The translations under genes were made by a program, and so were the position numbers. A model generated the notes under the pieces. The model searched no databases. It saw only the letters and a list, made by a program, of their open reading frames with translations, and was not told the DNA's origin. Below, piece after piece: positions 1 to 64,000 of a stretch of 64,000 nt of DNA; the first letter of the stretch is position 1, and each line of letters opens with the position of its first letter. The stretch is from Oscillospiraceae bacterium (lineage in GTDB: Bacteria > Bacillota > Clostridia > Oscillospirales > Oscillospiraceae): contig SVLV01000002.1 of assembly GCA_015067765.1 (NCBI GenBank), positions 1-64,000 on the forward strand, written 5' to 3'.

Positions 1-1
1 C

Positions 2-1093
2 ATGGGTACGGTGGATCTGTTCATCCGCTCCCGTATGCCCAACCGACTGGCGGATTATCTGGTGCGGATGCTGCCCAGCGTGAAGGCACTGATTATCGTG
101 CTGGCCCTGTTTGCCGGTCTGGTGTCCGCTTTCGTGGATAACGTAGCTACGGTTCTGATGCTGGCTCCCGTAGGCCTGGCACTGGCCCGGAAGCTGGATG
201 TGTCCCCGGTGAATATGATCCTGGCCATCGCCGTGTCCTCCAACCTGCAGGGCGCTGCTACTCTGGTGGGTGATACCACTTCCATCCTGCTGGGCGGCCA
301 TCTGGATATGGACTTTATGGACTTCTTTGCCTATCAGGGCATGCCCGGCATGTTCTGGGTGGTGCAGCTGGGTGCACTTGCTACGGTCCCTGTTATGCTG
401 ATTCTGTTCCGCAAGGAGAACGGCCGCCTGGAGGGTGGAGAACTGACTCCCGTCACCGATATGATCCCCACCTGGTTGCTGGTGGGTACGGTAGTGAGCC
501 TGATTCTGGTGTCCTTCATTCCCGATAAGCCCGCCATCACCAACGGTGTGCTGTGCATGGTGATCTTCGTCGTGGGTCTGATCGTTGAGTGCATCAAGGA
601 GAAGGGCAGCGAACTGGGCAAGGATGTCATCAAGAATATCGACTTTGTAACTTTGGCTCTGCTGGCCGGCCTGTTCCTGGTGATCGACGGTATTGACCGT
701 GTGGGCATCATTCAGGATCTGAGCAACCTGATCGCCAAGCTGGGTGGCGGCAATGTGTTCCTGACCTATACCATCATTGTGTGGTTCTCCGTGCTGGCAT
801 CTGCCTTTATCGATAACATTCCCTACACCGCAACCATGCTGCCTGTGGTGGCTGGTGTGGCAACAGCTATGGGTGTGGACCAGACGGTGCTGTGCTTCGG
901 CCTGCTGACCGGTGCAACACTGGGCGGCAACCTGACCCCTGTGGGTGCTTCTGCCAACATTGCGGCCGGCGGCATTCTCCGCAAGGCCGGCTATGAGGTC
1001 AGCACCGCGCAGTTCATGAAGATCGGTATTCCCTTTACGCTGGCAGCTGTGGTTACCGGTTATGTGCTGGTGTGGGTGCTGTTTGGCATGTAA
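2..1093 (+). CDS. ArsB/NhaD-type (SLC13-like) permease, 5' end cut off by the window
   Basis: The visible 363 residues are almost entirely hydrophobic, with about ten predicted membrane segments arranged as two similar halves. Each half carries an acidic-Asn motif typical of the ion-transporter superfamily (FVDNVATVLML near residue 45 and FIDNIPYTATML near residue 270), followed by a Gly-rich GATL stretch. This resembles the ArsB/NhaD and CitM group of secondary transporters, which move arsenite, Na+ or carboxylates. Family members are usually above 400 residues, so the first ATG in the window is probably internal and the true start lies upstream. The substrate cannot be told from sequence. 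The gene ends at a strong hairpin shared with the convergent nifJ. Confidence 0.8.
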   Translation: MGTVDLFIRSRMPNRLADYLVRMLPSVKALIIVLALFAGLVSAFVDNVATVLMLAPVGLALARKLDVSPVNMILAIAVSSNLQGAATLVGDTTSILLGGHLDMDFMDFFAYQGMPGMFWVVQLGALATVPVMLILFRKENGRLEGGELTPVTDMIPTWLLVGTVVSLILVSFIPDKPAITNGVLCMVIFVVGLIVECIKEKGSELGKDVIKNIDFVTLALLAGLFLVIDGIDRVGIIQDLSNLIAKLGGGNVFLTYTIIVWFSVLASAFIDNIPYTATMLPVVAGVATAMGVDQTVLCFGLLTGATLGGNLTPVGASANIAAGGILRKAGYEVSTAQFMKIGIPFTLAAVVTGYVLVWVLFGM

Positions 1094-1105
1094 TATGATT
1101 TCATC

Positions 1106-1147
1106 AAAAAGAGCCTTCGGACATGGTGTCCGAAGGCTCTTTTTTCT
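1106..1147. terminator. Bidirectional intrinsic terminator, permease / nifJ
   Basis: A 13-bp stem (gagccttcggaca paired with tgtccgaaggctc) is preceded by five A and followed by a T-run. It lies between two convergent genes and can end transcripts from both sides. Confidence 0.9.
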
Positions 1148-4100
1148 TATCCGTCAGCAAGCTTTTTGTAGCTGTTCAGGCGTTCCTTGGCGTCGCGCGC
1201 GGCCTTGCTGTACAACTCCTCTGCCTTTTCGGGGAAGGAAAGCTGCAGGGAGGCGTAGCGGTTTTGACCCAGCAGGAATTGCTGGAAATCGCCGGAAGGC
1301 TCTTTGGAATCCAGTGTGAAGGGATTCTGGCCATTCTCTTTCAAGGCAGGGTTGTAGCGGTACAGATGCCAGTAGCCGCAGTCGACAGCGCGTTTCTGTT
1401 CGTGCTGACTCAGACCCATACCGCACTTCATGCCGTGCTCAATGCAGGGACAGTAGGCGATCACAAGGGAGGGACCGGGATAGGCCTCTGCCTCCCGGAT
1501 GGCCCGAAGAGTTTGGGCCGGATCGGCGCCCATAGCAACCTGAGCGACATACACATAGCCGTAACTCATGGCCATCATGCCCAGGTCTTTTTTCTTGGTC
1601 TCCTTACCGCCGGCAGAGAATTTGGCAATGGCGCCGGCAGCGGTGGCCTTGGAGGATTGACCGCCGGTGTTGGAGTATACCTCGGTGTCCAGAACCAGGA
1701 TGTTGATGTCTTTTCCGGAGGCAAGAACATGGTCCAGGCCGCCGTAACCGATATCGTAGGCCCAACCGTCGCCGCCAAAGGCCCAGACGCTCTTCTTGGA
1801 CAGATATTCCCGGTTTTCGCGGATGAAGGAGGCATCCTCGTCGTCGATCGGTTCAATGGCCGCCAGCAGTTCATCGCTGACCTGACGGGAGCGGTCGGCA
1901 TTTCGTCCCTCCTCCAGATAGGCCCGGCAGGCATCGGCGGCAATACCCTTGTTGAGCAGGGCTTCTGCCGCGGCACGCAGCTGCTGCTGGATGGTATCCT
2001 GACCCAACAGGTAGCCGTAGGCGTACTCGGCATTGTCCTCAAACAGGCTCATGGCCCACGCAGGACCGAAACCGTTTTTGTCCACACAATACGGGGAAGA
2101 GGGGGGAGAGGCACTGTAGGCCGAGGAGCAGCCGGAGGCATTTGTGACATACATCCGGTCACCGAACAGTTGAGTCACCAACTTGATGTAAGGTGTTTCG
2201 CCACAGCCGGCACAGGCACCGGAAAACTCAAAGTAGGGCTTGGCAAACTGGGAGGCCTTTACCGTCTTATTGCTGACGGCATCCTGCTTGATGCTTACTG
2301 TATCCACGGCATAGTCCCAGTTGGAGGCCTCGCAGAGCTGATCGGCCAGCGGCTGCATGGAAATGGCCTTCTCCTTGGCCGGACACACATTGACGCAGCT
2401 GCCGCAGCCGGTGCAGTCGTAGGGAGAGACCTGCAAACGATAGGTGTAGTTTCCGCTTACACCCTTGGCAGGAACCGTGCCAAAATCGGCAGGCTTTCCG
2501 GCTTCTTCCGACTCGTCCAAGAGGATGGGGCGAATGGCGGCGTGAGGACAGACCAGGGCACACTGGTTGCACTGCAGACATTTGGCGGCGGCCCAGGCAG
2601 GAACTTCGACGGCGGCGCCGTGCTTTTCATACCGGGAAGTGCCGGCGGGCCATGTGCCGTCCTCCAAACCGTACTTCATCATCAGGGAGACGGGAAGGGT
2701 ATCGCCCTCCTGACGGTTCATTACCTGCACCACCTCCTGAATGAAGGCAGGAGCGGTGTTGACCACAGGGGCATCCTGTGCGGTAGCCCAACTGGCCGGA
2801 ATGGGGATCTCCACCAGCCGGTTCAAACCGCTGTCGATGGAGGCGTTGTTCATATCCACCACAGCTTGCCCCTTTTTCTTGTAGTAAGTCTGGTAGATGG
2901 CATCCTTCATCTCGGCCACCGCCGTTTCCACAGGGATCACATTGGTCAGCTGAAAGAATGCGGCCTGCAGAATGGTGTTGGTGCGGTTGCCGAGACCCAA
3001 ATTCCGGGCAATATCAATGGCATTGATGGTATAAAACTTTGCTTGTTTTTCGGCCAAGGCTCGCTTCATTCCGGCGGGCAGATTGGTCTCCAGTTGTTCC
3101 ATATCCCACTGGCAGTTCAACAGGAAGGTTCCGCCTTGTTTCAGGTTTCGGAGCATATCGTACTTATGAACATAGTTGGGCGTATGGCAGGCCACAAAAT
3201 CGGCAGAGGAGACCAAATAGGGAGAGCGGATCGGCTCCTTGCCGAAACGCAGGTGGCTTTGGGTCAGACCGCCGGATTTCTTGGAGTCATAGACAAAATA
3301 AGCCTGGCAATACAGATCGGTCGTATGACCGATGATCTTAATGGAGTTCTTGTTGGCGCCCACCGTGCCGTCGGAACCCATGCCCCAGATCTCCACATTG
3401 GCCTGCCCTGCAGGAGTAACGGAGAGTTCCTCTGTCACAGGCAGGGAGGTGAAGGTCACATCGTCCGTAATGCCGATGGTGAAATCGTTTTTGGGCGTAT
3501 CCTGTTTCAGATTCTCAAATACGGCCAGGATCTGACTGGGCGTGGTGTCCTTGGAGGAGAGACCGTACCGGCCACCCACCACGCGGATTCCGCGGTTGGC
3601 ACGCTGCAGAACGGAGCAGACATCCTGATATAGGGGCTCGCCCATTCCGCCGGGCTCCTTGGTGCGGTCCAGCACGGCGATCTTCCGGCAGGAGACAGGC
3701 AGCGCCTTGAGGAAATGCTCCACGGAGAAGGGCCGGAAGAGATGTACGTTGATCAGACCGACCTTTTCACCCCGGGCGGTCAGATAGTCCACCACTTCCT
3801 TGGCAGTTTCTGCGCAGGAACCCATCACAACGAGGACATTTTGGGCATCTTCCGCGCCGTAATAGTCAAACAGATGATAGCTGCGGCCGGTGAGGTGGCC
3901 GATCTGCTGCATGTACTCTTCCACAATGTCGGGGATGGCTGCAACTTTCTCATTGCAGGCCTCGCGGCACTGGAAGAAGATATCGGGATTGACGGTGGTG
4001 CCGCGGGTGGCGGGGTGCTCCGGATTGAGGCTGTTCTTGCGGAAGGCCCGCAGAGCATCGGTATCCACCAGAGGGCGCAGATCCTCATAATCCAGCGCCT

Positions 4101-4650
4101 CGATCTTCTGAATCTCGTGGGAGGTGCGGAAGCCGTCAAAGAAGTGGAGCAGCGGCATACGGGCGCGAATGGCAGACAGATGGGCAACGGCACCCAGATC
4201 CATTACCTCCTGGGGAGAGGAGGAAGCCAGCATCGCAAAACCCGTGCTGCGCACACCCATCACATCGGAGTGGTCGCCAAAGATGGACAGACCGTGGGTG
4301 GACAGCGTGCGGGCAGACACATGGAACACACCCGGCAGCATTTCGCCTGCGATCTTGTACATGTTGGGGATCATCAGCAGCAATCCCTGAGAGGCGGTGT
4401 AGGTGGTGGTCAGGGCGCCGGACTGCAGGGAACCGTGCACCGTGCCGGCGGCACCGCCCTCCGACTGCATTTCTACCACGCGGACCGGCTGGCCAAAGAG
4501 GTTCTTTTTTCCGTTGGCGGCCCAATCATCCACATACTCTGCCATGGGAGAGGAGGGGGTGATGGGGAAGATGGCAGCCACCTCGGTAAAGGCGTATGAG
4601 ATATATGCGGCGGCCTGATTGCCGTCCATGATTTCAATTATTTTCGCCAT
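1147..4650 (-). CDS. nifJ: Pyruvate:ferredoxin (flavodoxin) oxidoreductase
   Basis: The 1167-residue length matches single-chain homodimeric PFOR, which converts pyruvate and CoA to acetyl-CoA and CO2 with reduction of ferredoxin in the cytoplasm. The N-terminal pyruvate-binding part includes the FPITPSSPM motif and HFFDGFRTSHE. Two ferredoxin-type clusters are visible near residues 690 (CLQCNQCALVCP) and 740 (CTGCGSCVNVCP). The TPP domain follows, with CAGCGETPY and GDGWAYDIGYGGLDHV. The start has an AAAGGAG ribosome site about 12 nt upstream. It lies 30 nt downstream of abfD on the same strand without a terminator between, so the two are probably co-transcribed. Pyruvate oxidation feeding a butyrate-type pathway fits that pairing. 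Confidence 0.97.
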   Translation of the reverse strand: MAKIIEIMDGNQAAAYISYAFTEVAAIFPITPSSPMAEYVDDWAANGKKNLFGQPVRVVEMQSEGGAAGTVHGSLQSGALTTTYTASQGLLLMIPNMYKIAGEMLPGVFHVSARTLSTHGLSIFGDHSDVMGVRSTGFAMLASSSPQEVMDLGAVAHLSAIRARMPLLHFFDGFRTSHEIQKIEALDYEDLRPLVDTDALRAFRKNSLNPEHPATRGTTVNPDIFFQCREACNEKVAAIPDIVEEYMQQIGHLTGRSYHLFDYYGAEDAQNVLVVMGSCAETAKEVVDYLTARGEKVGLINVHLFRPFSVEHFLKALPVSCRKIAVLDRTKEPGGMGEPLYQDVCSVLQRANRGIRVVGGRYGLSSKDTTPSQILAVFENLKQDTPKNDFTIGITDDVTFTSLPVTEELSVTPAGQANVEIWGMGSDGTVGANKNSIKIIGHTTDLYCQAYFVYDSKKSGGLTQSHLRFGKEPIRSPYLVSSADFVACHTPNYVHKYDMLRNLKQGGTFLLNCQWDMEQLETNLPAGMKRALAEKQAKFYTINAIDIARNLGLGNRTNTILQAAFFQLTNVIPVETAVAEMKDAIYQTYYKKKGQAVVDMNNASIDSGLNRLVEIPIPASWATAQDAPVVNTAPAFIQEVVQVMNRQEGDTLPVSLMMKYGLEDGTWPAGTSRYEKHGAAVEVPAWAAAKCLQCNQCALVCPHAAIRPILLDESEEAGKPADFGTVPAKGVSGNYTYRLQVSPYDCTGCGSCVNVCPAKEKAISMQPLADQLCEASNWDYAVDTVSIKQDAVSNKTVKASQFAKPYFEFSGACAGCGETPYIKLVTQLFGDRMYVTNASGCSSAYSASPPSSPYCVDKNGFGPAWAMSLFEDNAEYAYGYLLGQDTIQQQLRAAAEALLNKGIAADACRAYLEEGRNADRSRQVSDELLAAIEPIDDEDASFIRENREYLSKKSVWAFGGDGWAYDIGYGGLDHVLASGKDINILVLDTEVYSNTGGQSSKATAAGAIAKFSAGGKETKKKDLGMMAMSYGYVYVAQVAMGADPAQTLRAIREAEAYPGPSLVIAYCPCIEHGMKCGMGLSQHEQKRAVDCGYWHLYRYNPALKENGQNPFTLDSKEPSGDFQQFLLGQNRYASLQLSFPEKAEELYSKAARDAKERLNSYKKLADG

Positions 4651-4680
4651 AGGAGACGCTCCTTTGTCTTGTGTATGGGA

Positions 4681-6156
4681 TCAGTCTTGAATGCCGGCAA
4701 TATTCTTAGCCAGTTTCTTCTTGCCCTGAATGTCACCCTGACGGGCGATCATAATACGCTGAGCCTGGGGAGAGCCGGCGCCGTGCATAGACTCTGTGCG
4801 GTAACCCACTGCAGAGGCGCCCAGACACATATTTTCCAGGAAACGCAGAACGCGCTGGCGGTCCTCCGTGCTGACGCCCTCCCGGGCAGCGAAATACTTG
4901 TGGCAGATCTGGCTGATGGTCTCGCCCTCACGGCCTACCACTGTGTCGGAGTTGAAGTCTGCCTCGGAGGGCATGGTTACCATCAGACCGCCGGCAATGT
5001 CCTCGGCCAGGCGGACGATCTCGTAGGGGAAGCGGGTCACATTCTGCTTGCAGACATTGGCCAGCAGCAGATCGATCTGGTAGTTGCCTGCCTTGGTGGG
5101 ACAGCCTTCGCAGGAGCAGGCGATGCCGCAGGAGTAGAGGGTTTCGTTGAGATGAGTCATCTCAATCAGCTTGTCCTTTACGGCGCTGGCTTTTTCCACA
5201 CCATTATACTCCGCTGCCAATGCAGCCGCGCCGATAACCACATCACCGACGCCTACCTTGCAGCCGCCATAGCTCTGGCGGTGGTAGCCGGCAAAGCGCT
5301 CCACCATCATTCCGGCAAACTCATACTCGCCGTTGAGGAAGATGTATTCGTTGGGAATGAACACGTGGTCCAGCACCACGAGAGCTTCCTGTCCGCCAAA
5401 CTTAGCATTGCCCACATCGATGCAGCCGTCCTCCATCTTCCGGGTATCGCAGCTCTGGCGGCCGTAGATCATATAAAGACCATCGGCATCGCTGGGGCAG
5501 GCGAAGGACACAGCATAGTCCTTATCGTTTTCGCCCATGGCGATGGTGGGCATGAAAATATGCCAATGGGAGTTGATGGAACCGGTCTGGTGGCACTTGG
5601 CACCGCACACCACGATACCGTCATCGCGGCGCTCCACCACATGGACATACATATCGGGATCGGCCTGCTGATGGGGGGGCTTGCTGCGGTCACCCTTGGG
5701 GTCCGTCATAGCGCCGTCCACCGTCAGATCCTGGTCCTGTACCATGATGAGGAACTTCTTGAAGTTCTCGTGGTAGGGGGTTGCGTACTTCTCATCGATC
5801 TCGAAGGTGGTGGAATACACGGCGTTGAAGGCATCCATACCCACGCAGCGCTGGAAGCAGGAGGCGGTCTTCTGACCCATGAGCCGCTGCATTTTTACCT
5901 TCTTGACCAGATCCTCTGCGGACTGGTGGAGGTGGGCAAAGCGGTTGATCTTCCGGCCGGTCAGGCTGGATGTGGCGGTCATCAGATCCTCATACTGGGG
6001 ATCCTGTGCCAGCGCATAGGTCATCGCCACGGAATTGATGGAGGGCCGGATCATAGGATGATCCACCCAGTTGTCAATCTTTTCGCCAAACATATACACG
6101 CGGGTGTTCAGTTTGCGCAGGGAGTCGATATACTCTTTTGCCGTCATCAGTGCCAT
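4681..6156 (-). CDS. abfD: 4-hydroxybutyryl-CoA dehydratase / vinylacetyl-CoA delta-isomerase
   Basis: The 491-residue protein belongs to the FAD-plus-[4Fe-4S] dehydratase branch of the 4-hydroxyphenylacetate 3-hydroxylase family. In Clostridium aminobutyricum AbfD the cluster ligands are three Cys and one His. The equivalents here are Cys100 and Cys104 (CFQRC) and His292 and Cys299 (HRQSYGGC), followed by Lys300. Keeping all four ligands argues for a real radical dehydratase rather than a hydroxylase. The enzyme makes crotonyl-CoA from 4-hydroxybutyryl-CoA, a step in 4-aminobutyrate or succinate fermentation to butyrate, and is oxygen sensitive. No abfT or abfH partner is in the window; nifJ follows instead. 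A strong sigma-A-type promoter lies just upstream. Confidence 0.93.
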   Translation of the reverse strand: MALMTAKEYIDSLRKLNTRVYMFGEKIDNWVDHPMIRPSINSVAMTYALAQDPQYEDLMTATSSLTGRKINRFAHLHQSAEDLVKKVKMQRLMGQKTASCFQRCVGMDAFNAVYSTTFEIDEKYATPYHENFKKFLIMVQDQDLTVDGAMTDPKGDRSKPPHQQADPDMYVHVVERRDDGIVVCGAKCHQTGSINSHWHIFMPTIAMGENDKDYAVSFACPSDADGLYMIYGRQSCDTRKMEDGCIDVGNAKFGGQEALVVLDHVFIPNEYIFLNGEYEFAGMMVERFAGYHRQSYGGCKVGVGDVVIGAAALAAEYNGVEKASAVKDKLIEMTHLNETLYSCGIACSCEGCPTKAGNYQIDLLLANVCKQNVTRFPYEIVRLAEDIAGGLMVTMPSEADFNSDTVVGREGETISQICHKYFAAREGVSTEDRQRVLRFLENMCLGASAVGYRTESMHGAGSPQAQRIMIARQGDIQGKKKLAKNIAGIQD

Positions 6157-6216
6157 ACAGATCCTCCTCGCTGGCGGACAGGCCGCCGGTTTCTTTGGTA
6201 TTTGTAACTTTCGTTC

Positions 6217-6245
6217 ATTATATAAGAAAGAAGCGCAACTGTCTA
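6217..6245 (-). promoter_or_regulatory. Sigma-A promoter of abfD-nifJ
   Basis: TAGACA, 17-bp spacer, perfect TATAAT on the minus strand. The -35 box overlaps the spoIIP stop codon, so abfD-nifJ is uncoupled from the sporulation gene upstream. Confidence 0.8.
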
Positions 6246-7370
6246 TGAGGAAATTTCCGCGCCGATGGTCTTTGCAAAGCTGCGGGCAAAGAGTCGGGCG
6301 GCATAGATGGCCTCATCCAGAGAGTTGCCGGCAGCGCCCACCTCCAAAAGAAGAGACCCCACCGAGGCATTTTGGTTGTAGCCGGTGTTGCGCAGAGTGA
6401 TAGGCCGCATCAGGGTGGGATACCGGGCACACAGATTCTTCTGTACGGCCACGGCCAGACGCAAATTGTCCTGCCAGTGGTCATAGTCGCTGCCCATAAC
6501 AAGACTCATCTGTGCGGCCCGGGGTTCTTCGCGGCTGATGACCTTGTACTGCCTGCCGTCAGCATCCTGTATAGCATCGCGGTGCACATCCAGAATGAAG
6601 GAGATGGTGGGATACTTGGCCAAATAATCCTCAATGGAGGCAAGACTCCGGCTATACGAGCCGTTATACTCCGGATTGTCGTGCATGGTGCGGTCATGGA
6701 GAACGGAGATGCCGTAGGAGGAGAGGACGGAGGCAATCTCGTCACCTACCCGGATCACATTTTTGGTTGTGTCGGAGGTGCGGAATGTGCCGGAAGGGAC
6801 ATATTCCTCTCCGGCCGGCATGGTGTAGGCCTCACTGCCATGGGTGTGGAGGATCAGTACCTGTGGGCCCTCCTGTCCCAGCGCTGCGGCGAAGGTGCCG
6901 TCAGAGAAAATGGCAGGATCCACGGTTTGGCGGGAACTGTTTTTGATGAAGACATTACCTGCCACCACATAGCCTTTCCCGGAAGTGGGGGCGATGGTCT
7001 CCGACGGAGTTCCGTTGTCCAGAAAATACAGATCCTGTGACAGATCCGGCTCCGGCTGCTGAACAGGGAGTGATTCCTGTGGGGAAGAGGTGTCCGGAGA
7101 GGGGGGATCTTCACTGTGTGCGGAAGAGGTCAGAAGATTCCGTGCCGCCAGAAGGAGAGGGGACTGGTGCAGCACCAGTAGAGTGGACAGCGGGAGATCA
7201 TCGGTGGGAAAAGCGGGCAGTTCCCATTGCAGCAGGGCGTGGGGCAGGGAAACAGACTGTTTCATGGCGGACACCGCTGCGGAAAGGGATTGGCTTTGGG
7301 CGGTGACCAACAGGGTCCACATGGTGGCGATGGCGACCAACAGGGCGAGGCCGCGGCGGACAAGTTTCAT
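6243..7370 (-). CDS. spoIIP: Stage II sporulation protein P (peptidoglycan amidase)
   Basis: The 375-residue protein has an N-terminal membrane anchor (about residues 8-25) and a low-complexity Pro/Ser linker near residues 90-110. The C-terminal SpoIIP amidase/endopeptidase domain starts near residue 150. Zinc-site motifs are visible: HTHGSEAY, FILDVHRDA and LLLEVGAAGN. In Bacillus, SpoIIP works with SpoIID and SpoIIM to remodel septal peptidoglycan during engulfment. I chose the ATG at 7370 because AGAGGAG lies about 10 nt upstream; an ATG 18 codons earlier has no such site. It is the main direct evidence, with spoIIR, that the organism forms spores. A sigma-E-like promoter lies upstream. 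Confidence 0.92.
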   Translation of the reverse strand: MKLVRRGLALLVAIATMWTLLVTAQSQSLSAAVSAMKQSVSLPHALLQWELPAFPTDDLPLSTLLVLHQSPLLLAARNLLTSSAHSEDPPSPDTSSPQESLPVQQPEPDLSQDLYFLDNGTPSETIAPTSGKGYVVAGNVFIKNSSRQTVDPAIFSDGTFAAALGQEGPQVLILHTHGSEAYTMPAGEEYVPSGTFRTSDTTKNVIRVGDEIASVLSSYGISVLHDRTMHDNPEYNGSYSRSLASIEDYLAKYPTISFILDVHRDAIQDADGRQYKVISREEPRAAQMSLVMGSDYDHWQDNLRLAVAVQKNLCARYPTLMRPITLRNTGYNQNASVGSLLLEVGAAGNSLDEAIYAARLFARSFAKTIGAEISS

Positions 7371-7419
7371 GCGGGACACTCCTCTCTTACAGGTAAAAGA
7401 TTCCGGGTTCTTACAGACA

Positions 7420-7449
7420 AGCATATTCCTGATTTTGGAGGCATATGAC
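7420..7449 (-). promoter_or_regulatory. Possible sigma-E promoter of spoIIP
   Basis: On the minus strand GTCATATG matches the Bacillus sigma-E -35 (GKHATATT) at 7 of 8 positions. After 14 nt comes AATATGCT, a 5 of 8 match to the -10 (CATACAMT). The predicted leader is about 45 nt. Mother-cell expression of spoIIP in Bacillus supports the idea; the sequence match alone is modest. Confidence 0.4.
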
Positions 7450-7462
7450 AGTGAAGTTATTC

Positions 7463-7491
7463 TTGCCAGAGAGCCGGGAAAGGAGTATCAT
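7463..7491 (+). promoter_or_regulatory. Sigma-A promoter of the polysaccharide deacetylase gene
   Basis: TTGCCA, 17-bp spacer, TATCAT, about 90 nt before the start codon. Confidence 0.6.
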
Positions 7492-7581
7492 ACAGTATAT
7501 AGTTGTCTCATGGGGAAAAGCCGCAATATGACGGCTGATAGATGAGAGAGAAGTATCGAACAACGAAAGGATTCACGGGAT

Positions 7582-9054
7582 ATGAGAGAGCTTTGGCTGA
7601 AGTGGAGTAACGCGATGCGCGCAGCGGTGATCGGCGGCGCATTGGTGGTGTTGGCCGCACTGGTGATCGGTGTGCTGAGCCTGGCAAACGGGTATTTTAT
7701 TTTGAATCCCCAGCCCCGCGTCATGCTGCAGGGTGAAAAGACTCTGGTGATTGAAGCTTTTGCAGAATATGAGGATGCCGGCGCCAAGGCGGCACTGGGC
7801 AAGCAGGATCTCACGGATCAGATCGTGACGATCGGTGCTGTCAACCCTGCGATCCCCGGCGAGTATACCATGATCTATCGGCTCACCTATGGAGAGAAAC
7901 AGTACAGTGCCGAGCGGAAGGTGACGGTGGTGGACAAAGTGGCTCCCGAACTGACGCTGACCGGTGATGCCCAGATGACCGTATCTCTGCTGCGTCTGTA
8001 TCAGGAGCCCGGTTTTACAGCCAATGACCGCTGTGACGGCGATCTGACCGGCAAGGTGCAGGTAGCCCAGACGGAGAATGAGGATGGCACCGTTACCATC
8101 ACCTACACGGTCAGCGATGCCAGCGGCAATCAGGCAACTGCCAGCCGCACCCTGACCATCCGCGATATCGTGGCACCCACCATTACACTGTCCGGCAACT
8201 ACCATGTCTATGTGTCCGTTGGCCGCAGTTTCTCCGATCCCGGCGTCTCCGCGTCGGACGATGTGGACGGCGACCTGACCGGTAAAATCAAGAAGTCCGG
8301 CAGTGTGGATACTTCTGCCACCGGTACATATACCCTCAATTATGAGGTGACCGACTCCAGCGGAAACAAGGCAACCGCCAGCCGCAAGGTGACGGTTTAC
8401 AAGGATGACGGCAGCAGCCCCAACCGCATTTACCTGACCTTCGATGACGGTCCCACCAGCAATATCACACCCCGGGTCCTGAATATTCTCCGTGAGAACA
8501 ATGTGAAGGCTACCTTCTTTATCCTCAATTACGGCGAGACGGGAAGAGAGATCATTCGTCAGATGATTGCGGACGGTCATACGGTGGCCATCCACGGCTA
8601 TTCCCATGAATACAGCGTGATCTATGCCTCGGACGATGCCTTCATGAATAATATCTATAAGCTGCGCAACAAGCTGATCAACGATTTCGGCTATGAGTCC
8701 AATATCATCCGTTTCCCCGGCGGCAGCTCCAACACCGTCAGCCGCAATTATAGCTACGGTATTATGAGCCGCTTGGTCAGACGTGTGGAGGACGAAGGCT
8801 TCGTCTATTTCGACTGGAATGTCTCCAGCGGCGATGCCAGCGGCAACTCAGTATCTTCCTCTACCATTTACAACAATGTGATCAACGGTCTGCGTCCCGG
8901 CCGCAACAATGTGGTGCTGATGCACGACAGCTATTATAAGAGCACCACGGCAGCCGCCCTGCAGGATATCATCGACTATGGCCGCGGCAACGGCTATACG
9001 TTCCTGCCGCTGACCGAGAGCACCCGTCCCGTACATCAGGGTGTGAACAACTAA
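7582..9054 (+). CDS. Membrane-anchored polysaccharide deacetylase with three Ig-like (DUF5011-type) domains
   Basis: The 490-residue protein has one N-terminal membrane segment (about 13-38). Three Ig-like repeats follow between about residues 55 and 278, each ending in a version of YTVSDASGNQATASR, as in bacterial DUF5011 domains. A NodB-type catalytic domain occupies about 283-480. Its motifs are complete: TFDDGP with Asp288/Asp289, HGYSHEY with the metal ligands His338 and His342, RFPGG, and LMHD near the end. NodB enzymes remove acetyl groups from peptidoglycan or other polysaccharides, so this is probably a cell-surface enzyme held away from the membrane by the Ig stalk. The substrate is not certain. 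The unit is monocistronic by layout. Confidence 0.88.
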   Translation: MRELWLKWSNAMRAAVIGGALVVLAALVIGVLSLANGYFILNPQPRVMLQGEKTLVIEAFAEYEDAGAKAALGKQDLTDQIVTIGAVNPAIPGEYTMIYRLTYGEKQYSAERKVTVVDKVAPELTLTGDAQMTVSLLRLYQEPGFTANDRCDGDLTGKVQVAQTENEDGTVTITYTVSDASGNQATASRTLTIRDIVAPTITLSGNYHVYVSVGRSFSDPGVSASDDVDGDLTGKIKKSGSVDTSATGTYTLNYEVTDSSGNKATASRKVTVYKDDGSSPNRIYLTFDDGPTSNITPRVLNILRENNVKATFFILNYGETGREIIRQMIADGHTVAIHGYSHEYSVIYASDDAFMNNIYKLRNKLINDFGYESNIIRFPGGSSNTVSRNYSYGIMSRLVRRVEDEGFVYFDWNVSSGDASGNSVSSSTIYNNVINGLRPGRNNVVLMHDSYYKSTTAAALQDIIDYGRGNGYTFLPLTESTRPVHQGVNN

Positions 9055-9058
9055 GGAA

Positions 9059-9087
9059 TTGTCAAATCGCTGAAAATTTGCTATACT
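9059..9087 (+). promoter_or_regulatory. Sigma-A promoter of the uridine-kinase-like gene
   Basis: TTGTCA, 17-bp spacer, TATACT, ending 35 nt before the start codon. Confidence 0.75.
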
Positions 9088-9121
9088 ATGGTATATATCA
9101 GAAATCGAGGAGGGAAGGATC

Positions 9122-10048
9122 ATGCGCGTAATCGATCTGGAGAACATCAACCATGCCATGCAGAATGAGACCCATTTTGTGCTGCGCTGCGAGGAGGTTT
9201 TCCACGACAAGATCAGTTCTGCTGCGGCCAGTATTCTGACGGAGCGGCGAAAAAAACCGATCGTGGCATTGACCGGTCCCTCCGGTTCCGGTAAAACCAC
9301 TACGGCGATGCGCCTGCAGGAGTACCTGGAGAATCTGGGAGTAAAAGTCTGCCTGTTGAGTATGGATAATTTCTTCCTGCCGCAGGATCAGAGACCCCCG
9401 GAGGCGACGGACTGGGAATCTCCCTACTGCGTCAATATTGATCTGCTGATCGATACGATCCACCAGCTCAATGAGGGAAAAGAGGTACAGGTTCCCTGGT
9501 ATGATTTCCTCACCGGGAATACCGGCGGATACCGTACCATGCAGGGAGATCGGGATGCCATCATTATTGCTGAGGGCATCCACATGCTCAATCCTCTGAT
9601 CTTCGACCGACTGCGCAATGAGGCCACCGGTATCTATGTGGCACCCCGCACCCGAATCATCACCAATGATGACAAGATCGTGCGGCCCGATCAGCTGCGG
9701 GTAGCCCGTCGTCTGATCCGTGACTATAACAACCGTGGCCACTCCCTGCGTCAGACGGTGGAACGGGCCAGAAGCGTCAACCGCGGTGAGGTGAATTATA
9801 TTGCCCCCTTCAAGGGTAATGCGGACATCCATATTGACACCTTCCACGACTATGAACCCTGCATTCTGGCCAAATATCTCAATGAGATCCCCCAGTTCCG
9901 CGAGGAACTGACCGATGATTTCCTGGCAGAGCACGACCTGACCGATCTGATGAAGGTGGTGCACGGTGTGCCCTCGCTGCAGACCACCTATGTGCCCAAA
10001 AACTCTTTGATCCGCGAGTTTGTGGGCGGCAGCAGCTATTCGTACTAA
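9122..10048 (+). CDS. Uridine kinase / phosphoribulokinase family P-loop kinase
   Basis: The 308-residue protein has a short N-terminal extension of about 45 residues, then a Walker A loop (TGPSGSGKTTTAMR), an SMDNFFLPQ substrate-binding strand and the IIAEGIHML segment seen in uridine/cytidine kinases. The C-terminal part has conserved basic residues (VARRLIRDYNNRG). The family phosphorylates nucleosides or related small hydroxylated substrates; it is longer than classical Udk (about 210 residues), so the exact substrate is left open. A strong GAGGAGG ribosome site supports the start. It is followed after 32 nt by a cytidylate-kinase-like gene, and both end at the same terminator, so they form one operon. 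Confidence 0.8.
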   Translation: MRVIDLENINHAMQNETHFVLRCEEVFHDKISSAAASILTERRKKPIVALTGPSGSGKTTTAMRLQEYLENLGVKVCLLSMDNFFLPQDQRPPEATDWESPYCVNIDLLIDTIHQLNEGKEVQVPWYDFLTGNTGGYRTMQGDRDAIIIAEGIHMLNPLIFDRLRNEATGIYVAPRTRIITNDDKIVRPDQLRVARRLIRDYNNRGHSLRQTVERARSVNRGEVNYIAPFKGNADIHIDTFHDYEPCILAKYLNEIPQFREELTDDFLAEHDLTDLMKVVHGVPSLQTTYVPKNSLIREFVGGSSYSY

Positions 10049-10080
10049 CCACTTGTAGGACAGAGAGTGAGGAGAAAACG

Positions 10081-10698
10081 ATGACGAAAATCATTACTAT
10101 CAGCCGTGAGTTCGGAAGCGGTGGCCGTGAGCTGGGCAAGCGTCTGGCAGATGCGCTGGGAATCCCCTGCTACGACCAGGAGATCATTGAGATGATCGCC
10201 AAAGAGAATGGCTTTGATGCCAACTATGTGGCCAATATTTCGGAAAAGAGCATTGAGGCAGCCTATCCGCTGACCATCGGTCATCGGTTTGCCATGCCTC
10301 CCCTGCAGGTGATGGAGCAGCCCATCCGCGTGGTGGCCGCCCAGCGCCAGATCATTGAGAACTTTGGCAAGCAGGGGGACTGCGTGATCGTGGGCCGCAG
10401 CGCTGATACCATCCTCAGTGACCTGAATCCCCTGAATCTGTTTGTCTACGCAGACAAGGAGAGCAAGCTGGAACGCTGCCGGAAGCGTGCACCCGAGGGT
10501 GAGGATATGACTCCGAAGGAAATGGAGCGTATGATGCGTCAGATCGACCGCGACCGTGCACAGCACCATGAGATGTACAGCGATAACCGCTGGGGTGCCA
10601 AGGAGAGCTATCACCTGTGCATCAACACCTCCGGTAAGGAAATCAAGAAGCTGGTTCCCGGCCTGGTGGCCTTCGTAAAGGGCTGGTTTGGCGAATAA
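10081..10698 (+). CDS. Cytidylate kinase-like family protein
   Basis: The 205-residue protein begins with ITISREFGSGGRELGKRLAD, the characteristic P-loop version of the cytidylate-kinase-like family (Pfam AAA_33/Cytidylate_kin2 group), where GSGGRELG replaces a classical Walker A. GDCVIVGRSAD and a basic LID-like stretch (ERCRKRAPEG) follow. These proteins are common in Clostridia but are not the housekeeping Cmk, and the substrate is not established. It is co-transcribed with the upstream uridine-kinase-like gene and ends just before a strong terminator. Confidence 0.8.
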   Translation: MTKIITISREFGSGGRELGKRLADALGIPCYDQEIIEMIAKENGFDANYVANISEKSIEAAYPLTIGHRFAMPPLQVMEQPIRVVAAQRQIIENFGKQGDCVIVGRSADTILSDLNPLNLFVYADKESKLERCRKRAPEGEDMTPKEMERMMRQIDRDRAQHHEMYSDNRWGAKESYHLCINTSGKEIKKLVPGLVAFVKGWFGE

Positions 10699-10710
10699 AC
10701 AAAACAATAA

Positions 10711-10746
10711 AACAGGCCCGTATGCGCTACGCACGGGCCTGTTCTT
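10711..10746 (+). terminator. Intrinsic terminator after the two-kinase operon
   Basis: A 10-bp GC-rich stem (acaggcccgt / acgggcctgt) with an 11-nt loop and a short T-rich tail. The next gene starts only 44 nt later. Confidence 0.8.
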
Positions 10747-10789
10747 TATCAAATATACCTTTAATTTCGGATGGAAACAGGGGAACCAT

Positions 10790-11584
10790 ATGAAGCTTAC
10801 CGTATTATGTGACAACAGCACCCGGGTGGATGCCTACTATCTGGCAGAGCCCGGAGTCAGCTATTATCTGGAGGATGGAGATCAGCGAATCCTGTTTGAT
10901 ACGGGATACTCCGACGTCTATGTGAAAAATGCGCAGGCACTGGGAATCGATCTGTCTCAGGTGACTATGGTGGTCTTGTCCCACGGGCACAATGATCACA
11001 CCGGCGGTCTGGCCCATTTCCCGGCAGAGGGAATTCCGCTGGTTGCCCATCCGGAGGTGTTCGGTGCGAAGGAGTATGAGGGAGAGAAGATCGGTTCTCC
11101 GCTGACACAGCAGCAGGCAGGAGAGCGGTTCCGATTGCAGTTGTCCCGGGAGCCGGTTGCTTTGACGGAGCGGCTGACCTTTTTGGGGGAGATCCCCCGC
11201 CTCCATGATTTTGAGGGACGCCGCCCTATTGGCCGCCGATTGGTGGAGAACGGTTGGGAGGCGGATCTGCTGCCGGACGATACGGCGCTGGCCTACCGCG
11301 GAGAGGAGGGGCTTTGGATCATCACCGGCTGCAGCCATGCCGGCATTTGCAATATTGTGGAGCACGCCAAAAAGGTCTGCGGTGAAGAGCGAATCTGCGG
11401 CATTGTGGGAGGCTTTCATTTGATGGAGGCAGATCTGCAGACCGAGGAGACCATCCGGCATCTGAAACGGCTGCGTCCCCGTTATATGCGGCCCTGCCAC
11501 TGTACCTGCTTCGCGGCCCGGGCAGCCATCCATCAGCAGCTGCCGGTACAGGATACCTGTGTAGGCGATGTGCTGGAACTGTAA
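10790..11584 (+). CDS. MBL-fold metallohydrolase
   Basis: The 264-residue protein has the metallo-beta-lactamase signature LSHGHNDHTGG near residue 65, a second metal-binding stretch ITGCSHAGICN and a third histidine in GGFHLME. The pattern resembles the MBL subgroup annotated as dihydropterin ribofuranosylaminobenzene phosphate synthase-like; that name says little about the true substrate. I chose the ATG at 10790 because the open frame upstream runs through a terminator hairpin, and CAGGGG lies at ribosome-site distance. It appears to be transcribed alone and ends at a shared terminator. Confidence 0.82.
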   Translation: MKLTVLCDNSTRVDAYYLAEPGVSYYLEDGDQRILFDTGYSDVYVKNAQALGIDLSQVTMVVLSHGHNDHTGGLAHFPAEGIPLVAHPEVFGAKEYEGEKIGSPLTQQQAGERFRLQLSREPVALTERLTFLGEIPRLHDFEGRRPIGRRLVENGWEADLLPDDTALAYRGEEGLWIITGCSHAGICNIVEHAKKVCGEERICGIVGGFHLMEADLQTEETIRHLKRLRPRYMRPCHCTCFAARAAIHQQLPVQDTCVGDVLEL

Positions 11585-11590
11585 TCATGC

Positions 11591-11625
11591 AAAACCCCTC
11601 TGTCCGGTGGGACAGAGGGGTTTCT
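11591..11625. terminator. Bidirectional terminator, MBL hydrolase / rhomboid
   Basis: A 14-bp stem (aaacccctctgtcc / gggacagaggggttt) between convergent genes, with T-rich sequence on the plus side. Confidence 0.85.
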
Positions 11626-11634
11626 TTGGATGGA

Positions 11635-12204
11635 TTATCTTCTGCGGCCCCGCAGGGAGAAACCGAAGATGATGCCGATCACACCGCCAATGATGTGGGT
11701 CAGCTGAGACACATTGTCGGTATTGAGCAGGCCGTCCGCCAATTCGCCGCCCAGATAGAACAGCACCACCAGGATCATGGTGAAGGGGATACCGCCCTTT
11801 TTCATTTCCGTGAAGGAGGACAGTACGATCATCATAAAGACCACGCCGCTGGCACCCAACAGGGCCGTGCCGGGGAAGAAGATGAACTGGACCAGACCGG
11901 TCACCACGGCAGTAACGGTGATGACCCACAGGAGGGTGCGGCTCCCGTATTTTTCCTCCAGGGCCGGACCAACCAGCAGGAGCAGCAGCATGTTGCCCAT
12001 ATAGTGGGCATAGCTGGAATGGCCCAGTACATGGCCAAAGAACCGGATATAAGTGCAAGGATCCGCCAGGGAGGCACGGTATACACAGAAGAATTGGGAA
12101 GTAGTGGCGCCGCCGGTAAATTCGCCCAATACCAGAGCAAGCAGGCTCAGGAAGGCGAAGGTCAAAACCACAGGGGCGTTAAAGCGAATCACAATTTTTC
12201 TCAA
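11635..12204 (-). CDS. Rhomboid family intramembrane serine protease
   Basis: Six hydrophobic segments carry the rhomboid features: HxxxN-like SSYAHYMGNMLLL, the catalytic serine in GASGVVFM, and the catalytic histidine in THIIGGVIG. Rhomboids cut within or beside membrane segments of partner proteins. I place the start at a TTG (12204), which has AGAGGA about 8 nt upstream. The in-frame ATG further upstream (12236) lies on top of the -10 box of a divergent promoter and would have no leader. The length from TTG is 189 residues, usual for minimal rhomboids. Confidence 0.82.
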   Translation of the reverse strand: MRKIVIRFNAPVVLTFAFLSLLALVLGEFTGGATTSQFFCVYRASLADPCTYIRFFGHVLGHSSYAHYMGNMLLLLLVGPALEEKYGSRTLLWVITVTAVVTGLVQFIFFPGTALLGASGVVFMMIVLSSFTEMKKGGIPFTMILVVLFYLGGELADGLLNTDNVSQLTHIIGGVIGIIFGFSLRGRRR

Positions 12205-12217
12205 GGTAAAAATCCTC

Positions 12218-12267
12218 TTTTCAAAATGAATTGATGCCATTATAATATGAATCACGAAAAAAGTAAA
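12218..12267. promoter_or_regulatory. Overlapping divergent promoters with interlocked -10 boxes
   Basis: Plus strand: TTTTCA (12218-12223), 17 bp, TATAAT (12241-12246). Minus strand: TTTACT (12262-12267), 17 bp, TATAAT (complement of 12239-12244). The two -10 boxes share four base pairs, so the EEP gene and the rhomboid gene would be served from one partly symmetric site. Confidence 0.6.
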
Positions 12268-12289
12268 CCAACGAGGAGATTTTTGTTTT

Positions 12290-13369
12290 ATGAAAAAAGC
12301 CGGAAAGATTGCGCTGCTCGTCCTGCTGGCGCTGGTGGTGGTCGTGGCGGCATATGTGATCTATGTGCTGACGGCATACCACCGTCTGGGAGACGGCCTG
12401 CTGGCCGCGGAATTTAATGCCAAACCGGAGGAATTGACCGAGGTGGCAGTGGATACCCCTTATACGGCAATGAGCTATAACATCGGGTTTGGTGCCTATG
12501 AGAGCGACTACAGCTTCTTCATGGATGGCGGAACGGAGTCCTGGGCATGGAGCGAAGACCGTCTGACAGAGAATCTGATGGAAATCGGTCAGCTGCTTCA
12601 AACGGCAGACAAGGATTTCTACTTCCTGCAGGAGGTAGACCGCGACTCCACCCGCAGTTACCATGTGGATCAGGTGAGTCTGCTCAACGGGTATCTGGGT
12701 GGGAGATCCACCATTTGGGCTCAGAACTATGATTCGCCCTTCCTGTTTTATCCCTTTACTCAGCCCCATGGGGCATCGGTCTCCGGTATCACCACGGCCT
12801 CCCGCTACCTGATCCATGATGGCCGGCGGGTGGAACTGCCCATTGAGGAGAGTCTCATGAAGCTGGTGGACCTGGATCGCTGCTACAGTAGCTGCCGTGT
12901 GGATGTGGCGGGTGGGGGAGAGTTGGTGCTCTATAATCTGCACCTGTCTGCCTACACCTCGGATGGGACCATTGCCGAAGAGCAGCTGAAGCTGCTGTTG
13001 GCGGATATGCAGAAGGAGTATGAGGCCGGAAACTGGTGTGTGGCCGGCGGTGATTTCAACAAGGATCTGTTGGGGAATTCCGAGGAGGTTTTCGGTTTGG
13101 ATGCGGGGGAGTACACCTGGGCACAGCCGATTCCCGAGTCGATGTTTACGGGACTGAATCTGCGGCTGGTGCCGCCTTTGGAGGAAACGACGCCGGTACC
13201 CAGCTGCCGTAATGCCGATGCCCCCTACCATAAAGATCAGTATGTGGTCACCGTGGATGGCTTTTTGGTCAGTGACAATGTGACCGTGCAGCAGGCAACG
13301 GTGGTGGACACGGGCTTTGCCTATTCCGATCACAACCCGGTGCAGATGACATTTTTGCTGAAGCGGTAA
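12290..13369 (+). CDS. Endonuclease/exonuclease/phosphatase family protein, membrane-anchored
   Basis: The 359-residue protein has an N-terminal hydrophobic anchor (about residues 5-27). It carries the EEP fold motifs in order: AMSYNIGFG, FLQEVD, the GGDFN strand near residue 250 and SDHNPVQM at the C terminus. EEP members cut phosphodiester bonds in nucleic acids, phospholipids or inositol phosphates; the membrane anchor and the extracellular-type loop content favour a surface-exposed hydrolase such as a nuclease or sphingomyelinase-like enzyme, but the substrate is not determined. AGGAG precedes the ATG. It ends at its own terminator. Confidence 0.82.
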   Translation: MKKAGKIALLVLLALVVVVAAYVIYVLTAYHRLGDGLLAAEFNAKPEELTEVAVDTPYTAMSYNIGFGAYESDYSFFMDGGTESWAWSEDRLTENLMEIGQLLQTADKDFYFLQEVDRDSTRSYHVDQVSLLNGYLGGRSTIWAQNYDSPFLFYPFTQPHGASVSGITTASRYLIHDGRRVELPIEESLMKLVDLDRCYSSCRVDVAGGGELVLYNLHLSAYTSDGTIAEEQLKLLLADMQKEYEAGNWCVAGGDFNKDLLGNSEEVFGLDAGEYTWAQPIPESMFTGLNLRLVPPLEETTPVPSCRNADAPYHKDQYVVTVDGFLVSDNVTVQQATVVDTGFAYSDHNPVQMTFLLKR

Positions 13370-13373
13370 CAAA

Positions 13374-13420
13374 GCAGGCAGACTTTCGGATGATTATTTT
13401 CCGGAAGTCTGCCTTTCTTT
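13374..13420 (+). terminator. Intrinsic terminator after the EEP gene
   Basis: A long stem (aggcagactttcgga / tccggaagtctgcct, with one mismatch) followed by TTTCTTTT. Confidence 0.85.
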
Positions 13421-13461
13421 TGGCGGAAAAACAAAAATTTTTTAAGAGTGAGAAAAAAGTA

Positions 13462-13490
13462 TTGCATTGCGAGAAAAACTGTGATAGGAT
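13462..13490 (+). promoter_or_regulatory. Promoter of the glycine-riboswitch transcript
   Basis: TTGCAT, 17 bp, TAGGAT, with a TGA directly before the -10 box that makes it an extended -10 promoter. Confidence 0.55.
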
Positions 13491-13529
13491 GACCGTGTCA
13501 AGTGAATAGGCCCGATGAACTGTTCAGAA

Positions 13530-13699
13530 TGAAAAGACTGAGCAGGGAGGGAACTCTGGAGAATCCCATTAAATTGGGTGCCGAAGGTGCAAGATTGTGG
13601 AAGCAATCGAATCTCTCAGGCAAAAGGACGGAGAAAGCAGGAGTTTCCTGCAGTCTGTATTTTCCGGAGTTGCTGATTTCAGTGACTCTTATTTTTTTC
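13530..13699 (+). ncRNA. Glycine riboswitch with a terminator platform
   Basis: The core shows glycine-aptamer consensus elements: GGAGAATCCC, GCCGAAGGTGCAA and CTCTCAGGCAAAAGGAC. Only one full aptamer is seen. A closing helix (13536-13546 with 13647-13655) encloses it, the arrangement expected of a singleton aptamer with a reduced second domain. It is followed by an intrinsic terminator (13667-13688, 10-bp stem with two G-T pairs, TT loop, then TTATTTTTTT). Placement ahead of a Na+/alanine-glycine symporter is a classic context. An ON switch, where glycine prevents termination, is likely but the antiterminator helix was not resolved. Confidence 0.88.
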
Positions 13700-13718
13700 G
13701 TAAAAAGGAGAAAAGACT

Positions 13719-15140
13719 ATGTTCCAGGCAATTGAAAACGCATTATACCCCATTGTATGTGACATTAACAGCTACGTATCTAACTATGTGCTGGTGTTCC
13801 TGCTGGTGGCAGTGGGCCTTTGGTTCTCCATTCGCACCCGCTTCGTGCAGGTCCGTTGCTTTGGCGAAGGTATGAAGAAGGTCTTCGGTAACATCTCTCT
13901 GCGCGGTAAGAAGCAGGAGTCCGGTATGACCTCCTTCCAGGCTCTGGCAACTGCCATTGCCGCTCAGGTCGGTACCGGTAACATCGTGGGCGCATCCGGT
14001 GCTATCCTCACCGGTGGCCCCGGTGCCATCTTCTGGATGTGGGTCATTGCCTTCTTCGGTATGGCCACCATCTATGCGGAGGCTACGCTGGCCCAGAAGA
14101 CCCGTATTGTGGATGCTGACGGCAATGTTAAGGGCGGCCCCGTGTATTACATCACCACCGCTTTCAAGGGCGGCTTCGGTAAGTTCCTGGCCGGCTTCTT
14201 TGCCGTAGCTATCGTGCTGGCTTTGGGTTTCATGGGCTGCATGGTGCAGTCTAACTCCATCGGTGAGGCCTTCAATACCGCTTTCGGCATCCCCACCTGG
14301 ATTGTGGGCGTTGTGCTGGTGGCTATCTGCGCAGTCATCTTCCTGGGCGGCGTGCAGCGCCTGGCTTCCGTTACCGAGAAAATCGTGCCTATCATGGCCT
14401 GCATCTTCCTGCTGGGCGGCCTCATCGTGCTGATCGCCCGCATCCAGTATCTCCCCGCAACCTTCGGCATGATCTTCCAGTATGCATTCCAGCCTCAGGC
14501 TATCATCGGCGGCGGCTTCGGTGCTGCCATCAAGGCTGCTATTTCTCAGGGTGCTAAGCGCGGCCTGTTCTCCAACGAGGCCGGTATGGGTTCTACTCCC
14601 CATGCACATGCTCAGGCCAATGTGGAGAAGCCTCACGATCAGGGAGATGTGGCGATGGTTGGTGTGTTTATCGATACCTTCGTGGTGCTGACCCTCAATG
14701 CGTTGGTCATCATCTCTACTCTGTATACCGAGGGTGGTCCTTTGGCTGAATGCGGCGCTGCTGCTGCCAGCACGGTCATCACCAAGACGAATCTGGCCCA
14801 GACCGCATTCGGCGTGGTCTTCGGCGAGCAGTTCGGTGCTATTTTCGTGGCTATCTGCCTGTTCTTCTTTGCCTTCTCCACCGTGCTGAGCTGGAACCTG
14901 TTTGGTAAGATCAACGCCAACTACCTGTTCGGCAAGAAGAACCCCAAGCGCTGCACCATTATCTACAGTGTGATCGCTCTGGTGTTTGTCTTTGTGGGTA
15001 CTATGGTCAGCAACAATCTGGTTTGGGAACTGACGGATATGTTCAACTATTTGATGGTCCTGCCCAATGCCATCGCCTTGTTTGCTTTGACCGGCATCGT
15101 GGTGAAGTGCGCCAAGAATAAAGAAAAACTCTCGAAATAA
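13719..15140 (+). CDS. Alanine/glycine:cation symporter family protein (AgcS)
   Basis: The 473-residue protein has about eleven membrane segments and the AgcS family signatures: TSFQALATAIAAQVGTGNI near residue 70 and GAKRGLFSNEAGMGSTPHAH near residue 275. The family couples uptake of alanine or glycine to Na+ or H+. The start has AAAGGAG at ribosome distance. It sits directly behind a glycine riboswitch, which strongly suggests glycine as substrate or effector. Codon use is strongly biased to CTG, GGC and ATC, as in the highly expressed genes of this window. A GC-rich terminator follows. Confidence 0.93.
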   Translation: MFQAIENALYPIVCDINSYVSNYVLVFLLVAVGLWFSIRTRFVQVRCFGEGMKKVFGNISLRGKKQESGMTSFQALATAIAAQVGTGNIVGASGAILTGGPGAIFWMWVIAFFGMATIYAEATLAQKTRIVDADGNVKGGPVYYITTAFKGGFGKFLAGFFAVAIVLALGFMGCMVQSNSIGEAFNTAFGIPTWIVGVVLVAICAVIFLGGVQRLASVTEKIVPIMACIFLLGGLIVLIARIQYLPATFGMIFQYAFQPQAIIGGGFGAAIKAAISQGAKRGLFSNEAGMGSTPHAHAQANVEKPHDQGDVAMVGVFIDTFVVLTLNALVIISTLYTEGGPLAECGAAAASTVITKTNLAQTAFGVVFGEQFGAIFVAICLFFFAFSTVLSWNLFGKINANYLFGKKNPKRCTIIYSVIALVFVFVGTMVSNNLVWELTDMFNYLMVLPNAIALFALTGIVVKCAKNKEKLSK

Positions 15141-15150
15141 AAAGAGAATG

Positions 15151-15188
15151 ATCCGCCGCGTTGCTTAGCAACGCGGCGGATTTTTTCT
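15151..15188 (+). terminator. Intrinsic terminator after the AgcS gene
   Basis: A perfect 14-bp stem (atccgccgcgttgc with its complement, TTA loop) followed by a run of T. Confidence 0.93.
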
Positions 15189-15221
15189 TTCATATATGAG
15201 ATAAAATTTTCGAAAAAAGTG

Positions 15222-15250
15222 TTGACAAATCACAAAAGATGTACTATACT
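15222..15250 (+). promoter_or_regulatory. Promoter of tRNA-Ala
   Basis: Perfect TTGACA, 17 bp, TATACT; one of the strongest promoters in the window. Confidence 0.85.
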
Positions 15251-15287
15251 GAGCAAGTCGCTGGTGATTGGCACGAGACAACTGAAT

Positions 15288-15363
<76 letters not shown>

Positions 15364-15367
15364 AACA

Positions 15368-15406
15368 GAAACCTTGAAAACCTTGTGTTTTCAAGGTTTT
15401 TCTGTT
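15368..15406 (+). terminator. Terminator of tRNA-Ala
   Basis: An 11-bp stem (aaccttgaaaa / ttttcaaggtt) with a 7-nt loop followed by TTTCTGTTTTT. Confidence 0.85.
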
Positions 15407-15478
15407 TTTCGGGGTGTGCCAATGTTCCGCGCGGAACAGGGGTGACTGGAACGCTGACTGGAACGGCTTTGAGTTTGT

Positions 15479-15922
15479 TTAGTCCATTTGGTCTCGTTCA
15501 GTTTTCTCTCTTGCGAAAGCCTCACTGAACTTTTTGATTGCTGCCTGTCTGATGGACTCTTGCACATGCAGGTAATGCTGAGTCATATCAATGTCGGCGT
15601 GGCCTACGATGCTCTGGATGGTCGCCAGATCGACGCCAAGGGCCTGCATCTGCGACACATAGGTGTGTCTGCAGCTATGAGGAGTCAAGACTCTTACTTC
15701 CGGAATCTTCTCGAGCTCTTCTTTGAATTTGTCTCTGAAGTAGGTCGGGTTACACGGAGAGTCGATCTTCTTTACTTCCCATATGTACTTTTTTGGGGTC
15801 TCCCTAAGATTGATAGCACAGTACCGAACATTCTCCGGAACGGGGATGGTTCTGTAACTGTCTCTGGACTTGGGAGCACCCACCATTACGGTGCCCTTTA
15901 CGAGATTGATTGCTTGACATAC
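15479..15922 (-). pseudogene. C-terminal fragment of a tyrosine recombinase (phage/ICE integrase)
   Basis: The open frame keeps only the C-terminal catalytic part. HSCRHTYVSQ supplies the His-x-x-Arg pair, IVGHADI the next His, and QHYLHV the nucleophilic Tyr. The N-terminal SAM-like DNA-binding domain and the first catalytic Arg are missing. Residues recognisable as integrase (KGTVMVGAPKSRDSYRTIP) continue upstream of the first ATG until an in-frame stop at 15923, after which no integrase is seen in any frame. It lies next to tRNA-Ala and runs towards it, the usual position of an integrase at its attachment site. I read it as the remnant of a deleted integrative element. Confidence 0.8.
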
Positions 15923-16065
15923 TTAATGCGCAAGAAGCATTATGCTGACGAATATGGGCGTACCGGATACTTTGCAGCGGTAAACAAGGGGAGTCTGTTT
16001 GCCTTTGCAATCGACGGGAAAGATGTTGGAAGTTTCGTCCTGTAAAGATAAGAGGAGAACCACAC

Positions 16066-16389
16066 ATGGCAAAGAAGATCATTCGAAGCATCCCTGGCTT
16101 TTTTGGGACAACGATCCATCGTGACAGTCGTGGGCATGTGGTAGGCGGGAGTGTGCCGGGTTTGTTTGGCACAACGATTCATAAGGATGCCAAGGGCAAG
16201 GTTATTGGAAAGAGTTCTCCCGGATTTTTGGGTACGACGATTCACAGAAACAAAAACGGGCAGATGGTAGGAAAGACCATTCCGGGTCTCGTTGGTACAA
16301 TGGTCTATCACGGGACAGACGGTACTGTTGGTCGTACGACTCCTGGTATTTTTGGGGGAGAGATTACTGAATTTGATGTGAACGAGTGA
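16066..16389 (+). CDS. Small protein built of five 21-residue repeats, function unknown
   Basis: The 107 residues consist almost wholly of a tandem repeat with starts at Ser8, Ser29, Ser50, Thr71 and Thr91. The pattern is S/T-x-P-G-h-h-G-T-T-I-H-K/R-D/N-x-x-G-x-h-h-G, where h is hydrophobic; the fifth copy is partial. No signal peptide or membrane segment is visible, and the start is basic (MAKKII). The regular Gly and Pro positions suggest a beta-hairpin solenoid or a binding array. AGAGGAGA is well placed before the ATG, and a terminator follows, so it is a real gene. It lies directly beside the integrase fragment, in sequence poorer in GC than the flanks. I do not know its function. Confidence 0.75.
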   Translation: MAKKIIRSIPGFFGTTIHRDSRGHVVGGSVPGLFGTTIHKDAKGKVIGKSSPGFLGTTIHRNKNGQMVGKTIPGLVGTMVYHGTDGTVGRTTPGIFGGEITEFDVNE

Positions 16390-16407
16390 TTCTGTATATA
16401 GGTATTG

Positions 16408-16437
16408 GAAAGGCCCGGACATTTGTCCGGGCCTTTC
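16408..16437. terminator. Bidirectional terminator, repeat protein / PLP-enzyme operon
   Basis: A 13-bp stem (aaaggcccggaca / tgtccgggccttt, TT loop) between convergent genes. Confidence 0.88.
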
Positions 16438-16472
16438 TGGATAGTTTGAGAATGATAGATAGAATGCCGCGT

Positions 16473-17417
16473 TTATCGCTCGGCTTCCCAATCCTGTGCG
16501 AATAGTCCGCCGGCACCGCCGGTATGGACGAACAGAACATTATCCTCCGGTTTGTAGAAACCTTCCCGTGCACGACGCACCAAGCCTGCAAAAGCTTTTC
16601 CTGTGTAACAGGTGTCCAGGACGATACCTTCCAGTTCCATCATCATCTTGATGGCTTCGTTCCCTTCAGCAGAGGGGATGGAATAACCTGGGCCCCACAT
16701 TGCCATCAGATCAGGAAAGGGGATCTCAACAGAAATATTCAGCAGTTCTGCGGCCTCATTCATCAGTTGCGGGACAATCCTATCGAAGGAGTCGTCATCC
16801 ACCATGGAGCACATGACTTTCGTTTCAGGGAGATGCAGCTTTGCACCCAGCGTACATCCTGCCGCAGTTCCGCCGGAGCCGCAGGCACAGACCAAGTGAT
16901 CGAAGTGGACACCAGCGGCCGCAATTTCCTTCATGCAATCAATATATCCCAGAGTTCCTAAGGCATTGGAACCACCGCATGGAATCTTATATACCTTGCG
17001 GCCAAGCTCTTTGCCGATCCGATCCATTTCCTGATAAATATCATCGTAGCTGTCCGTATCCATATAGCGGACCTCGATGCCCATCAGATGATTCAGGACC
17101 TGATTTCCTTTTCGGGCAGTGATGCCCCGTTTCTTCAACAGCAGGATGCAGTCCAAACCAAGTTTCCGTACGCAGGCGGCGGTCAGCATTGCGTGATTGC
17201 TCTGCGCCTGACCGGTGGTCATGACAAGGTCATAGCCCTGTTTTTTGGCATCATACAGCAGATATTCCAGCTTTCGGACTTTGTTGCCGCCCAGAGCGAC
17301 ACCGCACAAATCATCGCGCTTGATCCAAATGTTTGTACCCAACTCGCGACTGATGTTGGGTAACCGATACATGGGGGTAGGAAACAATCCCAGAGACACC
17401 TTCTCAAAATGACGCAT
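16473..17417 (-). CDS. D-cysteine desulfhydrase / ACC deaminase family PLP enzyme
   Basis: The 314-residue protein is a fold-type II PLP enzyme of the D-cysteine desulfhydrase and 1-aminocyclopropane-1-carboxylate deaminase group. The PLP lysine is Lys46 in LGGNKVRKLEYLL. QSNHAM supplies substrate contacts and CGSGGTAAG binds the PLP phosphate. Likely reactions are D-cysteine to pyruvate, sulfide and ammonia, or a related beta/gamma-elimination. The ATG at 17417 has AGGAG 7 nt upstream; the ATG two codons earlier is too close to it. It is the last gene of a three-gene unit (methyltransferase, nitroreductase, this gene) with a 15-nt gap. Confidence 0.85.
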   Translation of the reverse strand: MRHFEKVSLGLFPTPMYRLPNISRELGTNIWIKRDDLCGVALGGNKVRKLEYLLYDAKKQGYDLVMTTGQAQSNHAMLTAACVRKLGLDCILLLKKRGITARKGNQVLNHLMGIEVRYMDTDSYDDIYQEMDRIGKELGRKVYKIPCGGSNALGTLGYIDCMKEIAAAGVHFDHLVCACGSGGTAAGCTLGAKLHLPETKVMCSMVDDDSFDRIVPQLMNEAAELLNISVEIPFPDLMAMWGPGYSIPSAEGNEAIKMMMELEGIVLDTCYTGKAFAGLVRRAREGFYKPEDNVLFVHTGGAGGLFAQDWEAER

Positions 17418-17432
17418 AATCATTCTCCTGTG

Positions 17433-18122
17433 TTATAAAACTACACTGCCAATGTAGCCATAGCCTGGCAGGTTGGTTGCATGGGTTGCCTTAAAGAATC
17501 GGAAGGTTTCTTCATTGGTCACAAATAGATGCGCTAGGGCAATACCTGCATCCAAACGACTGCCCTTTTTGCTGCACCAAATGTGAATGGTATCCCCTTC
17601 GTGGGTGAAATACCAGGGTTGGCTGTTGACGGCGGATGGTGCCAGGCGGGCGGGCTCCAGCCTGGGATCGGATTGATCTGTGATCTCTTCCATCGATTTA
17701 CGCCGAAAACTTTTCAAATCATGGCGTTGCTGCGCTCCCTTGGGATGGCCGAAAGCCAGCATGATGATAAACTTCATGCCTTCTACCTTGACGGTGGTCT
17801 TGGGATTCATTCGCCCCATGCCAAGCCAGCAGACCCCTAGTCCCAGAGTTTGCAGATAGAGATCCATCTGTTGGAACAAAAATCCGATGTTTTCCAGATA
17901 TCCATCGGCTTCCTCGGAGTAAATGGTGATCAGCTGAGGTGTCGTCCAGGGACAGATGCATTTAACCTTATCCCTGCTGACAATATCCATATGGATTTTG
18001 ATCTCCGGATGCAGAGGCTTCAGTTCAAAGGAGCGAATCCTTTCAATCATCTCAGCCGCCACCGGCTCACCGGTGAAGCTTCGGCAGGATTTGCGGTGGT
18101 AAATCATTTCCTGTAAGGTCAT
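17433..18122 (-). CDS. Nitroreductase family protein (TM1586-type)
   Basis: The 229-residue protein begins with a typical nitroreductase start (IYHRKSCRSFTGEPV) that binds FMN phosphate. It has the duplicated half-domain look of the putative TM-nitroreductase group, with LGLGVCWLGMG and a C-terminal SAVNSQPWYFTHEGD segment. Members use FMN and NAD(P)H, often on quinones or nitro compounds, but the natural substrate is unknown. Its ATG overlaps the stop of the upstream methyltransferase (ATGA), so the two are translationally coupled. Confidence 0.8.
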   Translation of the reverse strand: MTLQEMIYHRKSCRSFTGEPVAAEMIERIRSFELKPLHPEIKIHMDIVSRDKVKCICPWTTPQLITIYSEEADGYLENIGFLFQQMDLYLQTLGLGVCWLGMGRMNPKTTVKVEGMKFIIMLAFGHPKGAQQRHDLKSFRRKSMEEITDQSDPRLEPARLAPSAVNSQPWYFTHEGDTIHIWCSKKGSRLDAGIALAHLFVTNEETFRFFKATHATNLPGYGYIGSVVL

Positions 18123-18742
18123 AGAATCGTCTCCTTAATTCCATAATAAGGCAATTGGAAGATCAAGATTCGTTGGCGATTGTCCCTCTGTTTAAACAGA
18201 TCATCGCACTCGATCTCATCATAGAACTCCAATTCGTCCACGGTCATCAAATGGGCGATGTACTCGTCTGAGGGGTAGTAAAAAAACAGAAAGATTTCTC
18301 TGGGGTTCTCATAATAAGATTCGATGATCCGCGCCATCACTTTGTGAAAGATCTCCACAGAGAAGGGATTGAAGAAATAGCAGCGGTTCACATCCGGAGG
18401 CACTTCATACTCCTCGGCATTTGCCGGAACAAACTGAGGTTTCACCTGGGAAGTGACATTCCTCAGATTCTCCAGAGCGATTTGATAGATCCGATCATCG
18501 TATTCAATACCTATAGTTTTTGCCTTTGTCCGGTGGGACAGGAAAAAATCTACACGGCCTTTTCCGCAACCATAATCCAAAAGCACATCGCCTTTACGAA
18601 TCAAATCGCTGCCCAGCAATCGCTCCAAAACACTGTACGGGGTCGGCTCATAGGGGTGATGATACGCATCGGCATTGGTTTCATCCCGGCCGGTTGTTTT
18701 GATTTGTAAAAGTTTATCCCAACGCTGTTCTTTATCTTCCAT
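18119..18742 (-). CDS. Class I SAM-dependent methyltransferase
   Basis: The 207-residue protein has SAM-binding motif I (LLDYGCGKGRVDFFL), an acidic motif II (GIEYDDR) and a post-motif CYFFNPFS where many methyltransferases have a catalytic NPPY-like loop. The substrate is not predictable. The start at 18742 has GGAGA directly before it. The frame stays open 65 codons further upstream, but that extension crosses a promoter-like site and has no methyltransferase similarity, so I excluded it. It is first in the operon with the nitroreductase and PLP enzyme, which hints at a small sulfur or amino-acid modification pathway. Confidence 0.8.
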   Translation of the reverse strand: MEDKEQRWDKLLQIKTTGRDETNADAYHHPYEPTPYSVLERLLGSDLIRKGDVLLDYGCGKGRVDFFLSHRTKAKTIGIEYDDRIYQIALENLRNVTSQVKPQFVPANAEEYEVPPDVNRCYFFNPFSVEIFHKVMARIIESYYENPREIFLFFYYPSDEYIAHLMTVDELEFYDEIECDDLFKQRDNRQRILIFQLPYYGIKETIL

Positions 18743-19084
18743 ACTTCTCCTTTGAACGAACGGCTCTATATAACCGCGGGTAAAATCAACATGATCGAAT
18801 ATTGTTGGCTTGAAATCGGATGCCTTCGATGCTTTTTGCGTTCTATAATAAGAATAAGGGAAGGCGATCGGTATTTCAAGAGTTTTATGACTTCTTGGGC
18901 AGCATCCGACTTTTGCAGTGTATTTGGCAGAGGGCAATGGTTGGAAATCTCAATACAATGGATATGCACCAGCAGTTTGCTGGTACAAAAGTGTCTTAGA
19001 GGAAGGGCGATTTCTTCTTTACTTGAAAAACTCCATATGTCCGGTTATACTCATAGATAATAACCCATAAAAAGATGAGGAGGA
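18743..19084. other. Intergenic region with divergent promoters and a small hairpin
   Basis: About 340 bp without a convincing gene. It holds a possible minus-strand promoter for the methyltransferase operon (18851-18879: TTGAAA, 17 bp, TATTCT), a 7-bp hairpin (accagca / tgctggt, 18968-18984) and the def promoter near its right end. Base composition is AT-richer than the flanks. Confidence 0.5.
19023..19051 (+). promoter_or_regulatory. Promoter of the peptide deformylase gene
   Basis: TTGAAA, 17 bp, TATACT, 33 nt before the start codon. Confidence 0.75.
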
Positions 19085-19504
19085 ATGGCCGTGATCAAAG
19101 AGCTGGTACATGATCCGATCTTTCTTGGAATGAGATCGGAGGCGGCAACCAGGGAGGATGTGCAGGTTGCCCGGGATCTGCTGGAGACACTGGTGGCCCA
19201 CAAGGATGGGTGCGTCGGCATGGCGGCCAACATGATCGGTGTGCGCAAACGGATCATTGTGTTTGACAATGAGGGGACCTACATGACCATGTTCAACCCG
19301 GAGATCCTCAAACAGGCCGGTCCCTACGATGCGGAGGAGGGCTGTCTCTCTCTGCTGGGAGGACCACGCAAATGCAAACGCTATCAGACCATCAAGGTGC
19401 AGTGGCAGAACGAGCAGTTCCAGACCCGGATCAAAACATTCACCGGCTGGCCGGCACAGATCATCCAGCATGAAGTGGATCACTGCAACGGAGTTCTGAT
19501 CTGA
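19085..19504 (+). CDS. def: Peptide deformylase-like protein, divergent motif I
   Basis: The 139-residue protein has the deformylase metal site: Cys87 in EGCLS and the HEVDH helix (His129, Glu130, His133). Motif I reads GMAANMIG, so the usual catalytic Gln is replaced by Met50. Deformylases remove the formyl group from nascent proteins at the ribosome exit. I recall the same GMAANMIG version in other Clostridia short deformylases, so the change is a lineage trait rather than decay. It is transcribed alone. A second, canonical deformylase may exist elsewhere in the genome. Confidence 0.85.
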   Translation: MAVIKELVHDPIFLGMRSEAATREDVQVARDLLETLVAHKDGCVGMAANMIGVRKRIIVFDNEGTYMTMFNPEILKQAGPYDAEEGCLSLLGGPRKCKRYQTIKVQWQNEQFQTRIKTFTGWPAQIIQHEVDHCNGVLI

Positions 19505-19537
19505 TCGGACAAATCTCAAAAATAGAGCTTTTTATAA

Positions 19538-19572
19538 AAAAGGGGCTGTCGGAAAAGACAGCCCCTTCTTTG
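19538..19572. terminator. Bidirectional terminator, def / HAD hydrolase
   Basis: An 11-bp stem (aaggggctgtc / gacagcccctt) with GGAAAA loop, A-rich before and T-rich after. Confidence 0.88.
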
Positions 19573-19579
19573 GGTCATA

Positions 19580-20461
19580 TTACCAGTTGGGTTCCTCCTG
19601 GAGGACGGCATCAAACTTGGCCAACAGAGCATCCATATAGGCGCCGGCATAGGCACCGGTGTGGAACTTTTCGGCGGCCTCGCTGCGCAGCAGAGACCAG
19701 CTCTCCACCTCCTGGCCGGGGATGATGGGATAGTAGAGCACATCGTTGGCCACGGCGGCATCGTGATCGCCGGGGGCATCGCCCACCATGAGCACCTTGT
19801 CGGCATCATACTTGCCGGTCATGGCCTTGCGGATGCAATCCTTCTTGGAGCCCAGCTCCTGTCCGGCCACCACCGTGATATGCTCCAGCAGACCCTGTGC
19901 ACCCCATTCCCGCACGATAGCCTCGTGGGGGGTAGCGGAGACAATAACGATATCGGCAAACTGTGCGATCTGGGCAAAAGCCTCCTTCACACCGGGCAGG
20001 GGAGCCACACCGTGAACGATACGCTCAATGTTCTCATCCACCTCGGCAGACCAGCGGGCAGCGGTGGCAAGGATGGGGTCCATCTCACCGCCGTGGGTTT
20101 CGGCGTACTCACGGATGCCCTTGGCGCTGAGACTATTGGTCTCGGCCACCCACTTCTTCAGGGGAGTGAGGTCGGGGCAGACATAGCCGCGCTCCTGTGC
20201 CTCCTTGCGCTGACCCAGCAGCTCCAGCGTACGGATCAGGGCGGGGAAGCGGTTGGCACCGCGGGTCTTGGAGTACAGATTGACAAACTCGGCAGACTCA
20301 CGGGCATAGCGGGACACACTCTGCAGCCCCCACACATTGACGGTGGCGGGGCAGAAACATTCCTTGTGCTTGAGCTCCATGTTGTCAAACACGCAGCCGT
20401 CGGAATCCACACACACCAGGAACTCCTTGGTGGGTTTCATGCTCAGCAGAATATCTTCCAT
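19580..20461 (-). CDS. HAD superfamily hydrolase
   Basis: The 293-residue protein carries the HAD motifs: CVDSDGCVFD with the nucleophile Asp, IVSATP (motif II), a conserved Lys near KKDCIRK, and MVGDAPGDHDAA (motif IV). A large helical cap sits between motifs I and II. These features indicate a phosphatase or phosphoglycolate-phosphatase-like enzyme; the substrate is unknown. A GGAGGAA ribosome site precedes the ATG. It begins 16 nt after the GH3 gene on the same strand, so the two form an operon. A sugar-phosphate or sugar-related substrate would fit that context but is inference. Confidence 0.82.
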   Translation of the reverse strand: MEDILLSMKPTKEFLVCVDSDGCVFDNMELKHKECFCPATVNVWGLQSVSRYARESAEFVNLYSKTRGANRFPALIRTLELLGQRKEAQERGYVCPDLTPLKKWVAETNSLSAKGIREYAETHGGEMDPILATAARWSAEVDENIERIVHGVAPLPGVKEAFAQIAQFADIVIVSATPHEAIVREWGAQGLLEHITVVAGQELGSKKDCIRKAMTGKYDADKVLMVGDAPGDHDAAVANDVLYYPIIPGQEVESWSLLRSEAAEKFHTGAYAGAYMDALLAKFDAVLQEEPNW

Positions 20462-20477
20462 TCAGTTTGTTCCTCCA

Positions 20478-22253
20478 TTACATGTGGGTATCCCACATGC
20501 CGCAGTAGCTGTCGATGGGGTCGGAGCCCTTGAAGGCCTCGGGGCCGGTCAGGAGTGCATCCACCAGCGCATCCATGGTATCGTCATTGGCATCGTAGGT
20601 GTTGATATAGGTGCGCAGCATGGGAACATCGGCCAGCATGGTGGGCTTGTTTACGCTGATGCCCACAACAGGCAGCTCGTGAACATACCAGGGGATCTCG
20701 CCGCCGCCCTTGGCCAGACCGAAGGAGGGGTGACCGTTGGCCACATCAAACAGGGAGATGACCATATCCTGCTGGGCCACGAAGTCGGCGATGGCATGCT
20801 TGCCGGCAAAGTACAGATTCAGACTGGGCTTTTCGCCGGCAGCGATCTGTGCCTTGATCTTCTCCAGAGGGCTGACATAGATGAAGGCGTCAAAACCCTT
20901 TTCGATCAGGCGGTCACGCAGCTTCTCTGCGGGCGTCTTGCGGGACATGCCTCCGCCCATGGCCATAGCGGCCAGTGCGGCCATAGGACCTTCCACACCC
21001 TTGATCTGCACGATCATGATGCGCTTGGTCTTCTCGGGGGACAGGGGCAACACGCCCTCATCCTTATACTTGACCAGTGTCACGGCATCGCGGCTGACCT
21101 GAGAGGCATAGGCCTTGAAATCCTCGCGGCTCAGGGCGGCAGCCAGCTGCTCGTCGGTGCCGCATAGCTCCTCCTTGGCCTTCTTGTTCAGACCCATGGA
21201 GGCCTTCAGGCCCAGAATGCGGGTCAGCGCCTCGGTCATGCGCTCCTCGGAGATGATGCCCTTCTGATAGGCTTCCAGCATGGTGTTGTAGTCCTCATCG
21301 GGATCGTTGAAGAACAGGAACATGTCGCAGCCGGCGTTGATGGCGGCAGGCAGCATATCCTTGCGCTTCATCTGGTTGGTCATGCCCACCATGTGGGAGG
21401 CATCGGTGACCACCATGCCGTTGAAGCCCAGCTTGTCGCGCAGAAGACCCGTCATGATCTCGGGGCAGAGGGTGGCAGGCAGCATCTCGTCATAGGTGAT
21501 GCCGGGCTTGACATCCTTCATATAGTTGGGCATCAGAATGTGGCCTCCCATGATGGCACCCATGCCGCCATCGATGAGGGTCTTGTAGACATGACCATAG
21601 GTGGCCATCCACTCCTGCTCATTGAAATTGTTGATGTTGTTGGAGATGTGGGCATCGCGGTAATCCTGACCGTTGCCGGGGAAGTGCTTGGCGCAGGTAG
21701 CCACACCGGCGGTCTCGTGCAGACCCTCCATGTAGGCCTTGCCCATAGCGGCAACACGCTCATGGTCATTACCAAAGGAGCGCATCAAAGTCTCCTCGCA
21801 CTCCCAGTTGTAGGTGATATCCACCACAGGTGCGAAAGCCATATTGCAGCCGGTGGCAGCGATCTGAACGCCGGAGACGCGGCCCATTGCCTGGGCGTGC
21901 TCGGGCTTGCCGGTGGCGCCTGCCTTGATGCCGCTGGAGACGAAGGTGCCGTCGGGGCAGACACCGTTGCCGCCCTGCTCGGGGTTGCAGGCAATGAATA
22001 CGGGGATCTTGGCATACTTCTGGAGCGTTCTGTTCTGCTCCAGTACCTTGATGCCGGGCATGCCGTTGTAGCGGCAGCCACCCAGATGGTACTTTTCCAT
22101 CAGTTCCTGCAGATAGGCCTCTTCCTGGCTTGCAGCCAGCTGGAAAAACAGCTGACCGACTTTTTCTTCCGTGGTCATGCCGGCAATGGTGGATGTGACC
22201 CAGTTGATATCTGCATCAGACAGGCAATAGGGCTTTGCTTTCAGATCAACCAT
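20478..22253 (-). CDS. Glycoside hydrolase family 3 protein (beta-N-acetylhexosaminidase-like)
   Basis: The 591-residue protein has the GH3 N-terminal barrel with KHFPGNGQDYRDAHIS, the NagZ-type loop that carries the acid/base His. VVTDASHMVGMT contains the catalytic nucleophile Asp. A C-terminal alpha/beta domain follows from about residue 400. This pattern fits beta-N-acetylglucosaminidases active on peptidoglycan fragments or chitin-type sugars. No signal peptide is seen, so action is probably cytoplasmic. I chose the ATG at 22253 because GAGGAGGAA lies just upstream; earlier ATGs do not have one. The HAD hydrolase follows in the same operon. Confidence 0.88.
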   Translation of the reverse strand: MVDLKAKPYCLSDADINWVTSTIAGMTTEEKVGQLFFQLAASQEEAYLQELMEKYHLGGCRYNGMPGIKVLEQNRTLQKYAKIPVFIACNPEQGGNGVCPDGTFVSSGIKAGATGKPEHAQAMGRVSGVQIAATGCNMAFAPVVDITYNWECEETLMRSFGNDHERVAAMGKAYMEGLHETAGVATCAKHFPGNGQDYRDAHISNNINNFNEQEWMATYGHVYKTLIDGGMGAIMGGHILMPNYMKDVKPGITYDEMLPATLCPEIMTGLLRDKLGFNGMVVTDASHMVGMTNQMKRKDMLPAAINAGCDMFLFFNDPDEDYNTMLEAYQKGIISEERMTEALTRILGLKASMGLNKKAKEELCGTDEQLAAALSREDFKAYASQVSRDAVTLVKYKDEGVLPLSPEKTKRIMIVQIKGVEGPMAALAAMAMGGGMSRKTPAEKLRDRLIEKGFDAFIYVSPLEKIKAQIAAGEKPSLNLYFAGKHAIADFVAQQDMVISLFDVANGHPSFGLAKGGGEIPWYVHELPVVGISVNKPTMLADVPMLRTYINTYDANDDTMDALVDALLTGPEAFKGSDPIDSYCGMWDTHM

Positions 22254-22377
22254 AGGAAAGTTCCTCCTCATAATACTCTGCATCTATCCTGTGCAAATAC
22301 ATGGCAAAATACCAGCATGCACATCTAAAGATTCTGTTATGTTATGATACACGGAAAGAGAATCAAAGACAAGGGCG

Positions 22378-23697
22378 TCACACGTTGGCGGTTTCGGTTG
22401 CCTGCGGGGCGTCATAGCGGGTCTGTGCATCGGGGAAGTTCTTCCACTTGCCGCCCTCGGCGCGATGCATCTCCTCGGTGCAGTGGAGCCACTTGCCGAT
22501 GGAGTGGGTCTCGGGATAGAACTCATAGAAGGTGTCGTTGATGTAGGTGTAGATCCGGGTCACATCGGTGCACATGCCGTAGGTGGGCAGACTGCGGATG
22601 GGTTGGAACAGCTCCACTGTCTCGCCCCGGCAGGTGCCGCGATAGTGCAGCCCCTTATGGTCCAGCGTGAGGATGCCCTCGCCGACGATCTCGGAGGTGG
22701 CCTCCTTCTGAAGCATCTTAAACTCGGGCAGCATGCCCAGCTTCACATGCTCCTGCAGTGTGAACTCGGGATCCTGCACCGCCTTGGCAGCGTTGGCACG
22801 CTCCATATCGAACCAGACACGGGGAGATTCGGGAATTACGCAGGTCTCATCCAGGGGGAGGAGATCATAGTACGCATTGACGGTGGCGCCGTTGCCGCAG
22901 TGGGAGCACACAATGGTGTCGCCCTCACCGTGCATGGTCAGTTCAGCGCCGCAGCGGGGGCACCAGTAGAGCAGGTCGTGCATATTCTTGGCCATCTCAC
23001 CGTGGCCGTCAAAAGCGACACGGGCGGTCTTGTTCCAGGTATAGTCGTCCTGCTTGATGGCCTCATGGAGAATGTCGGTGATCGCATCCTCGGAGAGGGA
23101 TTTCAGCTGCTCGGGGGTGAACAGCTTGTCCACCACGATATGTACCTTGCCGCGCCGTTCATCCAGGCAGTACTTGGTGTTGGTGAGGTAACCGCCGGAG
23201 ATGTGGCACACATAGACGGGGACGCCACAGTGCTTCAGCAGCTTGGCAGAGCCCAGGCTGACCGGCTGATTGGCACCGGAGATGCTGCTCATGCCCTCCG
23301 GGAAAATGCAGACCCGGCCGCCGCTCTTAATGATCCGGATCACTTCACGGACACAATACATATCCGGCACGAAGTTCTTCTTGGGGATCACCTGCAGCAG
23401 ACGGAATACCAGCGCCAGGTGGGAACGGAAAAACTCGTTATAGCCTGCTACATAATTGAGACGGTGGGGCAGGAAGGGGATGCCGGTGTAGAGATAGTCC
23501 ACACGGGAGGCGTGGTTGCTGACGACGATATAGGGACCGGTCTCCTTGCGGGGATCTGCGCGGTATTCGTGGGTGACACCCAGCCGCTTGATGAACAGCA
23601 GACGCCAGATGTTGGCCAGCAGAATGTACAGGAAGGTTGGGGGCTGATGCAGCTTGCGACTGTGCAGCTTCTGGGCAAGGGTCATTTTTTGCTCCAT
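22378..23697 (-). CDS. PlsC-type acyltransferase with an inserted zinc ribbon and C-terminal extension
   Basis: The 439-residue protein starts with a lysophospholipid acyltransferase domain. NHASRVDY gives the His-x4-Asp catalytic pair and FPEGMSS the phosphate-binding site. After about residue 245 a zinc ribbon follows (CPRCGAEL...CSHCG), then a C-terminal domain of about 170 residues rich in beta strands. Classical PlsC is only about 240 residues. The ribbon and C-terminal part may bind a partner or regulate activity. The natural acyl acceptor is unknown; 1-acyl-glycerol-3-phosphate is the family default. The ATG at 23697 has CGGAGG upstream. Confidence 0.82.
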   Translation of the reverse strand: MEQKMTLAQKLHSRKLHQPPTFLYILLANIWRLLFIKRLGVTHEYRADPRKETGPYIVVSNHASRVDYLYTGIPFLPHRLNYVAGYNEFFRSHLALVFRLLQVIPKKNFVPDMYCVREVIRIIKSGGRVCIFPEGMSSISGANQPVSLGSAKLLKHCGVPVYVCHISGGYLTNTKYCLDERRGKVHIVVDKLFTPEQLKSLSEDAITDILHEAIKQDDYTWNKTARVAFDGHGEMAKNMHDLLYWCPRCGAELTMHGEGDTIVCSHCGNGATVNAYYDLLPLDETCVIPESPRVWFDMERANAAKAVQDPEFTLQEHVKLGMLPEFKMLQKEATSEIVGEGILTLDHKGLHYRGTCRGETVELFQPIRSLPTYGMCTDVTRIYTYINDTFYEFYPETHSIGKWLHCTEEMHRAEGGKWKNFPDAQTRYDAPQATETANV

Positions 23698-23786
23698 GGG
23701 GCATTCCTCCGTTTTGATGAAATTTTCTCTCTTGGTATGCATCCCGAAGCAGTGGGATGGGTACGCATATTGCTCTCTAATTATTA

Positions 23787-23815
23787 ATTATATCTAAAAT
23801 ACGTCGGCAATTCAA
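23787..23815 (-). promoter_or_regulatory. Promoter of the acyltransferase gene
   Basis: Minus strand TTGAAT, 17 bp, perfect TATAAT. It diverges from the cobalamin-riboswitch promoter 33 bp away. Confidence 0.7.
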
Positions 23816-23847
23816 CTGCAGGGGACAGAATTTGGGAGGAGAGATTA

Positions 23848-23876
23848 TTGACAAAAACCGGTGGCGGTGCTATGCT
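23848..23876 (+). promoter_or_regulatory. Promoter of the cobalamin riboswitch / ECF operon
   Basis: Perfect TTGACA, 17 bp, TATGCT. Confidence 0.8.
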
Positions 23877-23899
23877 TCATAATGAAGTAAATAAGTGTT

Positions 23900-24170
23900 T
23901 CAGTGCCCCTGAAGCGTGGTAACAGCGCAGGGGGAGAATAGAGAATCGGGTGTGATTCCCGAACGGTACCGCCACTGTAAGCGTGGAGGTTCTGCATTCA
24001 GGCGAAAGCCGGTCATTGGAGGAAACTCTGAGAAGGCCATGCGGAACTGTTGAGGCGCAAGTCAGGAGAACTGCTGAAATCTGGGTCATCCGCAGACTGC
24101 CAGTACAGTGTGCGGGTTTGTTGCGGGAAATCGGCTGCAGCACCTTTTGGGTGCTGCAGTTTTTATTTGC
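23900..24170 (+). ncRNA. Cobalamin riboswitch with transcription terminator
   Basis: The core sequence GGTGTGATTCCCGAACGG leads to ACCGCCACTGT (conserved GCCACTG at 23971-23977). A B12 box (GCGCAAGTCAGGAGAACTGC, near 24054-24073) completes the cobalamin aptamer. A perfect 10-bp stem (ctgcagcacc / ggtgctgcag, 24135-24159) followed by TTTTTATTT forms the terminator platform just before the ecfT start. Cobalamin binding is expected to stop transcription of the ECF operon, the usual logic for B12 or cobalt import genes. Confidence 0.92.
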
Positions 24171-24198
24171 GATCAAAACCGGGAAGGGAGGGAGACGT

Positions 24199-25089
24199 GT
24201 GACAGACCGATTTAAGGACTATCATCCGCTGGTGAATTTTCTGTATTTTGCACTGGTGCTGGTGTTGGCAATGACCCTGAATCACCCGCTGGCGCAGGGG
24301 ATCTCCCTTCTTTGCGCCCTGTGGTATGCGGCCCAGTGCGGGGGAAGAAAATTGGTTCTTTCCCATCTGAAACTCAGCATCCCTATGCTGCTGATGACAG
24401 CACTGGTGAACTTCTTCTTCAGCCACGAAGGCGTTACGGTTTTATACTACCTGCCCTCCGGCGTGCCGCTGACCTTGGAGAGCCTGCTGTATGGTCTTTC
24501 TGCCGGATGTATGCTGGTGACCGTGCTGATGTGGTTTGCCTGCTTCAACCGAGTGATGACGGCGGACAAGTTTATCTATCTCTTCGGCCGGGTCATTCCG
24601 GCATTGAGCCTCGTGCTGAGCATGACGCTGCGCTTTGTGCCCAAATTTCAAACCCAGATGCATGCGGTCACAGAGATCCAGCGCAGTATGGGCAGAGACC
24701 TGCGCACCGGCAGCTTGTGGCAGCGGATGCGGACGGCGGTTGTGATCTTTTCTGTGATGATCACATGGTGTTTGGAAAACGCCATTGAGACGGCGGACAG
24801 TATGAAAAGCCGGGGCTACGGCCTGCCGAACCGCAGTGCGTTTTCCATTTACCGCTTTGATGTCCGGGATAAGATCGTACTGGTATGGCTGCTCCTTTGT
24901 GGTCTGTGCCTGATTTTGGGCAGTACGGGCTCCACCTTTGGGTTCACCTATTTCCCCTATCTGCAGGGAACGGAGATGCACCCAATGATGATGGCCTCTT
25001 ATCTGATCCTGTTGCTGCTGTGCGGCACACCCATTTTCCTGAACATTCTGGAGGAACGAAAATGGAAAGCTATCGTTTCCAACATGTAA
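24199..25089 (+). CDS. ecfT: ECF transporter transmembrane (T) component
   Basis: The 296-residue protein (GTG start at 24199 after GGGAGGGAG) has five or six membrane segments and a cytoplasmic region with MKSRGYG near residue 205, the Ala/Ser-Arg-Gly coupling motif that contacts the ATPases. The family couples ATP hydrolysis to toppling of the substrate-binding S component. A longer open frame upstream runs through the riboswitch and was rejected. The gene overlaps the next one by 28 nt, so translation is coupled. The cobalamin riboswitch ahead of it suggests a B12, precursor or cobalt substrate. Confidence 0.88.
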   Translation: MTDRFKDYHPLVNFLYFALVLVLAMTLNHPLAQGISLLCALWYAAQCGGRKLVLSHLKLSIPMLLMTALVNFFFSHEGVTVLYYLPSGVPLTLESLLYGLSAGCMLVTVLMWFACFNRVMTADKFIYLFGRVIPALSLVLSMTLRFVPKFQTQMHAVTEIQRSMGRDLRTGSLWQRMRTAVVIFSVMITWCLENAIETADSMKSRGYGLPNRSAFSIYRFDVRDKIVLVWLLLCGLCLILGSTGSTFGFTYFPYLQGTEMHPMMMASYLILLLLCGTPIFLNILEERKWKAIVSNM

Positions 25090-27695
25090 GTTTTACATAT
25101 CCGAAGGGAACGCACCGGGTACTGTGCGATCTGAATTTTACGGTGTCCCGCGGGGAGTTTCTTCTCCTGTGCGGGCCCTCCGGCTGCGGAAAATCCACCC
25201 TGCTGCGGCATTTGAAGACCTGTCTTGCGCCCCATGGTACTATGGAGGGGCAGGTGTTCTTTGAAGGAACGGTACTGGGTGAGGTATCCCAAAAGGATCA
25301 GGCGCAGAAAATCGGCTTTGTGCTGCAATCCCCGGAGAATCAGGTGGTCACCGATCAGGTGTGGCACGAGCTTGCTTTTGGATTGGAGAGCCTGGGCTAC
25401 GACACGCCCACCATCCGTCGCCGTGTGGCGGAGATTGCCGCCTTCTTTGGCATTGAAGGTTGGTTCCACCGGGAGATCAGCCAGCTGTCCGGTGGACAGA
25501 AACAGACGCTGGCCTTGGCTGCCATCATGGCGATGCAGCCCAGTGTATTGGTGCTGGACGAGCCTACGTCTCAGCTGGATCCCATTGCGGCCTCGGAATT
25601 TTTGGCACTGCTGGGGAAGATCAACCGGGAACTGGGTACCACCATTATTTTGACAGAGCACCGGTTGGAAGAGGTGTTCCCCTTCGCCACCCGTATTATC
25701 GTTTTGCAGGAGGGGCAGATCCTCTGTGATGACACACCGGAGCAGGTGGGCCACCGTCTGCGGGAGCGGGGGAATCAGATGTTCTTGGCCATGCCCACTG
25801 CCATGCGTGTTTGGGCGGCTTTAGACACAAAACTGGATTGTCCCACTACAGTGCGCGACGGCAGCAACTTCCTGACAGCGTGGGCACAGGAACATCCTCT
25901 GCATCCCCTTCCGGAAGAGGTGCTGCCGGTCGAGAAGGGTGAGCCTGCGGTCACAGTGAAAGAGGCTTGGTTCCGCTACGAGAAAGATGCTCCAGACATT
26001 GTAAAGGGATTAAACCTTACAGTGATGCGGGGGGAATTCTTTGCTTTGCTTGGTGGCAACGGTGCCGGAAAGACCACCGCATTGAAGCTGGTGGCCGGGA
26101 TTCAAAAGCCCTATCGGGGACAGGTGAAGCTGACGGGAAAGCTGGGTTACCTGCCTCAGAATCCACAGATGCTTTTTGTCAGAAAGACGATCCGGGAGGA
26201 TCTGTATGAGGTGTTTCAAGGAAGTGAGATGCCGCAGGAGCGGCAGGAACGGAAGATCGCCCGGGTAGTGCATCTGTGCGGTTTGGAGGAGATCCTGGAT
26301 CACCATCCCTATGATGTGTCCGGCGGCGAGCAGCAGCGGGCCGCGCTGGCAAAAGTGTTGCTGACAGAGCCGGAGATCCTGCTGTTGGATGAGCCCACGA
26401 AGGGCTTTGATGCGCAGTTTAAAGTGACCTTTGCTGCCATCCTGAAGAGATTGACGGCGCAGGGGGTCACCATTCTGATGGTGAGCCACGATGTTGCCTT
26501 CTGCGCCCGGTATGCGCATCGCTGCGGACTGTTTTTTGACGGCAATGTTGTTGCGCAGGGCAGACCCCGCACCTTCTTTTCCGGCAACAGTTTTTATACC
26601 ACGCCGGCCAACCGGATGGCGCGGCATCTGTTACCGGAGGCCGTGACGGTGGAGGATGTGATCGTCGCCTGTGGCGGATCGGTGGAGCAGGAAGAACTGC
26701 CGGAACAGGATGAGGATCCCCTGCCTCCGCCGCCGGAGCAGGAGGGTGCACAGGGAAAAACGCTTTCTTTGTGGCGCAAAATCGTTGCAGGACTCTCGGT
26801 TTTGGCGGCTTTGGGGATCTTTGTTTACTCCACATGGTTTACCGATCAGGCCGGGTTTGTGGAGGGCGGCATCGTAACCGCAGAGGGAAAGGTGCAGCTG
26901 GGACTGTATGTGCTGCTGACCGTGGCCTGTGTGCTCTTTTTGCTGGTGACCCACCGCCGTGGAACGGCCATGGAGTCGTTGCCGGTCGCCAAGGGAAAGC
27001 TTACCAAACGCACAGGAGTCGCGGCGGCACTGCTTCTTTTGTGTGTGCCGCTGACTATTCTGGCCGGCGTGTACTGGCTGGACGGAAAGCATTATAATAT
27101 GATTGCACTTTTGGTGCTGTTGGAATGTATGATCCCCTTTTTGCTGGTATTTGAGGGGAGGAGACCTCAGGCAAGAGAACTGGTGATCATTGCCGTGCTG
27201 TGTGCCATCGGTGTGGCAGGACGAGGCCTGTTATTCATGCTGCCGCAGATCAAGCCGGTAACGGCACTGACCATTATTTCCGGCATTGCCTTCGGTGGTG
27301 AGACCGGTTTTTTGGTGGGCGCCGTGACCATGCTGACCTCCAATATGCTGTTTTCCCAAGGCCCGTGGACGCCCTGGCAGATGTTCAGTATGGGCATCAT
27401 CGGCTTTGTGGCCGGCATCCTGTTCCGGAAGGGAAGGTTGCGTTGCAATGCCGGGACACTGGGTGTATTTGGGTGCTGTATAGTGATTATACTTTACGGA
27501 GGGATCATGAACTTTTCTTCGGCGATCACCTGGAATGCCCAGAATCTGACGCCGGAGATCCTGCTGGCCTACTACATGTCGGGCCTTCCCATGGACCTGG
27601 TTCATGCCGTATCTACCTCCGTCTTTTTGATTTTGGCTGCCCGGCCCATGCTGGAGAAGCTGGAGCGGGTAAAACAGAAATACGGACTGGTGTAA
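25062..27695 (+). CDS. Fused ECF transporter: two ATPase domains plus a membrane S component
   Basis: The 877-residue protein contains three units. ATPase 1 has Walker A GPSGCGKST (about 37-45), signature LSGGQKQ and Walker B VLVLDEPT. ATPase 2 has Walker A GGNGAGKTT (about 331-339), signature VSGGEQQ and ILLLDEPTKGFD. After an acidic Pro/Glu linker near residue 550 comes a membrane region of roughly nine segments; its last part (from about 705) resembles an S component, with FGGETGFLVGAVTM. EcfA1 and EcfA2 are normally separate, and the S component is normally its own protein. Here one chain holds everything except EcfT. The ATG at 25062 has GGAGGAA upstream and overlaps ecfT. Confidence 0.87.
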   Translation: MESYRFQHVSFTYPKGTHRVLCDLNFTVSRGEFLLLCGPSGCGKSTLLRHLKTCLAPHGTMEGQVFFEGTVLGEVSQKDQAQKIGFVLQSPENQVVTDQVWHELAFGLESLGYDTPTIRRRVAEIAAFFGIEGWFHREISQLSGGQKQTLALAAIMAMQPSVLVLDEPTSQLDPIAASEFLALLGKINRELGTTIILTEHRLEEVFPFATRIIVLQEGQILCDDTPEQVGHRLRERGNQMFLAMPTAMRVWAALDTKLDCPTTVRDGSNFLTAWAQEHPLHPLPEEVLPVEKGEPAVTVKEAWFRYEKDAPDIVKGLNLTVMRGEFFALLGGNGAGKTTALKLVAGIQKPYRGQVKLTGKLGYLPQNPQMLFVRKTIREDLYEVFQGSEMPQERQERKIARVVHLCGLEEILDHHPYDVSGGEQQRAALAKVLLTEPEILLLDEPTKGFDAQFKVTFAAILKRLTAQGVTILMVSHDVAFCARYAHRCGLFFDGNVVAQGRPRTFFSGNSFYTTPANRMARHLLPEAVTVEDVIVACGGSVEQEELPEQDEDPLPPPPEQEGAQGKTLSLWRKIVAGLSVLAALGIFVYSTWFTDQAGFVEGGIVTAEGKVQLGLYVLLTVACVLFLLVTHRRGTAMESLPVAKGKLTKRTGVAAALLLLCVPLTILAGVYWLDGKHYNMIALLVLLECMIPFLLVFEGRRPQARELVIIAVLCAIGVAGRGLLFMLPQIKPVTALTIISGIAFGGETGFLVGAVTMLTSNMLFSQGPWTPWQMFSMGIIGFVAGILFRKGRLRCNAGTLGVFGCCIVIILYGGIMNFSSAITWNAQNLTPEILLAYYMSGLPMDLVHAVSTSVFLILAARPMLEKLERVKQKYGLV

Positions 27696-27707
27696 CAGAG
27701 AAGAAAA

Positions 27708-27750
27708 AACAAAACAGATGCCGAGCTAAGCGGCATCTGTTTTGTTTTTG
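27708..27750 (+). terminator. Terminator of the cobalamin-controlled ECF operon
   Basis: A 13-bp stem (aaaacagatgccg / cggcatctgtttt) with a 7-nt loop and GTTTTTG tail. Confidence 0.9.
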
Positions 27751-27798
27751 CTTCTTGAATCAGGAGGAGAATTGGCGTATATTACGACAAACTTGTTG

Positions 27799-27827
27799 TT
27801 CCCATCAGGGAAAAACTTTGGTATACT
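27799..27827 (+). promoter_or_regulatory. Promoter of the kinase-DUF3842-ECF S operon
   Basis: TTCCCA, 17 bp, TATACT, 33 nt before the start codon. Confidence 0.6.
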
Positions 27828-27860
27828 GTAACTGAATTCTAATCAGGCGGGATCGATCGT

Positions 27861-28937
27861 ATGAAAAAGACAGAACTCATGAATTGGGAGGACTTCCTGC
27901 CCGCCTACTGTGCGGCCCACCCGGAATTGACCTTACAGGATATCGAAAAACTGCTGTACCAGGGCACCTTCGGTGGCCGGCACCTCATGCTGCAATGTCA
28001 ACGCGTGGAGGCCGGGATCCGGGAGGAACTTCAGGAACTGCAGGATACGGAACTGCTGCAGCCCCTGCCGGGAGCATATGCGCGCGTCCATTTGGGATAC
28101 CTGCAGCAAACGGGGTTATCCCCGGCTGCGCTGGCAAAGCTGTTCTGCCGTTCCGCCCAGCGGACAGATGGGAGCATCCAGGAACTGGAGCAGCAGCTGG
28201 ATACTGTTCTTGCACTTTGCCGGGAGGGGAAGATCCCGTTTTCGACAGAGGAGGCACAGAAACAGTTTGCCCAATGGAAAGAGGCTGGTTATCCCGCCCG
28301 GCGGCATTCGGCGGCATATCGGGAGGCGTATCATCCGGCCTATCGGGTCCTTGCAAAAGAATATGTAAGGTTGTTGCCCCTGCTTGCCGAACTGGAGAAC
28401 TGTATGCAGCAGAAGCGCTGTGTCCTGTTGGCCATTGAAGGATGTGCCGGCAGCGGAAAGAGCAGCCTGGCAGCTCTGCTGCAGGAGCTTTACGGCGGCG
28501 AGATCGTTCCTGTGGACGACTTCTTTCTTCGGCCGGAGCAGCGTACGCCGGAGCGCTATGCGCAGCCCGGCGGGAATATGGACCGGGAGCGGTTGGAGGC
28601 GGAAGTGCTTATGCCGCTGCTGAGCGGTCAGGAGGAGATCTGCTATCGGCCCTTTGACTGCCACACCATGTCTCTGCGAAATCCGGTGCACCTGCGGCGG
28701 GCACATCTGATTATCGTGGAGGGCTCCTACAGTATGCATCCGCAGCTGGAGCGATATTATGATCTGTCTGTGTTTTTGCAGGTGTCCCCGGAAGAACAGT
28801 ATGCACGCATCCTGCGGCGGGACGGGGAAGAGTGGGCGAAGATTTTTCAGGATCGCTGGATCCCTCTGGAGAATGTATATTTCGCGGAAACCAGGGCGGC
28901 TGAGCGCTGCCGATTCCTTGTGGAGGAGAGCGTATGA
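27861..28937 (+). CDS. Uridine-kinase-like P-loop NTPase with a long N-terminal domain
   Basis: The 358-residue protein has two parts. The first 180 residues are mostly helical, with YQGTFGGRHLM near residue 33, and I do not recognise them. The rest is a small-molecule kinase: Walker A EGCAGSGKSS near 194, then VPVDDFFLRPEQR and LIIVEGSYSMHP, features shared with uridine and pantothenate kinases. It likely phosphorylates a nucleoside or vitamin-like molecule. It is first in an operon with a DUF3842 gene (4-nt ATGA overlap) and an ECF S component, so the imported compound may be its substrate; this is inference. Confidence 0.75.
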   Translation: MKKTELMNWEDFLPAYCAAHPELTLQDIEKLLYQGTFGGRHLMLQCQRVEAGIREELQELQDTELLQPLPGAYARVHLGYLQQTGLSPAALAKLFCRSAQRTDGSIQELEQQLDTVLALCREGKIPFSTEEAQKQFAQWKEAGYPARRHSAAYREAYHPAYRVLAKEYVRLLPLLAELENCMQQKRCVLLAIEGCAGSGKSSLAALLQELYGGEIVPVDDFFLRPEQRTPERYAQPGGNMDRERLEAEVLMPLLSGQEEICYRPFDCHTMSLRNPVHLRRAHLIIVEGSYSMHPQLERYYDLSVFLQVSPEEQYARILRRDGEEWAKIFQDRWIPLENVYFAETRAAERCRFLVEESV

Positions 28938-29362
28938 AGGTTGTAGTCATCGATGGGCAGGGCGGCCGGGCCGGCCAGCTGTTCATTGCAAAACTGCGGG
29001 AGAGCAACTTCTCCTGTCATATCACAGCGGTGGGGACCAATGCCATCGCTACCTCTGCCATGCTGAAGGCCGGTGCCGATGTGGGAGCGACCGGAGAAAA
29101 TCCGGTGTTGGTGGCCTGCCGGAAGGCGGATGTGATCGTCGGGCCTATCGCCATTTTGACAGCCGATGCCCTCTGCGGCGAGGTTACGCCTGCCATGGCA
29201 AAAGCTGTGGGTCAGAGTGACGCGGTGCGGCTGCTGCTGCCGGTTAACCACCGGTGCCAGAATGTGGTGGTGGGTGTGCCGGACATGAGTTTTTCCGAGG
29301 TTGCGGAAAAGGCGGTCCAATGGCTGCTGGAAAATGAGAAACAGATCGGCCAAGCCGATTGA
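28934..29362 (+). CDS. DUF3842 family protein
   Basis: The 142-residue protein starts with VVVIDGQGGRAGQ, a Gly-rich nucleotide-binding-like loop typical of DUF3842, and has GTNAIATSAMLKAGAD and GENPV motifs. The family has no known function that I can name. Its start overlaps the kinase stop (ATGA), so it is translationally coupled to it. The small Rossmann-like appearance suggests ligand or nucleotide binding. Confidence 0.8.
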   Translation: MKVVVIDGQGGRAGQLFIAKLRESNFSCHITAVGTNAIATSAMLKAGADVGATGENPVLVACRKADVIVGPIAILTADALCGEVTPAMAKAVGQSDAVRLLLPVNHRCQNVVVGVPDMSFSEVAEKAVQWLLENEKQIGQAD

Positions 29363-29443
29363 ATAAAGAGCGCATCGATAAAACGGTGCCCCAGGCACCA
29401 TACTCCCGTTCAAGACGGCAACAACATAAGGGAGTAAACAGAC

Positions 29444-30004
29444 ATGAGAAACAAGACAACGGAACCGATATCGGTACCAACTCATTCGAACACCTTGAAA
29501 TGGCTGGCAGGCGCGGCGATGTGCCTGGCACTGTGCATGGTGCTCCCATTTCTGACGGGACAGATCCCGCAGGTGGGAGGAATGCTGAGTCCCATGCACA
29601 TTCCTGTTTTGCTGGCAGGTTATCTGTGCGGTGGCTGGTGGGGGATGCTGGTGGGAGCGATTGCGCCGGTGCTGCGCTTTCTGCTCTTTGGCATGCCGCC
29701 CATATTCCCTACAGGGCTGTGCATGTGCTTCGAGTTGGCGGCTTACGGACTTTTCAGCGGTATGCTGTATCGCAAAATGCCGCGAATAACCGGCAGCATC
29801 TATCTGTCGCTGGTGCTGGCGATGCTGGGCGGCCGATTGGTGTGGGGGCTGGCTGCCGCGGTCATCTATGCCGTTGCTGGGTTGGATTTTGGCATGCAGG
29901 TGTTCCTGACAGGTGCATTTATTCAGGCTGCGCCCGGAATCGTACTGCACATTCTGCTGATTCCGCCCATCGTTATGCTGCTGCAGAGAGTCAAACTTAT
30001 TTGA
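29444..30004 (+). CDS. ECF transporter S (substrate-binding) component
   Basis: The 186-residue protein has six hydrophobic segments. It carries the S-component features LSPMHIPVLLAGYLCGGWWG and GAIAPVLRFLLFG in the first half and a C-terminal GAFIQAAPGIVLHILL. S components bind a vitamin or metal with high affinity and join a shared EcfA-EcfT module. The substrate is not clear: the window shows no vitamin riboswitch ahead of it. Kinase and DUF3842 genes precede it and a terminator follows. Confidence 0.82.
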   Translation: MRNKTTEPISVPTHSNTLKWLAGAAMCLALCMVLPFLTGQIPQVGGMLSPMHIPVLLAGYLCGGWWGMLVGAIAPVLRFLLFGMPPIFPTGLCMCFELAAYGLFSGMLYRKMPRITGSIYLSLVLAMLGGRLVWGLAAAVIYAVAGLDFGMQVFLTGAFIQAAPGIVLHILLIPPIVMLLQRVKLI

Positions 30005-30012
30005 ATGAACAG

Positions 30013-30053
30013 ACACCCGTCTCTGCGCAGAAGGAGGCGGGTGTTTGTGTTTG
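30013..30053 (+). terminator. Terminator after the ECF S-component gene
   Basis: An 11-bp stem (acacccgtctc / gaggcgggtgt, one G-T pair) followed by TTGTGTTTG. Confidence 0.8.
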
Positions 30054-30086
30054 CGTGATTTTGTCACGGAACATTTGGAGGAAAGT

Positions 30087-30095
30087 TGTTATACT
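30087..30095 (+). promoter_or_regulatory. Extended -10 promoter of the thioredoxin operon
   Basis: TGT-TATACT is an extended -10 element; no good -35 box is visible 17 bp upstream. Confidence 0.5.
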
Positions 30096-30129
30096 AAGCA
30101 TACAAAATAAACAACAGGAGGAAATACAA

Positions 30130-30435
30130 ATGACTGTTATCGATATCAATAGAAACAATTTTCAAGAGGAAGTGATCCTGTCTGAAAAGCCTGTTTTGTT
30201 GGACTTCTGGGCCCCTTGGTGTGGTCCCTGCCGTATGGTAGGTCCCATTCTGGACGAGATTGCGGCAGAACGTGAAGATGTGAAAGTGGGAAAGATCAAT
30301 GTGGACGGGGAACAAAAGCTGGCTATGCAGTTTGGTGTGCTGAGTGTTCCGACGATTGTTGTGATGAAGGATGGCAAGGTCGTGAATAAGGTAGTCGGGG
30401 CACGATCCAAGGAAGAGCTTCTGTCCATGCTGTAA
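30130..30435 (+). CDS. trxA: Thioredoxin
   Basis: The 101-residue protein is a complete thioredoxin with the WAPWCGPCR active site near residue 28 and the cis-Pro in SVPTIVV. It reduces protein disulfides in the cytoplasm. A long open frame upstream in the same phase is not part of it: the ATG at 30130 has AGGAGG at the right distance and the family length fits exactly. It heads an operon with a rhodanese and a CoA-disulfide-reductase-like enzyme, pointing to thiol and persulfide metabolism. Confidence 0.95.
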   Translation: MTVIDINRNNFQEEVILSEKPVLLDFWAPWCGPCRMVGPILDEIAAEREDVKVGKINVDGEQKLAMQFGVLSVPTIVVMKDGKVVNKVVGARSKEELLSML

Positions 30436-30451
30436 GCGGGGAGGTAGGAGA

Positions 30452-30772
30452 ATGGGTATTTTGGATTTTTTCCGCGGCCCGGATATCAATGAGGGCGTGA
30501 CGGAGTATGCGGCAACGCCCGGTGCGGTGCTTCTGGATGTCCGCACTGTGGCTGAGTATGAAAAAGGAGCGATTCCCGGTAGTCGAAATCTTCCGCTGGA
30601 TCGTCTTGGCAAGGTGGTAGAGGTAGTAAAGGATAGAGATACGCCTGTTTTTGTCTACTGTCTCAGCGGTGCCCGCAGCCAGCAGGCGACAGCCTATCTG
30701 GAAAGCTTGGGATATACCCGCGTGAAAAACATTGGCGGTATTTCCCGGTATCGCGGAAAGGTGGGAGAATAG
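30452..30772 (+). CDS. Single-domain rhodanese (sulfurtransferase)
   Basis: The 106-residue protein holds one rhodanese domain. The start of the domain (LLDVRTVAEYEKGAIPG) and the active-site loop YCLSGARS, with Cys near residue 71, are intact. Rhodaneses move sulfane sulfur between thiols as a Cys persulfide. It lies 16 nt after trxA and ends one nucleotide before the start of the flavoprotein gene, so the three are one transcription unit. Confidence 0.9.
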   Translation: MGILDFFRGPDINEGVTEYAATPGAVLLDVRTVAEYEKGAIPGSRNLPLDRLGKVVEVVKDRDTPVFVYCLSGARSQQATAYLESLGYTRVKNIGGISRYRGKVGE

Positions 30773-30773
30773 G

Positions 30774-32465
30774 ATGAAGGTAGTCATTGTTGGCGGCGTG
30801 GCCGGTGGTGCTACGGCGGCAGCCCGGATCCGCAGGTTGGATGAACAGGCAGAGATCGTGGTATTTGAGCGGTCCGGCTATATCTCCTATGCCAACTGCG
30901 GCTTGCCCTACTATATTGGCGGAGCGATCCAGAATCCGGCTGCCCTTACCTTGCAGACACCGGAGAGCTTCGATGCCCGTTTCCGCGTGGATATGCGGGT
31001 GCACCATGAGGTGACGGCGATCCATCCGGATCGGAAATGTGTCTCCGTGACCAATCTGGAGACTGGGGAACAGTGGGAGGAAAGCTACGATAAGCTGCTG
31101 CTGGCACCCGGCGCAAAGCCTGCCCAGCCGAAGGTGCCCGGTGTTGGATTGGCGCGTGTGTTTTCCCTGCGAACTGTGGAGGATACCTTCCGCATCAAGG
31201 AATATGTAGAAAGGAAACATCCCGCTTCGGTAGTGTTGGCCGGGGGTGGTTTTATCAGCCTGGAAATGGCGGAGAACCTGCGGAAGCTGGGGCTGGATGT
31301 GACCATTGTGCAGAGACCCAGACAGCTGATGAATCCTTTCGATGCTGATATGGCTGCGCTGATTCATGCTGAGGTGCGCCGTCATGGCGTGAAGCTGATG
31401 CTGGGACACACGGTGGAAGGTTTTGTGGAGCGGGATGATGGGATCGATGTGTTGTTGAAGGATGCGCCGCGGCTCCACACAGATATGGTGGTGCTGGCCA
31501 TTGGCGTTACCCCGGAAAGTGACCTGGCGAAATCAGCGGGATTGGCTCTGGGTGTGAAGGGGAGTATCGCAGTAAATGACCGGATGGAGACATCTGTCCC
31601 CGATATTTATGCCGTGGGTGATGCGGTGCAGGTGAAACACTTTGTATCCGGCACCGATGTGGTGATCCCGCTGGCCGGACCCGCCAATAAACAGGGGCGT
31701 ATTGCGGCGGATAATATCTGCGGCGGAAACAGCCGCTATCAGGGTAGCCAGGGCAGCTCGATACTGCAGGTGTTTTCTATGACGGCGGCCGCCACCGGAC
31801 TCAATGAGGCAGCTGCCAGACAGGCAGGACTCCAGGTGGACAAGGTGATCCTTTCCCCCATGAGCCACGCCGGCTACTATCCCGGCGGAAAGACGATGAC
31901 CATGAAGGTTGTATTCGAAAAGGAAACCTTCCGTCTTCTGGGTGCACAGATTGTCGGGTATGACGGTGTGGATAAGCGCATTGATGTGTTGGCCACGGCG
32001 ATCCGCTGCGGTATGTCCGCTGTGGCGCTGAAGGATCTGGATTTGGCCTATGCGCCGCCCTATTCCTCCGCCAAGGATCCGGTAAATATGGCCGGATTTA
32101 TGGTAGAGAACATTCAGCGAGGTGTGGTGAAACAGTGGTATCTGGAGGAAGCCGACACGCTGCCACAGGATGGCAGTGTAACCCTGTTGGATACCCGTAC
32201 GGAGGCGGAATATGCCATGGGGCATGTGGAAGGCTTTGTGAATATTCCCGTGGATGCACTGCGGGAGCGGCTGCAGGAGCTGGAGAGAGGGAAGCCGGTC
32301 TATGTGATTTGCCAAAGTGGTTTGCGCAGCTACATTGCAGCCCGGATCCTGATGGGCAATGGGTTTGACTGCTATAACTTTGCCGGAGGATTCCGATTCT
32401 ATGATGCGGTAAAGAATGAACAGAAACTGATTGAGCAGGCAACTGCCTGCGGAATGGACGCATAA
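30774..32465 (+). CDS. CoA-disulfide reductase-type FAD/NAD(P) oxidoreductase with C-terminal rhodanese domain
   Basis: The 563-residue protein starts with an FAD-binding loop (VVIVGGVAGGATAAARIRR). The single redox Cys follows in ISYANCGLPYYIGG near residue 43, as in CoA-disulfide and CoA-persulfide reductases. A second dinucleotide-binding fold lies near residue 155 (VVLAGGGFISLEMAENL) and the FAD-site motif IYAVGDAVQV near 280. A rhodanese domain ends the protein, with active Cys in VICQSGLRSY. Such fusions reduce CoA persulfides and polysulfides with NADH. Thioredoxin and a separate rhodanese in the same operon complete a sulfane-sulfur handling set. Confidence 0.9.
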   Translation: MKVVIVGGVAGGATAAARIRRLDEQAEIVVFERSGYISYANCGLPYYIGGAIQNPAALTLQTPESFDARFRVDMRVHHEVTAIHPDRKCVSVTNLETGEQWEESYDKLLLAPGAKPAQPKVPGVGLARVFSLRTVEDTFRIKEYVERKHPASVVLAGGGFISLEMAENLRKLGLDVTIVQRPRQLMNPFDADMAALIHAEVRRHGVKLMLGHTVEGFVERDDGIDVLLKDAPRLHTDMVVLAIGVTPESDLAKSAGLALGVKGSIAVNDRMETSVPDIYAVGDAVQVKHFVSGTDVVIPLAGPANKQGRIAADNICGGNSRYQGSQGSSILQVFSMTAAATGLNEAAARQAGLQVDKVILSPMSHAGYYPGGKTMTMKVVFEKETFRLLGAQIVGYDGVDKRIDVLATAIRCGMSAVALKDLDLAYAPPYSSAKDPVNMAGFMVENIQRGVVKQWYLEEADTLPQDGSVTLLDTRTEAEYAMGHVEGFVNIPVDALRERLQELERGKPVYVICQSGLRSYIAARILMGNGFDCYNFAGGFRFYDAVKNEQKLIEQATACGMDA

Positions 32466-32467
32466 GA

Positions 32468-32506
32468 GAAAGCCCATCGCACGGCATGTGCGATGGGCTT
32501 TTGTAT
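32468..32506. terminator. Bidirectional terminator, sulfur operon / Crp-Fnr gene
   Basis: A 13-bp stem (aagcccatcgcac / gtgcgatgggctt) with GGCAT loop between convergent genes. Confidence 0.88.
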
Positions 32507-33165
32507 TAAGTATCCTGCAGAGCATTCAGCTGATCCCGGTCGATCAGAATTACCCTTCCGCGGGAGAGTTTGACCATGCCTTCGTTCTGAAAATAGCGGA
32601 GCATCCGGGTAACCACCTCCCGGGGGCTGCCCAGGTGGTTTCCGATGGCCTCGTGGGTGATCTTCAGCTGGTCAGAATTCTCAATGACAGATTCCTCCAG
32701 AAGGAATTTAGCCAGCCGCTTATCGAAGCTTTTCCACATGACCTGCTCTATCAGCCACATAACATCCGAAAATCTACTGGCCATGACCTCGTTGGTGAAG
32801 TTGGCCAGAGGGGCGGACTCCTCCATGATCTGGCGGTAGGCATCCGGCAGGATCAGCAGGAAATCGGTGTCCTTCTCCGCCTCGATGGTGATCTCAAACT
32901 GAAGTGAGCGCATGATGCAGGAGGCGGAGAGTAGGCAAATATCCCGCTCAAAGAGTCGGTAGACGGTGATCTCGCGGCCCTCGGGGGAGAGGATATATGC
33001 CCGCAGCTGACCGGATTTGATCAGAATCAGACCGGTACATTCGGTGCTGCCACTGTATAAAATTGTGCCCTTGCTGGCGCTGCGGGCGGTGGTGTGCTGC
33101 CGAAGCAATTCCTGCTGGGGATGGCTCAGTTTATTCCATACGGGAAAAAAATTCTGAATCTCCAC
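32506..33165 (-). CDS. Crp/Fnr family transcriptional regulator
   Basis: The 219-residue protein has an N-terminal cyclic-nucleotide-binding-like beta roll (GTILYSGSTECTGLILIKSG) and a C-terminal winged helix-turn-helix (THEAIGNHLGSPREVVTRMLRYF). There is no N-terminal cluster of Fnr-type cysteines; one Cys pair region (CLLSASC) near residue 78 could sense redox. The start is a GTG with AGGAGG upstream. It is convergent with the trx-rhodanese-reductase operon and may regulate it, by analogy with other Crp/Fnr proteins beside sulfur genes; no binding site was identified. Confidence 0.85.
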   Translation of the reverse strand: MEIQNFFPVWNKLSHPQQELLRQHTTARSASKGTILYSGSTECTGLILIKSGQLRAYILSPEGREITVYRLFERDICLLSASCIMRSLQFEITIEAEKDTDFLLILPDAYRQIMEESAPLANFTNEVMASRFSDVMWLIEQVMWKSFDKRLAKFLLEESVIENSDQLKITHEAIGNHLGSPREVVTRMLRYFQNEGMVKLSRGRVILIDRDQLNALQDT

Positions 33166-33188
33166 GAAGTCACCTCCTTGTCTGCATC

Positions 33189-33217
33189 AGCATAGTACGA
33201 TTTACAGCATCTGTCAA
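33189..33217 (-). promoter_or_regulatory. Promoter of the Crp/Fnr gene
   Basis: Minus strand TTGACA, 17 bp, TATGCT. A GC-rich hairpin (gggcgc / gcgccc, 33239-33258) lies just upstream and would shield it from minus-strand readthrough. Confidence 0.75.
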
Positions 33218-33372
33218 CTGGGCAGCAGATAGAATAAAGGGCGCCTGTTCCAGCGCCCCAACAACATTATGATATCAAAATTTGTGTAATCTGTCAATGA
33301 AAATATAGAAAATGGAAATTAAATTGTAGAAACAAACAAAGTGATGAGAGAAAGTTTAGGGAGTATTCCATC

Positions 33373-33401
33373 TTGTAAGATGGAAGAAAAAGCGGTATGA
33401 T
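33373..33401 (+). promoter_or_regulatory. Promoter of ncRNA copy 1
   Basis: TTGTAA, 17 bp, TATGAT. The 21 bp from 33355 to 33375 match 19 of 21 positions ahead of copy 2, so the upstream control sequence is conserved with the RNA. Confidence 0.7.
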
Positions 33402-33407
33402 AAGACC

Positions 33408-33728
33408 AACAAAAGAAGAGGTGAGTCCGATGACCTACTAAGAAGATCTCCCTGAAAAGCGAGATCAAACACAGCTGGCTTTCTGGTAAAGCTCCCGATG
33501 ATATAGATTGAAGATTCAAGTAATGGGATATTAAAGAGATCAGGAGATTGAGTGGAGGCAGAAAGTTCAGGCAGTGCAGTCTGTAGAAAGAGAGGTTAAT
33601 CAAGGATGCTAGATATCAAGAATTTTGAGGAATGACCCCCGCTTTTCGGAGAACTGAAAGGCGAGGGGTCATTCCATGTTTGGGAAACCTATGACTTGTG
33701 CTCCGGCTGGGAGCGTTTTTGTTTTTTC
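33408..33728 (+). ncRNA. Structured non-coding RNA, tandem copy 1
   Basis: No open frame is present. From the predicted start, a 6-bp hairpin with loop CCTGAAAAGC lies at +37, a conserved GGCTTTCTGGTRAARCTCCC block follows, and a 45-nt block identical to copy 2 covers 33580-33624. Next comes a long hairpin (33629-33675) whose stem differs in sequence from copy 2 while still pairing. It ends in a real terminator (33700-33727, gctcc/ggagc then GTTTTTGTTTTTT). Size and layout recall large Firmicutes RNAs such as the raiA motif or the Clostridiales-1 class; I cannot confirm which without a covariance search. Confidence 0.8.
33700..33727 (+). terminator. Terminator of ncRNA copy 1
   Basis: A short GC stem (gctcc / ggagc, 5-nt loop) followed by GTTTTTGTTTTTT. 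Confidence 0.75.
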
Positions 33729-33888
33729 GTTATTTTTGGGGTAAAAGAGAATTGGAGCATTCCAAAGAAAGCCCCAACATCTTAATGTTAACACAACAAA
33801 AACTGCACGTCAATGAAAGTTTGGATGGTGAAAACAATTTCTGCGGTTTGCACTATTTTTCGAAAGGAATTTTAGGAAGTATTCCGTC

Positions 33889-33917
33889 TTGCCAAATGAA
33901 GTGAAATAAGCTATCAT
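33889..33917 (+). promoter_or_regulatory. Promoter of ncRNA copy 2
   Basis: TTGCCA, 17 bp, TATCAT, with the same upstream 21-bp sequence (33871-33891) as copy 1. Confidence 0.7.
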
Positions 33918-33923
33918 GAAGGC

Positions 33924-34219
33924 AGAAAGAAGGAGGTGTGAACCCAGTGAACAGATAAGGATCTCCCTGAAAAGCGAGATGAAAGAAACGACGGGCTTTC
34001 TGGTGAAACTCCCGATGACATAAATCGTGGGAATCCAAGTGAGAAGTTAGTGAGAATTGGAAGCAAGAAGCAAGTCGACTTTGGCAAATCTGTAGAAAGA
34101 GAGGTTAATCAAGGATGCTAGATATCAAGAATTATGAGGGATAACCCCTGACTCGTGAACGGGAGTCAGGGGTTATTCCATTGAATGAGATGTTTTCTCG
34201 CCCCTAGGGGCGTTTTTTG
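33924..34219 (+). ncRNA. Structured non-coding RNA, tandem copy 2
   Basis: This is a diverged duplicate of copy 1. The CCTGAAAAGC-loop hairpin starts at +36, GGCTTTCTGGTGAAACTCCC follows, and the identical 45-nt block covers 34089-34133. The 3' hairpin (34139-34179) uses the stem ataacccctgactc / gagtcaggggttat, different from copy 1 but fully paired, which is compensatory change. Peripheral segments between the conserved blocks have drifted freely. A separate terminator follows at 34199. The 147 nt or so between the copies hold only a two-tier hairpin (33735-33775) and AT-rich sequence. Confidence 0.8.
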
Positions 34220-34220
34220 T
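34199..34220 (+). terminator. Terminator of ncRNA copy 2
   Basis: Stem cgcccc / ggggcg with a TA loop and TTTTTT tail. Its end abuts the -35 box of the next gene. Confidence 0.85.
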
Positions 34221-34248
34221 TGCCCGAATGTTGGGTATATGCTATGAT
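34220..34248 (+). promoter_or_regulatory. Promoter of the DUF5714 gene
   Basis: TTGCCC, 17 bp, TATGAT, beginning directly at the end of the ncRNA terminator. Confidence 0.65.
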
Positions 34249-34275
34249 GAACCCATAACAGACAAGGAGGCAGCC

Positions 34276-34962
34276 ATGAAAGAGGAATGCTTGCTGTGCG
34301 GAGCTCCGCTGGAGTATTTGGAGCAGGGAACGGAGATGGAATGTGCCATGTGCCACAAGAAGGAAATCTCCCGTGCTCGTTGTATGAAGGGACACTATGT
34401 GTGTGACAGCTGCCATACCGCTGGTGTGGACAGTATTGTGGGAATCTGCCTGCAGGAACAGAGGAAGAATCCCTATACGATCCTCTCCCGCCTGATGGAT
34501 CTTCCTTTTTGTCATATGCACGGCCCGGAACATCATATCATGGTGGGATCCAGCCTGCTGACTGCCTACCATAATGCAGGAGGAAAGCTGGATCTGGAAA
34601 AAGCCCTGTACGAGATGCAGGAGCGCGGCAGACAGGTGCCGGGCGGCATCTGCGGTTTTTGGGGCAGCTGCGGAGCGGCGATCAGCAGCGGCATTTTTCT
34701 GTCCATTGTGCTGGGGGCAACTCCCTTGTCCGGCAGGGAGTGGGGACTTTGTAATCAGCTGACCTCTGCGGTGCTGGCAGATATTGGTGCAGTGGGAGGT
34801 CCTCGCTGCTGCAAGCGCAACAGCTATCTCTCTCTGAAACGGGCGGTACCTTTTGTGAAAGAGCATTTGGGTGTGGAGATGGAGCTCTCGGAGATTCGCT
34901 GCAGACACAGGGGACAGAATGCTCAGTGCATTGGCACCCGGTGTCCGTTTTTCCCAAAATAG
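34276..34962 (+). CDS. Cysteine-rich DUF5714-type protein
   Basis: The 228-residue protein starts with two zinc-ribbon-like Cys pairs (CLLCGAPL and CAMCHKK) followed by CDSCH. The middle part has a Gly-rich stretch (GGICGFWGSCGAAISSGIFLS), and the C-terminal part has paired Cys (PRCCKRNSY and CIGTRCPF). About 18 Cys in 228 residues suggest metal or Fe-S binding. I recall this pattern as DUF5714, with no known role. AAGGAGG precedes the ATG at 34276. It lies between the ncRNA pair and the selenium cluster and has its own promoter and terminator. Confidence 0.72.
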   Translation: MKEECLLCGAPLEYLEQGTEMECAMCHKKEISRARCMKGHYVCDSCHTAGVDSIVGICLQEQRKNPYTILSRLMDLPFCHMHGPEHHIMVGSSLLTAYHNAGGKLDLEKALYEMQERGRQVPGGICGFWGSCGAAISSGIFLSIVLGATPLSGREWGLCNQLTSAVLADIGAVGGPRCCKRNSYLSLKRAVPFVKEHLGVEMELSEIRCRHRGQNAQCIGTRCPFFPK

Positions 34963-34968
34963 GAGTGA

Positions 34969-35009
34969 AAAAAGAACCGTTGGAGGAACTTCCTCCAACG
35001 GTTCTTTTG
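34969..35009. terminator. Bidirectional terminator, DUF5714 / LysR
   Basis: A near-perfect 18-bp stem (aaaagaaccgttggagga with its complement) with a very small loop, T-rich on both sides. Confidence 0.92.
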
Positions 35010-35018
35010 ATAAACAAA

Positions 35019-35927
35019 TCAATTGGTCAAAGTGTGGCGGTAAGTCTGCGTGACGGCATCAATAAACTGCAGGACATGGGATTTGAGAATGTCCTTCTTG
35101 CGATAAACCAGACAAAGATTGCGCTGGGCAGAGGCCTCGGGCAGATCAAAGACCAGCAGCTTCCCCTCATCCCGGTAATCCTGTACCGCTTTTTCGGAGA
35201 TGAACGCGATACCCAGGCCACCGGAGACCAGATTCTTGATGGACTCCTGATCATTAAGCCGGGCGATGATCTGCAGCTGCGAATCGGAGATATTCACCTG
35301 CTCAAAATAGGTATTGATCCGGTGCTGGCTGCCGCTGCCCACCTCGCGCAGCAGGACGGGGTGTTGGAAGAAGATCTCCTTGCTGCAGGCGCCATCGTTC
35401 TGCATCTGCAGGAACGGCTCGGTGGGGGGAGTGATGAGCACCATGCGGTCCCGGTAGAAGGGCTGGCAGACGATGGCCTCATGCTGGATTTCCATGCCCA
35501 CCAGACCAATCGTAAAGTCACAGTTGAGCAATCCATTGATGATATCCTCACTATCACCCTGTCGGATGGAGAATTGAACATCCGGATGGTTGCGGCGGAA
35601 CTGGGGCAGAACTTCCGGCAGAATATAGGCAGAGGGGATGGTGGAGGTGCCCACGTAGATGATCTTCCGATCCTCTTCCTCCCAATTGGTAATCAGATTA
35701 TCCCGCTGCTTGAGGATGTTGCAGGCGCACTCATACAGTTCACGGCCCTTGGGCGTTACCTCGATGCTCTTGGTGGAGCGGATGATCAGCTGGGTATGCA
35801 GCTCCTCCTCCAGCAGACGGATGTGGGTGCTGATGGTGGGCTGGGACAGATAGAGTTTTTCAGCAGCTTTCGTGAAGCTGTCGTAATGCACCACAGCGAC
35901 AAAAGATTGCAGTTGCTTGAATTCCAT
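35019..35927 (-). CDS. LysR family regulator, selenium-metabolism type
   Basis: The 302-residue protein has the LysR winged helix (FVAVVHYDSFTKAAEKLYLSQ) and a periplasmic-binding-like effector domain. It is the second gene after a cysteine desulfurase, 5 nt apart, in an operon divergent from yedE-yedF-DUF3343-selD. A LysR regulator in that place is the pattern of the selenium-metabolism-associated LysR group. The ATG at 35927 has GAGGAG 10 nt upstream. It probably senses a selenium or sulfur compound and controls both arms; a candidate operator lies between the promoters at 37162-37184. Confidence 0.88.
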   Translation of the reverse strand: MEFKQLQSFVAVVHYDSFTKAAEKLYLSQPTISTHIRLLEEELHTQLIIRSTKSIEVTPKGRELYECACNILKQRDNLITNWEEEDRKIIYVGTSTIPSAYILPEVLPQFRRNHPDVQFSIRQGDSEDIINGLLNCDFTIGLVGMEIQHEAIVCQPFYRDRMVLITPPTEPFLQMQNDGACSKEIFFQHPVLLREVGSGSQHRINTYFEQVNISDSQLQIIARLNDQESIKNLVSGGLGIAFISEKAVQDYRDEGKLLVFDLPEASAQRNLCLVYRKKDILKSHVLQFIDAVTQTYRHTLTN

Positions 35928-35932
35928 GTGAA

Positions 35933-37102
35933 TCACACTCCTCGGGTCAGGCGGATCAGTGCTTGGACAGCAGTATCGATCTCTTCGGGAGTATTATTCC
36001 ACCCAAAGGAGAAACGGACCGTGCCGGTGGGATACGTATTCAGTGTTTTATGGGCAGAGGGAGCGCAGTGCAGACCGACACGGGTCTGAATCCCATACTC
36101 GGCGTCCAAACGGTGGGCCAGATCAGCCTGATCCTGCTGCACAGCCTGCAGAGAAACCACGCCGGTGCGCTGCTGGGTATCCATGCGGCCGATCAGGCGA
36201 ATGTACTGCTCTTGAGGGTCGAATTCCCTGATTTGCTGGATGAACCGCTCGGTAAGAGCCAGCTCATGATTGCGGATCTGATCGATGCCCTTTTCCTGCA
36301 GCCAGTTGAGGCTTGCGTGCAGTCCCACAATTCCGGGCAGGTTCATCGTGCCGCATTCAAAGCGGTCGGGCATAAAGGAGGGGATGTCTTCCGTATGGCT
36401 GAGGCTGCCGGTGCCGCCGGAGAGCAGAGGTTCGATCTGGGCGATCATCTCCTCCTGCAGCAGGAAACCGCCGGTTCCCTGAGGTCCCAACAGACCCTTG
36501 TGACCGGTAAAGGCCAGTGCATCAATGTGCATGGCCACCATATCGACAGGCCATACACCGGCGGTCTGTGCGGAGTCCACAAAGAACTTCAAGCCGTGCT
36601 CTGCGCAGAACTGACCGACCTGCTCCAGAGGCAGCATGGTGCCGCACACATTGCTGCCGTGGGTCATGACCACCATACGGGTATTGGACTGCAGGCAGTT
36701 TTTCAGTTCCTCCACGATCAGCGTGCCATCCTGTCGGCAGGGGACACGGGTGAAGGAGATCACACCGGCCTTTTCCAGCTGGACCAGAGGGCGCATAACA
36801 GCATTGTGCTCCATGGAGGAGACCAGAACATGGTCGCCGGGTTTCAGGAAACCCTTGAGCAGAATGTTGAGGCTTTCTGTTATATTCTTGGTGAACACAA
36901 CATTTTTGCAGTCCGGACCATGGAAGAGATCCGTCAGGGCCTGACGGGTATCAAAAATCAGATCCTCCACGGTATAGGCACCGGCATAGCAACCACGATT
37001 GATGTTGCTGCCGATCTCGGTCATGTAATGATAGACGGCCTTTGCAACAGGTTCCGGTTTGGGGAAGGTGGTACTGGCGTTGTCCAGATAAATATTTTTC
37101 AT
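35933..37102 (-). CDS. Cysteine desulfurase family protein (selenocysteine-lyase/SufS-like)
   Basis: The 389-residue protein is a class V aminotransferase-fold enzyme. It begins with YLDNASTTFPKP, holds the PLP lysine in FTGHKGLLGPQGTGG near residue 200, and has the catalytic Cys in HCAPSAHKT followed by TVRFSFGW. Such enzymes release sulfur or selenium from cysteine or selenocysteine as a persulfide or perselenide. Its position in a selenium cluster, next to a TusA-like carrier and SelD, suggests that it supplies selenium to SelD. The ATG at 37102 fits the family N terminus. Confidence 0.9.
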   Translation of the reverse strand: MKNIYLDNASTTFPKPEPVAKAVYHYMTEIGSNINRGCYAGAYTVEDLIFDTRQALTDLFHGPDCKNVVFTKNITESLNILLKGFLKPGDHVLVSSMEHNAVMRPLVQLEKAGVISFTRVPCRQDGTLIVEELKNCLQSNTRMVVMTHGSNVCGTMLPLEQVGQFCAEHGLKFFVDSAQTAGVWPVDMVAMHIDALAFTGHKGLLGPQGTGGFLLQEEMIAQIEPLLSGGTGSLSHTEDIPSFMPDRFECGTMNLPGIVGLHASLNWLQEKGIDQIRNHELALTERFIQQIREFDPQEQYIRLIGRMDTQQRTGVVSLQAVQQDQADLAHRLDAEYGIQTRVGLHCAPSAHKTLNTYPTGTVRFSFGWNNTPEEIDTAVQALIRLTRGV

Positions 37103-37132
37103 ACAATGTGCCCCCAATAGTCATTTTTCGAT

Positions 37133-37161
37133 AGTATACCACATAAATATTATTATTTCAA
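37133..37161 (-). promoter_or_regulatory. Promoter of the cysteine desulfurase-LysR operon
   Basis: Minus strand TTGAAA, 17 bp, TATACT. Confidence 0.75.
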
Positions 37162-37184
37162 ATCAATTTATTTGTTTAATTGAT
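37162..37184. promoter_or_regulatory. Candidate LysR operator between the two selenium promoters
   Basis: An inverted repeat, ATCAATT, 9 nt, AATTGAT, fills the space between the divergent -35 boxes. Divergent LysR-controlled promoters normally share such a site, so this is the best operator candidate; it is inference from position. Confidence 0.45.
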
Positions 37185-37192
37185 ACTTTTTA

Positions 37193-37221
37193 TTGGACAA
37201 TTTGATGGACAAGTCTATAAT
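37193..37221 (+). promoter_or_regulatory. Promoter of yedE-yedF-DUF3343-selD
   Basis: TTGGAC, 17 bp, perfect TATAAT. Confidence 0.78.
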
Positions 37222-37253
37222 TTAAAGTATACTTAACAAAGGAGAGTGTTATC

Positions 37254-38339
37254 ATGACACAAAAGAGAGAAAAGTCACTGATCGTGGTGGCTGGCATCAT
37301 CATTGGTATCATTGCTGCCATGCTGGTGGTGTTCGGCAACCCCAAGAACATGGGCTTCTGCATCGCTTGCTTCCTGCGTGATATGTCTGGCGCAGTTGGC
37401 CTGCATGGTGCCGGCGCTGTTCAGTACATCCGTCCCGAGATCATCGGCCTGGTCCTGGGTAGCTTCCTGATGGCCATGGGCAAGAAGGAGTTCTCCGCTA
37501 AGGGCGGCAGCGCTCCCATGACCCGCTTTGTTCTGGCATTCTTCGTGATGATCGGCTGCCTGATGTTCCTGGGCTGCCCCTTCCGTATGATCCTGCGTCT
37601 GGCCGGCGGCGACCTGAATGCTATTCTGGGTCTGGTGGGTTTCGTTCTGGGTATCCTGGTGGGCGTGTTCTTCCTGAAGAAGGGCTACACCCTGAAGCGT
37701 ACCTACAAGCTGCCCGCCGTTGAGGGTACCTGGCTGCCCATCATCATGGTGGTTCTGCTGGTCCTGCTGGTTGTTGCTCCTGCATTCATCAAGTTCTCCG
37801 AGGCTGGTGCCGGCCCCGGCGCTCTGCACGCTTCCATTATCATCAGCCTGGTTGCCGGTCTGGTCGTTGGTGCTCTGGCTCAGCGTACCCGTCTGTGCAT
37901 GGTTGGCGGTATCCGTGACCTGGTCCTGTTCAAGGAGACCAAGCTGCTGCTGGGCTTCGTTGCCATTCTGGTCAGCGCTCTGGTCTGCAACCTGATCCTC
38001 AATGCCACTCAGGGTGGCTTCTTCAAGCTGGGCTTTGCTGAGCAGGCTGTTGCTCATGTGGATGGCCTGTGGAACCTGCTGGGCATGCTGCTGGTTGGCT
38101 TCGGCTGCGTCCTGCTGGGCGGCTGCCCCCTGCGTCAGCTGATCCTGGCCGGCGAAGGCAATGGCGACAGCGCTATCACCGTGGTTGGCCTGATGGTCGG
38201 TGCTGCTTTTGCTCACAACTTCGGCCTGGCTTCCAGCGGCGCTGGTCCTACCGCTAATGGTAAGATCGCCGTCATCATCGGTATCGTTGTGGTGGCCATC
38301 ATCGGCTGCGTCAACACCTTCGGCAAGAAGAAAGCATAA
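37254..38339 (+). CDS. yedE: YedE family putative selenium transporter
   Basis: The 361-residue membrane protein has about ten hydrophobic segments in two halves. Each half carries the Cys-containing motif of the YeeE/YedE (thiosulfate or selenium permease) family: FLGCPFRMILRLAGGD near residue 105 and LLGGCPLRQLILAGEGN near residue 285. FCIACFLRD is at the N-terminal side. Co-localisation with yedF and selD is the known hallmark of the selenium-associated branch. Codon use is extremely biased to CTG and GGC, suggesting high expression. An AAAGGAG site precedes the ATG. Confidence 0.9.
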   Translation: MTQKREKSLIVVAGIIIGIIAAMLVVFGNPKNMGFCIACFLRDMSGAVGLHGAGAVQYIRPEIIGLVLGSFLMAMGKKEFSAKGGSAPMTRFVLAFFVMIGCLMFLGCPFRMILRLAGGDLNAILGLVGFVLGILVGVFFLKKGYTLKRTYKLPAVEGTWLPIIMVVLLVLLVVAPAFIKFSEAGAGPGALHASIIISLVAGLVVGALAQRTRLCMVGGIRDLVLFKETKLLLGFVAILVSALVCNLILNATQGGFFKLGFAEQAVAHVDGLWNLLGMLLVGFGCVLLGGCPLRQLILAGEGNGDSAITVVGLMVGAAFAHNFGLASSGAGPTANGKIAVIIGIVVVAIIGCVNTFGKKKA

Positions 38340-38353
38340 GGAGGAACGGAAAC

Positions 38354-38560
38354 ATGAAAGTGATCGATGCAAGAGGTCTGTCCTGCCCCGAACCCGTTGT
38401 TCTGACCAGCCAGGCTATGGCCAGCAAGGAAGACGCTTATCAGGTCCTGGTGGATAACAATGCCTCCAAGGAGAATGTGACCCGTTATGCTGAGCATCAG
38501 GGTTACAAGGTCGCTATCAGCGAGGCTGACGGCGAGTACACTCTGGATATCACCAAGTAA
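38354..38560 (+). CDS. yedF: TusA/YedF-like sulfur or selenium carrier
   Basis: The 68-residue protein is a minimal TusA fold with the signature ARGLSCPEPVV, where Cys11 is the persulfide/perselenide-carrying residue. It lacks the second domain found in some two-domain YedF proteins. It lies 14 nt after yedE with its own GGAGG site. In this context it probably hands selenium from the desulfurase to SelD. Confidence 0.88.
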   Translation: MKVIDARGLSCPEPVVLTSQAMASKEDAYQVLVDNNASKENVTRYAEHQGYKVAISEADGEYTLDITK

Positions 38561-38575
38561 AGAGAGAATTTTGCT

Positions 38576-38824
38576 ATGACCTTCGTTGCAACCTTTTATT
38601 CCCATTTCGGTGCCATTCGCTATAAAAAGATGTGCCAAAAGGCGGGTGTTCAGGCAGAGACCATGCCGGTACCCCGCGATCTGAGCAGCAGCTGCGGAAC
38701 CTGTGTCCGCGGTGTTGGCGAACCCGTTATGCCGGACGGTGTGGCGAAGGAGGAGATGGAGCAGTTGGTGGAGGCCCTGGAACAGGGTGGCTACCGGCTG
38801 ATCTATCGGGCGGAAGAAAGTTGA
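38576..38824 (+). CDS. DUF3343 domain protein (putative selenium/sulfur carrier)
   Basis: The 82-residue protein has the DUF3343 pattern: FYSHFGAIRYKKMCQKAG and a PVPRDLSSSCGTCVR motif with two close cysteines that could carry sulfur or selenium. The family recurs beside SelD and YedF and in selenium-using anaerobes. It ends in TGA; a hairpin follows that is not a convincing SECIS element, so I treat TGA as the stop. Confidence 0.82.
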   Translation: MTFVATFYSHFGAIRYKKMCQKAGVQAETMPVPRDLSSSCGTCVRGVGEPVMPDGVAKEEMEQLVEALEQGGYRLIYRAEES

Positions 38825-38837
38825 TTATCATTGCTGA

Positions 38838-38859
38838 GGGACCGGTGTAAACCGGTCCC
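38838..38859 (+). promoter_or_regulatory. GTAA-capped hairpin between DUF3343 and selD
   Basis: A 9-bp perfect stem (gggaccggt / accggtccc) with loop GTAA, a GNRA-type tetraloop, followed by CTTGG rather than a T-run. It could stabilise the upstream mRNA or tune selD expression. Confidence 0.6.
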
Positions 38860-38879
38860 CTTGGCGCAAGGAGGAACTC

Positions 38880-39917
38880 ATGGAAACTGAAGTCAAACTG
38901 ACAAAACTGGCCAGTTGTGCAGGTTGCGGTGCCAAAGTGGGCGCAGGAACTCTGGTGAAACTGCTGGAAGGATTCAAGAGCCACACGGATCCCCGTCTGA
39001 TCGTGGGCTTTGACAAGAGCGATGATGCCAGCGTCTATCTGCTGGATGACAATACCGCTCTGGTGCAGACCACGGACTTTTTCCCGCCCATCGTGGATGA
39101 CCCCTATCTGTTTGGTCAGATCGCAGCAACCAATGCCATCAGCGATGTGTATGCTATGGGCGGTGAGCCCAAGCTGGCCCTGAACCTGATGTGCGTGTCC
39201 GATCAGATGGACAAGAAGACCGTGCAGGAAATTCTGCGTGGCGGTTATGACAAGGCCTATGAGGCCGGCGTAATCATTACCGGCGGTCACACCATCAATG
39301 GTGCTGAGCCCATCTACGGTCTGGCAGTGTCCGGTTTTGTGCATCCCCAGAAGGTGCTGACCAACAGCGGCGCCCGTCCCGGCGATGTGCTGATCCTCAC
39401 CAAGCCTCTGGGTGTCGGCGTGCTGACTACCTCTGCCAAGGCAGGTATGGTGGATAAGTCTGTGATGGATCGTATCTATGCACAGATGGCCACCCTGAAT
39501 AAGACTGCCCGTGATATTATGGTGGAGTACGATGTGCACAGCTGCACGGATGTGACCGGCTTTGCTCTGCTGGGCCACTCCTTCGAGATGGCACAGGGCA
39601 GCAATTGCACCATTCACATTGAGGTGGAGAAGATCCCCTATCACAAGGAGGCCTACGAACTGTCCGAGATGGGCTTCATCCCCGCCGGTGCTTACCGCAA
39701 CCGCGAGTATGCCCAGGCCGGTGTTACCGTGAAGGGTGATATCCCCCGCGCTATGCAGGATCTGCTGTATGATCCCCAGACCAGTGGTGGCTTGCTGATC
39801 GCTCTGCCCGCTGAGCAGGCGGAGGAGTGCCTGGCCCGTATGCAGGAGAAGATCCCGCAGGCCAGAATCATCGGCTATGTCACTGAGCCCGTGGATAACT
39901 GGATCTGCCTGGAGTAA
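38880..39917 (+). CDS. selD: Selenide, water dikinase (cysteine form)
   Basis: The 345-residue protein makes selenophosphate from selenide and ATP. The Gly-rich N-terminal site reads LASCAGCGAKVGAG, with Cys16 as the catalytic residue (Sec in some homologues) and Lys19 as partner. QTTDFFPPIVDDP and GGHTINGAEPIYG bind nucleotide and magnesium, and LYDPQTSGGLL is the C-terminal signature. The enzyme serves selenocysteine and selenouridine synthesis and selenium cofactor insertion. No selA, selB, selU or tRNA-Sec is in the window, so the downstream use cannot be decided. Good GGAGG site. Confidence 0.96.
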   Translation: METEVKLTKLASCAGCGAKVGAGTLVKLLEGFKSHTDPRLIVGFDKSDDASVYLLDDNTALVQTTDFFPPIVDDPYLFGQIAATNAISDVYAMGGEPKLALNLMCVSDQMDKKTVQEILRGGYDKAYEAGVIITGGHTINGAEPIYGLAVSGFVHPQKVLTNSGARPGDVLILTKPLGVGVLTTSAKAGMVDKSVMDRIYAQMATLNKTARDIMVEYDVHSCTDVTGFALLGHSFEMAQGSNCTIHIEVEKIPYHKEAYELSEMGFIPAGAYRNREYAQAGVTVKGDIPRAMQDLLYDPQTSGGLLIALPAEQAEECLARMQEKIPQARIIGYVTEPVDNWICLE

Positions 39918-39943
39918 TCCATAAGAAAAAACGGTATTATTGC

Positions 39944-39979
39944 AAACTGCCCCCTCCTGTGAGGGGGCAGTTTTTTCTT
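39944..39979 (+). terminator. Terminator of the selenium operon
   Basis: A 13-bp stem (aaactgccccctc / gagggggcagttt, CTGT loop) with a T tail. Confidence 0.92.
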
Positions 39980-40017
39980 TGGGTCTGAGGGAACGCTCGG
40001 GATTTTCCTATTACCAA

Positions 40018-40046
40018 TTGCGCGCGGTAGGCAGATATGGTATACT
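40018..40046 (+). promoter_or_regulatory. Promoter of the GTPase-NYN gene
   Basis: TTGCGC, 17 bp, TATACT; transcription should start about 10 nt before the leader ORF. Confidence 0.7.
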
Positions 40047-40060
40047 GTAAAAGAATAGAA

Positions 40061-40105
40061 ATGGAGCTGGCTGTGTGTGAAATCTTGGCACACGGCCAGT
40101 TTTGA
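40061..40105 (+). CDS. Candidate 14-residue leader peptide overlapping an attenuator hairpin
   Basis: A short frame reads MELAVCEILAHGQF and stops at TGA, 15 nt before the main start codon. It spans an 11-bp hairpin (40067-40077 with 40089-40099, one G-T pair) followed by TTTT. A ribosome stalled on this frame would unfold the hairpin. tet(M)-type genes are known to be controlled by a similar leader-peptide attenuation. The upstream ribosome site is weak, and the T-run is short, so the proposal is a hypothesis. Confidence 0.45.
   Translation: MELAVCEILAHGQF
40067..40103 (+). terminator. Attenuator-like hairpin in the GTPase-NYN leader
   Basis: Stem ctggctgtgtg / cacacggccag, 11-nt loop, TTTT. 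It lies within the candidate leader ORF. Confidence 0.5.
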
Positions 40106-40120
40106 TAGGGAGATACCACC

Positions 40121-42673
40121 ATGAAACGAGCAGTTATTGGCATACTGGCCCATGTGGACGCGGGCAAGACGACACTGGCAGAAGCAATGCTGTACCGCGC
40201 CGGTCAGCTGCGTCAGTTGGGCCGCGTGGACCATGGCGATACCGCTATGGATACTCACCAGCTGGAGCGGGAGCGGGGCATTACAATCTTTGCCAGCCAG
40301 GCAGGCTTTACTGTAGGGGAGCTGTCTGTTACCTTGTTGGATACCCCCGGTCATGTGGACTTTTCCGCGGAGACGGAGCGTACCCTCCGGGTACTGGATT
40401 ATGCCGTGCTGGTGATCAGCGGCACGGAGGGCGTGCAGGCCCATACGGTGACCCTTTGGCGTCTGCTGCAGGAGTATCAGGTCCCTACCTTTGTGTTTGT
40501 CACCAAGATGGACTTTGCCCGTCATAGCCGGGAGGAATTGATGGCCGAACTGCGCCGGGAACTGGGCGATGGGTGTATGGACTTCAGTCCCGGGACAGAG
40601 GAAGACCGCATGGAACTGTTGGCCATGTGCCGGGAGGACCTGCTGGAAACCTATTTGGAAACGGGAATGGTGGCGGACGGAGATGTTGCGGATTTGATCG
40701 CAGCCCGCCAGGTGTTTCCCTGCTATTTCGGCTCGGGTCTGAAACTGGAAGGCGTGGACGAATTCCTTCAGGAACTGGAGCGTTGGAGTCGCGCCAACCG
40801 TTACCCGGAAGAGTTTGGTGCAAGAGTCTTTAAGATCAGCCATGACGGACAGGGCAACCGACTGACCCACCTGAAAGTGACAGGCGGAAAACTGCGGGTC
40901 CGCGATAGTGTGAAAACCGGGGAGCGGGAGGAGAAGGTCAGCCAGCTTCGTCTGTACAGCGGCGCAAAATTCTCTGCTGCGGAGGAAGTGGTGGCCGGTC
41001 AGGTATGTGCCGTTCTTGGCCTGAATGATACCCATGGAGGACAGGGATTGGGCTGGGAGTCAGCCGCTGGTGAGCCGCTGCTGGAGCCCGTAATGAATTA
41101 CCGCATCCTGCTGCCGGAGGGCTGTGATGCCCGGACGATGCTGCCTAAGCTGCGGCTGCTGGAGGAGGAAGATCCTCAGCTGCACATCAGCTGGAAGGAG
41201 AGCCTGCAGGAGATCCATGTCAGCTTGATGGGTCAGGTACAGATCGAGATCCTGCGCAGTCTCGTCAGCCAGCGCTTCGGCGTGGAGGTGGAGATCGATA
41301 GCGGGCGGGTGCTTTACAAGGAGACCATCACCGATGTGGTGGAGGGTGTGGGCCACTATGAGCCGCTGCGCCACTATGCGGAGGTCCATCTGCTGCTGGA
41401 GCCACTGCCGCTGGGAAGCGGTTTGGAGTTTGTCTCCCGCTGCAGTGAGGACTTGCTGGACCGCAATTGGCAGCGCCTGATCCTGACTCATTTGATGGAA
41501 AAACCCCATTTGGGCGTGCTGACCGGCTCGCCCGCTACCGATCTGCGGATTACCCTTGCCGCAGGACGCGCTCACCTGAAACACACAGAGGGCGGTGATT
41601 TCCGGCAGGCCACTTATCGCGCAGTGCGTCAGGGTCTGATGCAGGCCGAGAGTGTACTGCTGGAGCCCTACTACAGTTTCCGGTTGGAGATCCCGGTAGA
41701 GCAGCTGGGTCGCGCCATCAATGATCTGCGGGCCCGTCACGGTACATTCGATGCCCCGGAGAGTATGGGGACCATGTCCCATCTGCGGGGACGTGCCCCG
41801 GTAACGGCTCTGAACGGATATGCAGCGGAGCTGGCTGCCTATACGGGAGGCCGTGGCCGTCTGTTCTGTGAGGTGACCGGATACGATCTGTGCCACAATC
41901 CGGAGGAAGTCATTGCAGAAATCGGGTATGAGGCGGAGCGGGATATGGAGAATACACCGGACTCCGTGTTCTGTGCCCATGGCGCAGGATTCACCGTAAA
42001 ATGGGACAAGGTCCCGGAGTATATGCATCTGGGCAGCTGCCTGAAGCGGGAAGAACCTGTCTATGCGCCGAAGGTCATCCACCGCAATCTGCATTTAGAT
42101 GAAAAGGAACTGGAGGCCATCATGGAGCGGGAATTCGGACCCATCAGCCGCCCCCAGTATTCCAAACCCACTACTTATACTGCTGCGTCACAACCCATTG
42201 CAGCGCCGCGCAAGCGCTATGTGCTGGTGGACGGCTACAATGTGATCTTCGCCTGGCCGGAACTGAAGGAACTGGCACAGGTAGATCTGGATGCCGCCAG
42301 AGAGCGGCTGATCCATGTGTTGGGCAACTGGGCGGCCTTTACCCACAACGAGACGGTGCTTGTTTTTGATGGCTATAAGGTGACGGGCGGCTTGGGCGAA
42401 AAATATGAGAGCCGCGGTATCCGCGTGGTGTTTACCAAGGAAAAGGAAACAGCGGATATGTATATGGAGCGACTGGTTACAGAAATCGGCAAGAACGATC
42501 AGGTGCGGGTGGTGTCCTCTGACAGTCTGATTCAGCTTTCTGTGCTGCGTTCCGGCCTGCTGCGGGTCTCCGCCCGGGAATTTGAAGAAGAGGTCATGTC
42601 CGCCCATGAGGAGATCCGGCAGATGCTGTCTGCCAATTATCAGGTCGGCAGCGCAAAACTGCAGCAAAAATAA
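40121..42673 (+). CDS. TetM/EF-G-like translational GTPase fused to a Rae1/YacP-like NYN nuclease domain
   Basis: The 850-residue protein has a translational GTPase part (about 1-650) like ribosome-protection factors: G1 AHVDAGKT (10-17), G2 RGIT (52-55), G3 DTPGH (74-78) and a variant G4 TKMD (128-131), followed by EF-G-like domains II-V. After a linker rich in Ser/Thr/Ala comes a NYN domain (about 698-850): VDGYN, LVFDGYK, ETADMYMERL and SSDSL, with acidic residues Asp704, Asp750, Asp779 and Asp801 in the order seen in PIN/NYN nucleases. In Bacillus, Rae1 (YacP) is a NYN endonuclease that cuts mRNA in the ribosomal A site, and its gene lies near mrnC. Here mrnC is the next gene. The likely role is ribosome rescue or mRNA cleavage. 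Confidence 0.85.
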   Translation: MKRAVIGILAHVDAGKTTLAEAMLYRAGQLRQLGRVDHGDTAMDTHQLERERGITIFASQAGFTVGELSVTLLDTPGHVDFSAETERTLRVLDYAVLVISGTEGVQAHTVTLWRLLQEYQVPTFVFVTKMDFARHSREELMAELRRELGDGCMDFSPGTEEDRMELLAMCREDLLETYLETGMVADGDVADLIAARQVFPCYFGSGLKLEGVDEFLQELERWSRANRYPEEFGARVFKISHDGQGNRLTHLKVTGGKLRVRDSVKTGEREEKVSQLRLYSGAKFSAAEEVVAGQVCAVLGLNDTHGGQGLGWESAAGEPLLEPVMNYRILLPEGCDARTMLPKLRLLEEEDPQLHISWKESLQEIHVSLMGQVQIEILRSLVSQRFGVEVEIDSGRVLYKETITDVVEGVGHYEPLRHYAEVHLLLEPLPLGSGLEFVSRCSEDLLDRNWQRLILTHLMEKPHLGVLTGSPATDLRITLAAGRAHLKHTEGGDFRQATYRAVRQGLMQAESVLLEPYYSFRLEIPVEQLGRAINDLRARHGTFDAPESMGTMSHLRGRAPVTALNGYAAELAAYTGGRGRLFCEVTGYDLCHNPEEVIAEIGYEAERDMENTPDSVFCAHGAGFTVKWDKVPEYMHLGSCLKREEPVYAPKVIHRNLHLDEKELEAIMEREFGPISRPQYSKPTTYTAASQPIAAPRKRYVLVDGYNVIFAWPELKELAQVDLDAARERLIHVLGNWAAFTHNETVLVFDGYKVTGGLGEKYESRGIRVVFTKEKETADMYMERLVTEIGKNDQVRVVSSDSLIQLSVLRSGLLRVSAREFEEEVMSAHEEIRQMLSANYQVGSAKLQQK

Positions 42674-42681
42674 GGTGCTCG

Positions 42682-42710
42682 TTGCGGGATGCACCATTTT
42701 GTGCTACAGT
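42682..42710 (+). promoter_or_regulatory. Promoter of mrnC-rqcH
   Basis: TTGCGG, 17 bp, TACAGT, 34 nt before the mrnC start. Confidence 0.6.
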
Positions 42711-42744
42711 AAAAAGGTATTTTAGATACTGAGGAGCAGATTCC

Positions 42745-43146
42745 ATGACAGATTATTTTTCCCTTCGGCTGACGGAGGATGAGATCCGCAATATCAGCAG
42801 CATCGGCCTGGCCCATTTGGGAGATGGTGTGTATGAGCTGTTGGTGCGCGCCAAGCTGTGTGCAGAGGGTAAGGCCACCGGCAAGGGTCTGCACCGTGCC
42901 ACGGTGGAATTGGTGCGCGCTCCGGTGCAGGCACAGCTGTCCCAGAAGATCCTGCCGCTGTTGACCGAGGAGGAGCAGGCGGTCTTCAAGAGAGGGCGCA
43001 ACGCCAATGTCAATGCAATTCCCCACAATGCCAGCCGTGCAGAATACCAGCAGGCGACGGCACTGGAGGCATTGTTTGGCTGGCTGTATCTGCACGACAG
43101 AAAAGACCGGATTCAGGAACTGTTTACCATCATGATGGAGGATTGA
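42745..43146 (+). CDS. mrnC: Mini-ribonuclease III
   Basis: The 133-residue protein is an RNase III catalytic domain without a double-stranded RNA-binding domain. IGLAHLGDGVYELLVR holds the catalytic Asp and TALEALFGWLYL the second acidic motif. In Bacillus, MrnC matures the 23S rRNA ends. It is followed after 3 nt by rqcH. Confidence 0.93.
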   Translation: MTDYFSLRLTEDEIRNISSIGLAHLGDGVYELLVRAKLCAEGKATGKGLHRATVELVRAPVQAQLSQKILPLLTEEEQAVFKRGRNANVNAIPHNASRAEYQQATALEALFGWLYLHDRKDRIQELFTIMMED

Positions 43147-43149
43147 CCC

Positions 43150-44892
43150 ATGCCACTGGATGCCATCTGCCTGCAGGCAGTTGTACAAGAGATCACCCCT
43201 CAGCTATTGGGGGCACGGATCGAAAAAATCCATCAGCCCACCCGGGATCAGGTGGTCCTGCTTCTGCGGGGTGGAAAGCGCCTGCTGCTGAGTGCTTCGG
43301 CCAACCAGCCGCGGTTGCATCTGACCGGCCTGACGCGGGACAATCCCAGCCAGCCGCCCATGTTCTGCATGCTGCTGCGCAAGCATCTGGCCGGTGGCCG
43401 GATTGCGGCCGTGCGCCAAACCGAACTGGAGCGCGTGGTGGAGCTGGAAATCCAGGCGCTGGATGAACTGGGAGAGCAGAGCAGCTTCCGTCTGATTCTG
43501 GAGGCCATGGGCCGCCATTCCAATCTGATCCTCTGCGGAAAAGAGGGGCATATCATCGATTGCATGCGCCGGGTGGATATGGAGATGTCCCAACAGCGAC
43601 AAGTGCTTCCGGGCCTCTTTTATCGTCTGCCTCCCCAGCAGGAAAAGTTGTCTCCTCTGGCGGTGGAGCGGGAGGAGTTTCTCCGTCTGCTGCAGGATTG
43701 CGGGGAGCGCACGCTGGATCGGTGGTTGCTGGATACCTTTACCGCGTTGCCGCCTCTGATGGCCCGGGAACTTGTCTATCGCGCCTGCGGCAGTACCGAT
43801 GCCAGATGGACAGAAGAGACGATGGAACCATTGTGGGACACCTTCTTCCTTTGGCAAAATGCCGTAAAGGAAAACAACTTTATCCCAGTTGCATTGAAAC
43901 GGGATGGGAAATATTCTGATTTCACATATAGCCCTATTTTCCAGTATGAGGAGTATGTGGTCAACGAAACAGCAGAGAGCTTCTCCGCGTTGCTGGATGA
44001 CTTCTATGAGGGTCGCGAGCAGGCGGAGCGGGTACGCCAAAAGGGGCAGGATCTGCTGAAAACGGCGACCAGTGCCCGGGATCGGCTGCGCCGAAAGCTG
44101 ACCATGCAGGAAAAGGAGTATCTGCAGACACAGAACCGGGAGCAACACAGGATCCATGGAGAATTGATTACGGCCAATCTCTACCGCATGGAGCGAGGGG
44201 AGCGGAAGCTGACGGCAGAGAACTACTATGAAGAGGGGTGTCCCACTGTGGAGATCCCGCTGGACCCCCGTCTGACACCGCAGCAGAACGCAGCCCGCTA
44301 CTTCAAGCAGTACACCAAGGCCAAGACGGCGGAAAAAATCCTGACGGAGCAACTGGAGAAAGGCAGGGTGGAACTGACCTATTTGGAGAGTGTCCTGCAG
44401 GAACTGCAGTTGGCGGAAAGTGAACAGGATTTCAATGATATCCGCGCGGAACTGACAGACGGTGGTTATCTGCGCCAACAGCGGAGCAGCAAGAAAGGCG
44501 GATTTCAGCGGGCCTCCCGGCCAAGAGAATTCCGTTCCAGTGCCGGACTTCGGATTTTGGTGGGTCGCAACAACCGCCAGAATGACCGCCTGACCGGAAA
44601 AGAAGCTTGGAAGAGTGATATTTGGCTGCATACGCAGAAGATTCACGGTTCCCATGTGATCCTCTTTACGGAGGGGATGGAGCCGGATGAGCAGAGTCTC
44701 TATGAGGCAGCCATGCTGGCGGCCTGGTATTCCCAGGGCCGCGAGGGCAGTAAAGTGCCGGTGGACTATACGCCGGTGAAATTTGTCAAGAAGCCGGCAG
44801 GCAGCAAGCCCGGTATGGTGGTCTATACCACCTATCAGACCATGCTGGTGGATCCGGATGAGGCTCTGATTAAGGCACTGGCTGTGAAATAG
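43150..44892 (+). CDS. rqcH: Rqc2-type ribosome quality control factor RqcH (NFACT family)
   Basis: The 580-residue protein has the NFACT arrangement: an N-terminal NFACT-N domain (about 1-220), a helical and coiled-coil middle (about 290-440) and the C-terminal NFACT-R domain (about 455-570) with ILVGRNNRQNDRLT and DIWLHTQKIHGSHVI. In bacteria, RqcH binds stalled 50S-peptidyl-tRNA complexes and adds alanine tails that mark the chain for degradation. Older annotations call it fibronectin-binding protein. Its partnership with a GTPase-NYN fusion and mrnC gives this region a clear translation-quality theme. Confidence 0.93.
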   Translation: MPLDAICLQAVVQEITPQLLGARIEKIHQPTRDQVVLLLRGGKRLLLSASANQPRLHLTGLTRDNPSQPPMFCMLLRKHLAGGRIAAVRQTELERVVELEIQALDELGEQSSFRLILEAMGRHSNLILCGKEGHIIDCMRRVDMEMSQQRQVLPGLFYRLPPQQEKLSPLAVEREEFLRLLQDCGERTLDRWLLDTFTALPPLMARELVYRACGSTDARWTEETMEPLWDTFFLWQNAVKENNFIPVALKRDGKYSDFTYSPIFQYEEYVVNETAESFSALLDDFYEGREQAERVRQKGQDLLKTATSARDRLRRKLTMQEKEYLQTQNREQHRIHGELITANLYRMERGERKLTAENYYEEGCPTVEIPLDPRLTPQQNAARYFKQYTKAKTAEKILTEQLEKGRVELTYLESVLQELQLAESEQDFNDIRAELTDGGYLRQQRSSKKGGFQRASRPREFRSSAGLRILVGRNNRQNDRLTGKEAWKSDIWLHTQKIHGSHVILFTEGMEPDEQSLYEAAMLAAWYSQGREGSKVPVDYTPVKFVKKPAGSKPGMVVYTTYQTMLVDPDEALIKALAVK

Positions 44893-44931
44893 CCATAGAT
44901 TCTAAAAAATAGGGATATGGAGGATGGAATG

Positions 44932-45432
44932 ATGAGCATCGTTAAGAATGAACCCAAGTACAAGAACGGTCTGCTGCAGGCGATCCGTGCCCAGTTGGAG
45001 CACCGTGCCTTTTGGCTGTATCTGCTCTGCGATGAGGCAAAGAAGCGTGGGCTGGATCCCATGGATTTCGGCAGTGCAGCCGTGAAGCGCTGCGGCCTGT
45101 CTCAGGGTGCCGATCTGGTGGCCAAGGGTGGTACCGACAGCCTGAAGGGCCTGAAAAAGACCCTGTTCACTAAGCCTGCGCAGCTGGTGTTTGAGATGGA
45201 AGTGAAGGAAGTCACCGATGACACCCTGAACATCGATTTCCATTACTGCCCGCTGGTGAAGGCTTGGCAGAAGGCCGGCTGCAGCGATGAGGAGATTGCA
45301 ATGCTCTGCGATATTGCCATGTGCGGCGACCACGGAATCGGTGAGACCTACGGCAGTGTGCTGGATCTGCCCAAGTGCATCGCAAAGGGTGACGATATCT
45401 GCGCTCTGCGCTATCATAAGAAGGATAAGTAA
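44932..45432 (+). CDS. L-2-amino-thiazoline-4-carboxylate hydrolase family protein
   Basis: The 166-residue protein shows the family pattern of HYCPLVKAWQKAG and CDIAMCGDHGIG, with conserved Cys and His residues. The named member opens the thiazoline ring to S- or N-carbamoyl-cysteine, but many homologues in Clostridia lie outside cysteine pathways and are uncharacterised. Two ATGs are adjacent; the second (44932) has GGAGG 8 nt upstream. It lies 39 nt after rqcH without a terminator, so co-transcription with translation-quality genes is possible. Confidence 0.75.
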   Translation: MSIVKNEPKYKNGLLQAIRAQLEHRAFWLYLLCDEAKKRGLDPMDFGSAAVKRCGLSQGADLVAKGGTDSLKGLKKTLFTKPAQLVFEMEVKEVTDDTLNIDFHYCPLVKAWQKAGCSDEEIAMLCDIAMCGDHGIGETYGSVLDLPKCIAKGDDICALRYHKKDK

Positions 45433-45442
45433 TGCATACAAG

Positions 45443-45484
45443 CAAAAAGAGGGCTGAGATCAAATGATCTCAGCCCTCTTTGAA
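45443..45484. terminator. Bidirectional terminator
   Basis: A perfect 17-bp stem (aaagagggctgagatca with its complement) between convergent genes. Confidence 0.93.
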
Positions 45485-45504
45485 TACAGGGAATATGTAG
45501 GAGA

Positions 45505-46707
45505 TTAATACTTCTCCACGATAGCGACGAACTCGTCCTCGGTCAGCTCGCGGCCAACCTCGAAAGCGTAATCCTTCACATCGTTGAGGATCAGCTTGAC
45601 GGTGTCCTTATCGGGCATGGGTCTGCCCATGCGCTCCAGCCACATCTCGATGTTGGGAGCACCGGCCTTCTTACCCATGCGGATGCTGATGGGATCATGG
45701 CCGACCAGCTCGGGACCGTAGGAACCCAGCATGGAGGACTTCAGATTCTTCACCCAGGAGGCAACGATACCGCTCTCCACGTGGAAGATGGAATCGCCGA
45801 TGATGGGACGGTTGCAGCGCTCGGTCAGGCCGGACAGCTTCTGCATCAGCTTGGCAGTCTCGCGCATCTTGTTGGTGTTAAGGCCCAGGTCGATGTTGTA
45901 GGTGCACAGCAGGGTCATGACCAGATCCTCATAGGGGGTGTTACCGGCGCGCTCGCCGATACCGGTGATGCAGGTGTGAGCCACCTCAGCACCGGCAGCC
46001 AGACCGAAGACGGTGTTGGCAGCGCCCATGCCGAAGTCGTCATGGAAGTGGACCTCGATGGGAACATCCACATGCTTCTTCATGGTCTTAACCAGAGTGT
46101 AGGCACCATGGGGGTTCAGACCGCCGACGGTATCGGCCAGAGTCAGAGCATCCATGTGGCCCTCAGCGCCGATGCGCTTGACGGTATTGATGAACCAGAC
46201 GGGATCGGCACGGGTGCAGTCGATGGTGAAGAACACGACGCGCAGGCCCTTCTCGTGGGCATAGTTGGTGACGTCAATGGACTGCTGGATGGCCTTCTCC
46301 ACCGGCCAGCGATAGGCATTGATGATGGAGTGCTCACTGCAGGGGATCTCGCAAACGATGCCCTTGCAGCCACAATCCAGAGCCAGATCCACATCGCCCT
46401 TGGTGCAGCGGGCAAAGGAGTAGATCTCGGGGCCCAGATTTCTCTTGGCGATCTCGTAAACAGCCTGACGGTCCTGATCGGAGACTGCGGGCATACCGGC
46501 CTCGATGCGGTGAACGCCCAGCTCGGCCAGCTGCTCAGCGATAGCGATCTTATCGTCCTTCGTAAACACGATACCGGCCTGCTGCTCGCCGTCGCGCAGA
46601 GTCACATCGTGCAGGAGAATCTTGTCAGCAAAGTTGAGATTGGCGGTTGCCTCCGGATCAAAGTTCCAGGGGCTGGTAAACCATTTGTCAGTTTTCCAGG
46701 GCTGCAT
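45505..46707 (-). CDS. DRE-TIM metallolyase (homocitrate/isopropylmalate synthase-like)
   Basis: The 400-residue protein starts its TIM barrel with LLHDVTLRDGEQQAG, where Arg and Asp of the DRE triad lie, and has the metal-binding HFHDDFGMG. This family condenses acetyl-CoA or related acyl-CoA with a 2-oxo acid. There is no C-terminal leucine regulatory domain, so it is not classical LeuA. Homocitrate, citramalate or another 2-oxo acid product is possible. It stands alone with its own promoter; no leu or lys genes are beside it. Codon use is that of a highly expressed gene. Confidence 0.85.
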   Translation of the reverse strand: MQPWKTDKWFTSPWNFDPEATANLNFADKILLHDVTLRDGEQQAGIVFTKDDKIAIAEQLAELGVHRIEAGMPAVSDQDRQAVYEIAKRNLGPEIYSFARCTKGDVDLALDCGCKGIVCEIPCSEHSIINAYRWPVEKAIQQSIDVTNYAHEKGLRVVFFTIDCTRADPVWFINTVKRIGAEGHMDALTLADTVGGLNPHGAYTLVKTMKKHVDVPIEVHFHDDFGMGAANTVFGLAAGAEVAHTCITGIGERAGNTPYEDLVMTLLCTYNIDLGLNTNKMRETAKLMQKLSGLTERCNRPIIGDSIFHVESGIVASWVKNLKSSMLGSYGPELVGHDPISIRMGKKAGAPNIEMWLERMGRPMPDKDTVKLILNDVKDYAFEVGRELTEDEFVAIVEKY

Positions 46708-46773
46708 AGTTTTCCATTCCTTTCTGTGTTTGTAATATACAGGTACAATGAACCCATTGTTTATAACATTCGT

Positions 46774-46802
46774 AGTATACCAAAAAGATGTACTTGTGAC
46801 AA
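46774..46802 (-). promoter_or_regulatory. Promoter of the DRE-TIM enzyme gene
   Basis: Minus strand TTGTCA, 17 bp, TATACT; the leader of about 60 nt contains a small hairpin. Confidence 0.75.
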
Positions 46803-46841
46803 GTAGAGAGTCTATTAATTTTTTGGCGTTTTTGCAATAGG

Positions 46842-46872
46842 AAAAATAAATCCCGGGTCCAATGACCCGGGA
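46842..46872 (-). terminator. Terminator of the DUF378 gene
   Basis: Minus strand stem tcccgggtc / gacccggga, ATTG loop, then TTTATTTTT. Confidence 0.88.
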
Positions 46873-46885
46873 TCGGATGTCTGCC

Positions 46886-47089
46886 TCAAACAGACGGATC
46901 TTCGCGAAAGAGCAGGGTGATGCACCACAATCCTGTTACACCGACCAGCGCATAGATCACGCGGCTCAGCATAGCCATCTGTCCGCCGCAGAGAAAAGCC
47001 ACACAGTCAAAACCGAACAGACCGATGCTGCCCCAGTTCAGTGCACCGACGATCGTGAGGATCAGCGCCAGACGATCAATGATCTTCAT
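46886..47089 (-). CDS. DUF378 family small membrane protein
   Basis: The 67-residue protein has two membrane segments separated by a short loop. The first part (LALILTIVGALNWGSIGLF) is the hallmark of DUF378, and a Cys lies in each half. The function is unknown. AAGGAGG is well placed, and a terminator follows, so it is a real single-gene unit. Confidence 0.88.
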   Translation of the reverse strand: MKIIDRLALILTIVGALNWGSIGLFGFDCVAFLCGGQMAMLSRVIYALVGVTGLWCITLLFREDPSV

Positions 47090-47181
47090 GAAAAACCTCC
47101 TTATAACAGGGCATTACAATGCAAGTATCTCCCGAAGAGCGCGCCGCTATACAAGAGAGTAAGAAAAAGTGTGGGGCTGCT

Positions 47182-47210
47182 TGCCAATTCTGTGCATGCA
47201 TTGTATAATG
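47182..47210 (+). promoter_or_regulatory. Promoter of DUF1015-ispE
   Basis: TTGCCA, 17 bp, perfect TATAAT. Confidence 0.8.
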
Positions 47211-47244
47211 AAACGACCGAAAGAGAGAAAACCGGAGGTGTAAC

Positions 47245-48528
47245 ATGTTGGAAAAGTTTCAGGGCTTGGGCTTTTATCCGGCAGATATTCTGCTGCCCAA
47301 GAGTTGTGATATGAGTAAGTGGGCCGTGGTGGCCTGCGATCAGTTTACTTCCGAGCCGGAATACTGGCAGGCGGTGGAGCAGCAGGTGGGAGAGGCTCCC
47401 TCAACTCTGCGCCTGATCCTTCCGGAGGCCATGCTGAAGGATCCTGAGGTGGACCGGCGGATCGTTGCCATCAATGGTGCCATGGAGCAGTATCTGGAGA
47501 GCGATGTATTTGCAGAATTGGCACAGAGCATGATCTATGTGGAACGCACCCAGTCCGATGGGAAGGTGCGCCACGGTCTGGTGGGTATGGTGGATCTGGA
47601 GGACTATGATTTTACCCCTGGCTCCGGTGCCCTGATTCGCGCCACGGAGGGCACGGTGCTGGATCGTATTCCGCCCCGTGCCAAGGTGCGCAGAAATGCC
47701 CCTATCGAACTGCCCCATGTGATGCTGCTGATCGATGACCCGGACAAAACGGTAATCGAGCCGCTGACAGCTGCTGCAGAGACGATGGAGCAGGTTTACG
47801 ATTTCCAGCTGATGCAGCAGGGCGGCCACATCCGTGGTTTCCGGCTGACAGAGGAACAGATGGCTCAGACGGCAGATCAGCTTCGGGCACTGACCGCTCC
47901 TGCCGCCATGGAGAAGAAATACGGTATGGGCGATGCCGCTCCGCTGCTGTTTGCGGTGGGTGACGGCAATCACTCCTTGGCCACGGCAAAGGCCTGTTAC
48001 GAGGAGAAAAAGCAGCAGCTGGGCGAAGCGGTCGCCCGTGAATTGCCTTGCCGCTATGCGCTGGTGGAGGTGGTCAACAATCACGATGATGCCCTGCAGT
48101 TTGAACCCATTCACCGCGTGCTCTTTGATGCAGACCGGCAGAAGTTTATGGACCTGTTTTGTCAGTACTACCCCAACTGCTATGAGGGGAAGGGCGAAGG
48201 CCATGTGATCGAGTTTGTCTGGGAAGGCAAGGACACCTTCTATACGGTGCCGGATCCCCAGGCGCAGCTGGCCGTTGGGACGCTGCAGGCAGTGGTGGAT
48301 GACTATGTGAAAAGCTGCGGCGGGGAAGTGGACTATATCCACGGCGATGAGGTGACCCGTCAGCTGGGCAGCCAGCCGGGGAATATGGGTTTCCTGCTGC
48401 CTGCTATGGGGAAGGAGCAGCTGTTCAAGACGGTAATGGCAGACGGTGTGCTGCCCCGCAAGACCTTTTCCATGGGTCATGCGCAGGACAAGCGCTACTA
48501 TGTGGAAGCACGGAAGATTGTGAAATAA
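47245..48528 (+). CDS. DUF1015 family protein
   Basis: The 427-residue protein has the DUF1015 pattern, with an N-terminal FYPADILLPKS segment and the most conserved loop AVGDGNHSLATAK near residue 235. The family is widespread and related to ParB-like serine kinases by some profile comparisons, but I cannot assign an activity. GGAGG precedes the ATG. It lies 9 nt before ispE, so the two are co-transcribed. Confidence 0.85.
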   Translation: MLEKFQGLGFYPADILLPKSCDMSKWAVVACDQFTSEPEYWQAVEQQVGEAPSTLRLILPEAMLKDPEVDRRIVAINGAMEQYLESDVFAELAQSMIYVERTQSDGKVRHGLVGMVDLEDYDFTPGSGALIRATEGTVLDRIPPRAKVRRNAPIELPHVMLLIDDPDKTVIEPLTAAAETMEQVYDFQLMQQGGHIRGFRLTEEQMAQTADQLRALTAPAAMEKKYGMGDAAPLLFAVGDGNHSLATAKACYEEKKQQLGEAVARELPCRYALVEVVNNHDDALQFEPIHRVLFDADRQKFMDLFCQYYPNCYEGKGEGHVIEFVWEGKDTFYTVPDPQAQLAVGTLQAVVDDYVKSCGGEVDYIHGDEVTRQLGSQPGNMGFLLPAMGKEQLFKTVMADGVLPRKTFSMGHAQDKRYYVEARKIVK

Positions 48529-48537
48529 GAGGTTGCT

Positions 48538-49389
48538 ATGAAAGTTACGGAACTGGCTTCGGCAAAGATCAATCTCACTTTGGACGTGGGTGCAAAGCGC
48601 GCCGACGGATATCACGAGATTAGCACGATTATGCAGACCATCGGCCTACAGGATACGCTGACTTTGGAGCGCGGCACGGGGGAGGGAATCCGGCTGCTCT
48701 GTGATGCGCCGGGGATTCCCTGCGACAGCACCAATCTGGTCTGGCGAGCGGCGGAGGTATTCTTCCGCGAGACCGGGATTGCCTGCGATGGTCTGACCAT
48801 TCAGCTGGAAAAGTGCATTCCCTCTCAGGCAGGTTTGGGCGGCGGCAGCAGTGATGCAGCAGCGACCCTGCGTGGTCTGCGGCAGCTGTACTGCCCGGAA
48901 TTGACCGACCGACAGCTGGAGGAGATGGGCGCTCAGGTGGGCAGTGATGTGCCCTTCTGTGTGCGCGGCGGCGCGATGCTTGCCTGCGGACGGGGAGAGA
49001 AGCTGCAGCCCCTGGCTCCGCTTCCGTCCTGCTGGGTGGTGGTGTGCAAGCCGGAGGCCTCCTGCTCTACCGGGCAGATGTATCAGAAACTGGATGAGAT
49101 GCAGTTCCGCCTGATGGTGGATACGGATGAGGTGATCCTCGGCCTGATTTGGCAGGATCTGGACCGCATCTGCACGCATGTGGGCAATCAGTTCTTTTAT
49201 GCGGTGCCAAGAGAGTGTGGTACCTTTGAGATCGAAAGCATCCTGATGAAGATGGGTGCAAAATGTGCCACCTTGAGCGGATCCGGCTCTGCGATATTTG
49301 GCATCTTTGCTGATGAGGCCGCTGCCCGACTGGCAGCAGAGGAACTGAAGAAGAGCTATCCGGATACTTTTTTGACCCAGCCTGTATAA
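48538..49389 (+). CDS. ispE: 4-diphosphocytidyl-2-C-methyl-D-erythritol kinase
   Basis: The 283-residue GHMP kinase has the IspE N terminus (ASAKINLTLDVGAKRADGYHE), the ATP loop PSQAGLGGGSSDAAA and the C-terminal LSGSGSAIFGIF. It phosphorylates the methylerythritol-pathway intermediate on the way to isoprenoids, so the organism uses the non-mevalonate route. Its terminator hosts the spoIIR promoter. Confidence 0.96.
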   Translation: MKVTELASAKINLTLDVGAKRADGYHEISTIMQTIGLQDTLTLERGTGEGIRLLCDAPGIPCDSTNLVWRAAEVFFRETGIACDGLTIQLEKCIPSQAGLGGGSSDAAATLRGLRQLYCPELTDRQLEEMGAQVGSDVPFCVRGGAMLACGRGEKLQPLAPLPSCWVVVCKPEASCSTGQMYQKLDEMQFRLMVDTDEVILGLIWQDLDRICTHVGNQFFYAVPRECGTFEIESILMKMGAKCATLSGSGSAIFGIFADEAAARLAAEELKKSYPDTFLTQPV

Positions 49390-49413
49390 AATTTTAAAAC
49401 ACCGTCCACAATG
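49384..49413 (+). promoter_or_regulatory. Candidate sigma-F promoter of spoIIR
   Basis: GTATA matches the sigma-F -35 (GYWTA) fully. After 15 nt, GTCCACAATG matches the -10 (GGNRANAHTR) at 8 of 10 positions. Transcription would begin near 49420, inside the loop of the ispE terminator. Confidence 0.5.
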
Positions 49414-49443
49414 CAGAAAATCTACATAGTGGACGGTGTTTTT
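49395..49443 (+). terminator. Terminator of ispE, overlapping the spoIIR start region
   Basis: A 13-bp stem (aaacaccgtccac / gtggacggtgttt) with a 19-nt loop and a T tail that ends at the spoIIR ATG. Confidence 0.85.
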
Positions 49444-50064
49444 ATGAGACGAGTAAAAGTGGAATTGGTTGAGATTGCTGTTTTGGTGGCGCTGGCATTC
49501 ACCTTGCTGTGGGGGACATGGTCTTTGCAAAGTCAGGACCGATTGGCCGGCCAGCTGATTCGCCTCCATGTGATCGCGCACTCCGATGCGCCCGCCGATC
49601 AGCAACTGAAGCTGCAGGTGCGGGATGCTGTACTGGAGGAGGCGCGGCAGACTCTGCAGCAAGCAGGGGATCGAGAGATAGCACAGGAGACCATCCGGCA
49701 GACCCTTTCCCAGCTGGAGAAGACTGCTGCAGAAGAGATCGCCGCCGCGGGATATGACTATCCGGTGTCCGTTCGGTTGGAGCAGACCGAATTTCCCCAT
49801 AAGGACTACGAGTCTTTCTCTTTACCCTCCGGGGAATATCTGGCCTTGCGTGTGGTGATCGGCGAAGGCGCAGGAGAGAACTGGTGGTGTGTGGTCTATC
49901 CGCCTCTGTGCATGACGGCGGCGACCGATATGGAAGAGACGGCCATTACCTGCGGAATGGATCGGGAGCAGGTGGAACTGATGAAGCAGAAGAATACCGG
50001 ATATGTGGTGAAGTTCCGCTCCCTGGAACTGTGGGAACAGCTGCGCCAGTGGTTGAGTAAGTAA
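49444..50064 (+). CDS. spoIIR: Stage II sporulation protein R
   Basis: The 206-residue protein has an N-terminal membrane segment and the SpoIIR signature LIRLHVIAHSDAPADQQLKLQVRD, written here in part: LHVIAHSD and LQVRDAVLEEA. WWCVVYPPLC is the C-terminal signature. SpoIIR is the forespore signal that triggers processing of pro-sigma-E. I use the ATG at 49444; an earlier ATG (49411) lies in the terminator loop and has no ribosome site. The ribosome site (GGACGG) lies in the right arm of the ispE terminator, so it is hidden in readthrough mRNA but free in a transcript that starts in the loop. Confidence 0.92.
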   Translation: MRRVKVELVEIAVLVALAFTLLWGTWSLQSQDRLAGQLIRLHVIAHSDAPADQQLKLQVRDAVLEEARQTLQQAGDREIAQETIRQTLSQLEKTAAEEIAAAGYDYPVSVRLEQTEFPHKDYESFSLPSGEYLALRVVIGEGAGENWWCVVYPPLCMTAATDMEETAITCGMDREQVELMKQKNTGYVVKFRSLELWEQLRQWLSK

Positions 50065-50077
50065 ATAGGAAGTCTAT

Positions 50078-50110
50078 GAGGCGGCGGGATTCTCCTGCCG
50101 CCTCTTCTTG
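50078..50110 (+). terminator. Terminator of spoIIR
   Basis: Stem gaggcggcggga / tcctgccgcctc followed by TTCTTG. Confidence 0.75.
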
Positions 50111-50136
50111 TGCTTTATGAGGAAATGTCGTATAAT
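50108..50136 (+). promoter_or_regulatory. Promoter of addBA
   Basis: TTGTGC, 17 bp, perfect TATAAT. Confidence 0.7.
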
Positions 50137-50174
50137 AGGGACATCGTAGAAGACTGGGTAAAGGAGGGCATACC

Positions 50175-53100
50175 ATGCTGTCCATCTGGGTGGGCCGTGC
50201 AGGCTCGGGAAAATCCAATAAGATCCTGCAGACAATTGCAGAGCGCAGAGCAGACCGGGATCAGGTTTTGATCGTACCGGAGCATACGACCCATCTTGCG
50301 GAGCTGGATCTGTGCCGGACCTGCGGCGCTACCGCCAGCCGCAATGCGGAGGTGCTGAGCTTCAGCAATCTCGCCACCCGCGTGCTGAGCCAGACCGGCG
50401 GTCTGACGGATGTGACGTTGGATAACGGCGGAAAACTGCTGACCATGCGCTTGGCGCTGCAGGAAGCGGACCAACTGAAGGTATATCACAAGCCCTCTCA
50501 GCGTGTGGCCTTTTTGAAGCAGCTGGTGGACCTGGCGGAGGAATTCCATGCCTATGAGGTCTCCCCGGAGCAGGTGTACGAGCGCGTTGCGGATGTGCCC
50601 GGTGCAGCAGGCGATAAACTGCGCTCTGTGGCGCAGATTTTGTCCATATATGACCGAAAACTTCATGGCGAGGGGCGGGATGCCCGTTCCCGTTTGGAGA
50701 AATTGCGGGATCATTTGGGCCAGTCCAGCTATTTGAAGGGAAAGGATGTCTATCTGGAGGGGTTCTCCTATTTCAACCAGTTGGAAGAGACCATTCTGAC
50801 AGAGATCCTGCGGCAGGCGAACCATGTGACGGTTTCGCTGCTGGGAGAGAAGAACAATAAGGACCTGTTCGTCAACGCCCTGCGTCAACGGGAGCGGCTT
50901 GTGCGTATGGCACGGGAAGTGGGCAGAGAGTGTGATGTGACCTATTTTACCGGCACAGACAGCTCCGCTTTAGGCCATCTGGAACGGTACTTCTTTGGCA
51001 CGGATGAGATTTGGCAGGAGGAAACCGATCAGATTGCCCTTTACGAGGCAGGAACTGCCCTGTCCGAGGCAGAATATGTGGCGGCTCAAATTCTGAAGCT
51101 GGTCCGCAGCGGGAAATATCGTTACCGTGACATTGTGGTCACCTCCCGCAATATGGCAGACTATGGACCGATTCTGGAAAGTGTGTTCCGGAAGGCGCAG
51201 ATCCCCGTCTATCAGGATGAGCGTCGGGATATTTTGGAAAAGCCGATCCTTACCATGCTGCTGGGCGCAGTGGATGCGGTGACCGGCGGATTTGAATACG
51301 AAGATGTGTTCCGCAGCCTGAAGACCGGTTTGGCCGGGATCACGGCAGAGGAGTGCGATCTGCTGGAAAACTATGTGATCCTTTGGGGGATCCGTGGCAC
51401 CATGTGGGTGCGGGACAAGGATTGGATCGCCAATCCCGATGGATATGGCGTGGATCTCAATGACTCCCGCAAGGAGAAACTGGCGGAGATCAACCGCATT
51501 CGACACAAGGTGACAGAGCGATTCTCTGAGCTGCACGACGGGCTAAAGAACAGTGATACAGCGCGGGAGAAAGCAGAAATCCTTTACAGATTTGCGGAGC
51601 GTGCCGGTGTGCCGGAGACCCTTTACGAACAGGCGAAAGAGCTGATGGGCCGTGGTATGGTGCAGCAGGCGGATGAGACCAGACAGCTGTGGGAGATTTT
51701 CTGCAATGTATTGGACCAGTTTGTGGAGATTTTGGGTGACCGGTCGATTGATGGTGTGGAATTTGCCAAGCTGCTGCGATTGGTACTGACCCAGTACAGT
51801 GTGGGTACAATCCCGGCCACCCTGGATCAGGTGCGGGTCAGCGAGATCACCCGCAATGACCGCCATCAGGTCAAGTGTCTCTTCCTGTTGGGAGCAAATG
51901 ATCATGTACTGCCTATGATGGAGAACCGGGCGGGTATTCTGGACGAGGCGGACCGGGAGTTGCTCTTCCAGAAGGAGATCCGTCTGTCCAATGCGACTTT
52001 TGACCGGCTGGATGATGAACTGCAGAATATTTATGCCGCACTGGCACAGCCCACTGACTACTTGCATATCAGCTATCCGGTAGGCGATCAGAGCGGCAGT
52101 GTGCTGCGTCCCTCCTTTGTGGTGGAACGCATTGCCCGTCTGTTCCCACAGGTGATACGTGGACGGGAGACGGGAGAACATGTGGGCCAGATCCGGCAAC
52201 TGGCACTGGAAGCGGCAGGTGAGTGTCCGGGCGGTGCCTTGTGGCAATATTTTTCCGGTCAGCAGGAGCAGAATGTCCTGCAGACCATGGAAAAGGCCCG
52301 GAAGATGCGGCGGGGGAAACTTTCGCCGTCGGCCGTCCGCGCCCTTTATGGGGAGAAGATCCATATGTCGGCCTCCCGGATGAACCAGCTGAAAAGCTGC
52401 CACTTTGCCTATTTCATGCAGTACGGTCTGCGGGCGAAGGAGAGAAAACCGGCGGGCTTTGAAGCTCCGGAGATCGGTACCTTCATCCATTATCTGCTGG
52501 AAAATGTGACCCGAGATGTGGAGGCGCGGGGCGGATATGGCGCGGTAGAGAGGGAGACACTGCGTAAGCTGGTGGATCACTATGTGAAGCGCTATGCGGA
52601 GGAGGAAATTGACGGATACGGGGAGAAGAGTGCTCGGTTCCGCTACCTGTTCTCCCGTCTGCGCAATACGGCATTCCGCATCGTAGAGAATATTGCCGGC
52701 GAATTGGCTGAGTCGGACTTTAAGCCCATCGCATTTGAGCTGGGTTTTGGCGGGCGGGAGGAGCTTCCTGCCATTACGATCCATGAAGAGGACACGGTTT
52801 TGTCTGTCAACGGCAAGGTGGACCGTGTGGACGGCTGGCTGAAAGACGGGAAACTCTATCTGCGTGTGGTGGATTATAAGACCGGAAAGAAGGCCTTTGA
52901 CTTGACGGAACTGCGCTATGGCCTTGGGATTCAGATGCTTTTGTATCTGTTTGCCCTGAGCCGGGAGGGCGAGTCCTATTTCGGTTATCCGGTGGAGCCC
53001 GCCGGTGTGCTGTATATGCCGGCCCGCAATGTGCTGCTGCGGGCAGACCGCGGCACCACGCAGGAGCAGCTGCAGAATATGCTTCGGCGTGAGATGCAGC

Positions 53101-53489
53101 GCAGCGGCATGGTACTGGCAGACCCGGAGGTGCTGCGGGCTATGGAGCACAGTGCACTGGAAGCGCCCTGTTATTTGCCCATGAAAGTGAATAAATCCGG
53201 CGGGATCACAGGCAGCCTCGCCTCCGCAGCGCAGCTGGGCATGCTGGGAAAATATGTGGAGAAACTGCTGCATGAGATCGCGGGAGAGATCCGGCAGGGA
53301 AATATCAATGCAGATCCCTGCAGTCGGAATCTGCAGCAGAGCGTCTGTGACTACTGTGATTTTGCCTCCGCCTGCTATTTCCAGGATCATCGTGGTGATG
53401 ATCGCATGAGAGTATTGAGAAAAGTGGAGCAGGAGCAGTTCTGGGACTTCATCAAGGATCAGGTTGGAGAGGAGGGACACCATGAGTAA
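50175..53489 (+). CDS. addB: ATP-dependent helicase-nuclease AddB
   Basis: The 1104-residue protein is AddB, the Chi-recognition and nuclease partner of AddA in double-strand-break repair. A Walker A loop lies at residues 7-14 (GRAGSGKS). The C-terminal RecB-like nuclease has GKVDRVDGW and VVDYKTGKKAF. A terminal Fe-S cluster is indicated by CSRNLQQSVCDYCDFASACYF, shown here only as four spaced Cys. AddA overlaps by 8 nt. Confidence 0.95.
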   Translation: MLSIWVGRAGSGKSNKILQTIAERRADRDQVLIVPEHTTHLAELDLCRTCGATASRNAEVLSFSNLATRVLSQTGGLTDVTLDNGGKLLTMRLALQEADQLKVYHKPSQRVAFLKQLVDLAEEFHAYEVSPEQVYERVADVPGAAGDKLRSVAQILSIYDRKLHGEGRDARSRLEKLRDHLGQSSYLKGKDVYLEGFSYFNQLEETILTEILRQANHVTVSLLGEKNNKDLFVNALRQRERLVRMAREVGRECDVTYFTGTDSSALGHLERYFFGTDEIWQEETDQIALYEAGTALSEAEYVAAQILKLVRSGKYRYRDIVVTSRNMADYGPILESVFRKAQIPVYQDERRDILEKPILTMLLGAVDAVTGGFEYEDVFRSLKTGLAGITAEECDLLENYVILWGIRGTMWVRDKDWIANPDGYGVDLNDSRKEKLAEINRIRHKVTERFSELHDGLKNSDTAREKAEILYRFAERAGVPETLYEQAKELMGRGMVQQADETRQLWEIFCNVLDQFVEILGDRSIDGVEFAKLLRLVLTQYSVGTIPATLDQVRVSEITRNDRHQVKCLFLLGANDHVLPMMENRAGILDEADRELLFQKEIRLSNATFDRLDDELQNIYAALAQPTDYLHISYPVGDQSGSVLRPSFVVERIARLFPQVIRGRETGEHVGQIRQLALEAAGECPGGALWQYFSGQQEQNVLQTMEKARKMRRGKLSPSAVRALYGEKIHMSASRMNQLKSCHFAYFMQYGLRAKERKPAGFEAPEIGTFIHYLLENVTRDVEARGGYGAVERETLRKLVDHYVKRYAEEEIDGYGEKSARFRYLFSRLRNTAFRIVENIAGELAESDFKPIAFELGFGGREELPAITIHEEDTVLSVNGKVDRVDGWLKDGKLYLRVVDYKTGKKAFDLTELRYGLGIQMLLYLFALSREGESYFGYPVEPAGVLYMPARNVLLRADRGTTQEQLQNMLRREMQRSGMVLADPEVLRAMEHSALEAPCYLPMKVNKSGGITGSLASAAQLGMLGKYVEKLLHEIAGEIRQGNINADPCSRNLQQSVCDYCDFASACYFQDHRGDDRMRVLRKVEQEQFWDFIKDQVGEEGHHE

Positions 53490-56400
53490 GCTTCAGCTGA
53501 CCGAAGAGCAGCAGGCAGCGGTTTTCAACCGTGGCGGAAGTCTGCTGGTGTCCGCCGCAGCCGGTTCCGGAAAGACCAAAGTGCTCGTGGAGCGCCTGTT
53601 TTCCTATATGGAGCAGGAGCGCTGCCATGTGGATGATTTTCTGATCATCACCTATACCCGTGCCGCGGCAGCGGAACTGCGGGGAAGAATTGCGGCGGAA
53701 TTGTCTGCCCGTGTGGCGGAGGAACCGGAAAACAGCCATTTGCGCAAGCAGCTGTTCCGTGTCTATCAGGCGGAGATCAAGACAGTAGATGCCTTCTGTG
53801 GAGGCCTTCTGCGGGAGAATATTCATCTGCTGTTTGATGAACGGGCGGAATTCAGTCTGACCCCGGATTTCCGTGTGCTGGATGAGCAGGAGGCACTGCT
53901 TCTGCGGCAGCGCGTACTGGACAGGACGCTGGAGACCTTCTATACCCGCATGGAGGAGGAAGAGGATCGGCAGGCAGAACTGTTGGCAGAGACATTGGGT
54001 GCTGGCCGGGATGACCGGGCGCTGGCCGCCCTGGTGCTGGATTTGCACCAGAAGATTCAGAGCCATCCCTATCCGCTGCAGTGGTTGGATCAGGTGGCCG
54101 GAAGCTGGGAAAATCTGCCGCTGAAACTGTCTGATTCCGTATATGGACGCGCTGTGATGGCCGATACTGTGCGCAAGGCGGAGTTTTGGGCGGACTGCCT
54201 GGAACGTACCGTGAGGGAGATGGAGGGCTATCCGGAGCTGCTGCAGGCCTATGGTGACCGATTCCTGGAGACGGCCGGCCAGCTGCGTCAGTATCGGGAT
54301 GCCTCACGGATCGGCTGGGAGACTATGGGAACAGTGCGTCCCACTTTCCGCCGCATGGGTGCCGTGCGGGGCGATGACAGCCGGAAGGAGCAGGCCCGGC
54401 GCGTTCTGGAGCGCTGCAAGGCAGCGCTGAAGAAGATCAATGCCATCTACGATGTGTCGGAAGGGGAGCATCTGGAGGATCTGTATGCCATGGCACCGGC
54501 CATGCTGGCCCTGATCCAGCTGACAAAGGATTTCACAGAGGCTTATCAGAAAGAGAAACTGCGCCGCAATGTGGTGGATTTTTCCGATCAGGAGCACTAT
54601 GCCATTGAGATCCTGATGGATGGGGCGGGAAACCCCACGGAACTCGCCGAACAGGTCGCCTCCCGGTATCGTGAGGTGATGGTGGATGAGTATCAGGACA
54701 GCAACGAGGTGCAAAACTGCATTTTCCGGGCAGTCTCCCATGGAGAAAAGAATCTGTTCGCGGTGGGCGATGTGAAGCAGAGCATCTATCGCTTCCGTTT
54801 GGCAGATCCCACGATTTTCCTGGAGAAGTATCTCAGCTACTGCGATTATGATACCGCGCAGGAGGATCAGCCCCGCCGGGTGCTGCTGAGCCGGAATTTC
54901 CGTTCCCGCAGCCAGATCCTGTCGGCAGCGAACTTTATCTTCACCAATATCATGTCTCAGGAGATGGGTGAAATGGTATATGGTGAAGAGGAGCAGCTGA
55001 ATTTCGGTGCGACCTATTATCTGCCCCGCAAGGATGTGGATGCGGAGCTGCATCTGATCAGTGTGGAGGATACCGAGGAGGAGAGTTTTGACCGCCTGCA
55101 GGTGGAGGCTCGCTTTGTTGCAGGTCAGATCCGGAAGCTATTGGATCAGAACTACCCGGTGCAGGAGGCAGATGGCACCATGCGGCCCGTCCGGCCGGAG
55201 GATATCGTCATACTGATGCGCGCGCCCCGCAGCCGTCTGGCGGCATTTACCGCGGCGCTGCAGCGGGAAAATATCCCCTGCAGCAGCCGGGAGGAGGACG
55301 CTTTCTTTGATACCATGGAGATCGCGGTGATCTTCTCCTTCCTGCAGATCATTGATAATCCGCGGCAGGATGTGCCGCTGATCGCGGTGCTGCGATCGCC
55401 TCTGTTTGCCTTTACGCCGGACCGGCTGGCACAGATCCGCGCTGCCCGTACGGACAGTGATTTCTATGATGCGCTCTGCAGCACAGAGGGGGAGGATATC
55501 ACCCATTTCCGGGAAGTACTGCAGAATTTGCGGGAGGCATCCCGCGAGATGCCGGCTGCAGAGCTGATTTGGGAACTGTACCAGCAGTGTCATGTGCTGG
55601 GGATTTTTGGTGCCATGGAGGATGGGGCGCAGCGCAAGGAGCATCTGATGGCCCTGTATACCTATGCGGCCAACTGGAGCGGTGAGCCGGGAATCTTCGG
55701 ACTGGTCACCCATCTGCGGAACCTGCTGGAGAACGACCGGCAGCCTGCGATGGCCTCTGCACAGGTTGGCGGCGGTGTTCAGATTATGAGCATTCATAAG
55801 TCGAAGGGTCTGGAATTCCCTGTGGTGATCCTTGCAGATCTTCAGAAGAGCTTCAATAGTCAGGATATGGTTCCGCCGGTATTGGTACACCCCAAGATGG
55901 GACTGGGTACAGAGCGTGTGGATCTGGAGAGACAGATCCGTTATAACAGCATCAGTAAGACCGCTATTTCCATGGAACTGGAACGGGAGGCCAAGGCGGA
56001 GGAGATGCGTATCCTCTATGTGGCCATGACCCGCGCCAGAGAAAAGTTGATTGCGGTGAACTGCATGAGCCATGCCAGAAAGCATGTGCAGGATCTGGCG
56101 GCCATTACGGACCTGCCGGTCCCGCCTGAGGCAGTGAGCAGCTCCCGCTGCCTGGGTGACTGGCTGCTGCTTCCGTTGCTATGTACCGATGAAGCGGCGC
56201 AGATCCGCATGTGGGCCGATTTGGAATATGCAGAACCGGAAGCTGCCCCGGGCTGGAAACTCCGCCTTTGGACTAACCCCACCGGTCAGGAAGAGAAGTC
56301 GCATGAGGCTGGACAGGTAAAACGGGAAGAGTCCTCTGCGAGCCGGGAGATCCCCTTTGATCCGCAGCAGCTGGAATATGTCTATCCCTATGGACAGGCC

Positions 56401-57045
56401 AGCAGCGCGCCCTCAAAACTGACGGCGACACAGCTGAAGGGAAGGGCACTGGATCAGGAACTGGAAGAACACAAGGTAGATTTCCGGGATCAGCCCTTCG
56501 AAAAGCCGAAATTTTTGCAGAAGGATCGTGCATTGGATGCGGCCCAGCGGGGTACCGCCATGCATCTGGTGATGCAGTATTTGCCCTTTGATACAGAACC
56601 CACACAAGAGGCATTGCAGGAAGTAGTCGCCGGACTTGTCGGCCGTCATCTGTTGACGGGGCAGCAGGCAGAATGTGTGGACTGCGGGAAATTGGCAGCA
56701 TTTCTGATATCACCGCTGGCACAGCGTCTGCGGAATGCAGCTCGTGTGCTGCGGGAATATCGGTTTGCACTGTTGCTGGATGCAGAAAAGTATCTGCCGC
56801 AGATCCGGGGAGAGCAGATGCTTCTGCAGGGTGTGGTGGACTGCTGCTTTGAAACGGAACAGGGTCTGGTCATTGTGGACTTTAAGACAGACCGCATTGC
56901 TCCCCATCAGGTGCAGGAGCGGGCGGAGCATTATCGTCCGCAGCTGGAGGCCTACAGCGATGCGCTGAGCCGTGTTCTGGAGAAGCCGGTGGCAGAGAAG
57001 ATTTTGTATTTCTTCGCCACAGGACAAGAAATTTCTTTGGAATAA
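53482..57045 (+). CDS. addA: ATP-dependent helicase-nuclease AddA
   Basis: The 1187-residue protein is a UvrD/Rep-type helicase with a C-terminal nuclease. Walker A SAAAGSGKT is at 24-32, motif II VDEYQDSN, motif III GDVKQSIYRFR, HKSKGLEFPVV and motif VI YVAMTRAREKL. The nuclease motif is GLVIVDFKTD near residue 1140. The ATG at 53482 follows GAGGAGGGAC, and its reading frame overlaps the end of addB by 8 nt (ATGAGTAA), so the subunits are translationally coupled. Confidence 0.96.
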   Translation: MSKLQLTEEQQAAVFNRGGSLLVSAAAGSGKTKVLVERLFSYMEQERCHVDDFLIITYTRAAAAELRGRIAAELSARVAEEPENSHLRKQLFRVYQAEIKTVDAFCGGLLRENIHLLFDERAEFSLTPDFRVLDEQEALLLRQRVLDRTLETFYTRMEEEEDRQAELLAETLGAGRDDRALAALVLDLHQKIQSHPYPLQWLDQVAGSWENLPLKLSDSVYGRAVMADTVRKAEFWADCLERTVREMEGYPELLQAYGDRFLETAGQLRQYRDASRIGWETMGTVRPTFRRMGAVRGDDSRKEQARRVLERCKAALKKINAIYDVSEGEHLEDLYAMAPAMLALIQLTKDFTEAYQKEKLRRNVVDFSDQEHYAIEILMDGAGNPTELAEQVASRYREVMVDEYQDSNEVQNCIFRAVSHGEKNLFAVGDVKQSIYRFRLADPTIFLEKYLSYCDYDTAQEDQPRRVLLSRNFRSRSQILSAANFIFTNIMSQEMGEMVYGEEEQLNFGATYYLPRKDVDAELHLISVEDTEEESFDRLQVEARFVAGQIRKLLDQNYPVQEADGTMRPVRPEDIVILMRAPRSRLAAFTAALQRENIPCSSREEDAFFDTMEIAVIFSFLQIIDNPRQDVPLIAVLRSPLFAFTPDRLAQIRAARTDSDFYDALCSTEGEDITHFREVLQNLREASREMPAAELIWELYQQCHVLGIFGAMEDGAQRKEHLMALYTYAANWSGEPGIFGLVTHLRNLLENDRQPAMASAQVGGGVQIMSIHKSKGLEFPVVILADLQKSFNSQDMVPPVLVHPKMGLGTERVDLERQIRYNSISKTAISMELEREAKAEEMRILYVAMTRAREKLIAVNCMSHARKHVQDLAAITDLPVPPEAVSSSRCLGDWLLLPLLCTDEAAQIRMWADLEYAEPEAAPGWKLRLWTNPTGQEEKSHEAGQVKREESSASREIPFDPQQLEYVYPYGQASSAPSKLTATQLKGRALDQELEEHKVDFRDQPFEKPKFLQKDRALDAAQRGTAMHLVMQYLPFDTEPTQEALQEVVAGLVGRHLLTGQQAECVDCGKLAAFLISPLAQRLRNAARVLREYRFALLLDAEKYLPQIRGEQMLLQGVVDCCFETEQGLVIVDFKTDRIAPHQVQERAEHYRPQLEAYSDALSRVLEKPVAEKILYFFATGQEISLE

Positions 57046-57058
57046 ACAGAAAAAGTGC

Positions 57059-57087
57059 TTGCAATTCTCTGTAAAATGTTGTATTAT
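57059..57087 (+). promoter_or_regulatory. Promoter of rpmE
   Basis: TTGCAA, 17 bp, TATTAT. Confidence 0.75.
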
Positions 57088-57140
57088 AACATAGCCTTTG
57101 TGAAAAGGACTCATGCACCAGAAAGGGGTGAACAAGAGCA

Positions 57141-57344
57141 ATGAAGGAAGGAATCCATCCCAATTATCAGCAGACTACTATTAGATGCGCCTGCGGTAAT
57201 GTAATTGAGACAGGTTCTACGAAGAAGGATATTCGCGTAGAAGTCTGCTCTAAGTGTCACCCCTTCTTCACCGGCAAGCAGAAGCTGGTGGATACCGGCG
57301 GTCGTGTCGCCAAGTTCAACAAGCGCTTTGGTCTGGACAAGTAA
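57141..57344 (+). CDS. rpmE: 50S ribosomal protein L31, zinc-binding form
   Basis: The 67-residue protein is L31 with the four zinc ligands in CACG and CSKCHPF, so it is the C+ form. These paralogues are used when zinc is ample. The start has AAAGGGG about 12 nt upstream. It is a single-gene unit with its own promoter and terminator. Confidence 0.97.
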
Positions 57345-57357
57345 AGACACTTTTTTA

Positions 57358-57390
57358 CAAAACCCGTATCTTTGGATACGGGTTTTGTTT
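57358..57390 (+). terminator. Terminator of rpmE
   Basis: A 12-bp stem (aaaacccgtatc / gatacgggtttt) with a short loop and T tail, directly before the hflX promoter. Confidence 0.88.
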
Positions 57391-57417
57391 TACTTTTGCC
57401 GGAAGATAGGATATACT
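57389..57417 (+). promoter_or_regulatory. Promoter of hflX-yigZ
   Basis: TTTACT, 17 bp, TATACT. Confidence 0.6.
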
Positions 57418-57453
57418 GTGGAGGAACAGTAATCTAAATGGTTCGAGGTGTGT

Positions 57454-58752
57454 ATGGAACTGAAGGAACAAGTGGAAAAGAAGCGGGATTATGCGGTTCT
57501 GGTCGGTTTGCGCTCTCCTGTGCTGCGCGAGGACAGCGCCGATGAGGAGAGTCTGCAGGAACTGGCTGCGCTGGTGGATACTGCCGGCGGCGAAGTGGTA
57601 GGCATGCTGCTGCAGAACCGTGAGAAACCGGATCCTCACAGTTTCATTGGTGAGGGCAAGGTGGAAGAGGTCTGCCGCATGGTGCAGGCGGAAGAGGCCA
57701 CCATGGTTATCTTCGACAATGACCTGTCTCCCTCGCAGATCCGTGTGCTGACAGAACTGACCGGTGTGCAGGTTTTAGACCGCAGCGGTCTGATCCTGGA
57801 TATTTTTGCCCAGCGCGCTAAGACCCGGGAGGGCTGCCTGCAGGTGGAACTGGCCCAGTACCAGTATCTGCTGCCCCGCCTGATCGGTATGTGGAGCCAT
57901 TTGGAGCGCCAGGGCGGTACCGGTGGTTCTCCCATCGGCACCAAGGGTCCCGGTGAGACCCAGCTGGAGACGGACCGTCGTCACATCCGCCGGAAGATCG
58001 ATAAGCTGAAAGAGGAACTGGAGGAGGTCCGCCGTGTCCGCGGGACTCAGCGCCAGCGCCGCATGAAAAATGAAATCCCGGTGGTGGCCATTGTAGGCTA
58101 TACCAATGCCGGAAAATCCACCCTGCTCAACGGATTGACCGGTGCGGGAATCCCGGCCAATAACCGCCTGTTTGATACGCTGGATACCACCACCCGTCTG
58201 CTGACGGTCAGCGATACGCTGGATGTGGTGATCTCCGACACGGTTGGTTTTATCCGTAAGCTCCCCCACCAACTGGTGGAGGCCTTCAAGGCCACTTTGG
58301 AGGAACTGGAGTATGCAGATCTCTTGCTGCATGTGATCGACGCATCCCATCCCCAATGGGAGCAGCAGGCGCAGATCGTGGAGAATCTGATCCGTGAACT
58401 GCAGGCCGATCACATCCCCTGCATCCGGGTCTACAATAAGTCCGATCTGGCTTTTGTGGGTCAGTGGCCCAAGCAGGAGGATACGGTGGCCATTTCCGCC
58501 AAGACAGGGGAGGGGCTGCCGGCGCTGCTGGAGGCCATCAATCGCAAGTTGGACAAGGGGACCCGCCGCGTTACCATTCACCTGCCCTATGACAAGGCTG
58601 GTCTGCTGGATAGCTTGTACCGTGAGGCAAAAGTAGAAAGTGTAGAATACGATGCCACCATCGATGTGGTGGCGATCTGTACTCCGCGCGTGTTGGGTCA
58701 GCTGAAGGGATATGTGGAAAACTGGCAGGAGCCGAAGGAGGAGTGGGAATGA
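57454..58752 (+). CDS. hflX: GTPase HflX
   Basis: The 432-residue protein has the HflX N-terminal nucleotide-binding domain (FIGEGKVEEV), the Gly-rich linker GTKGPGETQLE, and the G domain with GYTNAGKST near residue 214, DTVGFIRKLPH and NKSD. HflX splits stalled or stressed 70S ribosomes into subunits. Start ATG 57454 has GAGG upstream; a GTG two codons earlier is possible. The yigZ start overlaps its stop. Confidence 0.95.
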   Translation: MELKEQVEKKRDYAVLVGLRSPVLREDSADEESLQELAALVDTAGGEVVGMLLQNREKPDPHSFIGEGKVEEVCRMVQAEEATMVIFDNDLSPSQIRVLTELTGVQVLDRSGLILDIFAQRAKTREGCLQVELAQYQYLLPRLIGMWSHLERQGGTGGSPIGTKGPGETQLETDRRHIRRKIDKLKEELEEVRRVRGTQRQRRMKNEIPVVAIVGYTNAGKSTLLNGLTGAGIPANNRLFDTLDTTTRLLTVSDTLDVVISDTVGFIRKLPHQLVEAFKATLEELEYADLLLHVIDASHPQWEQQAQIVENLIRELQADHIPCIRVYNKSDLAFVGQWPKQEDTVAISAKTGEGLPALLEAINRKLDKGTRRVTIHLPYDKAGLLDSLYREAKVESVEYDATIDVVAICTPRVLGQLKGYVENWQEPKEEWE

Positions 58753-59381
58753 GCGAATTTCGCGTTCCTTTTCAGGCTGCAGACAGTGAATTCGTGGAGA
58801 AACGTTCCCGTTTTATCGGGCATCTATGGCCCATCGAATCCGAGGAGGAGGCGCAGGCCCATATCCGGCAGGTAAAAAAGCAGTATCATGATGCCAGGCA
58901 TAACTGCTGGTGCTATCTGTTGGGGCAGAATGTGCTGCGCTATTCCGACGACGGTGAGCCGCAGGGAACGGCAGGTCAGCCCATGCTGAATGTGTTTCAG
59001 CGGGAGAATGTGACCAATGTCTGCTGCGTGGTGACCCGATATTTTGGCGGGATCCTGCTGGGTGCCGGTGGATTGACTCGTGCCTATTCCAAGAGCGCAC
59101 GGGATACGCTGGCCGTTGCCGGTGTGGCCACCATGGGCCTTTGGACACAGGTGCAGGTCCCCTGCAGCTATCCGCTGCTGGAGCGGATGAAGCTGGAGAT
59201 TGCCGCACTGGGCGGCATTCTGGATGATGTGACCTACGGTGCGGATATCCAACTGCTGGTGTCATTGCCGGATGGTCAGGCAGAGGCTTTGCAGCTTCGT
59301 TTGACGGAACTGTCTGCCGGCAGTATGCACCTGACGGTGCTGGGAGAGGACTACCGTCCCGGCTTGCGGGAGGAAATCTGA
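58749..59381 (+). CDS. yigZ: YigZ/IMPACT family protein
   Basis: The 210-residue protein has the IMPACT N-terminal domain with YSDDGEPQGTAGQPML and VVTRYFGGILLGAGGLTRAY, and a ferredoxin-like C-terminal half. Eukaryotic IMPACT affects translation control through GCN1; the bacterial role is unknown. Its ATG overlaps the hflX stop (ATGA), so it is coupled to a ribosome-splitting GTPase. Confidence 0.92.
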   Translation: MSEFRVPFQAADSEFVEKRSRFIGHLWPIESEEEAQAHIRQVKKQYHDARHNCWCYLLGQNVLRYSDDGEPQGTAGQPMLNVFQRENVTNVCCVVTRYFGGILLGAGGLTRAYSKSARDTLAVAGVATMGLWTQVQVPCSYPLLERMKLEIAALGGILDDVTYGADIQLLVSLPDGQAEALQLRLTELSAGSMHLTVLGEDYRPGLREEI

Positions 59382-59402
59382 TTTTCCCGGGAAATATGAT
59401 AC

Positions 59403-59447
59403 AAAAAAGAGTAGCCGAAGCAATTTGCTTCGGCTACTCTTTTTTAA
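59403..59447. terminator. Bidirectional terminator, yigZ / fhs
   Basis: A perfect 19-bp stem (aaaaagagtagccgaagca with its complement), the strongest in the window. Confidence 0.95.
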
Positions 59448-59474
59448 TGATGAAAAGGGAAATTGCTTTACAGA

Positions 59475-61148
59475 TTAGAACAGACCGGTGATCTTGCCGT
59501 TCTCGTCCACATCGATCTTCTCGGCAGAGGGGACCTTGGGCAGACCGGGCATGGTCATGATGTCGCCGGTCAGAGCAACCAGGAAACCGGCACCGGCAGA
59601 GACCTTCAGGTTGCGGACGGTGATGGTGAAGTTGCGGGGAGCGCCCAGCAGGGTCTGATCATCGGAGAAACTGTACTGCGTCTTGGCCATGCAGATGGGC
59701 AGCTTATCAAAGCCCAGAGCCTCCAGCTCGGCCAGCTGCTTGCGGGCATTGGCGGTCAGAGCAACACCGTCAGCGCGGTAGATGTTCTTGGCGATCTTGT
59801 TGAGCTTGGTCTCAATGCTGTCCTCCACGTCGTAGGCATAGGAGAAGTTGTTGGGCTGCTCGCACAGGCGCAGGACTTCCTCAGCCAGAGCCTTGCCGCC
59901 CTCGCCGCCCTTTGCCCAAACCTCGGACAGAGCAACGTTGACGCCCAGCTCACGGCACTTATCTTCCACCAGCTTCAGCTCGGCAGCGGTATCGGTGGGG
60001 AAGGCATTGATGGCAACCACGCAGGGCAGCTTAAACACGGTGGTGATGTTCTCCACGTGCTGCAGCAGGTTGGGCAGACCCTTCTCCAGAGCTTCCAGAT
60101 TCTCCTTGTTCAGGTCAGCCTTGGCGACGCCGCCATGGTTCTTCAGTGCGCGGACAGTGGCCACCACGACAACGGCAGAGGGCTTCAGACCGGCCAGACG
60201 GCACTTAATATCCAGGAACTTCTCGGCACCCAGGTCAGCACCGAAACCGGCCTCGGTCACGGCGTACTCGCCCAGACGCAGAGCCATGCGGGTAGCCATG
60301 ACGCTGTTGCAGCCGTGTGCAATGTTGGCGAAGGGGCCACCATGGATGAAGGCAGGAGTGCCTTCCAGAGTCTGAACCAGGTTGGGCTTCAGCGCATCCT
60401 TCAGCAGGGCAGCCATAGCGCCCTCAGCCTTCAGATCGTGAGCGGTGACGGGCTTGCCATCAAAGGTGTAGGCGACCACCATGCGGCCCAGACGGGCCTT
60501 CAGATCGGGAATATCGGAAGACAGGCACAGAACAGCCATGATCTCGCTGGCAACGGTGATGTCAAAGCCATCCTCGCGGGGCACGCCCTGCATACGGCCG
60601 CCCAGACCGTTGATGATGTTGCGCAGCTGGCGGTCATTCATATCCACGCAGCGCTTCCAGACGATGCGCTTAATATCAATATTCAGAGCATTGCCCTGCT
60701 GAATGTGGTTATCCAGCATAGCGGCCATCAGGTTATTGGCAGCACCAATGGCATGGAAGTCACCGGTGAAGTGCAGATTGATATCCTCCATAGGAACCAC
60801 CTGAGCATAGCCGCCGCCGGCAGCGCCGCCCTTCACACCAAAGACGGGGCCCAGGCTGGGCTCGCGCAGTGCCACAACAGAGCTCTTGCCAACCTTGCGC
60901 AGACCATCGGCCAGACCAACAGTAGTGGTAGTCTTGCCCTCACCGGCAGCGGTGGGGTTGATAGCGGTTACCAGGATCAGCTTACCATCGGGACGGGTGT
61001 TCTCACGCAGCAGACGATAATCCACTTTTGCCTTGTGATTGCCGTACAGTTCCAGATACTGCTCCTCCACACCGGCCACCTTGGCGATTTCGGTGATGGG
61101 CTTCATGGTGCACTGCTGTGCAATTTCGATATCAGTCAGAAAAGCCAT
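59475..61148 (-). CDS. fhs: Formate-tetrahydrofolate ligase
   Basis: The 557-residue protein is a full-length formyl-THF synthetase. The P-loop is [12 protein letters not shown] near residue 67, and [19 protein letters not shown] and [13 protein letters not shown] are family signatures. It makes 10-formyl-THF from formate, THF and ATP for purine synthesis and, in acetogens, the Wood-Ljungdahl methyl branch; no other acetogenic gene is in view. The ATG at 61148 has GAGGAGG upstream. It lies downstream of purL-guaB but has its own promoter and a long palindrome in its leader. Confidence 0.97.
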
Positions 61149-61181
61149 TGGAATCATCCTCCTCATTTGTTATATGGAATC

Positions 61182-61248
61182 GTTATAGTTTGTTGTGGTG
61201 TCCGACATGGCATGTCGGACACCACGCAATCTCATATAGAACTATAAC
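61182..61248. repeat. Nested inverted repeats in the fhs leader and promoter
   Basis: The inner 31 bp (61195-61225) form a perfect palindrome with 15-bp arms (gtggtgtccgacatg and complement) around a single G. An outer 9-bp inverted repeat (gttatagtt at 61182-61190 and aactataac at 61240-61248) flanks it, and its right arm overlaps the fhs -10 box. No T-run follows, so it is not a simple terminator. Confidence 0.85.
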
Positions 61249-61269
61249 TGCTCGGAGTGAGAAAGTCAA
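61241..61269 (-). promoter_or_regulatory. Promoter of fhs
   Basis: Minus strand TTGACT, 17 bp, TATAGT; the -10 lies in the outer arm of the nested inverted repeat. Confidence 0.78.
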
Positions 61270-61310
61270 CCACTAAATGAGAAAAAATTCTCACTGATTG
61301 AAAAAATTAT

Positions 61311-62819
61311 TTAGGTGTTGCTGCCGCTGGTGCTGCGCAGGGTCACATCGTGGTAGCCGCCCTCCACAATACTGGTGGCAGACACCAGAGTGAGCTTAGC
61401 ATCTCTCTGGAAATCGGGAATATTCAGGGAGCCGCAGTTGCACATGGTGGACTTGACCTTATACAGGCTGCGGGCCACATTGTCCTGCAGGGAACCGGCG
61501 TAGGTGACATAGGAGTCAACACCTTCCTCGAAAGCCAGGGAGTTCTTGCCGCCCAAGTCATAGCGCTGCCAGTTTCTGGCGCGGTTGGAGCCTTCGCCCC
61601 AGTACTCCTTGACATAGATGCCGTTGACCAACAGCTTGGGCGTGGGGGATTCATCGAAGCGGGCAAAGTAGCGGCCCAGCATCATAAAGTCAGCACCCAT
61701 AGCCAGAGCCAAGGTCATGTGATAGTCATGGACGATACCGCCATCGGAGCAGATGGGAACATAGATGCCGGTCTCGCGGAAGTACTCATCACGGGCGGCA
61801 GAAACTTCAATCAGAGCGGTAGCCTGACCACGGCCAATGCCCTTGGTCTCACGGGTGATGCAGATGGAGCCGCCGCCGATACCGACCTTGATGAAGTCGG
61901 CGCCGGACTCGGCCAGGAAACGGAAGCCTTCGCGGTCCACCACGTTACCGGCGCCAACCTTAACGGAATCGCCGTACTTCTCTCGGATGAAATCAATGGT
62001 GGCCTTCTGCCAGTAGGAATAACCTTCAGAGGAGTCGATGCACAGCACATCGGCACCGGCCTCGATCAGAGCGGGAACACGCTGGGCGTAGTCACGGGAG
62101 TTGATGCCGGCACCCACCAAATAACGCTTCTCGGCGTCCTGCAGAGCCAGAGGATGTTCTTTGCGATCGGCATAGTCCTTGCGGAACACGAAATACATCA
62201 GGCAGCCGTTGTCGTCCACGATGGGCAGGGTATTCAGTTTGTTGTCCCAGATGATGTTGTTGGCTTCCTTCAGGGTGGTGGAGGCAGGTGCGGTCACCAG
62301 CTTCTCCAAAGGAGTCATGAACTCGCGGACGGGAGTGGACAGCTCCATGCGGCTAACACGATAGTCACGGCTGGTGACAATGCCCAGCAGTTTGCCGTTG
62401 GGGCTGGCATCTTCAGTGATGGCCACGGTGGAGAAGCCGTTCTTTTCCTTCAGCGCCAGAATATCGGCCAGAGTGTTATCGGGAGTCAGGTTGGAAGCAC
62501 TGACCACGAAACCGGCCTTGTGACTCTTAACGCGACGGACCATGGCGGCCTCATCCTCGATAGACTGAGAACCGTAGATGAAGGAGAGACCACCCTCCTT
62601 GGCCAGTGCAATGGCCAGCGTATCATTGGAGACGGACTGCATGATAGCGGAGACCATGGGGATATTCAGGCTGATGGGACACTCTTCCTGACCCTTGCGA
62701 AATTTTACCAGAGGAGTTTTAAGAGACACGGCATCGGGAATGCAGTGCTCGCTGGTGTAACCGGGGACCAGCAGGTACTCACTAAAAGTGTGAGAGGGCT
62801 CGGAATAATAGAAAGCCAT
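61311..62819 (-). CDS. guaB: IMP dehydrogenase
   Basis: The 502-residue protein converts IMP to XMP, the first step to GMP. The barrel contains the catalytic Cys in [10 protein letters not shown] (about residue 318), and two CBS domains are inserted near residues 110-230. [20 protein letters not shown] is the phosphate-binding region. It follows purL by 14 nt with AAGGAGG as ribosome site, so the two purine genes are co-transcribed. Confidence 0.93.
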
Positions 62820-62833
62820 AGGATGATTCCTCC

Positions 62834-64000
62834 TTACTTAAAATACTTAACAGCGGAAGTGAACAGATGCATATCGTACTGATCGGGTACATTGCGATAC
62901 AGAGCGGGGCCGATGCGCTCACTATGACCCATCTTGCCCAGCACGCGGCCATCGGGGGAGAGAATGCCTTCAATGGCGCAGATGGAGCCGTTGGGGTTGT
63001 AAGCAGTATCCATGGAGGGCTGACCGGCCAGGTCCACATACTGGGTAGCGATCTGACCGTTCTTGGCCAGCTGCTCCACCAGTTCAGGGGAGGCCAGGAA
63101 GCGTCCCTCACCATGGGAGATCGGCACGGTATAGATCTGACCAACCTCCACGCCGGAGAGCCAGGGGGACTTGGTGGAGCAGATCCGGGTGCGTACCAGC
63201 TTGGACTGGTGGCGGCCGATGGTGTTATAAGTCAGAGTGGGGCAGGTATCGTCCATATCCAGAATCTTGCCGTAGGGAACCAGGCCCAGCTTGATCAGCG
63301 CCTGGAAACCGTTGCAGATACCCAGCATCAGGCCGTCGCGCTGCTCCAGCAGAGCGGTGACCTGCTCCTTCACGGAGGGATTGCGGAAGAATGCGGTGAT
63401 AAACTTGGCAGAGCCATCGGGCTCGTCACCGCCGGAGAAACCGCCGGGGATGACCACCATCTGCGCGGTCTCCAGTGCCTTGGCAAAATCTTCTACGCTG
63501 CGGGATACATCGTCAGCAGTCAGGTTGCGGATCACCTTGATTTCAGCATCGGCACCGGCCAGCATCAGGGCGCGCTGGGTATCGTACTCGCAGTTGGTGC
63601 CGGGGAAGACAGGGATCAGCGCCTTGGGACGGGCCACCTTCACGGCAGGTGCTGCGGGAGTGAACTCTGCGGTGTAAGCGAATGCGGGGGCATCCTTGGT
63701 GGGAGCCACGGCCTTGGTGGGATAGATATCCTCCAGAACGGCATCGTTGATATCGCGCAGCTCCAGCAGGCAGACCTTGTCCTCGCCCAGAGCGATAACG
63801 GGCTCTGCGGTGGTGGTACCCAGTACGGGCAGACCGGCCACAGACTCGGTCAGTTCGGCCACCAGAGCACCGGGCATGGGGGAGTACCAGTCGAAAGCAT
63901 TCTCGGCAGCGGAGAAGCCGATCTCATTACCGAAGGACATCTTCATGACGGCCTCGGCCAGCCCCTGCTCCACAGCCCAGGCAGCGGCAACCTTGCCCTG
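62834..64000 (-). CDS. purL: Phosphoribosylformylglycinamidine synthase, C-terminal part (cut by window edge)
   Basis: The frame is open to the right edge. The visible 389 residues cover the end of the synthetase part and the whole glutaminase domain. The amidotransferase triad is visible: [10 protein letters not shown] at its start, the nucleophile Cys in [10 protein letters not shown], and His and Glu in [16 protein letters not shown] is also present. The layout is that of single-chain PurL. It provides formylglycinamidine ribonucleotide for purine synthesis and leads directly into guaB. Confidence 0.95.

Follow-up and report, generated by a model that had tools for sequence, protein, structure and literature searches.

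The supposed non-coding RNAs that form a tandem pair in the window (the whole 64,000-nt stretch of DNA that was analysed) are probably very small messengers, to judge from conservation among homologues. In the reading that we prefer, to which we give about an even chance, each copy would be a free-standing micro-mRNA on which two tiny ORFs are translated, a 5′ minigene (ORF1) and a nano-ORF of 8–10 codons (ORF2), the ORF2 peptide being the product. The features of the two copies are given in Table 1. From 5′ to 3′, the family shares a sigma-A promoter, a Shine–Dalgarno (SD) sequence with the ORF1 minigene, a drifting structured middle, an SD with ORF2 and a hairpin that includes the stop codon.

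Table 1. Features of the two tandem copies (positions in the window)
Copy	Feature	Position	Strand	Remarks
1	Terminator hairpin of ultrashort divergent transcript	33232..33259	-	Predicted
1	Divergent promoter TTGACA-17-TATCAT	33269..33297	-	Extended -10; 75 bp from its -35 to the forward -35
1	Forward promoter TTGTAA-17-TATGAT	33373..33401	+	Start expected near 33408
1	ORF1: SD GAAGAGGTGA and minigene ATG-ACC-TAC-TAA	33415..33441	+	Minigene 33430-33441
1	Structured middle: hairpin GATCTC(CCTGAAAAGC)GAGATC and conserved box TCCCGATGATATAG	33442..33584	+	Hairpin 33445-33466
1	ORF2: SD AGAAAGAGAGG and nano-ORF MLDIKNFEE, stop	33585..33635	+	SD 33585-33595; nano-ORF 33606-33635
1	Covarying 3′ hairpin	33627..33675	+	Overlaps ORF2 stop codon
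1	Intrinsic terminator with T run	33698..33721	+	Predicted
2	Weak hairpin past divergent promoter	33743..33765	-	Probable remnant terminator; by eye, no terminator score
2	Divergent promoter TTGACG-17-TAACAT	33785..33813	-	75 bp from forward -35
2	Forward promoter TTGCCA-17-TATCAT	33889..33917	+	Start expected near 33924
2	ORF1: SD AGGAGGTG and minigene GTG-AAC-AGA-TAA	33931..33958	+	Minigene 33947-33958; read from sequence directly
2	Structured middle: hairpin and box TCCCGATGACATAA	33959..34093	+	Hairpin 33960-33980
2	ORF2: SD AGAAAGAGAGG and nano-ORF MLDIKNYEG, stop	34094..34144	+	SD 34094-34104; nano-ORF 34115-34144
2	Covarying 3′ hairpin	34138..34179	+	Overlaps ORF2 stop codon
2	Intrinsic terminator with T run	34199..34219	+	Predicted

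Extent and identity of the tandem pair

A first-pass annotation had described two tandem units of about 300 nt under separate promoters and terminators. The promoters and terminator-like sites predicted here bear this out and make transcripts of ~300 nt starting at ~33408 and ~33924 plausible. Sequence comparison also recovered the identical 45-nt block (33580–33624 and 34089–34133) and the loop-bearing hairpin GATCTCCCTGAAAAGCGAGAT (at 33445 in copy 1 and 33960 in copy 2) that had been reported as shared, the block lying within a 60-nt repeat with 95 % identity between the copies. Weaker matches (77 and 73 %) at an offset of 516 bp, 33255/33771 and 33293/33809, indicate that the duplication covered a unit of ~516 bp and took in the promoter region, and that the repeat exceeds the extent first described. 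Both copies folded better than dinucleotide shuffles (z -4.4 for copy 1 and -3.6 for copy 2, with none of 200 shuffles as low).

The pair had been likened to raiA and Clostridiales-1 RNAs, a likeness that the Rfam scans did not support. At the gathering score only Cobalamin, Glycine and tRNA were returned for the whole window and nothing in the pair; at E ≤ 10 the pair region gave six sub-threshold matches, the best being SSRC8_2 (E 0.13, 15.2 bits, its gathering score being 72); raiA was absent from these, as was Clostridiales-1, for which Rfam may hold no model. Identity with any Rfam family, including raiA, was rejected because the gathering score was not reached.

The nano-ORF

The statement that neither copy holds a plausible frame did not survive closer reading: the identical 45-nt block comprises the ribosome-binding site and first codons of ORF2, which has nine codons in both copies (ATG...TGA/TAA), and the ORF1 minigene lies at the 5′ end. 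Among 191 distinct elements (including L125 and L179, chance matches within ordinary ORFs that were removed afterwards), 184 kept the frame and had 8 or 9 sense codons before the stop, which directly preceded the CCC-like sequence that opens the hairpin core. The stop was TGA in 102, TAA in 67 and TAG in 15 of these. TGG, which is structurally equivalent, was found at this position once, compared with 8.9 times expected from column frequencies (183 unique elements), indicating selection for the ORF2 stop in addition to the hairpin. Fourteen elements lacked exactly one codon vs two, the L066 tandem copies, with a 1-nt shift; ORF2 was broken in five real elements (L066 twice, L105, L200 and L210) and in the weak match L260.

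As the main set was gathered by means of the ATGYTAGATA block, the first codons of ORF2 were ascertained in it, and the free tests are those of unconstrained positions, of the stop and of weaker covariance-model matches. Of the 28 weaker matches fetched, 27 possessed an ORF of 8–10 codons with the same end point, the frame ending at the hairpin being taken where there were several; starts were ATG, GTG or TTG and peptides included MIEPKHFEK, MIDPIVEK, MVLDFKSEQK and MEPTFEAE. The common MLD[IT]K beginning was still present in four of the 28 (L252, L254, L255 and L277), and an Asp or Glu codon occupied position 2–4 in 23 of the 25 tabulated ORFs. Distant homologues show Leu/Ile/Val and Asp/Glu replacements together with GTG/TTG starts and lengths of 8–10 codons. 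Overall, the peptide takes the forms MLD[ITN]K... and MIEP... and is poorly conserved past M-hydrophobic-acidic, a pattern that fits a cis-acting ORF and a peptide function equally. PMC10192219 offered nothing usable on acidic or proline drop-off motifs.

The 5′ minigene

The arrangement of a regulatory minigene, i.e. an SD, a start codon, one to few codons and a stop (here the third or fourth codon) near the 5′ end, was found in 109 of 124 distinct 5′ blocks, representing 45 distinct sequences; by comparison, 44 of 368 ATGs in the middle regions opened a frame whose third or fourth codon is a stop. (Two 5′ blocks are each shared by two tandem elements, so that some counts use 126 rather than 124.) The stop codon was TAA in 96 of 112 blocks, one of which has a start that reads AAG. 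Searching with a single 5′-block pattern gave matches in seven of 200 genomes, and the ORF2 block was present at all seven places. ORF1 went unrecognised in 53 of the 174 elements with enough upstream sequence, and copy 2 of the window was likewise missed by the pattern of ≤4 edits, which fits another place there with five edits; ORF1 is either common without being universal or overlooked in part of the elements.

The conserved frame and stop of ORF2, its replacements and the presence of ORF1 point to selection for translation alongside that on RNA structure. The earlier view of structured RNAs under selection is upheld by the folding of the copies and by covariation of the 3′ hairpin, and is incomplete in leaving out translation. 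An ordinary structured non-coding RNA with coincidental ORFs, which is what that view amounts to, accommodates the strong folding and covariation; it is hard to reconcile with the stop identity, in-frame codon loss, alternative starts and Asp/Glu and Leu/Ile/Val replacements, and with a minimal ORF1 in so many 5′ blocks, and we regard it as highly improbable.

The 3′ hairpin and the middle domain

Seventeen of the 18 pairs of the 3′ hairpin varied on both sides among homologues, in agreement with the compensatory change reported between the two copies (115 cells vs a shuffled mean of 23.6, in 35 sequences picked from the 166 of 185 elements whose stem score reached 32). Without selection by stem score, core positions paired in 94–100 % of 180 elements, each hairpin being located by maximising pairing.

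Mononucleotide shuffles of the middle folded less well than the middle itself (mean z -2.1, n=94). A small hairpin whose loop reads RCWU was common to 35 of 124 middles, compared with 3.0 in shuffles, which suggests that the RNA itself also matters, and a CCGAY..ATA box occurred in 14 of 124, compared with 0.37. Three small alignments yielded no consensus fold of the whole middle, giving no pairs, four pairs and, for a three-sequence alignment, a few helices.

In favour of a ribosome-gated regulatory RNA stand the folding of the middle and its shared hairpin and box. Both ORFs would then be translated as cis devices only, setting how stable the RNA is, how it folds or how its 3′ end is formed; the RNA domain, trans-acting or sensory, would be the output and the peptide would be irrelevant. 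The weak conservation of a peptide whose start, stop and length are kept is consistent with this, and RNA-protecting minigenes are known (PMC8708949). However, middle sequences are unrelated between most elements, the largest cluster comprising 10 of 124, and 11 of 126 elements keep both ORFs at a start-to-start distance of just 43–85 nt, with the middle almost gone. We consider such an RNA less likely than a micro-mRNA with a peptide product.

Promoters and the predicted divergent transcript

Forward promoter spacing was 17 bp in 122 of 125 homologues, under a score that slightly favoured 17 bp, and the ORF1 start codon lay 22–25 nt past the -10 in 93 of 125. A divergent promoter was identified in 98 of the 125 homologues having a 5′ block, with a small bonus for 17-bp spacing and a further one for a following TGTTGG. 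In 79 of these 98 a putative terminator hairpin follows for the divergent transcript, whose length up to the stem end is predicted to be ~30 nt. The two promoters are ~75 bp apart, and in variants this distance is one DNA turn more or less.

Between them, a pair of TTTTGYACAA-like sites (≤3 mismatches per site) was present in 63 of 98 homologues, compared with 3.6 % in mononucleotide shuffles, and 43 of the 63 pairs were spaced by 24 bp. VirR boxes have a spacing of ~21 bp. Since the spacing differs, the pair is poorly kept in the window copies (by eye) and an exact-pattern search gave no match in 150 genomes, a LytTR/VirR-box reading was rejected and no regulator is named.

A restricted test suggested that the divergent RNA pairs with the ORF1 start as an antisense RNA (cognate -8.19 vs non-cognate -7.80 kcal/mol; none of 30 shuffles as low). 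Over the whole RNA, the first 12 nt of the divergent RNA had their best match in the ORF1 start zone in 10 of 90 cases vs 8.8 % expected, and shuffled queries did so in 50 of 450; in view of this lack of preference the idea was dropped. The result bears on a type I toxin–antitoxin-like reading, in which peptidyl-tRNA drop-off from a toxic minigene would waste ribosomes or tRNAs and the divergent RNA would be an antisense antitoxin. A divergent short RNA and a longer mRNA with a tiny ORF make up the tisB/istR-like layout, which the elements resemble, and tandem duplication and patchy distribution agree with such a system. The predominance of TAA as the ORF1 stop does so too, UAA-ended minigenes with a strong SD being described as more toxic (PMC8708949). 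Against this stand the pairing test, ORF2 peptides that look hydrophilic, unlike membrane toxins, and the lack of any match in the searched collections of viral, phage and plasmid sequences, so that we hold a toxin–antitoxin system to be improbable.

Distribution and gene neighbourhood

The covariance model identified homologues in 57 of 220 genomes of the family and 36 of 106 genera (Oscillospiraceae-type), with a patchy distribution and sometimes in tandem; a class-wide search gave raw matches in eight of 291 genomes, the window's own included. All element counts are raw and ignore kinship among elements, near-identical elements across collections having been removed only if identical over the stretch used. 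Exact-pattern searches of viral_contigs and blastn against phages and plasmids returned no match and gave no support to a mobile element or phage gene.

There was no constant neighbour gene, and each neighbour family was confined to 11 or fewer of 173 loci. The next ORF was co-directional in 87 and opposite in 90 of 177 cases (L125 and L179 among them) with the first gene caller, and in 59 and 80, respectively, of 139 cases with the second. Both callers are crude and noisy; downstream of the window pair each chose a reverse-strand ORF over the DUF5714 gene. The element was absent from all seven congeneric loci with DUF5714 homologues that were fetched (~3.7 kb each). A leader or attenuator, in which ORF2 translation would open the 3′ hairpin and control expression of a gene lying downstream (for the window, this would be the second copy or DUF5714), has in its favour the ORF2 stop within the hairpin stem, as in the fthC uORF motif (PMC11109978). 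Neither gene caller showed the co-directional excess that leaders require, and with DUF5714 homologues lacking the element this alternative was rejected as very improbable. The same lack of excess, together with the lack of a common neighbour family, is why the proposed micro-mRNA is taken to be free-standing.

Proposed mode of action and implications

On the preferred reading, the sigma-A promoter would make an RNA of ~300 nt, on which a strong 5′ SD would drive ORF1 (start, one or two codons, stop) and a second strong SD would drive ORF2 (M-[L/I/V]-[D/E]-...), with its stop forming part of the 5′ arm of the 3′ hairpin. Translation of both ORFs is suggested by their conservation. Following the mccA precedent, ribosomes may re-initiate in place on both without leaving, as is proposed because both are so short. 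By the same kind of precedent, a ribosome held on ORF1 might shield the RNA from decay or prime ORF2, and cycling on ORF2 could yield many peptides per RNA, the message being closed by the hairpin immediately past the stop. The product that matters would be a small cytosolic peptide, its synthesis tuned by the RNA domain. Control may be exerted through the region shared by the divergent promoters, whose distances differ by about one DNA turn, and the divergent side would yield just a very short, immediately terminated RNA.

More tentatively, it is possible, if rather less than evenly so, that the elements are a stand-alone class of nano-genes in which ribosomes cycling on ORF1 cap and stabilise the RNA and those on ORF2 mass-produce a cytosolic peptide signal or regulator, with tandem multiplication and helically phased divergent promoters. 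If true, these would rank with the shortest and most widely distributed of the known conserved peptide genes, and the family may be one of the shortest kinds of conserved peptide gene. Annotation pipelines and RNA scans miss such genes because the ORFs are far too short for gene callers and the RNA changes too quickly to be followed by sequence searches. Translation of the nano-ORFs would imply a hidden, sometimes multi-copy peptide system in a large group of gut and rumen bacteria. The family provides natural variants for studying ribosomes on ORFs of 2 to 10 codons and bears on minigene RNA stabilisation in Firmicutes and on the reason for the stop–hairpin fusion; the one-turn spacing changes are a natural test of communication between promoters or through a shared regulator.

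Comparison with known systems

We could not match the gene family to any known one. The raiA motif and Clostridiales-1 RNAs are of comparable length and occur in Firmicutes, as here, where an Rfam match is lacking. The dual-function RNAs RNAIII/hld and SR1/SR1P also combine a structured RNA of a few hundred nt with a small ORF. RNAIII has divergent promoters, and the ORFs of RNAIII/hld and SR1/SR1P are tens of codons long. We know of no dual-function RNA with a minigene of 2–3 codons or a stop fused into a covarying 3′ hairpin.

The leader minigenes axe-txe mg2, LEE1, LEE4 and ycbK, proposed to act as a nuclease shield or to modulate the next ORF, resemble ORF1: they have two to six codons, are preceded by an SD of their own and lie towards the 5′ end of the RNA (PMC8708949). 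They precede ordinary genes, whereas here the next ORF has 8–10 codons and the unit is free-standing. The fthC motif, a regulatory uORF with its stop codon inside a hairpin (PMC11109978), shares with ORF2 the short ORF, the SD-like region, the stop often in a hairpin (P2) and an adjoining terminator-like hairpin. Its stop hairpin and terminator are separate and a constant main gene follows, in contrast to the one hairpin and lack of a constant gene in this family.

ORFs of 2–8 codons can undergo reiterative translation, and for the 7-codon mccA of microcin C, which has a terminator behind it, 71 translation rounds were measured in vitro (PMC6495379). The elements have the mccA-like layout of a very short ORF, a strong SD and a terminator-like hairpin right behind the stop, with an ORF length in or near the reiterative range. 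MccA precursors end in Asn and are encoded near mccB, whereas neighbours here are not constant. The last residue is Asn in eight of 184 ORF2 peptides, on which ground a mccA-type microcin precursor was rejected. Beyond what mccA has, the elements carry a minigene at the 5′ end, an RNA domain and a divergent promoter.

Tandem pair in the window

The first-pass annotation had proposed a tandem pair of structured non-coding RNAs of about 300 nt. Comparison of the two copies bore out the shared 45-nt block, identical in both, and the CCTGAAAAGC hairpin (at +36/+37), and promoter and terminator scoring with direct reading located each copy's own promoter and terminator-like site at the expected places, giving predicted transcripts of about 300 nt. 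The fold of each RNA was better than in dinucleotide-shuffled sequences (z -4.4 and -3.6). Weaker repeat matches at a 516-bp offset took in the upstream promoter region, so the duplicated unit, at about 516 bp, is larger than had been described. The covariance model detected these two copies and no others in the window's own genome, G000, which is 79 % complete. The window also held two riboswitches above gathering score and, around the pair, a sulfur/selenium-type gene cluster.

Features of the tandem pair and its surroundings in the window
Feature	Coordinates	Details
Tandem pair	33355-34220	
Identical block, copy 1	33580-33624	
Identical block, copy 2	34089-34133	
Predicted transcript start, copy 1	about 33408	
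Predicted transcript start, copy 2	about 33924	
Weaker repeat match	33255/33771	
Weaker repeat match	33293/33809	
ORF1, copy 1		ATG-ACC-TAC-TAA
ORF1, copy 2		GTG-AAC-AGA-TAA
ORF2, copy 1	33606-33635	ATG CTA GAT ATC AAG AAT TTT GAG GAA TGA
ORF2, copy 2	34115-34144	ends ...TAT GAG GGA TAA
Divergent terminator, copy 2	33743-33765	looks degenerate (partly by eye)
Glycine riboswitch	13546-13641	
Cobalamin riboswitch	23884-24092	
Sulfur/selenium-type cluster	30452-39914	rhodanese, Crp/Fnr-type regulator, DUF5714, LysR, class-V aminotransferase (cysteine-desulfurase-like), Sulf_transp, TusA, AIR-synthase-like (SelD-like) protein

ORF2 and the 3' hairpin

The identical block consists of a Shine-Dalgarno sequence, AGAAAGAGAGG, followed by the start of a nano-ORF (ORF2). 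A stop codon stood directly before the core of the 3' hairpin in 184 of 191 distinct elements, with nine sense codons ahead of it in 170 and eight in 14. The exceptions were two chance matches inside ORFs (loci L125 and L179), L105 (CAA), L200 (TGG), L210 (TGT) and two elements of L066, each short of one nucleotide. The stop was TGA in 102, TAA in 67 and TAG in 15 of the 184, and was followed by CCC (164), GCC (13) or another codon (seven). It sits in the 5' arm of the hairpin. The compensatory change noted earlier between the two copies extended to homologues: among 35 sequences picked for a good stem, 17 of 18 pairs had changed on both sides and 97.9 % of cells were paired, with none of 500 shuffles as high. 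TGG, which pairs as well as TGA or TAG in the stem, was present at the stop position in one of 183 elements compared with 8.9 expected from column frequencies, indicating that a stop is under selection in addition to the stem. What conservation shows here is a predicted stop codon built into a 3' hairpin that covaries.

Codon 5 of the 170 nine-codon ORF2s, whose third base the search pattern left free, encoded Lys throughout (AAG 158, AAA 12). A freer test was provided by 28 fetched weaker covariance-model matches, 27 of which possessed an ORF of 8-10 codons with the same end point, starting with ATG, GTG or TTG; the sole exception, L260, was one nucleotide short. The MLD[IT]K start was retained in four (L252, L254, L255 and L277), other peptides including MIEPKHFEK, MLEPNYFAE, MIDPIVEK, MVLDFKSEQK, MEPTFEAE and MKLQIDSEQK, and 23 of 25 tabulated ORFs had an Asp/Glu codon at position 2-4 (GAT 10, GAA 10, GAG 3). 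On this sequence evidence ORF2 is conserved at the peptide level, beyond the nucleotide level; the weakness of the peptide conservation leaves room for the chief rival explanation, in which both ORFs would act in cis only, with the RNA domain as the product.

Ten-codon ORF2s (L263-L265, L270 and L273; MRLDFKIEQK, MVLDFKSEQK, MKLQIDSEQK) and eight-codon ORF2s (L266, L268 and L271; MEPT[FY]EAE) were also observed, and may be lineage-specific peptide classes.

ORF1 minigene and middle domain

In the 5' block, AGAAAGGGTGATACCAATG, a minimal ORF (ORF1) comes after a Shine-Dalgarno sequence. A start codon with a stop as third (27) or fourth (82) codon was found in 109 of 124 distinct 5' blocks, compared with an equally early stop for 44 of 368 middle-region ATGs. 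These 109 ORFs comprised 45 distinct sequences, for example ATGTACAGGTAA, ATGTACTAA, ATGATTTAG, ATGTTCTGA and ATGTGGTAG; in a slightly larger set (n=112) the stops were TAA (96), TAG (nine) and TGA (seven). Among the 174 elements for which 600 nt or more of upstream sequence was available, 121 had a recognizable 5' block; in the remaining 53 it was absent or overlooked, as that of window copy 2 was by the search. One form of the 5' block, searched alone, matched in seven of 200 genomes, and at each of the seven places a known ORF2 block followed 50-280 nt downstream, so the two blocks belong together. Two tiny putative ORFs with strong ribosome-binding sites are what conservation shows.

The start codons of ORF1 and ORF2 were 43-85 nt apart in 11, 100-300 nt in 86 and at least 300 nt in 29 of 126 elements. 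The middles shared mostly no sequence similarity (largest cluster 10 of 124), and the alignments tried yielded no consensus fold of the whole domain. Their folds were better than those of mononucleotide shuffles (mean z -2.1, n=94). Of the 124, 35 had a small hairpin with an RCWU loop (3.0 in dinucleotide shuffles) and 14 a YYCCGAY..ATA box (against 0.37); both window copies carry this box. The middle domain is real, yet dispensable in some members. In the minimal members L009 and L182, with 45 and 43 nt between start codons, it was essentially gone.

Promoter region and divergent transcript

Spacing in the forward promoter was 17 bp in 122 of 125 elements, and a second strong promoter (TTGACA/T, TATAAT-like) scored well on the opposite strand, upstream, in 98 of 125. 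The -35 boxes of the two promoters (n=98) were separated by 73-76 bp in 70, 84-87 bp in 17, 63-65 bp in eight and 67 or 80 bp in three, and by exactly 75 bp in both window copies. The side modes differ from the main mode by about one DNA turn, and 10.5 bp was, by a small margin, the best of six periods tried. A terminator-like hairpin lay within 60 nt past the divergent -10 in 79 of 98 (mean 5.6 in mononucleotide shuffles; four of 96 in the 60 nt beyond), which makes the predicted divergent RNA ultrashort, with a median of about 30 nt to the stem's end. Two TTTTGYACAA-like sites recur between the promoters; with up to three mismatches allowed in each, both were present in 63 of 98 (3.6 % in shuffles), 24 bp apart in 43 of the 63. 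The exact pattern of this pair was absent from all 150 genomes searched; the sites are therefore degenerate. Conservation here shows a predicted paired promoter region. By partly visual inspection, the operator-like sites were poorly preserved in both window copies, unlike in many homologues.

Gene context and distribution

Among 177 cases scored with the first gene caller, the next downstream ORF ran in the same direction in 87 and in the opposite direction in 90; a caller based on codon usage gave 59 and 80, leaving 50 of 189 undecided. These counts are rough, as both callers overlook the window's DUF5714 gene. The commonest neighbour family occurred at no more than 11 of 173 loci. The DUF5714 gene, 3' of the pair in the window, was found in eight of 32 genomes of the genus, and the element was absent from the fetched locus in all seven others. 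The mixed orientation, the lack of a constant neighbour and the DUF5714 loci without the element argue against a leader of the downstream gene; the behaviour of the unit is that of a free-standing one.

Within the window's family, probably Oscillospiraceae, a congeneric homologue used as BLASTN query detected the element in 31 of 150 genomes (26 of 106 genera), and a 3'-block covariance model did so in 57 of 220 (36 of 106 genera). Matches to the 3'-block pattern, inspected in part and including the chance match L179 (genome G089), occurred in 79 of 400 family and 34 of 394 genomes of the order, probably Oscillospirales; the reversed control pattern had none among the genomes listed. A GTDB scan gave at least 117 matching stretches; among the 80 listed, titles were mainly Oscillospiraceae, Ruminococcaceae and Clostridia MAGs, also Faecousia and Lawsonibacter, with a few carrying the label Lachnospiraceae or Ruminiclostridium. 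Searches of viral contigs, phage records and plasmids gave no match. At 14 of 173 loci two or more copies lay on the same strand, mostly 440-900 bp apart. One genome, G236, had seven copies (L278 and L279), which encode differing eight-codon peptides: MLDIKNYQ (twice), MLDIKNNR, MLDNKNSQ, MLDNKNHR, MLDNKKNQ and MLDIKSCE.

Comparison with known systems

The suggested likeness to raiA or Clostridiales-1 was not supported, the element fitting no Rfam family in covariance-model scans. Membership of a divergent-antitoxin system failed as far as tested, a leader attenuator was rejected on the absence of a co-directional majority, and mccA membership on a C-terminal Asn in eight of 184. A keyword search of open-licence PMC, with subscription journals and preprints outside its scope, found no paper recognizably describing the element.

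Initiating ribosomes on hbs protect against RNase J. In the preferred reading, both ORFs would be translated and, being so short, would hold cycling ribosomes. PMC6495379 describes reiterative translation as possible for ORFs of 2-8 codons, with 71, 30 and 6 rounds measured for mccA of 7, 11 and 15 codons, and a terminator located after mccA. PMC8708949 describes minigenes of two to six codons with a Shine-Dalgarno sequence that guard the RNA against nucleases or modulate the following ORF, those ending in UAA being reported as more toxic. By these precedents, ORF1 would cap the RNA with a ribosome or act as a primer, and ORF2 would give rise to the product peptide. The element is akin to coding small RNAs, and there is a real chance that it represents a new class.
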